The position numbers were made by a program, and so were the translations under genes. From an uncultured Opitutia bacterium (GTDB lineage Bacteria; Verrucomicrobiota; Verrucomicrobiia; Opitutales; Opitutaceae), in contig CAIJFT010000131.1 in NCBI GenBank assembly GCA_903820035.1, forward strand, positions 1 through 45,867: 45,867 nt of DNA. The letters run 5' to 3'. The first letter of the stretch is position 1. Every line of letters begins with the position of its first letter. The notes beneath the pieces are model-generated. The model had not been told where the DNA came from. It ran no database searches and was given only the letters and a program-made list of their open reading frames with translations. Positions 1-45,867 of this stretch are shown one piece after another.

Positions 1-614
1 TGGAGTTCGGCTTTTTCCGCCTTGGTGTTCGCGACGGCGATGGCCTGAAGGAGATCTTTTTCCACTTCCATCAACTCGACGCGTTCACTGGCCACGCGTT
101 TGCGGAACTGGGCGGAGTCGCCGCCGAAAATTGCGAGGGGCTTGGCGACCTTTTCGTCGTTCAGGGCGAGGTCGGCCTCGGACGACTTCAGGTTCTTCCG
201 TTCGCGGGCAATGAGTTCGTCCTGCTGCGCGAGTTGCTGGTCGAGGACGGAGATGCGGGTCTTTTTCACCTCGACCTTGGGCATCAGGGTGACGGCCTCT
301 TTGCCGACCTGGGCGGACGGGGCTTCCTTGGCGGCGGCGGTGGCGGCGACGGATGGTGGTGCCGGTTTTTCGGTGGGGGCGGCCGGGCTGGTCGGTGCGG
401 GCGGCGGCGGTGTGGCTGAAGGTAAGGTCGGGGTGGGGGCGAGCGCGGACGGTTTGGGGGCCGGTGCCGCACTCTTCTTCTGGGCTTCCTCGGCCATGCG
501 GGCGCGGAGGAGCTCCTTGGCGGTCGGCTTCGGTGCCTTCTCGTCGTCGGCCGCGCGCAGGAGTGTGGCGAAAAGGAGGCAGCAGGTGCAGGTCAGGAGA
601 CGGCGCGGATTCAT
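1..614 (-). CDS. Secreted Pro/Ala-rich protein with charged helical C-terminal part (partial, runs off window start)
   Basis: The frame is open from an ATG at 614 to the window edge, so the C-terminus is missing and only about 204 residues are visible. It begins MNPRRLLTCTCCLLFATLLRA, a basic start plus hydrophobic core and a plausible signal peptide cut after Ala. Next come a charged stretch, a Pro/Ala/Thr-rich linker at about residues 48-98, and a Lys/Glu-rich segment (KVEVKKTRISVLDQQLAQQ onward) that looks helical or coiled-coil. An in-frame ATG at 641 would add nine residues and weaken the signal peptide, so 614 is preferred. No Shine-Dalgarno is visible at either. I do not recognise the family; an envelope-spanning or periplasmic structural protein fits the composition. 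Frames on the other strand and the 192-residue minus ORF covering it are shadows. Confidence 0.6.
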   Translation of the reverse strand, partial: MNPRRLLTCTCCLLFATLLRAADDEKAPKPTAKELLRARMAEEAQKKSAAPAPKPSALAPTPTLPSATPPPPAPTSPAAPTEKPAPPSVAATAAAKEAPSAQVGKEAVTLMPKVEVKKTRISVLDQQLAQQDELIARERKNLKSSEADLALNDEKVAKPLAIFGGDSAQFRKRVASERVELMEVEKDLLQAIAVANTKAEKAEL

Positions 615-641
615 CGGCAGGGAGGATAACGTAGGTGACAT

Positions 642-836
642 CGTTGGTTAGTCGAGGAGCCAAGAAAGATCGGGGGGGCGTGTGGTGATGCAGGAGCGGC
701 GGTTTCCAACCGCCGCGTTCGTTCGGGCGGTGCTTGGGAAAGCGCCGCTCCTGGCGCGCGCTGGCCTGGGTTGAGACACGAAAAAGGCCGGGCCGTGGCG
801 GCCCGGCCTTGGGAAGCGGTCGTTGCGCCGCGGACC
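642..836. repeat. Intergenic region holding a nested palindromic repeat (691-753) and the enolase terminator
   Basis: Arms at 691-701 and 743-753 form a perfect 11-bp inverted repeat (CAGGAGCGGCG). Nested inside is a second perfect 9-bp stem, 696-704 with 708-716, so two alternative folds are possible. No open frame fits. The layout is that of a dispersed intergenic palindrome, like others in this window. Confidence 0.6.
781..810 (-). terminator. Intrinsic terminator of eno
   Basis: On the minus strand a perfect 11-bp stem (AAGGCCGGGCC at 784-794 with its complement at 800-810, five-base loop) is followed directly by TTTTT (complement of 781-785). It lies 27 bases past the enolase stop. Confidence 0.85.
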
Positions 837-2249
<1,413 letters not shown>

Positions 2250-2325
2250 TCAGGTCTACCGTCGGGCGATGTCGTCAACGGCTCGCGGCACATACACGCC
2301 CGACGGCTGCTGGCCCCGCGTGATT

Positions 2326-3234
2326 TCAGGCCACCGGCAGGAATTTCCGCGCGTTACCCTGCATAATTGCGTGCAGCTGGCTGGCGTCCAACGGGGACTC
2401 GACCAACTTGAGAATGGCGGTTTCCACGGGGAAGTACGGCGCGTGCGAGCCGAACATCACGCGGTCGAGCGGCACCGGGGAGGCCCGGTTTGCGGCGGGC
2501 GCAACCCCGAGCATTTTGCCCACCATGCCATTGCCCTCCCAGCGGGAAAGGTCGATGCACGCCTTCGTCTCCGTCATGAGTTGGTGCAGGTCGGTGCCCT
2601 GCACGTTACCCGCGAAATGCAGCACTTGGACGCGCGCGTTCGGCACCGCCTTCAACGCGGCGACCAGTGGACCGGCGACCACAGGCACGAGGGTGAGGTC
2701 CGGGTGGTGGACGCGGGTGTCCTCGAGCCCGAACACCACCTGTAACACGAGGCCGCGGTCCCGGACGGCGGCGACGAGGCGCGTGAGGTCGGGGTGGGCG
2801 AGGTCGAACGGTTGGTAGCCGGGGTAGATGCGTACGCCGGGCATCTTGAAGACCTCGTGGAGGCGGCGGAGATCCTCCTCCCAGTCGGGCCACGCGAGGT
2901 TCACGGTGCCGAACGGGCGCAACAAACCACGGCCGTGGGCGCGGCACTCCGCCGCGAGGCGTTCGTTCACGCCGTTGATGTCCTTGTGAAAGAGCGCCTC
3001 GAAACTGCCCGCCCAGGCTTCGACGACCCGGTGCTTCCGCAGCTTCGCCACCAGCGTGGCGGTATCACGGTATTTCAATTTGCGGAACGGCCACTCGAAG
3101 AGATTGATGTTGGTGTCGACGAGGCCGACCGGGGCGCCCGCCGACGCGGCGTTGAGATCGGGGCGGGCGAGGGCCAGCGCGGAGCCGGCGAAGAGCGAGG
3201 CCTTCAGAAAATCACGGCGGTCAAAGGAGTTCAT
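2326..3234 (-). CDS. Tat-exported amidohydrolase-2 family protein with altered metal motif
   Basis: A 302-residue protein beginning MNSFDRRDFLKASLFAGSAL, a twin-arginine (RRDFLK) signal with hydrophobic core, so export of the folded protein is likely. The rest resembles the TIM-barrel amidohydrolase-2 family common in Planctomycetes/Verrucomicrobia: VDTNINLFEWPFRKL near residue 38, VRIYPGYQPF and QVLHFAGN in the middle, and MFGSHAPYFPVETA near the C-terminus. In classic members the first strand carries His-X-His; here the same place reads Asn-Ile-Asn. The conserved aspartate of the late GSD motif is replaced by His (GSH). It may therefore bind metal differently or be non-catalytic. The paralog at 3356-4243 lies 121 bp upstream on the same strand, so co-transcription is plausible. 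The substrate is unknown. Confidence 0.75.
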   Translation of the reverse strand: MNSFDRRDFLKASLFAGSALALARPDLNAASAGAPVGLVDTNINLFEWPFRKLKYRDTATLVAKLRKHRVVEAWAGSFEALFHKDINGVNERLAAECRAHGRGLLRPFGTVNLAWPDWEEDLRRLHEVFKMPGVRIYPGYQPFDLAHPDLTRLVAAVRDRGLVLQVVFGLEDTRVHHPDLTLVPVVAGPLVAALKAVPNARVQVLHFAGNVQGTDLHQLMTETKACIDLSRWEGNGMVGKMLGVAPAANRASPVPLDRVMFGSHAPYFPVETAILKLVESPLDASQLHAIMQGNARKFLPVA

Positions 3235-3355
3235 GGCGAATCGAAGAAGGGAAAGGTTGGAAAGCCACGAAACACGCGAAACACGCCAAAGGATGGCGTC
3301 CGCATGAGCGATGGTCCGGTTTCGTGGGTTGGGTGGTCGTCGGATCGGTTCCGGC
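3235..3355. other. Spacer between the two amidohydrolase genes with short degenerate repeats
   Basis: 121 bp holding a low-complexity run near 3263-3290 in which ACGAAACACGCGAAACACGC is a tandem-like repeat. No hairpin with a T-tract is visible, so read-through between the two genes is possible. Confidence 0.35.
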
Positions 3356-4243
3356 TTACAGTTCGATCTTCAATCCTTTGCGGCGGAAGATAGGGGCGGC
3401 GATTTGGCGGAAGTTGCCGCCGAAGATTTTCGTGCGGTCGGCGCGGGAGAGATCGGCATCGAGGACCTTGCCGAATTCCGTCGCGTAGCTGCGGCTCGGG
3501 CCGTGACCGCCCCAGACGATGCGGTCGACGCCGAGTTCCTTGACCGCGTAGTCGACCGCGCCCGAGTGCGGGTCCGAGCCGGCAAATTCGAGGGAAACGT
3601 TTTTCTGCGCCCGCACGACGCGCACGCCGAGTTCCCAGTCGCCGCCGGAGTGACCGCAAATGAAGCGCACCTGGGGGAAACGTCGGGCGAGGGCGACCAC
3701 GTCCATCGGCGTATTCTCACCGGGCAGGTTATCCCGGCCCGGCAGGCGGGGTTTGCCGCCGATCTTCAGCCACGTATGAATGTAGATCGTCGCTTCCAAC
3801 TCGGCGGCGAGGCGGATGATCGGGTCGTTGTTGGCGTGGCTGCAGCTGACGCCGCGCTGGTTGCCGCCGACGTATTTGATGCCGATGCACGGGCCGTGCC
3901 GGATCCACTGCTCCATCTTGGCGCAGCTCTCGTCGGGGAAGCCGGGATCGATCGGCGTCACGCCCGAGAGCGTGGCCTGCTCCTGCTCGAGGATGGTGCG
4001 GATCTCGGCGTCGTAGGGCGACGGCGTGGTCGGTTTCGCCAGCGTGCCGCCGATCTCCAGCGAGATCGAACGCTCGATGCCCATGCGCTCGACGTAGAAC
4101 TGGTTGGCGCGGAACTGGGTGATCGGATTGCCCGTGCCGTAGAAGCCGTGGAAGTGGGAGTCCCAGATGCGGTACGAGACGAGTTCGTCGCGGGTGGGCA
4201 GACCGTAGTCCGCGGGATTGAGCGCAAAATCGCGTGGATTCAT
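3356..4243 (-). CDS. Amidohydrolase-2 family metal-dependent hydrolase
   Basis: A 295-residue protein starting at MNPRDFALNPADYGLPTRD; upstream frame to 4477 is open but unlike a protein start. It has no signal peptide, unlike its neighbour. Metal and active-site candidates of the TIM-barrel amidohydrolase-2 family are present: IWDSHFHGF with His-X-His near residue 31, GIKYVGG with a lysine, TIYIHTWLK, and FICGHSGGDWE. The late loop reads VWGGHGPSR, with His where most members have Asp, the same change as in the neighbour's GSHAP. Related members are decarboxylases, lactonases or hydrolases of small cyclic or aromatic acids; the substrate here cannot be named. It is divergent from the TonB receptor gene; the 251-bp spacer must hold both promoters. 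Confidence 0.8.
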   Translation of the reverse strand: MNPRDFALNPADYGLPTRDELVSYRIWDSHFHGFYGTGNPITQFRANQFYVERMGIERSISLEIGGTLAKPTTPSPYDAEIRTILEQEQATLSGVTPIDPGFPDESCAKMEQWIRHGPCIGIKYVGGNQRGVSCSHANNDPIIRLAAELEATIYIHTWLKIGGKPRLPGRDNLPGENTPMDVVALARRFPQVRFICGHSGGDWELGVRVVRAQKNVSLEFAGSDPHSGAVDYAVKELGVDRIVWGGHGPSRSYATEFGKVLDADLSRADRTKIFGGNFRQIAAPIFRRKGLKIEL

Positions 4244-4494
4244 GGCGGGTGGGGTGCGGGAGAGCGTTGGGGGGGGGCGGAATTGATCATGCCCTCTCGC
4301 GTCGCCCAGCTGGGCGCGCAAGGTCCGGGCTTTCAATGTCAATCTTCGCCCTACGCCTTCCACCTTGCCCGCACCGGCGGGCGCCGGACTCAAAAACAGC
4401 TTGCGTTTCAAACAAGATAACCGACCAGTTACCTCACCCCTGCGGATGTTTTCCCCACGCTTCCTGTGGTCGAGCACTCCCCCTTTTCACCCTT
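4244..4494. promoter_or_regulatory. Divergent intergenic region (amidohydrolase / TonB receptor promoters)
   Basis: 251 bp between two divergent starts, so at least two promoters are expected. I could not identify a convincing -35/-10 pair or an operator. The last 100 bases before the receptor start are pyrimidine-rich, with no Shine-Dalgarno. Confidence 0.4.
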
Positions 4495-7400
4495 ATGAAC
4501 TACCTGTTGTCTTCGTTTCGTTTTCTGCGGTTCGCCGGCCGGCGTCCCGCGTTTGCGTTGCTCGGTCTGGCCGCGTTTACCTCGTCCGTCTTGGCCCAAG
4601 CCCCCGTGTCGGGTGTCGTGACCAACGCCGCCACCGGCGCCACGCTGGAAGGCGCGCGGGTGGTGCTCAAGGGCACCGGCCTCGAGACCACGACGGACAG
4701 CCTCGGAATCTATCGCTTTGAAAGCGTCCCGCCGGGTAACGCCGTCGTGGTCGTCTCCTACACCGGTCTCGCCCCGTCGGAGGCGTCGGTCAATGTCGCC
4801 GGTTCGACGGCGGTGAAACGTGATGTCGGTCTCACGGCCGATATCTATAAGATGAGCAGTTTCGTGGTCGGCAGCGAGCGCGAGGGTAACGCCAAGGCGA
4901 TCACCCTGCAGCGCCGGTCGGACGGCGTGAAGAGCGTCGTATCGGCGGATGCGTTCGGCGGTCTCGCGGGCAATCCCGCGGATCTCGTCGCGCGTCTGCC
5001 CGGCGTCGAGGGCGAATCGGTCGGCGGCGACAACCGCTATCTCCGCATCCGCGGTCTCAATCAAAATCTCAGCACCATCACCCAGGACGGTAACCGCATT
5101 GCGGATGCGGCTTCGGGCGGTGCCACGCGCGAGTTTCAGTTCCAGACCGTCGGCTCGGACTCGATCGAGCGCATCGAGGTGACGAAGTCGCCGACGCCCG
5201 ACATGGACGGAGACTCCATCGGTGGGGCGGTGAACCTGGTTTCCAAGAGCGCGTTCGACAGCTCGCCGGAGCGACGCATTCGCGGCTCGGTCGGCGGCAT
5301 CTGGCGCGTGCGCGATCCGCGCGACGAGGCCCGCGGCAACGCCTCGCTCTCGTACTCCGAGGTGTTCGGCGGCCGGTTGGGCGTCAACGTCAACCTCGCC
5401 TATCGCCCGCACGGTTCGATCATCGACGTCAGCACGCAGGGACACGAGCAGCTGCCGCTGACCGGCCAGGCGGGACCCGCGTACATGTACCTCCTGACCG
5501 TGCAGGATTTTTGGAATGTGCGCATCCGCTCCGGCGCCGGCGTGAGGCTCGACTACAAGCTGAGCGACCAGGTGCGGGTTTTTATCAACTGGCAGCTCAA
5601 TAAGCACATTGAGCATTCGGACCACAGTCAGGTCACGTGGCAGACCGGGCAGACGGTCGCGACCACTGATGCCGCGGGCAATTTCACCAATGCCGGCGGT
5701 ATCCTGCCGGGTTATACGGATCAGGTTACCCGCGTACGGGCGGTCCCGACGAGCACCGTGGCGATCGTTTCACAGAGCGCCTACAAGGACGGCAAGACGT
5801 CGACGATCAACGCCGGCGCCGTGCACCGCTATCGCACGCTGAACCTCGACTACGACGCCTACACCTCGCGTTCCAAGGCGTACTACGCGGGCAACAACGA
5901 CTTTACCTATACCGCGCGCAACGTCGGCTTCACCTTCACGAAGAACGACAAGCTTTTCCCCGATGTCGCGCAGACGGCCGGGGCCGACTGGACCAAGCTC
6001 GAGAGCTACACGGACAACTTGTATTCCAGCGCCCGGATGGTCGGCTGGGATGGCTACGAGGGCGCCGCCCTCAACCTCAAGCAGGCGTTCACCGCGCCGG
6101 TGCCGTCCTACCTCAAGGCCGGTCTCCGCCTCCGCGCGCAGAACCGCAACCTCGACAATACGCCCTACCGCACCGTGTACGTGGGACCTGACGGCGTGAT
6201 GGGGCCGAATGCCGCCACCGGACGCAACGACGACAACCTGGCGCAGTTCGGGCTGATGAACCGCCCGTTTCCGAACACGGATCTCAAGCGTTACGGCTCG
6301 GTGCCCTTCCCGGCTTTCCAAGCCGTGGGCCGGCCGAACGACCTCGATCATTTCATCGCGGCAAACCCGGGTTACTTCCAGCAGCAGGTCGCGAACGATC
6401 TGCAAGCGGCGCTCGTGAATCACCAGATTTTCAACGAGCAGATCGCCGCGGCCTACGTGATGGGCAGCGTGCAGCTCGGTCGATTCTCGGTGCTGGCCGG
6501 CCTGCGCGGTGAAGACACCAAGACCGAGGGTGAAGGCGCCCTGCAGGTGGTTACGCCCGAAGAAAAGGCGCGCCGCGCGGCCTGGGGCACGGCGCCGGTG
6601 ACCGACGCCGAGATTCGCCGTCGGACGCAGGAAGAGTTTGGCCGCCGCCAGACCCGCAAGGGCGACTACCGCAGTGTGTTCCCCGGCGTGCATATGAAGT
6701 ACAACGCGACCGCTAATCTGCAGGCGCGTTTGAGCTATGCGGAAAACATCGGCCGCCCCGGGATCGGCCAGTTGATCCCGCGCACCACCGTCAACTACGA
6801 CAACCAGACGGTCTCCTCCAGCAACCCGAGTCTCGAACCGCAGACTGCGCGCAATTTCGATCTCTCGGCGGAGTATTACTTCGAGCCCGCCGGCATGCTG
6901 ACCGCCGGCGTGTTTTTGAAGGAGATCAAGAAATTCATCTATAACGCCCCGGGTCAGGTCATCGGCTCCGGCACCGACAACGGTTTCGGCGGTGACTACG
7001 CCGGGTACACCTATTCGTCGCAGGCCAACGGTGGCTTCGCCAAGGTCAAGGGCTTCGAACTCGGCTACAGCCAGCAGTTCACCTTTTTGCCGGGCTTGCT
7101 GAAGGGCTTCGGGGCCTACGCGAACCTGACGCGCATGCAGGCGGAGGGCAATTACGGTGCCGGCAGCGCGATCGCGCTCGCCCCCAATCCGCGCGTGGCC
7201 GGCTTCAATCCGTTTGTCGCCAACGTCGGCCTTTCCTACATCCGTAACCCGTGGAGCCTGCGCGTGAGCTACAACTACCGCGGCAACTATCTCTCGGGCT
7301 ACAACGTCAACGAGTCACGCGCGACCTATATGCACTCCCGCCCGCAGGTCGACCTGAAGACCCTCTACAACCTCAATCGCCACTTCAGCCTCTACCTCGA

Positions 7401-7515
7401 CGTGGTGAACGTGTTGATGAATCCGGACCGCCAAACCGAGTTTGGCTACGGCCGCCCGCAGACCACGCACCTCATGCGGACGCAGTTCTTCTTCGGGGTT
7501 AACGCCCGGCAGTGA
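4495..7515 (+). CDS. TonB-dependent outer-membrane receptor with N-terminal carboxypeptidase-regulatory-like domain
   Basis: A 1006-residue protein. The start at 4495 gives a basic N-terminus, a hydrophobic segment and a cut after SSVLAQA; the 87 residues upstream in frame are not needed. Residues about 36-110 (VSGVVTNAATGATLEGARV, YRFESVPPGNAVVVVSY) are a CarboxypepD_reg-like beta domain. Then comes the plug: DLVARLPGVEGES, RYLRIRGLNQNLSTI, SIERIEVTKSPTPDMDGDS and IGGAVNLVSKSAF. The remainder is alternating polar/hydrophobic beta-barrel up to MRTQFFFGVNARQ. The family imports large substrates with energy from TonB-ExbBD, and Opitutaceae carry many copies, probably for oligosaccharides. It heads a plus-strand row of envelope genes that includes a sulfatase, so a sulfated glycan ligand is an attractive guess, not shown. 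Confidence 0.93.
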   Translation: MNYLLSSFRFLRFAGRRPAFALLGLAAFTSSVLAQAPVSGVVTNAATGATLEGARVVLKGTGLETTTDSLGIYRFESVPPGNAVVVVSYTGLAPSEASVNVAGSTAVKRDVGLTADIYKMSSFVVGSEREGNAKAITLQRRSDGVKSVVSADAFGGLAGNPADLVARLPGVEGESVGGDNRYLRIRGLNQNLSTITQDGNRIADAASGGATREFQFQTVGSDSIERIEVTKSPTPDMDGDSIGGAVNLVSKSAFDSSPERRIRGSVGGIWRVRDPRDEARGNASLSYSEVFGGRLGVNVNLAYRPHGSIIDVSTQGHEQLPLTGQAGPAYMYLLTVQDFWNVRIRSGAGVRLDYKLSDQVRVFINWQLNKHIEHSDHSQVTWQTGQTVATTDAAGNFTNAGGILPGYTDQVTRVRAVPTSTVAIVSQSAYKDGKTSTINAGAVHRYRTLNLDYDAYTSRSKAYYAGNNDFTYTARNVGFTFTKNDKLFPDVAQTAGADWTKLESYTDNLYSSARMVGWDGYEGAALNLKQAFTAPVPSYLKAGLRLRAQNRNLDNTPYRTVYVGPDGVMGPNAATGRNDDNLAQFGLMNRPFPNTDLKRYGSVPFPAFQAVGRPNDLDHFIAANPGYFQQQVANDLQAALVNHQIFNEQIAAAYVMGSVQLGRFSVLAGLRGEDTKTEGEGALQVVTPEEKARRAAWGTAPVTDAEIRRRTQEEFGRRQTRKGDYRSVFPGVHMKYNATANLQARLSYAENIGRPGIGQLIPRTTVNYDNQTVSSSNPSLEPQTARNFDLSAEYYFEPAGMLTAGVFLKEIKKFIYNAPGQVIGSGTDNGFGGDYAGYTYSSQANGGFAKVKGFELGYSQQFTFLPGLLKGFGAYANLTRMQAEGNYGAGSAIALAPNPRVAGFNPFVANVGLSYIRNPWSLRVSYNYRGNYLSGYNVNESRATYMHSRPQVDLKTLYNLNRHFSLYLDVVNVLMNPDRQTEFGYGRPQTTHLMRTQFFFGVNARQ

Positions 7516-7548
7516 CGCGGCGGCGGCGCCGCGACTGCGGTCCACGGG

Positions 7549-10500
7549 ATGAATCATTCGTTCTCCGGAGGTAGGCCCGCCCGTGGGGCGGGCGGCCCGG
7601 CCTCCGGCCGGGCCGACAACGGAGCCGGCCGGCAAACGCTCCTGGGCGTTGTGGTCTGGATGGCGGGCGTTGCCCTGTGCGGAGCGCAACCGCCGGATGC
7701 GCCGCTGGCCTTCAACCGCGACATCCGACCGATCCTCGCGGACAAGTGCCTGAAATGCCACGGTCCCGATGCCCGGGCCCGCCAAGGCAAGCTGCGGCTC
7801 GACCTGCGGGCGGACGCCGTCGCGCCCCGGGATGTGACGACGCCGATCGTGCCGGGCAAGCCGGAGGAGAGTGAGGTGATGCAACGGATTGAAGCGGCTG
7901 AGCCCGACGATCAGATGCCGCCGGCGGATTCCGGTCTCACCCTTTCCGCCGCGGAGAAGGCCACGTTGCGCCGTTGGATCGCCGGAGGCGCGGAGTACCA
8001 GCCGCACTGGGCCTTCGTTGCGCCGACGGCGGCGAGCCTGCCCGCGGTGCGGCAAGCGACGTGGCCCCGGCAGGGCCTCGATCATTTTGTCCTCGCGCGG
8101 CTGGAACAGGCCGGGCTCGTGCCTTCGGTCGAAGCGGACCCGGCGACTTTGCTGCGGCGCGTCTCGCTGGACCTCACCGGCTTGCCGCCGACGCCCGCGG
8201 ACCTCGACGCGTTTTTGGCGGACCGCGCGCCGCAGGCTTACGAGCGGGTGGTCGATCGGTTGCTCGCGTCGCCGGCGTATGGCGAGCGCATGGCCTCGGA
8301 TTGGTTGGATGCGGCGCGCTACGCGGATTCGAACGGCTTCTTTCGCGACAACACGCGCCAGGTTTGGCCTTGGCGCGACTGGGTGATCGGGGCCTTCAAC
8401 CGCAACCTGCCGTTTGACCAGTTTACGGTGGAGCAGCTGGCCGGCGATCTGCTCCCGGCGCCGACGGAGGCGCAGCGGATTGCGACCGGGTTTAACCGTA
8501 ATCATATGGTTACCGGAGAAACCGGAGTGATCGACGAGGAGTACCGCGTCGAGTACGTGGCTGACCGGCTGGAGACGACCGCGACCGTCTGGCTCGGGCT
8601 CACGGTCGGCTGCGCGCGGTGTCACGATCACAAATACGATCCGATCTCGCAGCGCGATTATTACCAACTGTTCGGCTTCTTCAACAGCGGGGTGGAGAAG
8701 GGGCTGGTCGCGCCGGACGATCCGCCGCCGGTGATGGACGTCGCCACGCCGGAGCAGCGGGGCGAATGGTTGCGGCGGCGCACCCTGCGGCAGGCGGCCG
8801 AGACGGCGTTCGCGACGCTCACCGCGCCGCTGGCTGAGTCGCTGGCGGCGTGGGAACGGTCCGGGGCGAAGGACCTCCGCGTGCCGTCCGACGCCGTGAC
8901 CGCGGTGGTGGCCTTTGACGGTGACGAGGGGTCGGCCGCGGATCCGGCGCTTCCCCGGGCGGTGGAACGAGGCGCCGTAGCCTATGCGCCGGGCATCGTG
9001 GGCCAGGCGGCGGTATTTGACGGCATGCAGCATCTCGAACTGCCGGCGACGATACCGCTCGCGGCCGATCAGTCGTGGACGATCGGGGTGTGGGTGAAGC
9101 CTTCGACGAGTCTCGTTTGTGTGGTGTCGAAAATCGAGCCGGCCGGCGACCGGCGCGGGTTCGAGTTGTTGTGGGCCAAGGGGCAGCTCCAGCTCAACCT
9201 CGTGGACCGTTGGATCACGAGTGCGATCGAGTTGGTTTCGACCGAATCGGTGAAACGCGGTGATTGGACGCACCTCATTGTAAGTTACGACGGTTCGCGC
9301 CGCGCGGCGGGGGTGCGCGTGTTCGCCGACGGCCAGCCGACGCCGATGACGGTCGTGCGTGATTCCCTGCGGGGATCGATCACGAATACCGAGCCGCTGC
9401 GGCTTGGCCGCCGGGACAGCGGCCTCGGTTACTACGGTCAACTGGATGAATTTCGTTTGCTGGCGCGGAGTGTGACGCGGGAGGACGCGCGGACCTGGTT
9501 TTGGGCGGAGCGGTTGCAGGGCGGTTGGGCGGTGGATCCGGCGAAGCGGGAGGCGCGCCTGCGGAAATTGATTTTGGACTGTTACGTGGAGCGCCACGGC
9601 GAACCGGCGACGCAGGCGGCGTATCGCACGGCCGAGACGACACGGGAGGCGGAAGATGCGTTTCGGGCGACCCTGCCGAAAACGCTGGTGATGGCGGAAA
9701 CGGCGAAACCCCGGTCGACCCATGTGTTAAAGCGCGGGCAATACGATGCGCCCGCCGAGCGGGTGGAGGCCGGCGTGCCGGCGATTTTTCCGCCGCTGCC
9801 CGACGAGGCGCCGCGCAACCGGCTCGGGTTGGCGCGGTGGCTGACGGCCCCATCCCATCCGCTCACCGCCCGGGTGACAGTGAATCGCCTGTGGCAGCAA
9901 TGCTTCGGCGAAGGCCTCGTCCCGACGGTGAATGACTTCGGCGCGCAGGGGGATTTGCCGTCCCATCCCGAACTCCTCGACTGGCTGGCGGTCCAGTTCG
10001 TGCACGGGGGGTGGGACGTGAAGCACGTGCTGCGCCTGCTGGTGACCAGCGCGACCTACCGGCAGACCTCGGTGCCGAGCGAAGATTTGCTGCGCGGCGA
10101 TCCGCAGAACCGCCTCTACGCCCGGGGGCCACGTTTCCGGCTGCCGGCGGAAATGATCCGTGACCAGGCGCTGGCCGCTTCGGGTTTGCTCGTGACGCGG
10201 CTCGGCGGACCGCCGGTGAAGCCCTATCAGCCGCCGGGCCTCTGGGAGGCGGTGTCGTACAACGGTGAGTTGAGTTATCGGGTGGACCGCGACGACGGGC
10301 TTTGGCGCCGCACGGTGTATTCCCATTGGAAGCGCACCGCGCCGCCGCCCGGCGTGCAGATCTTCGACGGACCCACGCGCGAGACCTGTAGTGTGCGCCG
10401 TCCGCGCACCAACACGCCGCTGCAGGCGCTGCTGCTGCTCAACGACGAAACGTTTGTCGAGGCGGCCCGGGCCCTGGCGGCGGAGGGGTTGGCACTCAAG

Positions 10501-10761
10501 TCGGCGGGCGATGACGCGCGTCTGACGGTGCTGTTCCGCCGGGTGCTGGCGCGCCGCCCGGATACCAGGGAAACGGAATTGCTGCTCGGTCTGCAGCGGC
10601 GCCAACGCGTGCGCTTCGAGGCTAACCGTGCGGCGGCCGAGGCGTTGCTCGCGGTCGGACAGTCGCCGCTCGGCCGGGGCGCGGATCCGATTGAGACGGC
10701 GTCCTGGACGATGGTGGCGCAGGCGATCCTGAACCTCGATGAAACGGTGACCCGCCGATGA
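7549..10761 (+). CDS. PSD1 / cytochrome-c-like protein with DUF1549, LamG and DUF1553 domains
   Basis: A 1070-residue secreted protein. A c-type haem motif CLKCH lies at residues 67-71 in a planctomycete cytochrome C domain ([12 protein letters not shown]). DUF1549 runs from about 170 to 380 ([20 protein letters not shown]) with a second CxxCH ([11 protein letters not shown]). An inserted LamG/concanavalin-like beta domain spans about 457-645 ([23 protein letters not shown]). DUF1553 spans about 750-1040 ([41 protein letters not shown]). The function of the family is not established; electron transfer at the envelope linked to polymer breakdown is often suggested. The start at 7549 puts a 47-bp palindromic repeat inside the leader region: residues 8-23 are encoded by it, before [16 protein letters not shown]. 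An ATG at 7660 would destroy the signal peptide. A DUF1501 gene follows within 49 bp, the usual partner. Confidence 0.9.
7571..7617. repeat. 47-bp two-hairpin palindromic element, copy A
   Basis: Contains CCCGCCC/GGGCGGG and a perfect CGGCCCGGCC/GGCCGGGCCG stem side by side. Its reverse complement matches 35586-35632 in imuB at 40 of 47 positions. It lies within the translated leader region of the PSD1 gene. Confidence 0.8.
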
Positions 10762-10810
10762 GTGCGCTCCTCGCCGACCTGCCGCCACGGATCGGGTGCA
10801 CCCGCTTTCC

Positions 10811-12274
10811 ATGATTCCCTTTGATCTCAACCACCCGCCGCCGGCCGACCACGCATGGACGCGCCGGCAGTTCTTCAGCCGCTCGGCGACGGGCATCGGC
10901 GCGGCGGCGCTGGCGTCGCTGCTCCAACCGCCGGGTTGGGGCGCGGCGATGCAGCCGACCCGTTTGGGCCGACCGCATTTCGCTCCGAAGGCGAAGCGCG
11001 TGATCTATCTCTTCATGCACGGCGGGCCGTCGCAGCTCGACCTCTTCGACTACAAGCCGGAGTTGCTCCGGCGCCACGGACAAGAGTTGCCGGATTCGGT
11101 GCGTGGCACGCAGCGACTCACCGGTATGACGAGCGGGCAGAAGACGTTTCCGGTCACGGCGTCGGCGTTCAAGTTCGCCCGGCACGGGAAGAGCGGCGCG
11201 TGGGTCAGCGAGTTGTTGCCGCATACCGCGGGCATCGTGGACGAGTTATGCTTCATCCGTTCGCTGAACACCGAGGCGATCAACCATGATCCGGCGGTGA
11301 CCCTCTTGCAGACCGGGCATCAGCAGCCGGGCCGCCCGAGTTTCGGCGCGTGGACGAGTTACGGCCTTGGGAGTGAAAATAAAAACCTCCCGGCGTTTGT
11401 CGTCCTTACGTCACGCGGCAGCGCGGCGCGCCCGGCGGATCCCTTGTATGCGCGGCTGTGGGGCTCGGGTTTTCTGCCGTCGAACCATCAGGGCGTGAGT
11501 TTCCGCAGCAGCGGTGATCCGGTGCTGTACCTGTCGAATCCGCCCGGCCTCGATGCGGCGGCCCGGCGGGATCAGCTCGATACGATGGGTGACCTCAACC
11601 GCCACCAGCTCGACCGGCAGATTGACCCCGAAATCGAGACGCGGATCGCCCAATACGAGATGGCGTTCCGCATGCAGACGTCGGTGCCGGGTTTGACTGA
11701 TTTGAGCACGGAGAGTGCGGCGACGTTCGAAGCCTACGGCCCGCAGGCGCGGGTGCCGGGGACCTTTGCGGCGAACTGCCTCCTGGCGCGGCGGCTCGCC
11801 GAGCGCGATGTGCGGTTCATTCAACTCTACCACCGCGGGTGGGACCAGCATTACAACCTGCCGAGCGACCTCCGCCTGCAGGCCGAGGACATCGATCGGG
11901 CGGGAGCGGCCTTGGTGCGCGACCTGAAGCAGCGCGGGCTCCTTGACGAGACGCTCGTGATCTGGGGCGGTGAGTTTGGCCGCACGACCTACAGTCAGGG
12001 CAAGCTGGAGGCGACGAACTATGGCCGGGACCACCACGGACGTTGCTTCACGCTGTGGCTGGCCGGCGGCGGGATTAAGCCGGGCGTGAGCTACGGCGAG
12101 ACCGACGAGTTTAGTTACAACGTCGTGCGCGATCCGGTGCACGTGCATGATTTGAATGCGACCCTGCTGCACCTGCTCGGCTTGGATCACCTGCGGCTAA
12201 CCTATCGCTTTCAGGGCCGTGATTTCCGGCTCACGGATGTGCACGGCAAAGTGGTGGAGGGGATTCTCGCTTGA
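10811..12274 (+). CDS. DUF1501 family secreted protein (Tat substrate)
   Basis: A 487-residue protein from the ATG at 10811 (an in-frame GTG at 10796 would add five residues). The N-terminus has a twin-arginine signal, [21 protein letters not shown]. Family landmarks of the alkaline-phosphatase/sulfatase-like DUF1501 fold are visible: [17 protein letters not shown] near residue 58, a [12 protein letters not shown] region, [31 protein letters not shown] and a C-terminal [15 protein letters not shown]. These His/Asp residues match metal-ligand positions in the superfamily, so a metallo-hydrolase is plausible but the activity is unknown. DUF1501 and PSD1 genes occur as a two-gene unit throughout Planctomycetes and Verrucomicrobia, and here they are 49 bp apart on one strand, so they are probably one transcript. 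Confidence 0.9.
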
Positions 12275-12448
12275 ACGCGCGGAAGGCAGTGTGCCCGGCG
12301 GGTGGTTGGGGGCGCGCCGCGGCCAACGCGTTTCCGGGCGGCGGCAGGTTTCGCCCTGACCCGTGCTTTTGCGCTTCGCTCGGGGTGGGGTGCGGCCATG
12401 CTAAGTAACCCGTTGGATACCTCGCACCCTGCCCGCCGTCATTCCCCC
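12275..12448. other. Spacer before the sulfatase gene
   Basis: 174 bp, GC-rich, without a coding frame. No clear hairpin with T-tract or promoter could be assigned, so whether the sulfatase is on the PSD1-DUF1501 transcript is open. Confidence 0.3.
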
Positions 12449-13870
12449 ATGCGCTTCCGGATTCTCCTCTGCCTCGTTCTGGGCCTCGCCGGCGCGTTCT
12501 CCCTTGCGGCCGGGGCGGAAGCCGCCGCCCGCAAACCCAACATCATTCTCATCCTCAGCGACGACCAAGGGTTTGACCTCGGGGCGTTCGGCAAGAAGGA
12601 GTTCATCACGCCGAACCTCGACCGCATGGCGGCGGAGGGCGTGCGCGGCACGAATTTCTACACCACCGCCTCGGTCTGTACGCCGTCGCGGAGCGGCCTG
12701 ATCACCGGGCGCTACCCGCAGCGCAACGGCACCTACGAGATGATCCGCAACGACATGGTCAATTACGGTCATCGTTACTCGAAAGGGGAGTATGCCATTT
12801 CGCCCGAGATGACGCTCGGGCTTGATGTGCGCGAGCGGACCTTCGGGGACATCCTGCGTACCGCGGGCTACGTCAGCGCCGTGCTCGGCAAGTGGGATAT
12901 GGGGCAGGCCAGACGCTTTTTGCCCCTGCAGCGCGGCTTCGACTATTTCGTCGGTCACGGCAACAACGGCATCGATTACTACACGCACGAGCGCTACGGC
13001 GCGCCGTCGCTGTTTCGGGGGAACGAAATCACCACGAGCGACAAGGGCACCTATGCCACCGACCTCTTCCGCCGCGAGGCGGTGGGCTTCGTCCGGCGCA
13101 ACCAGGACCGCCCCTTCTTCCTGTACCTGCCGTTCAACGCCCCGCACGCGGCGTCCAACCCCGAGAAGGATTCGAATCAGGTGCCCGAATCCTACCTGAA
13201 GAAATACTATCCCGGGCGCGATCCGAAGAAGGCCGATACGAAGTATGCGGGTATGGTTTCCGCGATGGATGAGGCGATCGGCGAACTCTTCGCCACGTTG
13301 CGCGAGCTGAAGCTGGACCGGAACACCCTGGTGCTTTTCTTCGCCGATAACGGCCGCATCGGCGCGCAGATCGACGGGCAGGCTTTGCGCGGCGGCAAGA
13401 GTTCCGGTTTTGAGGGCGGCCTGCGTTCGCCGTTGATCGCGTGGTGGCCGGGCGTGCTCCCGGCCGGCCAGACCACGCATGAATTCCTCACGGCGCTGGA
13501 GGTGCTGCCCACGCTTGCGGCGGTCGGTGGGGCCGCGTTGCCCCAGGATGTCGTTTTCGACGGTTTCGACATGCTGCCGGTGCTGCAGGGCAAGGCGAAG
13601 TCGGCGCGCCAGGAGATGTTCTGGGACTGGCCGTCGGCCTACGAGGCGGCGCGCGTCGGTCAGTTCAAGTGGGTGGCGTACACCCCGCGCGACAAGCGCG
13701 GCGAGGTTCCGGCTAAGGAGGAGTTGTTCGATCTCGCGGCCGACCCCGGCGAAAAACACGATCTTAGCCAAGCGCAACCCCAGCGCCTCGCCGAGGTGAA
13801 GGCCCGTTACGCCCGCTGGCGCGCCGCGATGGACGCGGCGGAACCACGGGGGCCGTTCCGGAATTACTAG
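12449..13870 (+). CDS. Secreted sulfatase (type I, formylglycine-dependent)
   Basis: A 473-residue protein. The start at 12449 gives a signal peptide (FRILLCLVLGLAGAFSLAAGAEA). The calcium-binding aspartate pair appears in NIILILSDDQGFD. The active-site signature is SVCTPSRSGLITGRYP, with Cys77 as the residue converted to formylglycine in the C-X-P-S-R class. LGKWDMG, the HAASNPEKDS region and LFFADNGRIGAQ fit the remaining metal and substrate positions of the alkaline-phosphatase superfamily. It would hydrolyse sulfate esters, probably of polysaccharides, in the periplasm or outside the cell; the exact substrate cannot be read from sequence. A formylglycine-generating enzyme or anSME must be encoded elsewhere. 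It lies among a TonB receptor, PSD1, DUF1501 and DUF7133 genes on the same strand, consistent with glycan use. Confidence 0.92.
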   Translation: MRFRILLCLVLGLAGAFSLAAGAEAAARKPNIILILSDDQGFDLGAFGKKEFITPNLDRMAAEGVRGTNFYTTASVCTPSRSGLITGRYPQRNGTYEMIRNDMVNYGHRYSKGEYAISPEMTLGLDVRERTFGDILRTAGYVSAVLGKWDMGQARRFLPLQRGFDYFVGHGNNGIDYYTHERYGAPSLFRGNEITTSDKGTYATDLFRREAVGFVRRNQDRPFFLYLPFNAPHAASNPEKDSNQVPESYLKKYYPGRDPKKADTKYAGMVSAMDEAIGELFATLRELKLDRNTLVLFFADNGRIGAQIDGQALRGGKSSGFEGGLRSPLIAWWPGVLPAGQTTHEFLTALEVLPTLAAVGGAALPQDVVFDGFDMLPVLQGKAKSARQEMFWDWPSAYEAARVGQFKWVAYTPRDKRGEVPAKEELFDLAADPGEKHDLSQAQPQRLAEVKARYARWRAAMDAAEPRGPFRNY

Positions 13871-14019
13871 GTGGTTGAGCGATGAGACTGGAGAGCGCAG
13901 CTTCCGCCGAAGATCCCAGATTATGTGCTGCGAACTGCTAACCCCCGACTTCTCATCGCTGACGGCGACCGAGCGCTGACCGATTGCCGATCACTTCTCC
14001 TCTCTTTACGCCTCTCCCT
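13871..14019. other. Spacer before the DUF7133 haem protein gene
   Basis: 149 bp with degenerate text-like repeats (CGCTGACCGATTGCCGATCAC at its end echoes motifs upstream of imuA). No terminator was identified. The last 40 bases are pyrimidine-rich with no Shine-Dalgarno. Confidence 0.3.
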
Positions 14020-17000
14020 ATGAAATGCTTGCCCCTCGCGTCCACCGCTTCCGTCCTTTTTGCCCTGACCGCCGGCCTGCTGGTCGCCCAGCCGGCGCCG
14101 CCGCGCTTCACGCCGGAGCTGGAGGAGTTCGTGAAAAACTTCAAACCGGGTGGCCAGGACTTTGCCGGCCAGGCCGTGGTTCGCACCGCGGAGGAGACCG
14201 CCCAGCGCCTGCAGGCCGCCGACGGCTACGTGGTCGAACTCGTCGCGAGCGAGCCCGCCGTGCGCCAACCGATTGATATCCGCTTCGACGCGCGCGGCCG
14301 GCTGTGGGTCGTGCAGTACCTGCAGTATCCGTTTCCCGCCGGACTTACGGTGACCTCTTACGACCAGTACATCCGCGCCGAGTTCAACCGCCTGTCGCCG
14401 CCGCCGCCGCGGCATTTCCGCGGGGCCGACAAGATCACGATCCTTGAGGACAAGGACGGCGACGGAAAATTCGAGACCGCGAAGACCTTCGTCGACGGAC
14501 TGAACATGGCGACGAGCGTGCTGCCCGCGCCCGACGGCGTGTGGGTGCTGATGTCGCCCTACCTTCTGTTTTATCCCGACCGCAACCACGACGATATCCC
14601 GGACGGCGACCCCGAGGTGCATCTCACCGGCTTCAAACTCGAGGACACGCATTCGCTCGCCAGCAACCTGCACTGGGGCCCGGACGGTTGGATTTACGGC
14701 GCCACCGGCAGCACGACGACGTTGGAGATTCAGGGGCAGACGCTGCTCGGTCAGGGCATCTGGCGCTATCATCCCGGCACGAAGGTCTTCGAGGTCTTCG
14801 CGGAGGGCGGCGGCAATACCTTCAGTTTCGAATTCGACAAGTACGGCCGGGCCTTCTCCGGCACCAACAACGGTGCGACCCGCGGCCTCCACTACGCGCA
14901 GGGCGCAACCTACGTGAAGGGTTGGACGAAACACGGGCCCGCGATGAATCCGTTTATCTTCGGCTTCTTCGAGCACATGGCGCACGAGGGTTACTCACCG
15001 CGCTTTCCGCAGACCTTCATCATGTACGAGGGCGGGGCGATGCCGCAGCTCGAAGGGCAGATCGTGGTCGGCATGTCGCTGACCAACCGCGTGCAGGCGA
15101 GTAAGGTGTTCACCGAAGGTTCGACCTTTCGGACAGTCGACAGCGTGGCGCTCGTCACGACCGAAGAGAAATCCTTCCGCCCCGTTGATATCGAGCAGGG
15201 GCCCGACGGCGCGATCTACCTCGCGGATTGGAGTGATCTCCGCCTGAGCCATCTGAATCCCAAGGACACCTGGGACAAAACGAACGGCCGGATCTTCCGC
15301 GTCGTGCCGAAGGATTTTAAGCGTCCGGCCGTGCGCGACCTGACGAAGAGCTCGACGCCGGAGTTGATCGCACTGCTGGCGCACGCGAACCGCGAATTGC
15401 GCGAGGAGTCGCGGTTACTGTTGGCGACCCGTCCGGAAAAAATCTCAACCGAACTGCAGCGCTTGGTGGCCGCCAACAACGAGGCCTCGCTCGAGGCGTT
15501 CTGGGTGCTGAACCTGCGCGGCGAACTCGGTGACGCCGGCCTGCGTGCCGGGTTGAAGCATCCGAACCCGCACGTGCGCCGGTGGGCGGTGCGGCTCTTC
15601 GGTGATCGCAACAGCGTTGGACCGGCGGTTCTCGCCGACCTTGCGGCGCTCGCGCAGTCGGAGCCCGATGCCGAGGTGCGCAGCCAGCTGGCGAGTACGG
15701 CGAAGCGTCTCCCCGCGGGGCAGGCCTTTGCGCTGATTCGGCCGCTGCTCGCGCGGGACGAGGATGTGACTGACAAACACCTGCCGCTCCTGATTTGGTG
15801 GGCGATCGAGTCAAAGGCTGACTCCGGCCGGGAAGAGTTGCTCGCGCTCGTGCGTGATCCCGCGGTGTGGCAGGCCAAGATTTTCACCACCTACCTCGCG
15901 GAGCGGATCGGCATGCGTTACACCGCCGACCAAGGACCCCGCAAGTATTACAACCTCAAGCAGGGTGTTTACTCCGACTGGATCATCGAGCGCGCGCCGG
16001 AGTACCTGCAGCGCAATCTCGAGATGTGCGGCAAGCTGCTCGAGGCCGCGCCGGGGGATGCGCCGGCGAGACTGTTGCTCGGCGGCATGGCCAAGGGATT
16101 GACCGGTCCGCGGGTCGACGCCGTGCCGCGTCAGCTTGAGGAAGCGATTGCCCGTTTGTGGCAAAACCGGCCGCACTCGGCGGCGCTGGTGAGTTTGGCC
16201 GCGCGGCTCGGGCAGTCGGAGTCGATGACCGAAGCGGTCAACGCATTGAAATCCGGCAAGCTCAGCGAGACCGAAATGCAAAACTTCATGGACCTCGCCG
16301 CGGCCACCGGCACCACCGAGGTCCTGCCGATTATTGCCGACGCGGTGCGCACGGAGAAGAACGAGACGAAGCGGGCCAAACGGCTCGCCACGCTGGGCGG
16401 CTTCGACGATGTGCGCGCGGGCGAAGCCGTTATCGAGGTCTACGCGACCTTGACGCCGCGCCTGCAGAATACGGCGCAGAAGATGTTGAGCGAAAAACCG
16501 GTCTGGGCGGCGGCGATGCTGCAGCGGATGAACCTGGGGACGTTCAATCCGGGCGTATTGAGCTCTGCGAACATCGCCACGATCCGCGCGCACAAGGACT
16601 CGCGGCTCAGTTCGCTGCTCACCAGTTACCAGCAAAAGAATTCCGATAATCCCGCGCAGCAGTCCGCGCAAAAGCAGTTCGAAGCGGGCAAGATGGCGTT
16701 CAATCTCACGTGCGCACCGTGTCACCAGGAGTCCGGTCAGGGGCTCGCGATGCTCGCGCCTTCGTTGATCGGGTCACGTTGGTTGCAGCAGGGTGAGGAT
16801 GCGCTCGTGCGCATTGTGCTGCACGGGAAGGAAAATCCCGGCCGGGGTTTGATCATGCCGCCGTGGCGGCAGTTGGACGACGGCCAGATCGCGTCGATCC
16901 TGACCTACGTCCGCCGCGAGTTTGGCAATCAGGCGGTGAGCGTGGAGCCGGCGAAGGTGGCCGCGGTCCGCGCCGCGACGACCGAGCGCCAGAAGGCCTG

Positions 17001-17046
17001 GTCGGATGCCGAGCTCGACGGCTTCGTGGCAGGGCTGAAGAAGTGA
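14020..17046 (+). CDS. PVC-type membrane-bound dehydrogenase-like protein (DUF7133 beta-propeller, HEAT repeats, cytochrome c)
   Basis: A 1008-residue secreted protein. The start at 14020 is followed by a signal peptide (LASTASVLFALTAGLLVAQPA). From about residue 70 to 430 it has a beta-propeller of the DUF7133/GSDH-like type: VVELVASEPAVRQPIDIRFD, GRLWVVQYLQYP, ITILEDKDGDGKFETAKTF, EQGPDGAIYLADWSD. Residues about 440-700 are alpha-helical HEAT-like repeats (PELIALLAHANRELREESR). A single class I cytochrome c domain closes the protein, with CAPCH near residue 898 and a candidate axial Met in GLIMPPW. The family is abundant in the PVC group; a sugar- or alcohol-oxidising activity passing electrons to haem is inferred from its parts, not known. 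It converges on the ankyrin gene with a 33-bp gap holding a hairpin. Confidence 0.9.
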   Translation: MKCLPLASTASVLFALTAGLLVAQPAPPRFTPELEEFVKNFKPGGQDFAGQAVVRTAEETAQRLQAADGYVVELVASEPAVRQPIDIRFDARGRLWVVQYLQYPFPAGLTVTSYDQYIRAEFNRLSPPPPRHFRGADKITILEDKDGDGKFETAKTFVDGLNMATSVLPAPDGVWVLMSPYLLFYPDRNHDDIPDGDPEVHLTGFKLEDTHSLASNLHWGPDGWIYGATGSTTTLEIQGQTLLGQGIWRYHPGTKVFEVFAEGGGNTFSFEFDKYGRAFSGTNNGATRGLHYAQGATYVKGWTKHGPAMNPFIFGFFEHMAHEGYSPRFPQTFIMYEGGAMPQLEGQIVVGMSLTNRVQASKVFTEGSTFRTVDSVALVTTEEKSFRPVDIEQGPDGAIYLADWSDLRLSHLNPKDTWDKTNGRIFRVVPKDFKRPAVRDLTKSSTPELIALLAHANRELREESRLLLATRPEKISTELQRLVAANNEASLEAFWVLNLRGELGDAGLRAGLKHPNPHVRRWAVRLFGDRNSVGPAVLADLAALAQSEPDAEVRSQLASTAKRLPAGQAFALIRPLLARDEDVTDKHLPLLIWWAIESKADSGREELLALVRDPAVWQAKIFTTYLAERIGMRYTADQGPRKYYNLKQGVYSDWIIERAPEYLQRNLEMCGKLLEAAPGDAPARLLLGGMAKGLTGPRVDAVPRQLEEAIARLWQNRPHSAALVSLAARLGQSESMTEAVNALKSGKLSETEMQNFMDLAAATGTTEVLPIIADAVRTEKNETKRAKRLATLGGFDDVRAGEAVIEVYATLTPRLQNTAQKMLSEKPVWAAAMLQRMNLGTFNPGVLSSANIATIRAHKDSRLSSLLTSYQQKNSDNPAQQSAQKQFEAGKMAFNLTCAPCHQESGQGLAMLAPSLIGSRWLQQGEDALVRIVLHGKENPGRGLIMPPWRQLDDGQIASILTYVRREFGNQAVSVEPAKVAAVRAATTERQKAWSDAELDGFVAGLKK

Positions 17047-17077
17047 GGTGGGGCCCGATGTCGTCATCGGGCCCACC
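17047..17077. terminator. Bidirectional hairpin between convergent genes
   Basis: GGTGGGGCCCGATG (17047-17060) pairs with CATCGGGCCCACC (17065-17077) with one bulged G and a four-base loop. It fills almost the whole gap between the two convergent stop codons. There is no T-tract, so termination efficiency is uncertain. Confidence 0.6.
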
Positions 17078-17079
17078 GC

Positions 17080-18675
17080 TCAATTCTGTTCGTAGCCCTT
17101 CACCGCGGCGGGTGGCGTCGGGGGCGGGGGCGTCAGGCCGTGGGCCTTCATCACGTCGTGGAAGGCGGCGATGGTGGAGAAGCCCGGCTTGAAATTCCCG
17201 TAGCGGTGACCCTCGGCGATCAATAGCGGGGTCCAGCCGCGCTTGTTCCGGGTGTTCCAGACCTCGAGCTTCGCTCCCTTGGCGTCGAGGAGTTTGATCA
17301 CCTTGGGAAAATTCGCAAAGGCCGCGCCGTGCATCGCCGTGTCGCCGGCGTTGGAGACGGCGTCGAGGTCTGCGCCGAGGGCGAGCAGGTACGTGACGGC
17401 TTCGACCGCCTCTTCATCCGTGCCCGCTTCCTCCTCCACCGAACGTGTGCCGAGACCGGCCGCGGCCATGAGCGGCGTGCAACCGTCCGCATTGCGCAAC
17501 GTCGGATCGGCGCCCAGGGTCACGAGTAATTTAAGGTACGCGGTGTCGGCGGTGTCCGCCGCGAGCATGAAGGGCGTGCAGCCTTTGCGGGCGACCCGGC
17601 CGCCGCCGGACGGACCCCCGGTGAGGCGGAGATTTAGGTCCGCGCCCTTGGCCACGAGTTTGCGGATGAGATCGTCGCTCGTAAAGAGACCCGCGCTGTC
17701 GGGGACGGGTTGGCCGTCGTCCTCGCCGCTGTCGGGCTTGCGCACCCACGTGAGCACGTGGAGCGGTGCGTAACCGGAGCGGAGATCATTGGGGTTGGCG
17801 CCGAGGTCGAGGAGCTCGGCCGCGAGGGCGAAGTGGCCGTTCTCGATGGCGATGATCAACGCGCTCGTGCCGGCGCGCGGTTGTTTGTTGCCGGGTTTCT
17901 TGGTGGGTTTGGAGGCTTCGTTGACGTCGACCCCGGCCTTCAGCAGGAAGCGCACGACTTCGGTACGGCCCGTGCGCGCGGCGAAGAGGAGCGGGGTGAA
18001 CCCGGTGTCGACTGCGGTGCGGAAGTCGGCGTCGGCGGCGATCAACTCGGCGACGACGGCGGTGTGCCCTTCGTGTGCCGCCCACATGAGGGCGGACTGG
18101 CCGCCCGCCGCGAGCTTGTCGTTCACGCGGGCGCCGCGGGCGAGCAGGGCCTGCACGACGGCGACGCGGCCGGTGCGCGCGGCGGTCATCAACGGAGTTT
18201 CACCGCCGCGGAGTGCGAGGTTCGGGTCCGCGCCGGCGTCGAGGAGCAGGTTGGCGACCGTGGCGCTGCCGTTGGTGCACGCGAGGGAGAGCGGGGTGAC
18301 GCCGTAACGGTTCGTCGCGTTTGGATTCGCGCGCGCGGCCAGCAGGGCCTTGGTCGTAGCCCCATCATCGTGTCGGACGGCCCAGTGCAGCGCTGTGGTG
18401 CCGTCGGACTGCGTGGCGTCGACGGCCGAGTCGGCGAGCAGCGCGCGCGCGGCCGCGGCGTCGCGTTTTTCGATCGCGTCGGCCAGCGGCGCCGCGGCGG
18501 CAAATCCGGAGGACAGCACACTGAGACTGGCCAGCAAAGCGGTGGTGGAACGGACCGCCGACCGGTTGAGCCGGAAGCGCGGGAAGAGGGGGCGAACCGA
18601 ACCCTTTCCGTCCTCCCCGCTCTCCCTGTTTAAGTGGTTTGCGGCCGCGAAACGGCAGTGGGTGTTCGGGTGCAT
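17080..18675 (-). CDS. Secreted ankyrin-repeat protein
   Basis: A 531-residue protein made largely of ankyrin repeats of about 33 residues: DGTTALHWAVRHDDGATTKALLAA, YGVTPLSLACTNGSATVANLL, GETPLMTAARTGRVAVVQALL, SALMWAAHEGHTAVVAELI, FTPLLFAARTGRTEVVRFLL, TSALIIAIENGHFALAAELL, then weaker ones and a Pro-rich tail. The signal-like segment TTALLASLSVLSSGFAAAA starts only near residue 44, behind a polar stretch. Part of that stretch is encoded by a dispersed repeat (see findings). The ATG at 18675 overlaps the stop of the DUF1552 gene as TGATG, which supports both this start and translational coupling. Ankyrin proteins next to DUF1552/DUF1592 genes recur in Verrucomicrobia and Acidobacteria; a scaffold for the envelope complex is inferred. 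Confidence 0.88.
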   Translation of the reverse strand: MHPNTHCRFAAANHLNRESGEDGKGSVRPLFPRFRLNRSAVRSTTALLASLSVLSSGFAAAAPLADAIEKRDAAAARALLADSAVDATQSDGTTALHWAVRHDDGATTKALLAARANPNATNRYGVTPLSLACTNGSATVANLLLDAGADPNLALRGGETPLMTAARTGRVAVVQALLARGARVNDKLAAGGQSALMWAAHEGHTAVVAELIAADADFRTAVDTGFTPLLFAARTGRTEVVRFLLKAGVDVNEASKPTKKPGNKQPRAGTSALIIAIENGHFALAAELLDLGANPNDLRSGYAPLHVLTWVRKPDSGEDDGQPVPDSAGLFTSDDLIRKLVAKGADLNLRLTGGPSGGGRVARKGCTPFMLAADTADTAYLKLLVTLGADPTLRNADGCTPLMAAAGLGTRSVEEEAGTDEEAVEAVTYLLALGADLDAVSNAGDTAMHGAAFANFPKVIKLLDAKGAKLEVWNTRNKRGWTPLLIAEGHRYGNFKPGFSTIAAFHDVMKAHGLTPPPPTPPAAVKGYEQN

Positions 18676-20033
18676 CACACGGTGAGCGGACGGAACAGGT
18701 CGTTGATCTTCCCCGTGCTGTCGGCGAAGGCGTCGATTTTCACGCCGGCGCGGTCGAGGAGGCTGAGGTGGAGATTGGCGAGCGGGACGGGATCCTGGTA
18801 GCGGAGGTGACGGTTGCCCTTGAGGCCGAGGGCGCGGCCGCCGGCGACGAGTGTCGGCAGGTTGGTGTGATCGTGGATGTTCGGGTTGCCGATGCCACTG
18901 CCGTAGAGGAGCATCGTATGATCGAGGAGGCTGCCGGTGCCGTCGGGCGTGGTCTTGAGGCGTTCGAGGTAGTAGGCGAACAGGGAGACGTGGAACGCGT
19001 TGATCTTCGCCATGCGCGCGATCTTGTCCGGGTCGTTGCCGTGGTGGGAGAGCGGGTGGTGCGGGTCGGCGACGCCGGTTTCCGCGGCGTAGGTGCGATT
19101 GCTGGTTTCACGCGCAAGCTGGAAGGTGATGACGCGCGTGATGTCGCCCTGAAACGCGAGCACCTGGAGATCGATCATCAGTTTGGCGTGGTCGGTGTAG
19201 GCGGCGGGGACGCCGAGCGGGCGGTCGAGGTCGGCGGGGAGCGAGTTGTTGGCGACATCGGCCTCGGCTTTCTGGATACGGCGTTCGACCTCGCGGACGG
19301 TGTCGAGGTATTCGGCGACTTTCGCCTGATCGGTGGGGCCAAGGCGGCGCTTGAGGCTCGCGATATCTTCGGTGACCCAGTCGAGCAGGCTCGCGCGTTT
19401 GCGGAGCGCGGAACGGCGTTCCGCCGTGGTGCCGCCTTCGCCGAAGAGTCGTTCGAAGACGACGCGCGGGTGCGCTTCGTACGGGAGCGGCGTGGTGGGG
19501 GAGGACCAGGAGAGATTGTTCTGGTAGACGCAGGCGTAGCCGTTGTCGCACTGGCCGGTGGTCTGGAGCATGTCCATCGCGAGTTCGAGCGACGGAAGTT
19601 GCGTGCCCTGGCCGATCTGCTGCGCGGCGAGTTGGTCCGCCGTGGTGCCGAGGTAGTAGTCGTTGCTCTCGGTGTGCTTTGCCTTCGCGGCGCTGAGGAA
19701 GGACGAGTTTGAGGTCGCGTGCGAGCCGGGGTAGGCGTTGCGCAGCTCCAAGTTCGAAAGCACGGTGAGTTGCTCCCGGTGCGGGGCGAGGGACTGCAGG
19801 ATCGGCGAGAGTTCGCCGAGCGTGCCGTCGGTGCCGGTGGGCGTCCACCGCGAGTGGTCGCAGCCCATCGGCATGAAGACGTAGCCGAGTCGGCGCGCGG
19901 GCTTCGTCGCGGCGGTGGTGGCGGCCGCGGCGGCGGGCACCATGGCGTCGAGGAACGGCAGCGCGAGCGATGCGCCGACCCCGCGGAGAAAGGTGCGACG
20001 CGGCAGGGCTTGGCGGGTGAGGAAGGAGCTCAT
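18675..20033 (-). CDS. DUF1552 family secreted protein (Tat substrate)
   Basis: A 452-residue protein starting MSSFLTRQALPRRTFLRGVGAS, a twin-arginine signal followed by LALPFLDAMVPAAAAA. The body matches the DUF1552 family, a relative of DUF1501: RRLGYVFMPMGCDHSRWTPTG, QLTVLSNLELRNAYPGSHATSN, VTEDIASLKRRLGPTDQAKV, LMIDLQVLAFQGDITRVITFQ, HHPLSHHGNDPDKIARMAKIN, LLYGSGIGNPNIHDHTNLPTL. The clustered His/Asp residues near 320-400 look like metal ligands but no activity is established for the family. It is the middle gene of a three-gene minus-strand operon: DUF1592 ends 87 bp upstream and the ankyrin gene starts inside its stop codon. Confidence 0.92.
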   Translation of the reverse strand: MSSFLTRQALPRRTFLRGVGASLALPFLDAMVPAAAAATTAATKPARRLGYVFMPMGCDHSRWTPTGTDGTLGELSPILQSLAPHREQLTVLSNLELRNAYPGSHATSNSSFLSAAKAKHTESNDYYLGTTADQLAAQQIGQGTQLPSLELAMDMLQTTGQCDNGYACVYQNNLSWSSPTTPLPYEAHPRVVFERLFGEGGTTAERRSALRKRASLLDWVTEDIASLKRRLGPTDQAKVAEYLDTVREVERRIQKAEADVANNSLPADLDRPLGVPAAYTDHAKLMIDLQVLAFQGDITRVITFQLARETSNRTYAAETGVADPHHPLSHHGNDPDKIARMAKINAFHVSLFAYYLERLKTTPDGTGSLLDHTMLLYGSGIGNPNIHDHTNLPTLVAGGRALGLKGNRHLRYQDPVPLANLHLSLLDRAGVKIDAFADSTGKINDLFRPLTV

Positions 20034-20120
20034 GGGTGGGGAGAGAGCGGGGTGGACGAGAGGGGCAACGGGAAAATTACGGGGAAGTGGAACGGGAAGA
20101 TCGGCAAGGGCGGGGCGTGA
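20034..20120. other. Short DUF1592-DUF1552 spacer
   Basis: 87 bp of purine-rich sequence on the plus strand (GGGAAAATTACGGGGAAGTGG). It has no hairpin and is compatible with one transcript. Confidence 0.35.
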
Positions 20121-22574
20121 TCATTGCGATCCTTTCCGGCCTTCCCGTGCTTCCGGTTCAACGGCCTGATTGGCTGCCATTGCCGCGGACCGCATTTGAA
20201 ACGGCACGCTGTGCACGACGCCGAGGATGACGGCGGAGAAACGGTAATCGTCGGCTTGCGCGCGGCGCACAATGGCGCGGATCGCAGGGGCGTCGGTGCG
20301 TTCGACGCCGCGACCAAGGGCAAATGTCAGGAGTTTTTCACTCAGCGTCGCCGTGAACAACCCGGGGCGGGCGAGCAGGGCACGTTCAAGGCCGCCCACG
20401 CCCGCGAAAGTACTGCCGTCGGGGAGGCCGCCGGCGGCGTCGACCGGGCGGTGATCCTCCTCGGCGCGCCAGCGGCCGACGGCGTCGAAGTTCTCCAGCG
20501 CGAAACCGACCGGATCCATCAGGTTGTGGCAACCGGCGCAGGCGGGTTTGGCGCGGTGGGCGGCGAGTCGCTCGCGGATCGGCAGCGAGTCGGAAACGCT
20601 GCCGCTGTCGAGGGCGGGCACGTTGGGCGGCGGCGGCGGGGGCGGCTCGCCGGCGAGGTTGGCGAGGATCCAGTTGCCGCGGATAACCGGCGAGGTGCGG
20701 GTGGCGTACGAGGTGACGGTGAGGATGCTGCCCTGCCGCAGCAGTCCCCCGCGCTGCCGGGCGGGATCGTCGGCGAAGGAGACCCGCCGGAACTGGCTGC
20801 CGAAGACGTGCGGCACCTTGTAGTGGCGCGCGAGGCGCTCGTCCAGGAACGTGTAGTCCGCGCTCAGCAACTCGGTGACCGGCCGGTCGTCGCGCACGAT
20901 GCTGGCGAAGAACAACTCCGTTTCCCGCCGCATGGACTGCCGGAGGTTGTCGTCGAAATCGATGAACCGGCGGAGGTCCGGCGTGATCGCCTCGAGGCCG
21001 CGGAGGTGCAGCCATTGCGCGGCGAAATTGGCCGCGAGATTCCCTGCGCGGTCGTCGGCGAGCATCCGGCGCACCTGCGCCTCGAGCTTGGCCGGTTCGT
21101 GCAGGTCACCGCGCGCGGCGGCGTCGAGCAGTGCGTCGTCGGGCAGGCTGCTCCAGAGGAAGAACGCGAGCCGCGAGGCCAGTTCTAAATCGGAGACGCG
21201 ATAGGCCACGCCGGGAGCGACGCCCACGGGATCACTTTCGATCCGGAAGAGAAATTGCGGACTGACGAGCAGCGCACTGAGGGCGCTCTCGATCCCGGCT
21301 TCGAAGCCGCCGCCCTCGGCGGCACCGTCGCGGAAAAACTGCAACGGCCGGCGCAGGTCGTCGTCGTTCACCGGTCGGCGGTAGGCAAGGCGGGCGAGGC
21401 GGGCGAGGATCGTGCGGGCGCGGATTTCGTCCGTGGGGAGAAGCGGGCGCGAAGCCGGAGCGACGTCGGGCCGGTCGCCGAAGATGAGACGGCGGCTCGG
21501 GGTGTCGCCGCCGGTGGTGCCGGCGAACGGGCCGGTAAGGGTGACCTGGAACACCGCGGGGGCGGTGCGCGGGTGGCGGTGCATGTTGAACCGCGAGGCG
21601 AAGGGGGCGCGTTCGTTTTCGAGCACCGCGGAGGGATCCTTCGGAAACGTCACGGCGACGTCGTGCGGTCCCGCGGTGGTGGTGAAACGGAACTTCAGGT
21701 GCTGGTCGAGCACCTCGGCGTTTTTGTCCGCGCCGGGCGGCTTCACCGTGGCGAGGGCGACGCGGGCGCGGTCGAGGAGGAATTCGATTTCATGCGGCCG
21801 CTTGAGCCCCTCGACCTGTTCGTTGCGGTCCCGCTGGAGGCGCACCTGGACCTCGTATTCGCCGTCCTGCGGGAACAGATACGGAATCAGAAGACCGCCG
21901 CGCGTGCCGAGGGGGAGGCCCTCGACGTGTTCTTCCTGGGTGACATCGGGCCGCACGCGAAAGGTGTCGCCGCCCGGGGATTTGCGCGGCGTGCCGACGG
22001 CGAGGCGGGCGATTTTCTGGGCGGCGGAAACGTAGCGGTCGAGGAGCGTCGGGGAGAGGTTGCCGACGGCGACGTTGTCGAAGCCGTGGCTTGGTTCGTC
22101 GTTGGGCAGCAGGGCGGTGGCGTCGATGTTGACGCCGAGCAGGTCGCGGATCGCGTTTTGGTATTCGGTGCGGTTCAGCCGGCGGAAGGTGTCGGAGCGG
22201 CCGGGCTGCGGTCGGGCCGCCGCGGCCTGATCGAGTTGTGCGATCAAAGCCGTCGTGGCGCCGCGGTAGGTGGCTTCATCCGGTCTCGGCTCGCCGACGG
22301 GCGGCATTTGCCGGTGCTCGAGTTTGCGCACCACCGCCTCCCACGTCGCGGCGTGGGCAGCGGGGTGGGCGGGGTCGAGGGTCTCAAAATTGAGTTTGCC
22401 CTTGTTCGTGGCGCCGTCGTGGCAGTCGAGGCAGTACTGCCGGACCAACGCGGCGGTGGCAGTCGGCTCCGCGGCGAAGACGGTCACGGGGAGTCCGGCG
22501 AGGGCCAGCGCGGTGAGGGCGGCGCGCCAAGGGCGGACGTCGTTCGGTGGGAGTGAACGGAAAAGCGAGGACAT
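20121..22574 (-). CDS. DUF1592/DUF1588/DUF1587/DUF1595/DUF1585 cytochrome-type secreted protein
   Basis: An 817-residue protein. The ATG at 22574 gives a signal peptide (ALTALALAGLPVTVFAAEP); the open frame up to 22943 is not protein-like. Domain order: N-terminal haem-type CLDCH with LVRQ before it; DUF1587 (FRRLNRTEYQNAIRDLLG); a beta-rich carbohydrate-binding-like middle (GLLIPYLFPQDGEYEVQVRL); DUF1595 (LARLARLAYRRPVNDDDL); DUF1592 (ALSALLVSPQFLFRIESDP, LASRLAFFLWSSLPDD); DUF1588 (RQGSILTVTSYATRTSPVIR) with a second CxxCH, CAGCHNLMDPVGFALENFD; and DUF1585 at the C-terminus. The last dozen residues (EPEAREGRKGSQ) are encoded by a dispersed repeat. Role unproven; the two CxxCH motifs point to envelope electron transfer. 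First gene of the DUF1592-DUF1552-ankyrin operon. Confidence 0.92.
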   Translation of the reverse strand: MSSLFRSLPPNDVRPWRAALTALALAGLPVTVFAAEPTATAALVRQYCLDCHDGATNKGKLNFETLDPAHPAAHAATWEAVVRKLEHRQMPPVGEPRPDEATYRGATTALIAQLDQAAAARPQPGRSDTFRRLNRTEYQNAIRDLLGVNIDATALLPNDEPSHGFDNVAVGNLSPTLLDRYVSAAQKIARLAVGTPRKSPGGDTFRVRPDVTQEEHVEGLPLGTRGGLLIPYLFPQDGEYEVQVRLQRDRNEQVEGLKRPHEIEFLLDRARVALATVKPPGADKNAEVLDQHLKFRFTTTAGPHDVAVTFPKDPSAVLENERAPFASRFNMHRHPRTAPAVFQVTLTGPFAGTTGGDTPSRRLIFGDRPDVAPASRPLLPTDEIRARTILARLARLAYRRPVNDDDLRRPLQFFRDGAAEGGGFEAGIESALSALLVSPQFLFRIESDPVGVAPGVAYRVSDLELASRLAFFLWSSLPDDALLDAAARGDLHEPAKLEAQVRRMLADDRAGNLAANFAAQWLHLRGLEAITPDLRRFIDFDDNLRQSMRRETELFFASIVRDDRPVTELLSADYTFLDERLARHYKVPHVFGSQFRRVSFADDPARQRGGLLRQGSILTVTSYATRTSPVIRGNWILANLAGEPPPPPPPNVPALDSGSVSDSLPIRERLAAHRAKPACAGCHNLMDPVGFALENFDAVGRWRAEEDHRPVDAAGGLPDGSTFAGVGGLERALLARPGLFTATLSEKLLTFALGRGVERTDAPAIRAIVRRAQADDYRFSAVILGVVHSVPFQMRSAAMAANQAVEPEAREGRKGSQ

Positions 22575-22783
22575 GGAGGGCGAGCACCGGCGCACGGGGG
22601 ATGCGGCGCGGGCTAGACGTGGGTGAGCGCAGAATGTGACGCGGAAATCCAGCGGCGAGGGTTTTTTGCGGAGGTGCGGGCCGGAGGTCGCACCGGCCGG
22701 CGATCGACAGGGCCTCCGGTACTTCCGGTTGCCGGGTCGGCTAACCGCCCGGTGGGTGGGGGACCGCGGAGTGGACGCGGGCT
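22575..22783. other. Non-coding spacer upstream of the DUF1592 operon
   Basis: 209 bp. Contains CTCCGGTACTTCCGGTTGCCGG, a weak echo of the TTCCGGTTCAA repeat family. It should hold the promoter of the minus-strand DUF1592 operon, but I could not place it. Confidence 0.3.
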
Positions 22784-23473
22784 TTAGGGGCGCCCGAGCG
22801 AGAGTTGGCGGATAATCACGACCGCGTGGCCCAGGGCGACGAGCAGCAGCATGAGGCCGGAACCCCGTTCGATCCGCAGGAGGGTCTGCTCGCTGAATTT
22901 GCCGTGGCCACGGGAGATGATCCAACTCAGGCCGATGAACCACAGGCCGACCCCGCCAGTGACGCCGGCAATGCAGGCCACCTTGCTCGGCAGCGTATCC
23001 TCCACCCAGCCGCGGGAGAGAAAGCTGGCGGCGAGAACAATCCAGAACAGCAGGACGCCGGGATTCGCCATCACGCGCACGAAGCCGGTCCAGAAGGCGG
23101 AGCGTGGGTTCAAGCGCTGTGCGACGTTGGCGTCGAATTGATCGACGGCGTCGCTCAGGTGGAGCGGGGCGGAAACGTGTTTGGCGAGCAGGAACTTTAT
23201 GCCCAGCGCGAGCATGAAGACGAAGCTGAACAACTCCATCGCGGCTTTGATGAAGGGCTGGTCGAAGAGGGAGCTGAAGCCGGTGAACGCGAGGATGCAG
23301 TAAAGCACTTCCATCAGGGTCGCCCCGCAGCCGATCAGTGCGGCCCAGACGAAGCCACGGCGCGCGCCCTCGTTCATGATGGTCAGGTTGATCGGCCCGA
23401 CCGGGATCGAGAGGAGCATGCCGCTGACGAAGCCGGTCAAAGCGGCGGTGACATAGGGGTGAAGCGCGAACAT
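22784..23473 (-). CDS. LysE/RhtB-like inner-membrane exporter
   Basis: A 229-residue, very hydrophobic protein starting MFALHPYVTAALTGFVSGM. It has about six predicted membrane segments, and the N-terminal GMLLSIPVGPINLTIMNEG matches the LysE-family signature (PGP-like turn followed by a conserved Gly-rich helix). VRVMANPGVLLFWIVLAASFL carries the typical second Asn-Pro motif. Members export amino acids or related metabolites by proton antiport; the substrate is not evident. It diverges from the hydroxylase gene at 23616, with 142 bp between the starts. Downstream lies 209 bp of non-coding DNA before the DUF1592 promoter side. Confidence 0.85.
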   Translation of the reverse strand: MFALHPYVTAALTGFVSGMLLSIPVGPINLTIMNEGARRGFVWAALIGCGATLMEVLYCILAFTGFSSLFDQPFIKAAMELFSFVFMLALGIKFLLAKHVSAPLHLSDAVDQFDANVAQRLNPRSAFWTGFVRVMANPGVLLFWIVLAASFLSRGWVEDTLPSKVACIAGVTGGVGLWFIGLSWIISRGHGKFSEQTLLRIERGSGLMLLLVALGHAVVIIRQLSLGRP

Positions 23474-23615
23474 GGTGCGGAGGGGCGCGATCTTCCGTGG
23501 TGATCGGGTTCGGTCAACGGACGAGTGCGGCCGTGCCCTGCGGATGGGGCGCATCCCTTTTCGCCGCCGCACGTCCTGCGGGTCGGGAGACGGGAGCACG
23601 TCGCCCTTTGCCGCC

Positions 23616-24449
23616 ATGAAATCCGACAAAACCATGCTCAGCGTGGCGATCTCCCTCCTGGTGGTTGCGGCCGTATTCTTTGTCATTGAACGCCTGCCGG
23701 GTCGGGCGCGGCCGCAGCGGGTGATGCGGCGCGGATTTTGGACCGATCTCGTCTACTGGTTCGTAACGATTCTCCTCACCAAGCCTTTTGTCCGTCTGAT
23801 GCTGTTCGTGCCGGCGAGTGTGCTTGTGCTGACGCAGGTCACCACGGCGGACCTGCTCCGGCTGCAGGAATACCGCGGGTACGGTCCGCTGAGCCGCCAG
23901 CCCATCTGGCTGCAGGCGATCCAGATCTATCTGCTGGTCGATTTTTGCGCCTACTGGACGCACCGTGTGTTTCACCGCGGGCGCTGGTGGCCCTTCCATG
24001 CGGTGCATCACAGCTCGGAGGATCTCGATTGGCTGGGTAGTCTGCGCGTGCACCCGGTCAACGATCTCGTGAATAAATTGGCGCAGGCGACACCGGTGCT
24101 GCTGCTGGGGTACAACCCGACGGTCACGCTTGGCACCGCGCCGGTGCTGACGTTCTATGCGATTTTTATCCATGCGAATCTCAACTGGGATTTTGGTCCG
24201 CTGCGCAGCGTGATCGCGACGCCGGTGTTTCACCGGTGGCACCATTCGCGGGAGCCGGCGGCGTGGGACAAGAATTTCGCCGGGCTTTTCCCTTTCTGGG
24301 ACATTCTGTTCGGCACGTACTACATGCCGCGCGACCGCTGGCCCGAGAATTTCGGCATCAACGAGCCGATGCCGCCCGGATTTTTCGGCCAGATGTGGGC
24401 GCCGTTTGCGGCGTGGCGCCGGAAGGGGAACAAGCCGCCCGAGTCTTGA
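23616..24449 (+). CDS. Sterol desaturase / fatty acid hydroxylase family membrane protein
   Basis: A 277-residue integral membrane protein with three to four hydrophobic segments. The histidine clusters of the di-iron FA_hydroxylase family are complete: HRVFH, FHAVHHSS, and HRWHHSRE near the C-terminus, with FIHANLNWDFG between. The start at 23616 was chosen because a membrane segment (MLSVAISLLVVAAVFF) follows at once and the upstream frame, open to 23472, overlaps the divergent LysE start. Members hydroxylate or desaturate sterols, carotenoids or fatty acyl chains with O2 at the membrane; the substrate is unknown. It stands alone on the plus strand. Confidence 0.88.
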   Translation: MKSDKTMLSVAISLLVVAAVFFVIERLPGRARPQRVMRRGFWTDLVYWFVTILLTKPFVRLMLFVPASVLVLTQVTTADLLRLQEYRGYGPLSRQPIWLQAIQIYLLVDFCAYWTHRVFHRGRWWPFHAVHHSSEDLDWLGSLRVHPVNDLVNKLAQATPVLLLGYNPTVTLGTAPVLTFYAIFIHANLNWDFGPLRSVIATPVFHRWHHSREPAAWDKNFAGLFPFWDILFGTYYMPRDRWPENFGINEPMPPGFFGQMWAPFAAWRRKGNKPPES

Positions 24450-24703
24450 GGGGGCGGCGTGCCCCGAGTGGCCACAAAACGGCACAAAAACCGTCCGCTC
24501 CGGCGCAACGCTACACGGGCCCTTAGGCCCGCGGGAGATTTCCGCCTCACGACTGAATTCTTGGGCCTTTTTGGGGCAACCGGATTGGGACCGGAGAGTC
24601 GGGCTTTACGTGGCGCGACCCGGCGTGACCCACGCCGCGGGGCCGGAGGGAATATCGCCTGGCCGTTAGGGGTGAGGTCACCCCGTCGCCATCGGGCCCG
24701 CGT
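24450..24703. other. Convergent intergenic region with small palindromes
   Basis: 254 bp between convergent genes. GGGCC-CTTA-GGCCC (24517-24530) is followed by CGCGGGAGATTTCCG, partly like sequence after secDF (43853-43875). GGGGTGA-GGTCACCCC lies near 24669-24685. No T-tract terminator and no coding frame were found. Confidence 0.4.
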
Positions 24704-25915
24704 TCAGAACCGCACGTTGAACTGCGTCGCGAGGTGCGGATTGACCCGGTCGGGATCGCCGGCGGCGGGCTGTCCGCTGAGTTGCACTTTGCATTCCGCA
24801 TGCGGCGAGAGCCGGAAACCGGCGGCGGCGTCGAGGCGCCAGATGCCTTGGCCCCACCGCATCCGGCCGCCGCGGCCGTCGCCGATTCGCGAAAAGTCCT
24901 GCCGGTTCCACCGCAAGGCGCCGTACCACTCCGCGCTAAATCGGTACTTGGTCTCCACATAGGCCGCGCGGGTGCGGACGTGGCCGATCCGGGGCACGTC
25001 GAACGTGGAATCGAACCCCTCGGCCCACACCTGCAGGTGGTGCCACGCGAAGCCGAGGTCGGCGCCGAGGAGGCGCTGGCGGTAGTCGTGCCGGCTGGTG
25101 CCGGGCGGCAGGTTGGCCGCGAAGGGAACCAGATAGGCGCTGTCGCCGGCTGAAACGCCAAGGCTCCAGCGCAGATCGGGGCGGAAGCCGAGGCGGGCGG
25201 AATACGAGGGACGGCTGAAGCCGAGGTCGCGAATCGACCAGACTTCGGGGCGCGAGGCCGGGCCGGCGTTTTTGATTTCGGCGGCAAACTCGAAGTGTCC
25301 CAGACGGCCGGATACGGAAGCGCCGGTGGCGTAGCTCGGGCCCCAGAGGATCGGCAGGTAATCGTATTTTTCATCCGCTTCGAGGTGGACGAAATCGGCC
25401 GGCGTCGACGGCGCCTCGGAGTCGTAAACCGGTGTTTGATGCTCGTAGGGCAGGGGGGCGGTGATGAACGGATTGTCCCAGGCGTCGTGCCGCGGCACCC
25501 AATTGCCGATCACGGTGGCGAATTGTCCGACTTTGAAATTGAGCCCCTTCAGGTGCGTGGGCACGTAGGTCAAGGCGTACTCATCGAGCCGCACCCTAAG
25601 ACGCGCATTGGCCGGATTGAAGCCGCGGTCCACCCGGACCAGCGCGAAGCCGAAAAGCTCCGGACCGGACTGGCCCTGCAACGTGAGGCCGAGCCGTGGG
25701 CTGAACAGATTATGACCGTTGGTGAAAAGCAGCCCTGGGGGCGGTGGTTCGATCTGGTGGTCCTCCAGCGAGAGCAAGCCGCCGAGACGGACGCGCAGGG
25801 TGTCATCCGCGGCGGAAAAACTCAGGCGTTGCTCCAAGCGGTCGAACCACTCCTCGCTGGCGCCGGCTTGGGTGCAAGCCGCGGTGACGAACAGGAGAAC
25901 ACTGGCCCATCTCAT
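24704..25915 (-). CDS. Outer-membrane beta-barrel (porin-like) protein
   Basis: A 403-residue protein with a signal peptide (MRWASVLLFVTAACTQAGAS) and no clear helices after it. The rest alternates polar and hydrophobic residues with aromatic girdle residues and ends in FNVRF, a C-terminal Phe typical of outer-membrane barrels for BAM recognition. Strand-like segments include LFGFALVRVDRGF, FEFAAEIKN, YSARLGFRPDLRWSLGVSAG and AAYVETKYRFSAEWYGALRW. I do not recognise a specific porin family. Its ATG overlaps the kinase stop (ATGA, bases 25912-25915), so it is the last gene of the regulator-cupredoxin-kinase operon. It could be the transport target or an outer-membrane part of the sensor. Confidence 0.8.
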   Translation of the reverse strand: MRWASVLLFVTAACTQAGASEEWFDRLEQRLSFSAADDTLRVRLGGLLSLEDHQIEPPPPGLLFTNGHNLFSPRLGLTLQGQSGPELFGFALVRVDRGFNPANARLRVRLDEYALTYVPTHLKGLNFKVGQFATVIGNWVPRHDAWDNPFITAPLPYEHQTPVYDSEAPSTPADFVHLEADEKYDYLPILWGPSYATGASVSGRLGHFEFAAEIKNAGPASRPEVWSIRDLGFSRPSYSARLGFRPDLRWSLGVSAGDSAYLVPFAANLPPGTSRHDYRQRLLGADLGFAWHHLQVWAEGFDSTFDVPRIGHVRTRAAYVETKYRFSAEWYGALRWNRQDFSRIGDGRGGRMRWGQGIWRLDAAAGFRLSPHAECKVQLSGQPAAGDPDRVNPHLATQFNVRF

Positions 25916-27693
25916 AGCGCGCTAGGGACGGAAATTTGGCCGTCCTTGGCTAGCCGAAAAGTCACTGCAAACTCGGTCCAGTCGTCCGCCGAGGTGAGCA
26001 GACGGACGTCCCCGCCGTGCAGTCGCGCCAATAATCGGGCCAGGTTCAGGCCCAGCCCGTGGCCGGGAATATCTTCTGCGGCGGCTCCGCGGTGGAAGCG
26101 GTTGAAGATGTGGGGTTGGATGTTCGGCGGGATGGGCGTGCCGGTGTTGCCGACGGTCAGGATTACCCGCTCGCCCTCGCTCCGAGCGGACACGTGAAGC
26201 CGGCCGCCGGGGCGGTTGTATTTGCGGGCGTTCTCCAGGAGATTTTGCAGAATCAGCGAGACGTAACGGCGCTCGCCGGCGACCAGTACGGTGGCGGGCA
26301 CGTCGATGGTGATCGTGAGGTCAAGCCCTTGGGGCAGCACGCTCAAGTCGTCCAGCCAGCCCGCGACCAGGTGCCCGAGATCGACGGCGCCGAAGGCGAT
26401 TTTTTGCCGGCCTTCGTCGAGGCGGGAGAGGAGCAGCAGATCCTCGATCATGCTGGTCAACCGGTACGTCTGGTTGACCAGCGTCATGAGCTCCTCGCGT
26501 GCGGGCTCCGGGAGGTCCGGCCGGGAGAGCAATTCTTCGAGTCCGGCGCGGAACACCGCGATCGGGGTCTTCAGCTGGTGCGAGGCGTCGGAAGAAAAAC
26601 GGGCGGCGCGCTGCAGTTCCGCTTGGGTCAACTCCAGCGCGGTTTCCGCCTGGTCGCGTCGGACGATATTTTGGGCGGAGTCGGCGGCGAGTTTTTCCAC
26701 GGGCTTGGCCAGACGCGTCGCGGCGAGGTGGCTGGCGGCGAGGCCGGCGAGGCAGAATAGCGAGCCGAGGACGAGAATCTGCCAGCGGAGCTGCCGCTGC
26801 CGTTCCTGGGTCGCGGCGAGGGGATAGAGGCACACCTCGTAGGCGGTCGGATAGAGCGAGTCGGCATTTAGCGGCTGAAACAAGAGCAGGTAGGCGGTCC
26901 CGGCCAGGGCGACGGGCACCGGCAATCCTTGTTGGGCCGGGTTGCCCACCAAGCGGGTCAAGTCCCGGCGGAGGTCGTCGCGCGCCTTGCCGCCGTAGCC
27001 GGGCAATTGCAGCCGTCCGTCGGCCCAAATGCCGAGGCGCACCCCGGTTTCGCCCAAGGCGGGGAGGTTGACCCCGGAATCGAAGCCCACTGCGAGGGCC
27101 GCGATCGGCCGGCCGGTGGCCGTGGAAAAGATCGGGGTCGTGATGATCTGGTCCATGATCTCGTCGGACCCGTTCCCGCTGGCGCGGGGCAGGTAGCCGA
27201 CCTGAGGGGCGACGGGCGATTGCTTGAGCGCGAGCTGGGCGGCCTCGGCCTCGGTCAAGGCGCCGAGATCGGACGCATTGACCACCGGAATGAGGCCGCC
27301 GCGCTGGTCCAGAAAGCGCCAGAATTTCGCGTGCAGGGCGGTGGTTCCGCGGCGGTTGCCCGCGGCCATCAGGTCGAGGAGCTCGTCACGGGCATTGGGA
27401 TACAGCAGGTCCAGGGCATCGTCCTCGAGTGCGGCGTGGATGCGTGCTTTTTGCACGAGGACGAGGCAGCGCTGTTGCAGGGCCGCGGCGCGGGTTTCGC
27501 GGGCGGCGTTGGCGGCTTCGAGGGCCACGCGGAAGTCGCGTTGCAGTTCGCGTTCCGCCTCGTTGACCGAGTGGCGTTGCGCGACGGCCAGCCCCGCCAC
27601 GGTCAGGGTGGCGACCACGAGCATCATCGCCGCAGCCAGCCGCAGGCGGAAGGTTTTGAACCGGGCCGGAGCCGCCGTGGAGTCGGCGCTCAA
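25912..27693 (-). CDS. Membrane sensor histidine kinase
   Basis: A 593-residue kinase from a TTG at 27693, which overlaps the cupredoxin stop as TTGA; no upstream start gives a sensible N-terminus. First membrane segment at about residues 20-38 (MMLVVATLTVAGLAVA), then a large periplasmic domain of about 270 residues (TTPIFSTATGRPIAALAVG is reminiscent of a dCache/PAS-like sensor), and a second membrane segment (WQILVLGSLFCLAGLAASHLA). The dimerisation/phosphoacceptor box is FSSDASHQLKTPIAVFRAG with His372. The ATPase domain has LLENARKYN (N box), VGNTGTPIPPN (G1, Asn in place of Asp, as in many OmpR-partner kinases), FNRFHRG (F box) and GHGLGLNLARLL (G2). Phosphorylates the response regulator two genes upstream; the signal may involve the cupredoxin encoded between them. 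Confidence 0.9.
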   Translation of the reverse strand: MSADSTAAPARFKTFRLRLAAAMMLVVATLTVAGLAVAQRHSVNEAERELQRDFRVALEAANAARETRAAALQQRCLVLVQKARIHAALEDDALDLLYPNARDELLDLMAAGNRRGTTALHAKFWRFLDQRGGLIPVVNASDLGALTEAEAAQLALKQSPVAPQVGYLPRASGNGSDEIMDQIITTPIFSTATGRPIAALAVGFDSGVNLPALGETGVRLGIWADGRLQLPGYGGKARDDLRRDLTRLVGNPAQQGLPVPVALAGTAYLLLFQPLNADSLYPTAYEVCLYPLAATQERQRQLRWQILVLGSLFCLAGLAASHLAATRLAKPVEKLAADSAQNIVRRDQAETALELTQAELQRAARFSSDASHQLKTPIAVFRAGLEELLSRPDLPEPAREELMTLVNQTYRLTSMIEDLLLLSRLDEGRQKIAFGAVDLGHLVAGWLDDLSVLPQGLDLTITIDVPATVLVAGERRYVSLILQNLLENARKYNRPGGRLHVSARSEGERVILTVGNTGTPIPPNIQPHIFNRFHRGAAAEDIPGHGLGLNLARLLARLHGGDVRLLTSADDWTEFAVTFRLAKDGQISVPSAL

Positions 27694-28334
27694 GGGAAGT
27701 CGACGCGGAGCCGGGTGTCCGCGGTGAGGTCGACGGTTTGGGTGCGGATGGTCACGCTGTCGACCCACGCCTTAAGCGTGTAGTGCCCGGCGGGGAGGTC
27801 GGTGAGTCGGAAACCGCCGGAGGTGTCGGTGACCACGAAGTGCGGGGTGTCGAGCACGAGGACGAGTCCGCGCATGTGGTTGTGGATTTCGCACCGCAGG
27901 GTGACGAGCCCGGGTTTGTCGAAGGTCTGGAACGGCACGGGGCGGTCCTCGGGGCGGTAGCGCCCGAGGTCGAAGCGCCTCGTCGGGGAGAAGGAGAAGA
28001 TGTTGTGGTAAACTTCGTCGTGGTTGGGGAACTCGACGCGGGTTCCGGTGCGGATCGGCAGTAGCGACGGTACGAATTTCAGGTCCTTCTGCACCATTTG
28101 CGTGGTCGCGGGCAGGGCGGGCAGGGGGAACGCACCTTCCAGGTAGACGACCGCGAGTTGCGGGCTGGTCGCCAGGACACCGCCGGCGATGACCACGTCG
28201 TAGTGCTGGCCCTTCACGGGGGCCGTGTGGGTCTGGGGCAAAGCGACCCGACCTTCGATGGTGGCACCGGCGCCGAGGGCCCGCAGGGCGAGTGCGGCGA
28301 GGAGCGTCGGTAGGAGCAGGGGACGAAGGTTCAT
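27690..28334 (-). CDS. Secreted cupredoxin (methylamine-utilization/plastocyanin-like) with C-terminal regulatory-like domain
   Basis: A 214-residue protein with a signal peptide (LLLPTLLAALALRALGAGA). The cupredoxin fold is supported by the complete type 1 copper ligand pattern: His110 in NHDEVYHNIFSFS, and Cys148, His151 and Met154 in LRCEIHNHMRG (C-X2-H-X2-M). The C-terminal 45 residues (GGFRLTDLPAGHYTLKAWV) resemble a carboxypeptidase-regulatory/Ig-like strand pair often attached to this family. It would be a periplasmic electron carrier or copper-binding protein. Starts ATGA-overlapping the response-regulator stop and ends TTGA-overlapping the kinase start, so its expression is tied to the two-component system. 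No dehydrogenase partner gene is adjacent, which argues against a plain metabolic electron-transfer role. Confidence 0.88.
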   Translation of the reverse strand: MNLRPLLLPTLLAALALRALGAGATIEGRVALPQTHTAPVKGQHYDVVIAGGVLATSPQLAVVYLEGAFPLPALPATTQMVQKDLKFVPSLLPIRTGTRVEFPNHDEVYHNIFSFSPTRRFDLGRYRPEDRPVPFQTFDKPGLVTLRCEIHNHMRGLVLVLDTPHFVVTDTSGGFRLTDLPAGHYTLKAWVDSVTIRTQTVDLTADTRLRVDFP

Positions 28335-29023
28335 GCGGAGGGCGTTCCAACCGGAGGCCGGAGCGTATAGCCGACGTTACGCAATGTTTGCAGGAGCGGA
28401 ACGGAAAATCCGGCGTCAATTTTTTTGCGCAGGCGGGTGATGAACATGTCGATTTGGCGCACGTCGTAATCCTGTTCGTTGCCCCAAACCCGGTCGCGCA
28501 GCTCGGTCCGGGCAAAGACGCGCCCGGGTTCCTGCATGAATACCTGCAGCAGGTCGAACTCGCGCGGTGAGAGCTCGATCGTCTGGCCGTCGCGGGTGAC
28601 GTGTCGCTGGGGCACGTTCAGGTGGAGTCCGCCAACCTGCAGGGTGCTGCCGGCCTGCGGGACGCCGCCGCGCCGGCCGAGCGCCTCGACGCGGGCGATC
28701 AGTTCGTCGAGCGCAAAGGGCTTGGTCAGGTAGTCGTCGGCCCCCGCGGTCAGTCCCTTGATCCGGTCGCCGACTTCGCCGCGGGCGGTCAACATGAGGA
28801 CCATCGCCGGACACCTGGCCTGGCGCAGGCGCGCGAGGACTTCGAAGCCGTCCATGCCCGGCAGATTGATGTCGAGCACGATGAGATCGGGTTGCTCCTT
28901 CAGTGCGGTTTGCAGCGCGTGGGCCCCGTTGGCCTCGACCTCGGCCGTGTGACCGTGGCGGGAAAGGGCGGAACGGATGTGGCGCGCGAGCTGCGGCTCA
29001 TCCTCCACGATCAGGATCCGCAT
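28331..29023 (-). CDS. OmpR/PhoB-type response regulator
   Basis: A 230-residue protein. The receiver domain has the acidic pair in ILIVEDEP, phosphoacceptor Asp51 in LIVLDINLPGMDGFE, the Thr/Ala switch in VLMLTARGE and Lys101 in DYLTKPFALDELIARVEAL. From about residue 130 a winged-helix DNA-binding domain follows (QTIELSPREFDLLQVFMQEPG, DVRQIDMFITRLRKKI, VGYTLRPP). It is the first gene of the four-gene minus operon; its stop overlaps the cupredoxin start (ATGA, 28331-28334). The target promoter is unknown; autoregulation in the 230-bp region upstream is the simplest idea. The frame is open upstream to 29329 but the canonical start is MRILIVEDE. Confidence 0.95.
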   Translation of the reverse strand: MRILIVEDEPQLARHIRSALSRHGHTAEVEANGAHALQTALKEQPDLIVLDINLPGMDGFEVLARLRQARCPAMVLMLTARGEVGDRIKGLTAGADDYLTKPFALDELIARVEALGRRGGVPQAGSTLQVGGLHLNVPQRHVTRDGQTIELSPREFDLLQVFMQEPGRVFARTELRDRVWGNEQDYDVRQIDMFITRLRKKIDAGFSVPLLQTLRNVGYTLRPPVGTPSA

Positions 29024-29253
29024 GGGTTGGGTACCGGTGGTTTCGGGTTCAAGCGTGAGCGACGAGTTCAAGACGAAGAAGGGGATCGGGCGGGAAGCGG
29101 GCAACAGGAATTCCCGGCGGAAAGGCCGCGCGTGGGGTGGCGCGGCGGGATGTTTACACGGGAAAGGGGCACCGGCCTGCGCCCGTGCCCCTGGGATCAA
29201 ATGGGCCCACGGAAGTCCGGCTGCGCCGGTGTCCGTGGGGTGATCGCGGCCGT
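29024..29253. promoter_or_regulatory. Region upstream of the two-component operon, with two hairpins
   Basis: CCCACGGA/TCCGTGGG (29206-29213 with 29232-29239, inner CCGG pair) and GGGGCAC/GTGCCCC (29166-29172 with 29185-29191). On the minus strand the second is followed by TTTCCCG, so the pair probably ends the transcript of the small secreted gene at 29254. The operon promoter should lie in 29024-29160; no box was recognised. Confidence 0.5.
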
Positions 29254-29640
29254 TCAGCTCGTCGGAACCGCCGTGCAGGAGAGCTTCGTTGCCGTCTTGG
29301 AAACCCAGTCGTAACGCGCCTCCGCCCAATCGCCCAACTTCAGGGTATCGAAGCCGCAGTTCACGAGATTGACGGATATATTGGTGGATGAGGTCACCTT
29401 AAGCTGACCGGTGCCGTAGTACGAGGCGCCGATCGTCAGGGTGGAGTTCACATAGTCGATCGCGGTGATGTAGCCGGTGACGCGGGCTTCATAGGTTTTG
29501 ACCGAGCCGCCACCGCCGCCACCACCGCTGTTGCTGCCGGCGGCGTTGGCGATGTTGGCGGTGACGCCGACGGTCACGGCGAGCAGGAGCGCGAACGCGG
29601 CGGTGAACAGGGACGTGCGGGTGATCTGGGTGTTTTTCAT
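29254..29640 (-). CDS. Small secreted protein, DUF5666-like
   Basis: A 128-residue protein: MKNTQITRTSLFTAAFALLL, a signal peptide ending near NIANAAG, then a glycine/serine run of about ten residues, then a beta-rich domain (VTGYITAIDYVNSTLTIG, GQLKVTSSTNISVNLVNC, GDWAEARYDW). The pattern of a short beta domain with 'V.G.I.AID....TLTIG' is like DUF5666 secreted proteins, whose role is unknown. Two cysteines, in VNCGF and KLSC, could form a disulfide. It lies 230 bp upstream of the response regulator on the same strand, with hairpins between, so probably a separate transcript. Confidence 0.75.
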   Translation of the reverse strand: MKNTQITRTSLFTAAFALLLAVTVGVTANIANAAGSNSGGGGGGGSVKTYEARVTGYITAIDYVNSTLTIGASYYGTGQLKVTSSTNISVNLVNCGFDTLKLGDWAEARYDWVSKTATKLSCTAVPTS

Positions 29641-30311
29641 CTGATGGATGGGCTGTGGTTTTTTCCGTGAGGAATTTCGGGTCGCGCCGGCGTCGCGGAG
29701 TGCGGCGTCGGTGCGGTGGAACGGTGGTGAGGCAAACGCGGTGGGCCCTCGGACGAAAGCCGGACACCGTAACCATTCTGATATACGGGCGGCCGAGCTT
29801 CGTTTGGGGCGCCGGACTCGGAATACGTGTACGACCTCACCTGCACGGAGTGCCGTTTCAGGCCGACACGCTGGACTACGTCTCGATCTACCATGCGACC
29901 AGCGGCAGCGACCGAATAGGGATCACCTCCACTGCGCAGGGTTTCCCCTCGTGGGCGCGTTCCCACCGGACGGTGCGCAACGTCGCCGGGAGGCTCGCCC
30001 TCAGGGACCGCTGCTGCGACCGGCCCGCGGGTGACGCTGATGGCGATGCTCGATCCCGCCGACACGTTCGCGGGCTGTAAGGGTTGTGCCGGCGATAAGG
30101 TGAGTCTGTATCCAAATATCAGTGTGACGATGAGTCGGAGCCTTTCGGCCACCGCCAACTTTTGCTGAACCCAGCTCCCTCGTCGTGACCGAGGAAAAAA
30201 CGGCGCCGGGTGCGCGTTGCGCCGCGTGACCCTTCGCGTCTGGACCCAAAAAATCCCACCCGGTGAAGGTGGGATGGGGAGTGTCCGCGGGGCCTTGAAA
30301 AACGGCGCCGC
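29641..30311. other. 671-bp region without a confident gene; possible degraded ORF on the minus strand
   Basis: A minus-strand frame of 173 codons (29637-30158) ends in ATGA overlapping the start at 29640. Its third-position GC is clearly lower than in neighbouring genes and its second half is Pro/Arg/His-rich with no recognisable domain. Short stretches in two minus frames look protein-like (LTLSPAQPLQPANVSAGSS; RWERAHEGKPCAVEVIPI), which could be a frameshifted remnant. The part from 30159 to 30245 has no frame. 30248-30275 is the terminator listed separately. Confidence 0.35.
30248..30275 (-). terminator. Intrinsic terminator of the 138-residue secreted protein gene
   Basis: On the minus strand an 8-bp perfect stem (ATCCCACC, 30253-30260, with 30268-30275; seven-base loop) is followed by six T (complement of 30248-30253). 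It lies 36 bases past the stop at 30312. Confidence 0.85.
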
Positions 30312-30728
30312 TTACTTCGCGCGCTTGGCGACCCACTCGGTCTTGGTCGGGTCGCCGCCGTCGCGGCCGGGGCGCTCGATCGTGCCCTTGAGCGTGTCGC
30401 CGTCGACTTGGCCGGCGTATTTGATGACAAAGGAATTGTCGCCGTAGGTGACCTTCACCGAAAACGCCACCGCGCCGCCCTTGAACGAGGCGTCGATGAT
30501 CGGGTTGTCGGGGATCTGACCCTGCGCGCCCTGATAACCGGCGACCAAGCCGGAGAGTTGGCCGTCCTTGAGTTCGAGTTTGAGCGTGCGCTCGCTCCCG
30601 GGGTTACCGCCGCGGCCGGCTTGCGTCCATTTCCAGGTGCCGGCGGGCGAGGCGTCGGCGGCCAACGCCGCGACGGTCATAAAGCAGGCGGCGAAAATCG
30701 CCGCGAGAAGGGTGCGATGGGGTTTCAT
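30312..30728 (-). CDS. Small secreted beta-rich protein of unknown function
   Basis: A 138-residue protein with a signal peptide (LLAAIFAACFMTVAALAAD). The mature part begins SPAGTWKWTQAGRGG and has alternating strands (TLKLELKDGQLSGLVAGYQG, AVAFSVKVTYGDNSFVIKYAG, DGDTLKGTIERPG). The 'G.W.W' start and repeating beta hairpins suggest a small lipocalin- or avidin-like barrel of a kind common in PVC bacteria. No catalytic motif is visible. It is monocistronic: a terminator follows and dnaE2 ends 166 bp upstream. Confidence 0.75.
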   Translation of the reverse strand: MKPHRTLLAAIFAACFMTVAALAADASPAGTWKWTQAGRGGNPGSERTLKLELKDGQLSGLVAGYQGAQGQIPDNPIIDASFKGGAVAFSVKVTYGDNSFVIKYAGQVDGDTLKGTIERPGRDGGDPTKTEWVAKRAK

Positions 30729-30894
30729 GGGGAGAGCTCACGGTGGCCGCGCGACCGCCGCGAGTCACGGGAAAAGCAGGTCGCCCCGATTCTTGGCTGT
30801 TCGCTTAGTCCTCCTGGTTTTCTCGTCGCTAGCCGAAGAGAACGAGAACGATGAGGAGAATGTGAACGATGGATGCGGGTACGGCGGTGCGTTT
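30729..30894. repeat. Intergenic region with a purine-rich simple repeat
   Basis: 166 bp after dnaE2. 30835-30875 is a degenerate run of GAACGA/GATGAG/GAATGTGAACGATG units, a microsatellite-like tract. No T-tract hairpin was found for dnaE2. Confidence 0.4.
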
Positions 30895-33800
30895 TTACCT
30901 GAAATCATGTGACGCCTGCGCGGGCACCTCGGACGCGGTGAGGGCGGTGATCGTATCGGCTTTCACGTGGATCACGCCGTGGAGGTTCTGCAGCTTGCCG
31001 GTGATGCGCAGCGCGGGCTCCTGCGTGATCACGAGCCGGTGGGATTCGAAGAGGTGCGGGAGGACGATGACGTTGGCGATCCCGGTCTCGTCTTCGAGGC
31101 TGATGAACACGAAACCCTTCGCCGTACCCGGACGTTGGCGACAAATCACGGAGCCCGCGACGGTCAGGCGGTCGCCGTCGTTCGCCAGGGTGAGATCTGC
31201 CGCGCGCCAGACGTCCGGGAGTTGCCCGCGTACGAGTGCCATCGGGTGGGGCCCGGTGGTGAGGTCGAGGCCGGTGAAGTCGGCCCGCAGGCGTTCGGTG
31301 GGCGTCATGGGCGCGAGCGGGGATGGATGATTCGGGCTGGAATTCCGAGGCGGTTCATTTTGTCGCTCGGCGTCGGACTCCTCGGACGCGCGGAACAACG
31401 CCTCGTCCTCCGACCAGGCGGCCTCGATCTGCCACAGCGCGGCGCGGCGATGCGCGGCGAGGGCGTTGCAGGCGCCGACGGCGGCGAGGGCCCGGCGCTC
31501 AGTGGGATTGAACGCGGTGCGGCGCAGGAAGTCGGCGAGCGATGCAAACGGCGCGGTCGCGCGGGCCGCGAGCAGCGTCTGCGCGGCGGTCGCGCGCAGG
31601 CCCTTCACGTAGCGCAGGCCGATGCGGATGGTGTCGTCGGCCTCGACCGTGCAGTCCCACTCGGAGTGCACGACGCACACGGGTTTCGCCTTCAGGCCGT
31701 GGCGGCGTCCGTCCTGCAGCAGCGTCGCCGGCGAATAGAACCCCATCGGTTGGTGGTTGAGCAGGCTCGCCGTGAACTCGGCCGGCCGGTGGACCTTGAG
31801 CCACGTACTCGCGTAGGCGAGCAGCGCGAAGCTCAGCGCGTGCGATTCGGGGAAGCCGTACGCGGCGAAGGACAGCGCGGACTCGCTGACTCGTTTGACG
31901 ACGGCCTCGTTGCGGCCGTGGGCGCGGAGGGCGGTGACAAGTTTGCCGAGGGCACGTTGCAGGCGGGCGTGATCCTTCGTGAAACCCATGGCGCGGCGCA
32001 GCTCCTCGGCCTCGCCTCCGGTGAAGTCGGCCAGCTTCATCGCGAGTTCGAGCATCTGCTCCTGAAATAAAATCACCCCCAGCGTGCGGCGCAGGATGGG
32101 CTGAACGAGGTGCGCCACGCTGGCGTCGATGTAGTCGGGGGCCTCGAGACCGTTGCGGCGGCGGATGAGCGGGTGCGATAGGTTGCCGACGATCGGGCCG
32201 GGGCGAACGATCGCGACCTGCATCGCGACGTCGTAGAAGCAGGCGGGGCGCAGGCGTGGCAGCGAGGCCATCTGGGCGCGGCTTTCGATTTGAAATACCC
32301 CGACGGTGTCCGCGCGTTGCATCGCGGCGAAGGTTGCGGGGTCGTCCGGCGGGATCGTGTATAACTCGATGGGATGCCCGCGCGCGCGGCAGAGGGCGAA
32401 GGTGTCCTGCAACGCGGCCATCATGCCGAGGCCGAGGAAGTCGACCTTCACGATGCCGAGGTCCTCGCAGTCGTCCTTGTCCCACTGCACGATGACGCGC
32501 CCGGGCATGCTGGCATTCTCGAGCGGCACGACGCGGTCGAGCTGGCCCTGCGCGATGACCATGCCGCCGCTGTGCTGGCCGAGGTGGCGCGGCAGGCCGT
32601 GGATTTGTTGGTAGAGCCGGGCCATCGCTTCGGCGCGCGGGTGGTGGGCGGCGATGCCGGCCATCGCGAGTTGGCGCTGGAGTTCGAGCGTCTCCGGGAA
32701 ATCGCCGTTGGCATAGAGCCCCGAGAAGCGCTCGATCGCATCGTCGCCGAAGCCGAGGACCTTGCCGATCTCGCGCACGGCGCTGCGCCCGCGGTAGGTG
32801 ATGACGTTGGCCGTCATGGCCGCGCCGCGCGGGCCGTAGGCCTCGTAGACGCGCTGGATGACCTGCTCGCGCCGCTCGCCGCTCGGCAGATCGAGGTCGA
32901 TGTCGGGCCAGGACGGATGGCCGTCGCGCCCGACGCGCCCCTCGCTAAGGAAACGTTCGAAGAGCAGTTCGTGCTTGATCGGGTCGACCGCCGTGATGCC
33001 CAGGACGTAGCAGACGACGCTGTTGGCGGCGCTGCCGCGACCCTGCACGAGGATGCCGCGGGCGCGGGCGAATTCGCAGATATCCCACACGATCAAAAAA
33101 TAACCGCAGAACCCGAGCTTGGTGATGAGCTCGAGTTCGCGGTCCAGTTGGCGGGTGACGCGTTCGTTGAGCCGGCCGTAGCGCTTGACCGCTCCCGCGT
33201 ACGCGGTCGCGCGCAGGAAGGCCGGCATGGGTTCGCCGTGCGGGGTCGGGAAATCGGGGAAACGGTAGCCGAGGTTTTGCAGCGTGAAGCCGAGCCTCGC
33301 CTCGAGGCCGGCGGTGTGAGCAATCGCCTCCGGCAGGTCGGCGAAGAGCTGTGCCATATGGGTGCCCGATTTTACGTGGCGCTCGGCGTTGGCGGCCAGA
33401 CGGCGGCCGGCGGCATCGAGCGTCGTGTGGTGGCGCAGGCACGTGAAGACGTCGGCGGTGGCGCGGTGGGCCGGCACGGCGTAATTTACCCCGCCGGTGG
33501 CGAGGAGCGGGAGCCCCTGCGCGGCGGCGAGGTCGCGGAGGAAGGCGATCTCGCGTTCTTCGCCGCGAAGCCGGTGGCGCTGGACTTCAACGTAGAGGTG
33601 GTCACGGCCGAAGACGGTGGTGAGTTGGGCGAGGGCGGCGGCCGCGGCGGCGGGGCCGGCGGTGCGCCAAGCGCGGCGGACGGGGCCGTCTTCGTCGCCC
33701 GACAATGCGATCAGCCCCTCGCGGAAGCGGCCGAGCTCTTCCCACGTGGCGAAGCAGGGGCGCTTTCGCGCGTGCGGGTCGGGGGCATGGGGATCGGAAT

Positions 33801-34188
33801 CATCCGCCCCGTCGCCCGCCGCGTGAGCGGCGGGATCAGGACTTTCGATCCGCCCGAGGCTCCCGCCGCTCACGCGGCGGGCGACGGGGGCGCGCGGGGT
33901 GAGTTTCGCCTCGGTGATCAGCTGGCAGAGATTCTGGTAGCCGGTCTGCGACGTGACGAGCAGCGGCACGACGCTGCCGTCGGACAACGTGATCTCGGCG
34001 CCGACGCGTGCGCGCAGACCCTGGTCGCGGGCGGCACCGAAAAGCCGGGGCGCGCCGCAGAGGCCGTCGCGGTCGAGCAGGGCGAGCGCGGGCAGTTCGG
34101 CGGCGGCGGCGGCCGTCACCAGATCCTCGGGACGCGACGCGCCGCGGAGGAAACTGAAGGCGCTGCGGGCGTGGAGTTCGAAGTACAT
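30895..34188 (-). CDS. dnaE2: Error-prone DNA polymerase DnaE2 (ImuC), with an in-frame palindromic insertion
   Basis: A 1097-residue C-family polymerase, the catalytic subunit of the ImuA-ImuB-DnaE2 mutasome for translesion synthesis. The start MYFELHARSAFSFLRGAS is the canonical PHP-domain N-terminus. Visible: catalytic aspartates in WPDIDLDLPSGERRE; FCGYFLIVWDI and VQGRGSAANSVVCYVLGIT (palm); LGQHSGGMVIAQ; VKVDFLGLGMM; QVAIVRPGPI; LFQEQMLELAM; the helix-hairpin-helix region; and a C-terminal OB fold (LTVAGSVICRQRPGTAKGFVFI, DETGIANVIV). Residues about 98-145, between LCQLITEAKL and FATWEELG, are extra compared with the family; residues 100-128 are encoded by a perfect 29-bp inverted repeat. 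Another Pro/Ser/Asn-rich loop precedes the OB fold. Last gene of the lexA-imuA-imuB cassette. Confidence 0.96.
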   Translation of the reverse strand: MYFELHARSAFSFLRGASRPEDLVTAAAAAELPALALLDRDGLCGAPRLFGAARDQGLRARVGAEITLSDGSVVPLLVTSQTGYQNLCQLITEAKLTPRAPVARRVSGGSLGRIESPDPAAHAAGDGADDSDPHAPDPHARKRPCFATWEELGRFREGLIALSGDEDGPVRRAWRTAGPAAAAAALAQLTTVFGRDHLYVEVQRHRLRGEEREIAFLRDLAAAQGLPLLATGGVNYAVPAHRATADVFTCLRHHTTLDAAGRRLAANAERHVKSGTHMAQLFADLPEAIAHTAGLEARLGFTLQNLGYRFPDFPTPHGEPMPAFLRATAYAGAVKRYGRLNERVTRQLDRELELITKLGFCGYFLIVWDICEFARARGILVQGRGSAANSVVCYVLGITAVDPIKHELLFERFLSEGRVGRDGHPSWPDIDLDLPSGERREQVIQRVYEAYGPRGAAMTANVITYRGRSAVREIGKVLGFGDDAIERFSGLYANGDFPETLELQRQLAMAGIAAHHPRAEAMARLYQQIHGLPRHLGQHSGGMVIAQGQLDRVVPLENASMPGRVIVQWDKDDCEDLGIVKVDFLGLGMMAALQDTFALCRARGHPIELYTIPPDDPATFAAMQRADTVGVFQIESRAQMASLPRLRPACFYDVAMQVAIVRPGPIVGNLSHPLIRRRNGLEAPDYIDASVAHLVQPILRRTLGVILFQEQMLELAMKLADFTGGEAEELRRAMGFTKDHARLQRALGKLVTALRAHGRNEAVVKRVSESALSFAAYGFPESHALSFALLAYASTWLKVHRPAEFTASLLNHQPMGFYSPATLLQDGRRHGLKAKPVCVVHSEWDCTVEADDTIRIGLRYVKGLRATAAQTLLAARATAPFASLADFLRRTAFNPTERRALAAVGACNALAAHRRAALWQIEAAWSEDEALFRASEESDAERQNEPPRNSSPNHPSPLAPMTPTERLRADFTGLDLTTGPHPMALVRGQLPDVWRAADLTLANDGDRLTVAGSVICRQRPGTAKGFVFISLEDETGIANVIVLPHLFESHRLVITQEPALRITGKLQNLHGVIHVKADTITALTASEVPAQASHDFR
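33807..33889. repeat. Palindromic element with perfect 29-bp arms inside dnaE2
   Basis: Left arm 33807-33835 (begins CCCCGTCGCCCGCCGCGTGA), 25-base loop, right arm 33861-33889 as its exact reverse complement. It is translated on the minus strand as part of a linker in the PHP domain (residues about 100-128). Confidence 0.9.
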
Positions 34189-34327
34189 GAAGCGCGCGCG
34201 GCGCGCGTAGGGGAACGTTGGTCTGAGGTGAGGATGAAGGGCTGGGAGTTGAGCGAGGAAGGCCGGCTGCGGGGATCGATCTCTCAACCCTCAACGATCG
34301 ACGATGAGCGATGGGCTCCGCCCGCCG
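34189..34327. repeat. imuB-dnaE2 spacer with TTGAG/CTCAA repeat
   Basis: 139 bp. GGGAGTTGAGCG near 34246 and CTCTCAACCCTCAACGATC near 34283 are halves of a loose inverted repeat that recurs at 40588-40690, at the start of speA. Compatible with read-through from imuB to dnaE2. Confidence 0.45.
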
Positions 34328-35977
34328 CTAATCGTACTCCCCCTCGATGAAGTACGCCTCGCCGAGGCGGATCAGGCGGTAGAGGCCGCCGTCGGCGAGG
34401 GCGATGTCCCACTCCATCCGTGACCAGCGGCGGCCGTGTTCCCACCAGTCGCCGCTGCTGCGCCAGGGGCCGCGGAGGTGGCGGATCGCCCCGTGAAATT
34501 CGGTGGTCCAGATGTAGGTGGGCTGGCGTTCGGGTGCGGTGAACTCGAGGTTCGCCGGCAGCGGTGGACGAAAACGGCGGAGCGGCGGCCCGATGGCCGC
34601 GTGCACCGGCGGAGGCGCCGGGGGCGGTACGACGGCGGGTGGCGGGGCGAGTTGCACGGTGTCGGGGCGGTGCGTGTCGGCCAGGCGTGGCGTGCCGATG
34701 CGGCCCTCGGCGACCAGGGCCGCGACCCGCGCGAGTGTTTCCGCGAAACCGTGCGGGTCGCGTAGACTGGTGTCGAAGAGACCGTGTTGGCGCACGAGCG
34801 GGCGGACGGGGGCGAGGTGCAGGTCGACCGCGCTGACCGCGGCGGCGGTGTGCAGCGTTTCGAGGTGGGTGTGGAGCGTCCGGAAAAGAAGCTCACCGTC
34901 GGCCGTCGGCTCGGGTAGGCGAAACGCCCGGGTGTGCCGCGTTTCGTCGGCGAGTCGCAGCGTGAGCTCGAGTTCGGCGGCGACGAGTCGGGCGGCGTGC
35001 AAGTCGAGCGTCAGGCGGTCGAGTAGGCGGCGGAGGATAAAAAGCAGGGGCTCGAGTGTTTCCAGCGGGTCTTCGAATTCCATCGCGGCGGCGAAACGCT
35101 GCGGTGGCACGGCCGGGTGGAGAGGGCGCACTTCGCCGCCGGTGGCCCGTTGCCAGAGGGTGAGACCGACCTGGCCGAAGCGGCGGATGAGCTCGTCGCG
35201 GGGCAAAGCCGTGAGGTCGCCGAGGGTGTGTACGCCCCAGCTCGTGAACACCGCGGCGAGTTCCGGCGGCGGGGCGGCGACCGCGAGGGGGAGCGGGGCG
35301 AGGAAGTTTTTTTCGTCGGTGACGAGTCGGACGCCGGTGGGGGCGGAGGGAAACGGAACGGTTTCGGGCGTCGCCGGAGCGGCGCCCGCCGCGGGGAATG
35401 ATGGGTCGGACGGTGGTTCACCGAGTAGAAACAGCGGGGGCGGCGTTGGCGTTGTCGGTGCGTGGACTTGGGCGGCGTACAGGGCGAGCAGCGGGGTGCG
35501 GCCGAGTCCGGCGGTAGCGGGCAGGCCGAGTTGGGCGAGGGCGGCGACCGCGGCGGCGGCCGAGCGGAGGAGGGTGGCGCTTGATGTAGGCCCGCCCGGT
35601 GGCCGGGCCGCCCGCCCGTCGGGTGGGCCTATATCGGAGGAAGCGCTGTGACCTTTCAGGTCGGCGGTGCAAACGCCCGATGAAGTTTCCTCGACGAGCG
35701 GCGAGAGCGTGAAGGCGACGGCGAGGAGGGCGGCGCGGGCCTCGGCCTCGGCGGTAGCGCAGGGCGTGCGGATGAGGAGGGCGGGGTAACGGGCGACCGC
35801 CTGCGGGGCGGTCATTCCAGACTGGATACCGCGGGCCCGGGCGGCGGGGTTGGTCGCGAGTACGAGCGATTTTTTCTGCTGCGTCGCGAAGAGCGCGGCG
35901 GGTTGGTGCGTCGGGTCCGGCCCGGTGCGGAGCACGGCGTGCAACGCGAAGTCGGCGATGTGGAGGACGGCGAACAT
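34328..35977 (-). CDS. imuB: ImuB, inactive Y-family polymerase-like mutasome hub, with an in-frame repeat insertion
   Basis: A 549-residue protein starting MFAVLHIADFALHAVLR. It is Y-family-like but without the catalytic acidic residues: the usual DMDAF motif reads IADFALH, and the SIDE region reads VEETSSGVCTADL. That is expected for ImuB, which bridges DnaE2 and the beta clamp. Also visible: LGLPATAGLGRTPLLALYAA, VHTLGDLTALPRDELIRRFG (helix-hairpin-helix-like), LADETRHTRAFRLPEPT (little finger), and the ImuB C-terminal signature DWWEHGRRWSRMEWDIAL ... YFIEGEYD. Residues 115-132 are translated from a 47-bp palindromic element not expected in the family, and a Pro/Ala-rich stretch follows near residue 175. 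The gene is 74 bp downstream of imuA. The low-complexity tail before the C-terminus is typical. Confidence 0.94.
   Translation of the reverse strand: MFAVLHIADFALHAVLRTGPDPTHQPAALFATQQKKSLVLATNPAARARGIQSGMTAPQAVARYPALLIRTPCATAEAEARAALLAVAFTLSPLVEETSSGVCTADLKGHSASSDIGPPDGRAARPPGGPTSSATLLRSAAAAVAALAQLGLPATAGLGRTPLLALYAAQVHAPTTPTPPPLFLLGEPPSDPSFPAAGAAPATPETVPFPSAPTGVRLVTDEKNFLAPLPLAVAAPPPELAAVFTSWGVHTLGDLTALPRDELIRRFGQVGLTLWQRATGGEVRPLHPAVPPQRFAAAMEFEDPLETLEPLLFILRRLLDRLTLDLHAARLVAAELELTLRLADETRHTRAFRLPEPTADGELLFRTLHTHLETLHTAAAVSAVDLHLAPVRPLVRQHGLFDTSLRDPHGFAETLARVAALVAEGRIGTPRLADTHRPDTVQLAPPPAVVPPPAPPPVHAAIGPPLRRFRPPLPANLEFTAPERQPTYIWTTEFHGAIRHLRGPWRSSGDWWEHGRRWSRMEWDIALADGGLYRLIRLGEAYFIEGEYD
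35586..35632. repeat. 47-bp two-hairpin palindromic element, copy B, in imuB
   Basis: GCCCGG-TGG-CCGGGC followed by GCCCGCCCG-T-CGGGTGGGC. 40 of 47 bases match the reverse complement of 7571-7617. Wider flanks GCGCTT and AAGCGC (near 35578 and 35641) are also inverted. Confidence 0.8.
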
Positions 35978-36050
35978 GGGGGCGGGAACACGAGGAGACG
36001 GCGGGGCGCGCGCCGGAGTGGCCTCTCTGCGGGGCGCGCGCGGGCCGGTT

Positions 36051-36689
36051 TCAGCCGACGGCTTGGAGCCGTTGGCGGCGGAGTGCCGGCGCGAGTTCGG
36101 CGGCGAGTTCGGGGCGCGGCCGGTCCAAGGCGGTGACGTCGACCCCGGCGGTGAGTTCAAAGCGCAGCTGCGCACTGGGCACGCCGGCGCGGGGCGTCTC
36201 CACGACGCAGGCGAGCGCGGCGGGTTCGACGGCGCGTTGTAAGCGGTACCATGTGGTGGAGGGGATGCGACGGAGCTCGGCGGCGGGAGCGCGGCGCAGG
36301 TCGAGGACGACGAGCCCGAGGTTGGCGTCGCGCACGAGTAGGTCGGCCGCGCTTAGCGCCATCGTGGTGTTGGCGCAGCGGACCCACACGAGGTGGGCGA
36401 GAAGGTCGGGGGCGAATGAACCCGGATCGAACGAGTCGTGGCTGTCGATCAAGGCGACGCGGATGCGGGTGGCGCGGGTGGCGACGAGCAGTTGGCCGAG
36501 CAGGAGGTGTCCGCCGCAACTCGGCGTTGCGCAGACTAATTCGGTGATCGCGCCCACCGGCAGCCCGCCCGTCGCGGCATCGAGCACGGGAATGCCCGTG
36601 ACCAGCGTCGCGCCGACAGGGCGGGGGACGGTGGGGAAGCGCTCGGCCAGAAGATGGCGGAGCGTCGCGAGTTTGGCGGGCAGAGGCAT
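36051..36689 (-). CDS. imuA: ImuA, RecA-like mutasome accessory protein
   Basis: A 212-residue protein starting MPLPAKLATLRHLLAERFP. The RecA-like core is visible (TGIPVLDAATGGLPVGAITELV, RIRVALIDSHDSFDPGSF, ALSAADLLVRDANLGLVVLDL). The usual Walker A (GxxxxGKT/S) is absent: the corresponding loop reads CATPSCGGHLLLGQLL. RecA/SulA-related ImuA proteins are known to be weakly conserved, and in well-studied mutasomes ImuA and ImuB work with DnaE2 on damaged templates. The position first in imuA-imuB-dnaE2 supports the name. The frame is open to 36857 but that part is repeat-rich and not needed. Confidence 0.85.
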   Translation of the reverse strand: MPLPAKLATLRHLLAERFPTVPRPVGATLVTGIPVLDAATGGLPVGAITELVCATPSCGGHLLLGQLLVATRATRIRVALIDSHDSFDPGSFAPDLLAHLVWVRCANTTMALSAADLLVRDANLGLVVLDLRRAPAAELRRIPSTTWYRLQRAVEPAALACVVETPRAGVPSAQLRFELTAGVDVTALDRPRPELAAELAPALRRQRLQAVG

Positions 36690-36717
36690 GGTTGATCGGT
36701 GCGACGGTAGATCGTCG

Positions 36718-36774
36718 GTGGTCGGTAATCCGTGAGCGGTTAGCCGTAGTCGTGGTCGGTAATCCGTGAACGGT
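36718..36774. repeat. Pair of 23-bp direct repeats upstream of imuA
   Basis: GTGGTCGGTAATCCGTGAGCGGT (36718-36740) and the same with one A-for-G change at 36752-36774, 34 bases apart start to start. They lie 28-85 bp upstream of the imuA start. Confidence 0.7.
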
Positions 36775-36815
36775 CGGCGACGCGTTCCCGTAGCCGCCTT
36801 GGCGCGGAGCGACAA

Positions 36816-36839
36816 CGTGGGCCTCGCGTGAGGCCCACG
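36816..36839. terminator. Strong hairpin upstream of imuA
   Basis: Perfect 10-bp stem (CGTGGGCCTC/GAGGCCCACG) with a four-base GCGT loop, in the 229-bp gap between the small ORF (36919-37074) and imuA. No T-tract; it may be an attenuator or a REP-like palindrome. Confidence 0.45.
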
Positions 36840-36918
36840 CTTTCGCCTGCGGCTCAAGCGCGACGAAACCGGTGCTCAGGTGGCACCTGAATCGCCGCGC
36901 ACCGGAGACCGAGCGCGC

Positions 36919-37074
36919 TCACCGTGCTTCATGCAGCGGTGTTTCCCTTAGCGGCTCCCAGATGCGCAGAATCGAGTGTTGGCGGAAGACGCAGACGAAG
37001 CCGAAAGCGTGGAGGTCGCGCAGCATGGAGCGGCGGCGTTGCGGGCGGGTGGCGAAGGTGAAAAAACGTTTCAT
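36919..37074 (-). CDS. Conserved-looking 51-residue basic protein inside the SOS cassette
   Basis: ATG at 37074 to TGA at 36919. The product begins MKRFFTFATRPQRRRSMLRD and contains FGFVCVFRQHSILRIWEPLRE; it is rich in Arg, Phe and His. I do not recognise it. It is probably a real gene: codon third positions are overwhelmingly C or G as in neighbouring genes, the frame carries no repeat sequence, and both flanks are non-coding. It lies on the same strand between lexA (256 bp upstream) and imuA (229 bp downstream), so it may share SOS control. The amphipathic, basic composition would fit a small protein- or nucleic-acid-binding partner, but that is only inference. A plus-strand frame over it (36872-37195) is a shadow. 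Confidence 0.6.
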   Translation of the reverse strand: MKRFFTFATRPQRRRSMLRDLHAFGFVCVFRQHSILRIWEPLRETPLHEAR

Positions 37075-37330
37075 GTGCTGGTTGGGTGATGGGATAAAAA
37101 GCGGGTGGTTATTTTTGGGCAGGCAGTCGCCCCGGTGGAAAAGGTGCGGTGGAATTGATCGGCGGCTCAGTGCGCCGACGCAAAAATCAGTTTAACAGGA
37201 AGAGCGGGGAGAGCGGAAAGAAGCGGACTGGCTTCTCCCCGCTCTCCCCGGCCTTCCGGTTCAATTTTTAGGAATGAGCGCAGCCGGCCTAAAAATGGAG
37301 TCGAGGTCATTTAGTCCCTTGGTCCGCCGC
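37075..37330. repeat. lexA-to-small-ORF spacer with a GGGGAGAGCGG hairpin and TTCCGGTTCAA repeat
   Basis: 256 bp. CGGGGAGAGCGG (near 37205) and CCGCTCTCCCCG (near 37239) are inverted, followed by GGCCTTCCGGTTCAATTTTT. That string matches repeats at the end of the DUF1592 gene and in the ankyrin leader. The hairpin could attenuate plus-strand reading, but on the lexA (minus) strand no T-tract follows, so read-through is possible. Confidence 0.5.
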
Positions 37331-37951
37331 TCAGTTCGCGTGGGCGCGGAGGAGGCCGATCATGACGCCTTGGATGATCAGTTCCTCGGCGGGCAGAAGG
37401 TCGGGGTAGCGCGGGTTTTCGGCGCGGAGGAAAGGTTGGCCGTGTTGGAGCATGTAGCGTTTCAACGTCGATTCGCCGTCGATCAGGGCGGCAACGATGT
37501 CTTGGGCGCGTGGTTCGCGCGGGGTCAGGAAGACGGTGTCGCCGTCGAGGATGCTCGCGTCGATCATCGAGTCGCCGCGCACGCGCAGGGCGAAGAGTTT
37601 CGTGGTGGGCCGTACGCCGAGCGACACGGTGTCGACGGAGATGTAGCCGTCGGGCTCCGTGACCTGCGTTGCGACGCCGAAGCCGGCGGGGATGGTGCCG
37701 AAGCACGGGATCTCGGCGAGGGCGCCGCGGCGCGGGTGAGACTGGGGTAGGAGGCCGCGGGCCTTGCCGTCGAGGCGGCGGAGGGCCCCTTTTTGCGTCA
37801 GGGCGTCGACGTGGCGCTTGATGCCGAAGGGGCTCGCGAGGCCGAAGTGCGCCTGAATTTCGCGCAGGGAGGGGGACACTCCGTGTTGACGATGGTGGGC
37901 GTGGATGAAATCAAGGACCTGCTGCTGCCGGTCGGTGAGGGGTTCGCTCAT
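37331..37951 (-). CDS. lexA: LexA repressor
   Basis: A 206-residue SOS master repressor. The N-terminal winged helix-turn-helix reads LTDRQQQVLDFIHAHH ... PSLREIQAHFGLASP. The self-cleavage site is Ala89-Gly90 in GTIPAGFG; the catalytic dyad is Ser128 (VRGDSMID) and Lys164 (GESTLKRYML). A TGTTC-N4-GAACA operator ends two bases before the ATG, so lexA is autoregulated. The start MSEPLTDRQQ is standard for the family; the frame continues upstream to 38029 only through the operator. It is followed on the same strand by the small ORF and imuA-imuB-dnaE2, the well-known lexA-linked mutagenesis cassette. Confidence 0.96.
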   Translation of the reverse strand: MSEPLTDRQQQVLDFIHAHHRQHGVSPSLREIQAHFGLASPFGIKRHVDALTQKGALRRLDGKARGLLPQSHPRRGALAEIPCFGTIPAGFGVATQVTEPDGYISVDTVSLGVRPTTKLFALRVRGDSMIDASILDGDTVFLTPREPRAQDIVAALIDGESTLKRYMLQHGQPFLRAENPRYPDLLPAEELIIQGVMIGLLRAHAN

Positions 37952-38062
37952 AGTGTTCAGATGAACACATCGGCGCGGAAATGCAAACCCGCAAATTGCG
38001 CGATCGACTAACGTGCGGAGCCAGCGCACCTAGCGCCGGAATCCGCCCGCTCCAACGACGGG
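37952..38062. promoter_or_regulatory. lexA promoter region
   Basis: 111 bp upstream of lexA. The minus strand has TTGCGGG and TTTGCATTT upstream of the operator, but no confident -35/-10 pair could be fixed. The antitoxin gene ends at 38063. Confidence 0.4.
37954..37967. promoter_or_regulatory. LexA box (SOS operator)
   Basis: TGTTC-AGAT-GAACA, a perfect palindrome of the verrucomicrobial LexA motif form TGTTC-N4-GAACA. It sits two bases upstream of the lexA start codon. I found no second copy near the small ORF, imuA, imuB or dnaE2. Confidence 0.9.
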
Positions 38063-38275
38063 TTAAAGACCGAGGCCTACCTTGGCTTGCGCCCAGGGAA
38101 TACCCGGCTTGCCCGCGTTGCGGGCGATGGCGTCGTTCAGTTCGCGCAAGTCCTCAAGGCCCTCCACCCGGGCGCGAAGCTGAGTCACCTCGTGACGCAG
38201 CGCGCTCAAACTTGGCCGCGAGGCACGGCGGGCGGCACGCTTAGTCGTAGGCTTCTTTGCGGTCTTTGACGGCAT
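38063..38275 (-). CDS. Putative antitoxin of a RelE-type module
   Basis: A 70-residue protein, Lys/Arg/Ala-rich at the start (MPSKTAKKPTTKRAARRASR), then a heptad-like helix (LSALRHEVTQLRARVEGLEDLRELNDAIARN) and a tail GKPGIPWAQAKVGLGL. The 'GKPGIPW...LGL' tail is typical of antitoxin partners of RelE/ParE toxins. No helix-turn-helix or clear Phd fold is seen, so autoregulation may rest on another DNA-binding mode. Its start lies inside the 3' end of the toxin gene (35-base overlap), so the toxin is upstream, as in higBA-like modules. The upstream ATG of the longer frame (38350) falls within the toxin and is not needed. Confidence 0.7.
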   Translation of the reverse strand: MPSKTAKKPTTKRAARRASRPSLSALRHEVTQLRARVEGLEDLRELNDAIARNAGKPGIPWAQAKVGLGL

Positions 38276-38489
38276 GGATGAAAATCGTGTCTCCTTGCAA
38301 CGCGAACAGCACGCGAAACGGGCCGACACGCAAACGATATTTTCCTTCACGCGCGGAGAGTTTTTTCACGTCGCCGGTGAGGTCGGTTTGGAGTTGATCG
38401 ATGCGGTAGCCGAGCGTGCGCCGGATATCCGGGGGGAGGGCACGGAGTTGATCGCGAACGGCTTCACTGAGAAACAAGCGATAGCGCAT
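38241..38489 (-). CDS. RelE/ParE superfamily toxin
   Basis: An 82-residue protein: MRYRLFLSEAVRDQLRALPP, DIRRTLGYRIDQLQTDL, KKLSAREGKYRLRVGPFRVLF, and TIFIHAVKDRKEAYD. Size, order of helices and strands, the Arg-rich YRLRVGPFRVLF strand and the C-terminal HAVKDRKEAY match RelE-type ribosome-dependent mRNA interferases, although ParE-type gyrase toxins share the fold. Typical RelE catalytic Arg/Lys/Tyr residues are plausible here (Lys and Arg in the middle strands, Tyr near the end). Paired with the overlapping antitoxin. It lies between lexA and speA, both housekeeping genes, so the pair was probably acquired horizontally. Confidence 0.85.
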   Translation of the reverse strand: MRYRLFLSEAVRDQLRALPPDIRRTLGYRIDQLQTDLTGDVKKLSAREGKYRLRVGPFRVLFALQGDTIFIHAVKDRKEAYD

Positions 38490-38583
38490 GAGGGCATCCG
38501 GAGGATGCGAGCACAGCGTGGGTCCAGGCGAAGGCCAAGCCGCCTGCGTACCCCAAAGGGGAGGCGAAGGAACGTAACGCGAT

Positions 38584-38648
38584 CGGTCTCGCGGGGCGGG
38601 GACGCCCCGCCTCCATGGGCGGCAAAGCCGCTCCCGCGCGCAAGACCG
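38584..38648. repeat. Palindromic repeat abutting the speA stop
   Basis: Outer arms CGGTCTCGCG (38584-38593) and CGCAAGACCG (38639-38648) pair with one mismatch. Inside are GGGGCG-GGGA-CGCCCC and GGGCGGC-AAA-GCCGCTC. The last base touches the speA stop codon, so it may end the speA transcript. Confidence 0.6.
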
Positions 38649-40667
38649 CTACGCCTTCTTCTTCCGCCCGCTCTTCGGTTCGATGTTCAGGTAGGTCTTG
38701 TTGAGCATCTGGCTCTCGTAGAGTTCAAGCAGGCGCACGCCCTCGCGGGGCTTCACCTGATCGCGTTTTGTGGCGGCATCGATCTGCACCTTCATCTTGC
38801 GGCAGAGATCCTCCTGCTGGTACTGCACGCCCTCGATGACATCGGCGATGCGGCTGCCGCTCAGCGCCTCCTCGATGTAGAAGCCGTTCGGCTCGTCGTC
38901 CTCGAGAAAGACATGCACCTCGTTCACGCGGCCGAAGAGGTTGTGCAGGTCCCCCATGATATCCTGATACGCGCCCGTCAGGAACACCCCGAGGTAGTAC
39001 GGCTTTTTGTTCAGCGGGTGCAGCGTGATGTAGTCCTTCACGTCCTGCAGGTCGATAAACGAGGAAATCTTGCCGTCGGAGTCGCAGGTGATGTCGACGA
39101 GGATCGCGTTGACCGTCGGCTTCTCGTTGAGCCGGTGGAGCGGGGCGACGGGGAACAACTGCTTCAATGCCCAGTGATCGAGCAGCGACTGGAAGACGGA
39201 GAAATTGCAGACGTATTGGTCGGCCAGGAGCTTGTCCAGATCGTGGAGCTCCTCGGGTTGGTAGCCGGTCTTGCGGCCCTCCTTCGCGATCTGCTCGCAG
39301 ATTTGCCAGAAGAGCGACTCGGCGGCGGCGCGGTTCTCCAGATCGAGGTAGCCGAGGTTGAAGAGGGAAAACGCCTCCTCTTTTTTCTGCAGTGCGTCGT
39401 GAAAACGTTCGAGGCGGCCGAGCTTACCTTTGTTTTTGAGCATGCTCTCGAGGTCCACGACAACCTTGTGCTTCTCGTCGGGCTGGTGCTGGTGTCCGAG
39501 GGACTCGCGCTTGTTGATGCGTTCGAACACCTCGACGACGAGGAGCGAGTGGGGAGCGACGATCGCGCGGCCGGACTCGCTGACGATGTCGGGCTCGGGG
39601 ACGTCGGAGGCGCGGCAGACTTCGCGGATGTTGAAGACGACGTCGCGCGCGTACTCCTCCATCGAGTAGTTCATCGACGAGTCGAAGTTGGTGCGGGAGC
39701 CGTCGTAGTCGATGCCGAGTCCGCCGCCGACATCCAGGTAGCCCATCGGGAAACCCATCTTCGCAAGCTGGCAATAGAACCGCGTGGCCTCGACCACGGC
39801 GTTCTTGATCGTGAGGATGTTCGGGACCTGCGAGCCGATGTGAAAATGGACGAGCCGGAGCGACTGCGTGAGTTTGGCGGCGCGGAGCTTTTCGATGGCG
39901 AACAGGATTTCCGCGGTGTTGAGGCCGAACTTGGCGTTGTCGCCGGTCGACGTGGCCCAGCGGCCCTCGCCCCGCGTCTGGAGCTTGGCGCGGAAGCCGA
40001 TCATCGGCTTCACGCCGGTCTCGGCGGAGATGCGGATGATGTCGTCAAGTTCGGAGAGTTGCTCGACTACGATGATGATCTTCTTGCCCAGTTTGCGGCC
40101 GAGGAGGGCGAGGCGGATGTAGTCGTGGTCCTTGTAGCCGTTGCAGATGATCAGGCGCTGGGCGCCCTCGTGCATCGCCAACGCGATCATCAGCTCGGGT
40201 TTCGAGCCGGCCTCGAGGCCGAAGTTGAAATCCTTGCCGGCGGCGACGATTTCGTCGACCACCTCGCGCAGTTGGTTGACCTTGATCGGGAAAACGCCGC
40301 GGTAGCTTGCTTTGTAGCGCTCCTCCTTGATCGCCTTGTTGAACATCGCGTTCAACTGCGTGACCCGGTAGCGCAGCAGGTCCTGGAACCGGATGACCAG
40401 CGGGGCCTTGAGCCCCATGCCGACCGCTTCGTTGACCACGTCGAGCACGCGGATGCCGCGGCCGTCGATCAGCGGCTGGACGTTTACGAAACCCTCGCTG
40501 TCCACGGAGATGTGACCCGAGCCCCAGCGTTTGAAGCCGTAGTGCTCTTCGGACTTGGCGACCGACCAGGCGGAGGAGGGTTTGGTCTTCAGGGAGTTGG
40601 GAGTTGAGGGTTGGGCGTTGAGAGGCCGGTAGCGGAGGGAGAGGGCAGTTGTTTCTTCGGCGCTCAA
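38649..40667 (-). CDS. speA: Biosynthetic arginine decarboxylase
   Basis: A 672-residue PLP enzyme of alanine-racemase fold that decarboxylates arginine to agmatine, first step of the agmatine route to putrescine. Visible are the PLP lysine region GVFPIKVNQLREVVDE, GLEAGSKPELMIALAMHEGA, CNGYKDHDYIRLALLG, LVHFHIGSQVPNI, LDVGGGLGIDYDGSRTN, SESGRAIVAPHSLLVVEVF and the late VDITCDSDGKISSF. This is the long SpeA type. The only start before the conserved part is a TTG at 40667; a stop codon lies two codons upstream, and no ATG is found before residue about 85. The first 30 residues (LNAQPSTPNSLK) are encoded by the CTCAAC-type repeat. The TA module and a palindrome lie downstream; yajC diverges upstream. 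Confidence 0.95.
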   Translation of the reverse strand: MSAEETTALSLRYRPLNAQPSTPNSLKTKPSSAWSVAKSEEHYGFKRWGSGHISVDSEGFVNVQPLIDGRGIRVLDVVNEAVGMGLKAPLVIRFQDLLRYRVTQLNAMFNKAIKEERYKASYRGVFPIKVNQLREVVDEIVAAGKDFNFGLEAGSKPELMIALAMHEGAQRLIICNGYKDHDYIRLALLGRKLGKKIIIVVEQLSELDDIIRISAETGVKPMIGFRAKLQTRGEGRWATSTGDNAKFGLNTAEILFAIEKLRAAKLTQSLRLVHFHIGSQVPNILTIKNAVVEATRFYCQLAKMGFPMGYLDVGGGLGIDYDGSRTNFDSSMNYSMEEYARDVVFNIREVCRASDVPEPDIVSESGRAIVAPHSLLVVEVFERINKRESLGHQHQPDEKHKVVVDLESMLKNKGKLGRLERFHDALQKKEEAFSLFNLGYLDLENRAAAESLFWQICEQIAKEGRKTGYQPEELHDLDKLLADQYVCNFSVFQSLLDHWALKQLFPVAPLHRLNEKPTVNAILVDITCDSDGKISSFIDLQDVKDYITLHPLNKKPYYLGVFLTGAYQDIMGDLHNLFGRVNEVHVFLEDDEPNGFYIEEALSGSRIADVIEGVQYQQEDLCRKMKVQIDAATKRDQVKPREGVRLLELYESQMLNKTYLNIEPKSGRKKKA

Positions 40668-40778
40668 CCCTCAGCACTCAACTCTCAACTTTGCCTTGTT
40701 CCGGCTTGCTATTGCCGGCGGCGAATCAGTTAGATGCGTGTTTTCTTTTTTCAAATCACTCAACACGCAAACACGAAA
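40668..40778. promoter_or_regulatory. Divergent speA/yajC intergenic region
   Basis: 111 bp. The speA side carries CTCAACCCTCAGCACTCAACTCTCAAC, part of a loose inverted repeat with GGGAGTTGGGAGTTGAGGGTTG inside speA (near 40592). The yajC side is A/T-rich (TTTTCTTTTTTCAAATCAC) and likely holds its promoter. Confidence 0.45.
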
Positions 40779-41126
40779 ATGTCCTCGCTGATTTCCGGTC
40801 TCGAACTCCTCGCGCAAGCTCCCGCCCCCGCTCAACCCCAAGGCGGCCCGGCCTGGATGCAGTTCCTGCCGATGATTCTGCTGTTCGCCGCCATGTACTT
40901 CCTGATGATCGCGCCGCAGCGGAAAAAGCAGAAGGAACACGAGAAAATGCTGAAGTCCCTGGAGTCCGGCGACGAGGTCGTCACCACCGGCGGCATCTAC
41001 GGCGTCATTACCAACGTGAAAGAAGACCGCTTCGTCCTTCGCATCGCCGAGAATACCAAGATCGAGATTGGCAAGGCCTTCGTGCAGACCGTAGCGAAGA
41101 AGCTCAACGCCGAGGAAAAGAAGTAA
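40779..41126 (+). CDS. yajC: YajC, Sec translocase accessory subunit
   Basis: A 115-residue protein with an Ala/Pro/Gln-rich N-terminus, one membrane helix at about residues 27-44 (MQFLPMILLFAAMYFLMIAP) and the signature QRKKQKEHEKMLKSLESGDEVVTTGGIYG. The rest is a small cytoplasmic beta domain (VITNVKEDRFVLRIAENTKIEI). It associates with SecDF at the SecYEG translocon. Start at 40779 is the first ATG giving the family N-terminus; a run of A precedes it instead of a Shine-Dalgarno. The secDF gene follows after 103 bp, the common yajC-secDF order. Confidence 0.95.
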   Translation: MSSLISGLELLAQAPAPAQPQGGPAWMQFLPMILLFAAMYFLMIAPQRKKQKEHEKMLKSLESGDEVVTTGGIYGVITNVKEDRFVLRIAENTKIEIGKAFVQTVAKKLNAEEKK

Positions 41127-41229
41127 GGTTTCCGTCGCGCAACGCGGGGCAGATGCCCGCGGGGACGGCTATTTGATGCGGGCGCGAGGCCCGCCGTCCC
41201 GCATCCTCATTTTTAAACCCAAACGACCC
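41127..41229. repeat. yajC-secDF spacer with inverted repeat
   Basis: GCGGGGACGGC (41159-41169) and GCCGTCCCGC (41193-41202) form an imperfect stem around GCGGGCGCGAGGCCCG-like sequence. It is a palindromic intergenic element rather than a terminator (no T-tract). Confidence 0.5.
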
Positions 41230-43791
41230 ATGCTTAAACGCAACCTCTGGAAGATCCTGCTCTCCCTCGCCATCATGGCCTGGGCGGCGTCGGAACTTCT
41301 CCCCCTGCAAGACACGCCGTTCGTTCAGTACGCCCGCGCGCACGCCACGGCCAAGTCCGCCGATTTCGCCAAGCTGATGGACGAAGCCGTCGCCCGCAAG
41401 AAGGCCAACCCGGCCGCGACCCCCAGCGAGTTCGTCGCCCTCAAGCAAATCGGCAAGGAGCGGAAGCTCGATTTGGCCCAGTATTTCACGGACATCCGGC
41501 TCGAGGACACCCTCAAGAACGTTGAGAAGCGCAATGAGATCCTGCTGAACGAACTCCTCCGTCGCTCCAAGTCCCGGCTCCAGAAGGGCCTCGACCTCGC
41601 GGGCGGTATTTCGGTCACGCTTGAGGTGGATGAAAAGGCCGCCGGCACCGACAACCTGCAGGCCCGCCAGGAGAAGATTACCAAGGCCATCGATATCATC
41701 CACGCGCGCATCAACGCGTTTGGCGTCGCCGAGCCCATCATCCGCCCGATCGGCACCAACCGGATCGAAATCCAGTTGCCCGGCCTCAACACCAAGGACA
41801 ACCCCGAGGTTGTCGATAACGTCAAGAAGCCCGCGCGCCTCGACTTCCGCGTGGTGCATCCGACGCTTGATCCGCGCTCCGGCCAGGAAACCCCTCCGGG
41901 CTATGAGACCCTCACCCTCGACTTCGAGGGCCGCCGGGGCGAAACCGGCGTCGAGGACGTCTTTGTCAAGCGCATCCCCGAGATGGACGGCACCGGCATC
42001 GCGACCTCGTTCGCGCGGCCCGACATGTACGGCAAGCCCGAGGTGGTCCTGCAATTCACCAAGGAGGGCAAAGCCCGCTTTGCCGAAGTCACCCGCCTGA
42101 TCGCCGATGGCGGCCGCAACGGCGGCCGGCTTGGTCGCTTGGCCATTGTGCTCGACGGCAAGCTCTACTCCGCACCGACGGTGCGGGAGGAAATCAACAG
42201 CGACTCCGCCCAGATCTCTGGTGGTAACATGACCGACCGCGAGGCCATCAATCTCGCCAACGTCCTCAATAATCCGCTCGACCTCCCGCTCGTGGTTAAA
42301 GAGCAGGTCGAAGTCGGGCCCTCGCTCGCCCAGGATGCCGTCGATAGCGGTATGAAGGCTGCGATCATCGGCACCGCCCTCGTCGCGGGCTTCATGATCA
42401 CGTTCTATACCGTCGGTGGCGTGGTCGCGGTCGTCGCCCTCGGCGTCAACGTCCTCATCATCCTCGGCATCATGGCCAGCCTCGGCGCCACGATGACCCT
42501 CCCCGGCCTCGCCGGTATCGTGTTGACCATCGGTATGGCGGTCGACGCGAACATCCTGATTTTCGAGCGCATGCGCGAAGAGTTGGCCGAGGGCAAAAGC
42601 CTCGTCACCGCCAACGAGAGCGGCTTCCTCAAGGCCCTCACGACGATCATCGACGCCCACTTGGTCCAGTTGATCATCTGCGGCATCATGATCTGGCTCG
42701 GCACCGGTCCCATCAAGGGCTTCGGTGTTACGCTGCTCATCGGCGTGCTCTCCACGCTCTTCTCCGTTCTGATTACCGGTCATCTCATGATGGAGTTGCT
42801 GGTTGATTCCGGCACCGTGAAAAACCTGAAGATGTTCCGCATGCTGAAGGACCTTCAGGTCGACTTCATCCGCTACGGCAAGCCGGCCGCGATCGGTTCG
42901 GTCGCCCTTGTGGTCGTGAGTATCGGCTACGTGTTCTACCAGGGCCCGAAGATCTACGGCATCGACTTTGCCGGTGGCGACGTGATCAGCCTCGAGTTCA
43001 AGGAGAGAATCGACACCGCCAAGGTGCGCGACGCCGCCAAGGTGGCGGGCGTGAACGAGGTCAACCCGACCTATGTCAGCTCCATCGGCGGTAGCGGTCG
43101 CGAGACCCTGAACATCGAGACGCCCGAGGGTAAGTCCGATCTCGTCCTCGCGGGCCTCAAGAAGACCTTCCCGCAGGCCGGCTTTGAACAGATCGGCAAG
43201 AACCATATCGGCGCCTCGATCGGCAACGAAATCCTGTGGAACGCGGTCAAGGCCGTCGGCATCTCGATGCTCGTCATCTTGGTCTACATCGCCTTTCGCT
43301 TCGAGTTCGGCTTCGGCATCGGCGCCATGGCCGCGACCTTGCACGACATCCTGATGAATATCGGTATCTTCGTGCTCTTCGGTCACCAGTTCTCCGCGCC
43401 CATGGTCGCGGCGATCCTCTGCGTCGCCGGCTACTCGATCAACGAGACCGTCGTCGTTTTCGACCGTATCCGCGAGGAACTTAAACTGAATCCGACGGGC
43501 AGCCTCCGCGATGTCATCAATAACGCCATCCGCAAGGTCTTCGCCCGTACGATCATGACGGCGACGACGACCTTCCTCGCGGCTCTCGCGCTCTTCATCT
43601 TCGGCGGCGGCGTGCTCCGCGACATCTCGTTCACCTTCCTCGTCGGTATCGTCACCTCCACCTTCTCCGCCATCTTCATCGCGGCCCAGGTGTTCTACTG
43701 GTGGCACAAGGGCGATCGGAAGCACGTCGAGGCGCATCACGATGTCGCCCCGAAGTACGAGTGGCAGGGTTCCAGCAAGGCCTCGGAATAA
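41230..43791 (+). CDS. secDF: SecD-SecF fusion protein translocase subunit
   Basis: An 853-residue fusion of SecD and SecF that uses proton motive force to pull exported proteins across the inner membrane. The start MLKRNLWKILLSLAIMAWAA is followed by the first membrane helix. SecD part: GLDLAGGISVTLEV, the P1 periplasmic domain (NRIEIQLPGLNTKDNPEVV, TKEGKARFAEVTRLIADGG), VGPSLAQDAVDSGMKAAIIG and DANILIFERMREELAEGKS. SecF part from about residue 560: YGIDFAGGDVISLEF, VYIAFRFEFGFGIGAMAATLHD, GYSINETVVVFDRIREEL and TIMTATTTFLAALALFIFGGG. Six plus six membrane segments are expected. The fusion form is found in many non-proteobacterial groups and in B. subtilis. It follows yajC. Confidence 0.96.
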   Translation: MLKRNLWKILLSLAIMAWAASELLPLQDTPFVQYARAHATAKSADFAKLMDEAVARKKANPAATPSEFVALKQIGKERKLDLAQYFTDIRLEDTLKNVEKRNEILLNELLRRSKSRLQKGLDLAGGISVTLEVDEKAAGTDNLQARQEKITKAIDIIHARINAFGVAEPIIRPIGTNRIEIQLPGLNTKDNPEVVDNVKKPARLDFRVVHPTLDPRSGQETPPGYETLTLDFEGRRGETGVEDVFVKRIPEMDGTGIATSFARPDMYGKPEVVLQFTKEGKARFAEVTRLIADGGRNGGRLGRLAIVLDGKLYSAPTVREEINSDSAQISGGNMTDREAINLANVLNNPLDLPLVVKEQVEVGPSLAQDAVDSGMKAAIIGTALVAGFMITFYTVGGVVAVVALGVNVLIILGIMASLGATMTLPGLAGIVLTIGMAVDANILIFERMREELAEGKSLVTANESGFLKALTTIIDAHLVQLIICGIMIWLGTGPIKGFGVTLLIGVLSTLFSVLITGHLMMELLVDSGTVKNLKMFRMLKDLQVDFIRYGKPAAIGSVALVVVSIGYVFYQGPKIYGIDFAGGDVISLEFKERIDTAKVRDAAKVAGVNEVNPTYVSSIGGSGRETLNIETPEGKSDLVLAGLKKTFPQAGFEQIGKNHIGASIGNEILWNAVKAVGISMLVILVYIAFRFEFGFGIGAMAATLHDILMNIGIFVLFGHQFSAPMVAAILCVAGYSINETVVVFDRIREELKLNPTGSLRDVINNAIRKVFARTIMTATTTFLAALALFIFGGGVLRDISFTFLVGIVTSTFSAIFIAAQVFYWWHKGDRKHVEAHHDVAPKYEWQGSSKASE

Positions 43792-43919
43792 GCGGGTGGG
43801 GTGTGTCGGTCCCGACACGCCGCCGCAGCGCATGGATTCCCGCGGCCTAAACGCCGCGGGAGGTTCCGTCCGAATTCGCGTCGCGGCGTCCGGGATCCTC
43901 GCCCCGTCCCATCCATGCC
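43792..43919. terminator. Two hairpins after secDF
   Basis: GGTGTGTCGG/CCGACACGCC near 43800-43820 (one mismatch) and a perfect 8-bp CCCGCGGC/GCCGCGGG with loop CTAAAC at 43839-43860. Neither has a T-tract. They may be intergenic palindromes that also stop transcription before recJ. Confidence 0.5.
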
Positions 43920-45638
43920 ATGCGCTGGACCCATACGCCTCTCCCGGCCGCTGAGGTCGAGGCGCTGAGCAAGCGCGCCGGCGTCAGCCGCGTGCTCGCG
44001 GAGCTCTTGTGGCGCACCGGACTCCGCGACGGCGACGCCGCCGCGACGTTCCTCCAGCCCGCGCTCTCCGGGCTCAACGACCCGTTCCTGCTGCGCAATC
44101 TGGATGCCTCGGCGACGCGGCTTCGCCAAGCGATCGCGCAACGCGAACAGGTCGTCGTGCTCGGCGACTACGACGTCGACGGGGTTAGTAGCACCGCCCT
44201 GCTGGTGATGATCCTGCGCCGGTTCGGTCTCAACCCCCGCTTCGTGGTGCCCCGCCGCTCCGAGGACGGCTACGGGCTTTCCCGCAGCGCGATTGACCGT
44301 GCCCTCGAGGCCGGCAAACCGCAGCTCTTCATTGCGCTCGATTGCGGCACCAACTCGCTGGTGGAGGCCTCTTATCTTCGCGCCCAAGGCATCGATGTGA
44401 TGGTGATCGACCACCATCGTTCCAAGGAGCCGCCGGGGGAGTGCCTGCTGATCAACCCGCACGCGCACGCCGACGAATCCAGCGTCGAGGAACCTTGGCG
44501 CAACCTTTGCACCGTGGGCCTCGTGTTTAAGTTGTGCCACGGCCTGCTCAAGCAGCTCCGCGCCGAAAATCATCCCGTGGCGTTCCGCGTGAAGCTGCGC
44601 GACCACCTCGATCTCGTCGCGCTCGGCACCGTGGCCGACCTCGTGCCGTTGATCGGCGAAAACCGCATTCTTGCCCGGCACGGCCTGCGCATTCTCGAGG
44701 AGACGCAGCGCCCCGGCCTGCGCGCGCTGATGGACATCGCCGGGGTGAAGCCGTCGCAGGGCCTCACGCCCACGGATATTTCTTTTCGCCTCGGACCGCG
44801 GATCAACGCCAGCGGCCGGCTCGCGGACGCCGCGCTTTCGGTGGAGTTGTTGCTCAGCGATGACGCGACCTTTTGCAACGAGACCGCGCAGCAGCTCGAC
44901 GCCTTCAACCGGGAGCGCCAGGACATCGAGCGTGCGATCACGGAGGAAGCTGAGCGGATGATCGAGGAGAAGTATTTGTCGGACTCCGGAGTGGTGCTCT
45001 TTGCGGAAAACTGGCATCCGGGGGTGGTCGGGATTGTGGCGGGCCGTGTGACGCGAAAGTACAACCGCCCGTGCGTCGTGCTGGGCAACGAAGGCGAGAT
45101 GGCCAAGGGGTCCGGCCGCAGCATCGACGGCGTCAACCTGGTTGCGGTCCTCGGCACCTGCTGCGAAAATCTCACGAGCTGGGGCGGGCATCCGATGGCG
45201 GTCGGTGTATCGTTGCCCAAGGTACACCTCGAATCCTTCCGCGCCGGTTTCGCCGCGGCCGTGCACACGCACGCCGGTGGCGACATCGCGGCGGCGCGAC
45301 TCGACCTCGCCGCGTGGATCACGCCCGAGCAGATCAACGAGCGCCTGATGGACGAGTTGGAGTCGCTGCATCCGTTTGGTCAGGGCAATCCCGAGCCCGT
45401 GTTCGGCGTGCGCGGCGTGGTGTTGCGGACGCGGCCCGAGGTGTTCAAGGAGCAGCATTTCCGGTTTCAGTTCGAGGACGGTCGGGGTCGCCGGCTGCAC
45501 GGCGTGGCCTGGAAACAGGCGCACCGTTTGCCGCCGGTGGGCGTGCCGGTGGATCTCGCGGTGGAGCTGAAGTGGAATCACTTCAACAACCGCAAACTCC
45601 TGCAGGCGGGGTTGATCGATTGGCGGCTGACGGAGTAG
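43920..45638 (+). CDS. recJ: Single-stranded-DNA-specific exonuclease RecJ
   Basis: A 572-residue DHH-family 5'-3' exonuclease acting in RecF recombination and mismatch repair in the cytoplasm. Motifs in order: VVLGDYDVDGVSSTALLV (I), LFIALDCGTNS (II), VMVIDHHRSKEPP (III, the DHH), LINPHAHADE (IV), a linking helix, and the DHHA1 part with ENWHPGVVGIVAGRVTRKYNRP, AKGSGRSIDGVNL and SWGGHPMAVGVSL. A C-terminal OB-like domain follows (FRFQFEDGRGRRLHGVAW). The length is normal for the family. The start MRWTHTPLPAAEVEALSKRAG matches known RecJ N-termini. A palindrome precedes the gene and a strong hairpin follows the stop. Confidence 0.95.
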   Translation: MRWTHTPLPAAEVEALSKRAGVSRVLAELLWRTGLRDGDAAATFLQPALSGLNDPFLLRNLDASATRLRQAIAQREQVVVLGDYDVDGVSSTALLVMILRRFGLNPRFVVPRRSEDGYGLSRSAIDRALEAGKPQLFIALDCGTNSLVEASYLRAQGIDVMVIDHHRSKEPPGECLLINPHAHADESSVEEPWRNLCTVGLVFKLCHGLLKQLRAENHPVAFRVKLRDHLDLVALGTVADLVPLIGENRILARHGLRILEETQRPGLRALMDIAGVKPSQGLTPTDISFRLGPRINASGRLADAALSVELLLSDDATFCNETAQQLDAFNRERQDIERAITEEAERMIEEKYLSDSGVVLFAENWHPGVVGIVAGRVTRKYNRPCVVLGNEGEMAKGSGRSIDGVNLVAVLGTCCENLTSWGGHPMAVGVSLPKVHLESFRAGFAAAVHTHAGGDIAAARLDLAAWITPEQINERLMDELESLHPFGQGNPEPVFGVRGVVLRTRPEVFKEQHFRFQFEDGRGRRLHGVAWKQAHRLPPVGVPVDLAVELKWNHFNNRKLLQAGLIDWRLTE

Positions 45639-45651
45639 GGCGGTGGAGGAG

Positions 45652-45683
45652 AGCGAGAATTTCACTCCGCTGAAATTCTCGCT
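45652..45683 (+). terminator. Hairpin downstream of recJ
   Basis: Perfect 13-bp stem AGCGAGAATTTCA (45652-45664) with its complement (45671-45683) and a six-base loop CTCCGC. It starts 14 bases after the recJ stop. No T-tract follows directly (TGCGCTTCGCC). Confidence 0.7.
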
Positions 45684-45726
45684 TGCGCTTCGCCACGAAT
45701 CCTTGCTTCTTCTCGCCCTCTTTCAC

Positions 45727-45803
45727 GCACCCGTAGCTCAATTGGATAGAGCATCTGACTACGGATCAGAAGGTTTGGGGTTCGACTCCCTACGGGTGCG
45801 CCA
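45727..45803 (+). tRNA. tRNA-Arg (anticodon ACG)
   Basis: 77 bases. Acceptor stem GCACCCG/CGGGTGC with discriminator G and an encoded CCA end. The D arm includes TAGCTCAATTGGATAGAGCA. The anticodon arm is TCTGA-CTACGGA-TCAGA, so the anticodon is ACG (Arg; read as ICG after A-to-I editing by TadA). A variable loop precedes TTCGA in the T arm. All canonical arms pair. Confidence 0.97.
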
Positions 45804-45867
45804 CTTTTTCCCTCGCGGAAGCTAGCCTGGGAATTCTCCCCGCGCCAGAGCGGGCGCCTCCCGAAAA
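45804..45867. other. Window end after the tRNA
   Basis: 64 bp. CTTTTTCCCTCGCG directly after the tRNA may act as its terminator tract. Nothing else is seen before the window ends. Confidence 0.3.

Follow-up and report, generated by a model that had tools for sequence, protein, structure and literature searches.

Palindromic repeats that are translated in frame inside genes are known from Rickettsia as the Rickettsia palindromic elements (RPEs). REPs carrying a GTAG tag were reported in 2013 from the PVC superphylum, with an enrichment in Opitutus terrae (PMC3733652). As described there, the GTAG-17 elements of O. terrae form head-to-head dimers with spacers of 1-2 bp, intragenic REPs encode 20-30 residues, O. 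terrae having the largest number of GTAG ones, and REP-tagged genes tend toward replication and repair, including uvrA and DnaE2 (PMC3733652).

Here, we analyse a stretch of 45,867 nucleotides from an uncultured bacterium of the Opitutaceae (contig CAIJFT010000131.1; the whole stretch is referred to as the window), in which a 47-bp element of two hairpins lies within imuB and recurs in the leader of a PSD1 gene. The original prediction took this element for a member of an RPE-like family that inserts into coding sequence, donates peptide and is moved by an unseen transposase. Our analysis instead makes it very probable that the element is a head-to-head dimer of a GTAG-type REP (a BIME or REPIN), most likely spread by a RAYT, that has inserted in frame in imuB.

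A dispersed REP family of the GTAG type that forms REPIN-like pairs

The core element in imuB occupies positions 35586-35632 (47 bp, no strand assigned) and consists of two REP units arranged head to head, the first (35586-35608, forward strand, GTAG tag at 35586) without mismatch to the family pattern and the second (35610-35632, reverse strand) with two mismatches and a tag that has decayed to ATAG. The copy in the PSD1 gene leader is likewise a head-to-head pair of 47 bp (7571-7617, no strand assigned). The predicted match between the imuB copy and the reverse complement of the PSD1 gene copy was confirmed, with 40 identical positions out of 47. When the window was shuffled 100 times in two-base blocks, the highest match was 31, and the top score elsewhere in the real window, the two copies excepted, was 32, a shifted self-match at 7591. 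Folding also confirmed two adjacent GC hairpins in each copy, with one long hairpin as an alternative fold of the imuB copy (RNA parameters). As judged by eye, the imuB copy has one stem mismatch per hairpin in addition to the altered tag.

Reading the genome copies side by side yielded a repeat unit of 23 nt, GTAGGCCCG(S)CCGNNGG(S)CGGGC. A first search of the source genome (6.05 Mb, 469 contigs) placed the element at no fewer than 14 sites and a second search (E up to 1) at no fewer than 48, the window copies being counted in both. With up to two mismatches, the 23-mer has 136 genome matches (62 + 74) as opposed to 0 + 2 for a reversed-pattern control, which confirms the further genome copies that had been predicted. 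Seventy-two distinct elements were collected, from the loci around the 100 of 136 matches that were listed and from some places of the second search. Across 108 units, gathered with a GTAG-bearing pattern that allowed two mismatches, the tag positions are G in 104, T in 95, A in 92 and G in 106 units, and a G stands three bases before GTAG in 88 of the 108, often as part of GAT or GAG. Pairs in opposite orientation make up 47 of the 72 elements (nine pairs measuring 46-48 bp and 23 measuring 72-73 bp), and the remainder are single units. In the REP-rich genome G043, from a related genus, most elements (56/76) are pairs of 47 bp. With its imperfect hairpin in the range of 20-40 nt and 5' GTAG, its high and dispersed copy number and its opposite pairing, the dispersed repeat belongs to the GTAG type of REPs and forms REPIN-like pairs, the window copies being of the compact form. 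The claim that a verrucomicrobial genome harbours a dispersed palindromic family of a kind other than that of Rickettsia is supported by these GTAG-tagged REPs.

Among 120 genomes of the taxonomic family (source genome included) that were scanned for the REP, 49 have at least one match, most of them at numbers like those of their own control. Besides the source genome, the REP-rich ones are G043 (228 matches), G026 (51), G112 (32), G067 (26), G091 (17) and G065 (15); a few further genomes of the family have 6-9 matches, and the four other genomes of the same genus that were searched have 0, 1, 3 and 7.

Coding insertions are rare within the REP family

Placement relative to genes was assessed by a codon-usage test, for which the frame has to stay open across the element and the flanks on either side have to look coding; the test was trained on genes of the window and is not a gene annotation. 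By this test, coding sequence runs through two of the 72 sampled elements, both of them in the window, versus 1122 of 1440 random positions (78%) in the same loci; at a stricter threshold, none of the 72 elements is coding. The corresponding figures are 0 of 76 elements versus 522 of 760 random positions in G043, and 2 of 30 versus 218 of 300 in G026, where the two calls are single REPs (loci L315 and L325). With 70 of 72 sampled copies failing the test, the family is mainly intergenic, and the gap between 2/72 and 78% marks coding insertions as rare survivors.

These counts bear on the predicted RPE-like family, one adapted to enter coding sequence and to donate peptide. Such a family would account for the ~21 residues added in frame to ImuB and for a different palindrome that lies in frame in dnaE2 (see below), but the REP family is almost wholly non-coding in place (2/72 copies called as coding, with 0/76 in G043 and 2/30 in G026), and its tag is GTAG, whereas RPE-4 and RPE-6 are classed among the CGTC repeats in the 2013 study (PMC3733652). 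In addition, the relatives of this ImuB belong to the Opitutaceae and Verrucomicrobia, not to the Rickettsia/Wolbachia lineage. Membership in the RPEs themselves is ruled out by tag, host and copy distribution, and we regard an RPE-like family with a coding-inserting habit as very improbable beside the reading as a GTAG-type REP.

As a separate observation from G026, the single REP at positions 1496-1523 of locus L315 (contig C49) lies apparently in frame within an open frame of 731 residues with coding-like flanks.

An in-frame REP pair in imuB

The imuB CDS (34328-35977, reverse strand) encodes 549 residues with the Pfam domains IMS and IMS_C. The original prediction rightly located the element in imuB, while the residues it gave, 115-132, are corrected to 116-131 by codon arithmetic. 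Orthologue alignments delimit a net insertion at 35585-35650 (reverse strand; approximately ImuB residues 110-131, with ambiguous limits), which amounts to 22 residues (66 bp) against L194 and to 21 residues (63 bp) against most orthologues. The alignment comprised 62 loci (29 from relatives and 33 from named contigs) with 53 distinct proteins; of the 62 rows, three (L068, L215 and L221) gave no information at the site. The inserted segment is absent from all 59 informative rows (56 verrucomicrobial, 3 actinobacterial): 50 of the 56 verrucomicrobial rows lack 21 residues, L194, L208, L209 and L212 lack 22, and L071 and L072 as well as the actinobacterial rows differ in length in their own way at this site. 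The insert is absent in the same-genus genomes G006, G081 and G104 (L048, L069 and L073). The segment being missing from 56 of 56 informative verrucomicrobial rows, the predicted in-frame read-through that adds peptide to ImuB is well supported. As the closest ImuB orthologues are only 69% identical, the insertion event is not datable.

An AlphaFold model of ImuB based on 21 sequences (mean pLDDT 80.4, pTM 0.54) places the inserted segment in a predicted low-confidence loop, with residues 111-130 at pLDDT 52-55 between a strand (102-106) and a helix (132-149), and a profile alignment matches the insertion region to the part of DNA polymerase IV that follows the palm strand. If this were an ordinary ImuB loop of hypervariable sequence, GC-rich and palindromic by chance, such a position would fit, as would the length variation seen in L071, in L072 and among the actinobacterial rows. 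Copies of this 47-bp sequence are, however, dispersed genome-wide, and orthologues sharing the peptide without the palindrome were looked for and not found in any of the 59 informative rows, none of which has a comparable peptide, so that we assign this explanation a negligible probability and keep to an inserted REP pair.

The imuB copy is bracketed by a 5-bp direct repeat, GCGCT (left copy 35577-35581, right copy 35643-35647, forward strand), whose copies are 66 bp apart, equal to the insertion length against L194. The repeat is seen at the imuB copy only and does not adjoin the core; we regard it as no more than a candidate target duplication. Such a duplication might be expected if the element were a MITE moved by a DDE transposase of the cut-and-paste type, but the left GCGCT lies 4 bp and the right one 10 bp from the core, a length of 63 bp is implied by 50 of the 59 informative rows and one of 66 bp by four, and other copies, inspected by eye, have no obvious repeats in their flanks, which show only a weakly GAT-like extension. 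Together with the RAYT linkage of the REP family described below, these points make a MITE highly unlikely and favour the REP pair. Both 63 and 66 bp exceed the 47-bp core, and the extra bases are incompletely explained by the element consensus. Most likely, the ~21-22 residues added to ImuB are tolerated rather than useful, and they would then be selectively neutral.

In genome G111, two other GTAG-type palindromes of the form GTAGCCGGGCTC (at 1390 and 2599 of locus L068) surround an ImuB with a non-aligning N-terminal part, possibly another REP beside or in imuB.

The copy in the PSD1 gene leader

The second copy belongs to a PSCyt1/PSCyt2/LamG/PSD1 gene (7549-10761, forward strand; 1070 residues from the ATG at 7549), in whose frame codon arithmetic bears out the predicted residues 8-23. 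Homology of relatives to the PSD1 protein mostly begins at residue 22-55, which puts the REP in the leader of the protein. A few alignments begin earlier, at residues 3-17; no REP was found in the five loci of such relatives that were checked, and on re-alignment these relatives begin at residue 7 at the earliest and show no convincing match over the REP peptide. The copy sits in a non-homologous signal-peptide leader.

The copy may alternatively be untranslated, with the gene starting downstream and the REP lying in its 5' untranslated region, a reading that we consider quite possible though short of an even chance. It agrees with the point at which homology mostly begins, with the early-starting relatives, which have neither the REP nor a match to its peptide, and with the ATG at 7549, upstream of which no clear ribosome-binding site is seen by eye; many N-terminal REPs may also be extragenic according to the 2013 study (PMC3733652). 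It is countered by the in-frame starts that follow (a GTG at residue 35, an ATG at residue 38), which by eye leave too short a signal peptide and lose its basic end, so that a protein start at 7549, with the REP translated, is plausible. Of the predicted peptide donation to the PSD1 protein, the leader position therefore stands, whereas the translation is only plausible and the leader that would receive the peptide is non-homologous.

Linkage of the REP family to RAYT genes

The source genome contains a RAYT fragment (C141:11269-11550), the N-terminal half of which is missing, with a REP directly before it (11240-11262) and a REP pair after it (11566-11637). A Y1_Tnp gene in G026, with one in-frame stop, has REPs on both sides, and part of it after the stop is 69% identical to the fragment of the source genome. 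Against NCBIfam NF047646 (REP-associated tyrosine transposase; cut-off 80), the source-genome fragment scores 69.1 bits and the G026 piece 71.8 bits. An intact RAYT of 154 aa, at 116 bits versus the same cut-off, is present in G079 between variant REPs, which have four mismatches from the source-genome pattern, and G024 shows an arrangement similar to these RAYT-between-REPs loci. Such REPs lie near Y1_Tnp loci in 0 of 29, 1 of 24 and 4 of 30 cases, the last figure recounting the G026 locus. None of the 29 same-genus loci L141-L169, which are part of the Y1_Tnp matches in 27 genomes, has a REP at up to three mismatches, and no REP-flanked RAYT was seen in the 12 loci examined in G043, the most REP-rich relative. 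An intact RAYT partner was looked for and not found in the source genome, the remnant there being N-terminally truncated. RAYT linkage is thus seen for the source-genome remnant and G026, and with variant REPs for G079. We hold with fair confidence that the transposase behind the REP family is a RAYT, and we infer that this RAYT carried out the transposition. The unseen transposase of the original prediction has thereby gained a likely class, represented in this genome by a truncated remnant.

Two further Y1_Tnp genes of the source genome were considered as partners and rejected, one on contig C126 (351 aa), the nearest REP pair of which lies as far off as ~830 bp upstream, and a truncated one on contig C10, which is flanked by other palindromes. 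The former occupies positions 1360-2415 of locus L044 and neighbours what we take to be a nucleotidyltransferase/HEPN-like gene pair; the genus has many open frames of about its length. The latter is an IS200-like transposase frame at a contig end (~1350-1410 of locus L045) that runs into a different palindrome, GGCGGTTTTCCAACCGCC; the two may represent a further REP family and the transposase belonging to it.

A second REP pair in the same mutagenesis cluster

An imuA-like gene (36051-36689, reverse strand; NF033429, 39 bits, below the cut-off of 150) lies upstream of imuB, and the window also encodes dnaE2, an error-prone DNA polymerase III alpha (30895-34287, reverse strand, given as ORF limits with the start not fixed; NF004225, 1114 bits). 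Inside dnaE2 are two units of a second REP family, unit 1 (GTCGCCCGCCGCGTGAGCGGCGGG) at 33811-33834 on the forward strand and unit 2 at 33862-33885 on the reverse strand. They form a perfect 29-bp inverted repeat (arms 33807-33835 and 33861-33889) that is in frame, covers ORF residues 133-161 and is the sole fully complementary inverted repeat among the best 25 of 30 by length. The element is a head-to-head pair of another GTAG-type REP, GTAGCCCGCSGCGTGAGCSGCGGG, in which GTCG stands in place of GTAG. When up to four mismatches are allowed, 325 kb of own-genome loci, which are not a random sample, contain eight more matches, two of them exact, whereas the control has none. One imuA-imuB-dnaE2 cluster hence holds two unrelated GTAG-type REP pairs, in ImuB and in DnaE2.

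The DnaE2 loop that holds the REP pair ranges from 16 to 58 residues in the window and 54 orthologue rows. Stems were compared for 19 distinct loops of at least 38 residues with 60 reference windows from the same gene region. In the loops of the window, L050, L057 and L213, the stem is longer than in all 60 reference windows and was reached by 0, 5, 1 and 1 of 200 shuffles, respectively, and the other 15 of the 19 loops show nothing notable or a weak stem excess. Since 19 loops were tested, the palindromes in L050, L057 and L213, with stems of 10-11 bp, are suggestive only. The loop peptide ACPERSRRD of L215 is of a kind commonly produced when a widespread repeat palindrome is read through, which may indicate that the DnaE2 loop takes up repeats in other lineages.

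A further palindrome of the window, at 37191-37264, is an imperfect 34-bp inverted repeat (82%), with similar 26-nt stretches at 18608-18633 and 20136-20161; a strict-expression scan of the own-genome loci found no other instance.

The double insertion, taken together with the 2013 trend toward DNA synthesis and repair (PMC3733652), suggests that REPs and damage-response genes may be linked non-randomly; the cluster itself came to attention through the choice of locus in the original prediction. We think it unlikely, if worth stating, that the arrival or retention of REP pairs in the mutagenesis gene cluster is non-random and that their insertion or tolerance could couple to damage-response polymerases. 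One reason could be that DNA damage leaves the polymerase genes open or single-stranded, another that mutagenesis is tuned by the added loops. Alternatively, it may simply be that insertions are tolerated where a gene is dispensable and the site is in a loop.

Discussion

According to the explanation we favour, the element would be a non-autonomous mobile REP pair spread by a RAYT, an HUH single-strand nuclease. One such dimer would have entered imuB in a loop that connects a palm strand to a helix. The insertion may have survived because of this loop position, because its length is a multiple of three and because its frame avoids the TAG within the GTAG. The PSD1 copy would have landed in a signal-peptide leader.

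The imuB locus is a clear example of how a non-autonomous mobile palindrome becomes protein, complete with insert-free orthologues and a transposase remnant, and it illustrates how rarely REP insertions in genes are kept. It is a fresh instance of a phenomenon published in 2013, which included Verrucomicrobia and DnaE2 (PMC3733652). ImuB does not occur in the main text of that publication (PMC3733652), and no print precedent for an ImuB with a REP insertion surfaced in the open-access literature searched. What is still of interest is the pair of insertions within a single mutagenesis cluster, the rest being well explained and mostly known.

Compared with known systems, the imuB element resembles the RPEs in being a palindrome that is translated in frame in a gene (PMC3733652), but it differs in tag and hosts, and coding insertion is the exception in the REP family found here. 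With the REPINs and RAYTs described from Pseudomonas, the family shares the alternating orientation of REPs (BIMEs/REPINs) and a dedicated RAYT (PMC3116915, PMC2817692), although the host belongs to another phylum and the RAYT is a truncated remnant. It is like the GTAG families reported for O. terrae in its GTAG hairpin, its head-to-head dimers, its mostly intergenic placement with occasional copies inside ORFs and its RAYT linkage, and the 47-bp form in imuB resembles the GTAG-17 dimers of that species with their spacers of 1-2 bp (PMC3733652).
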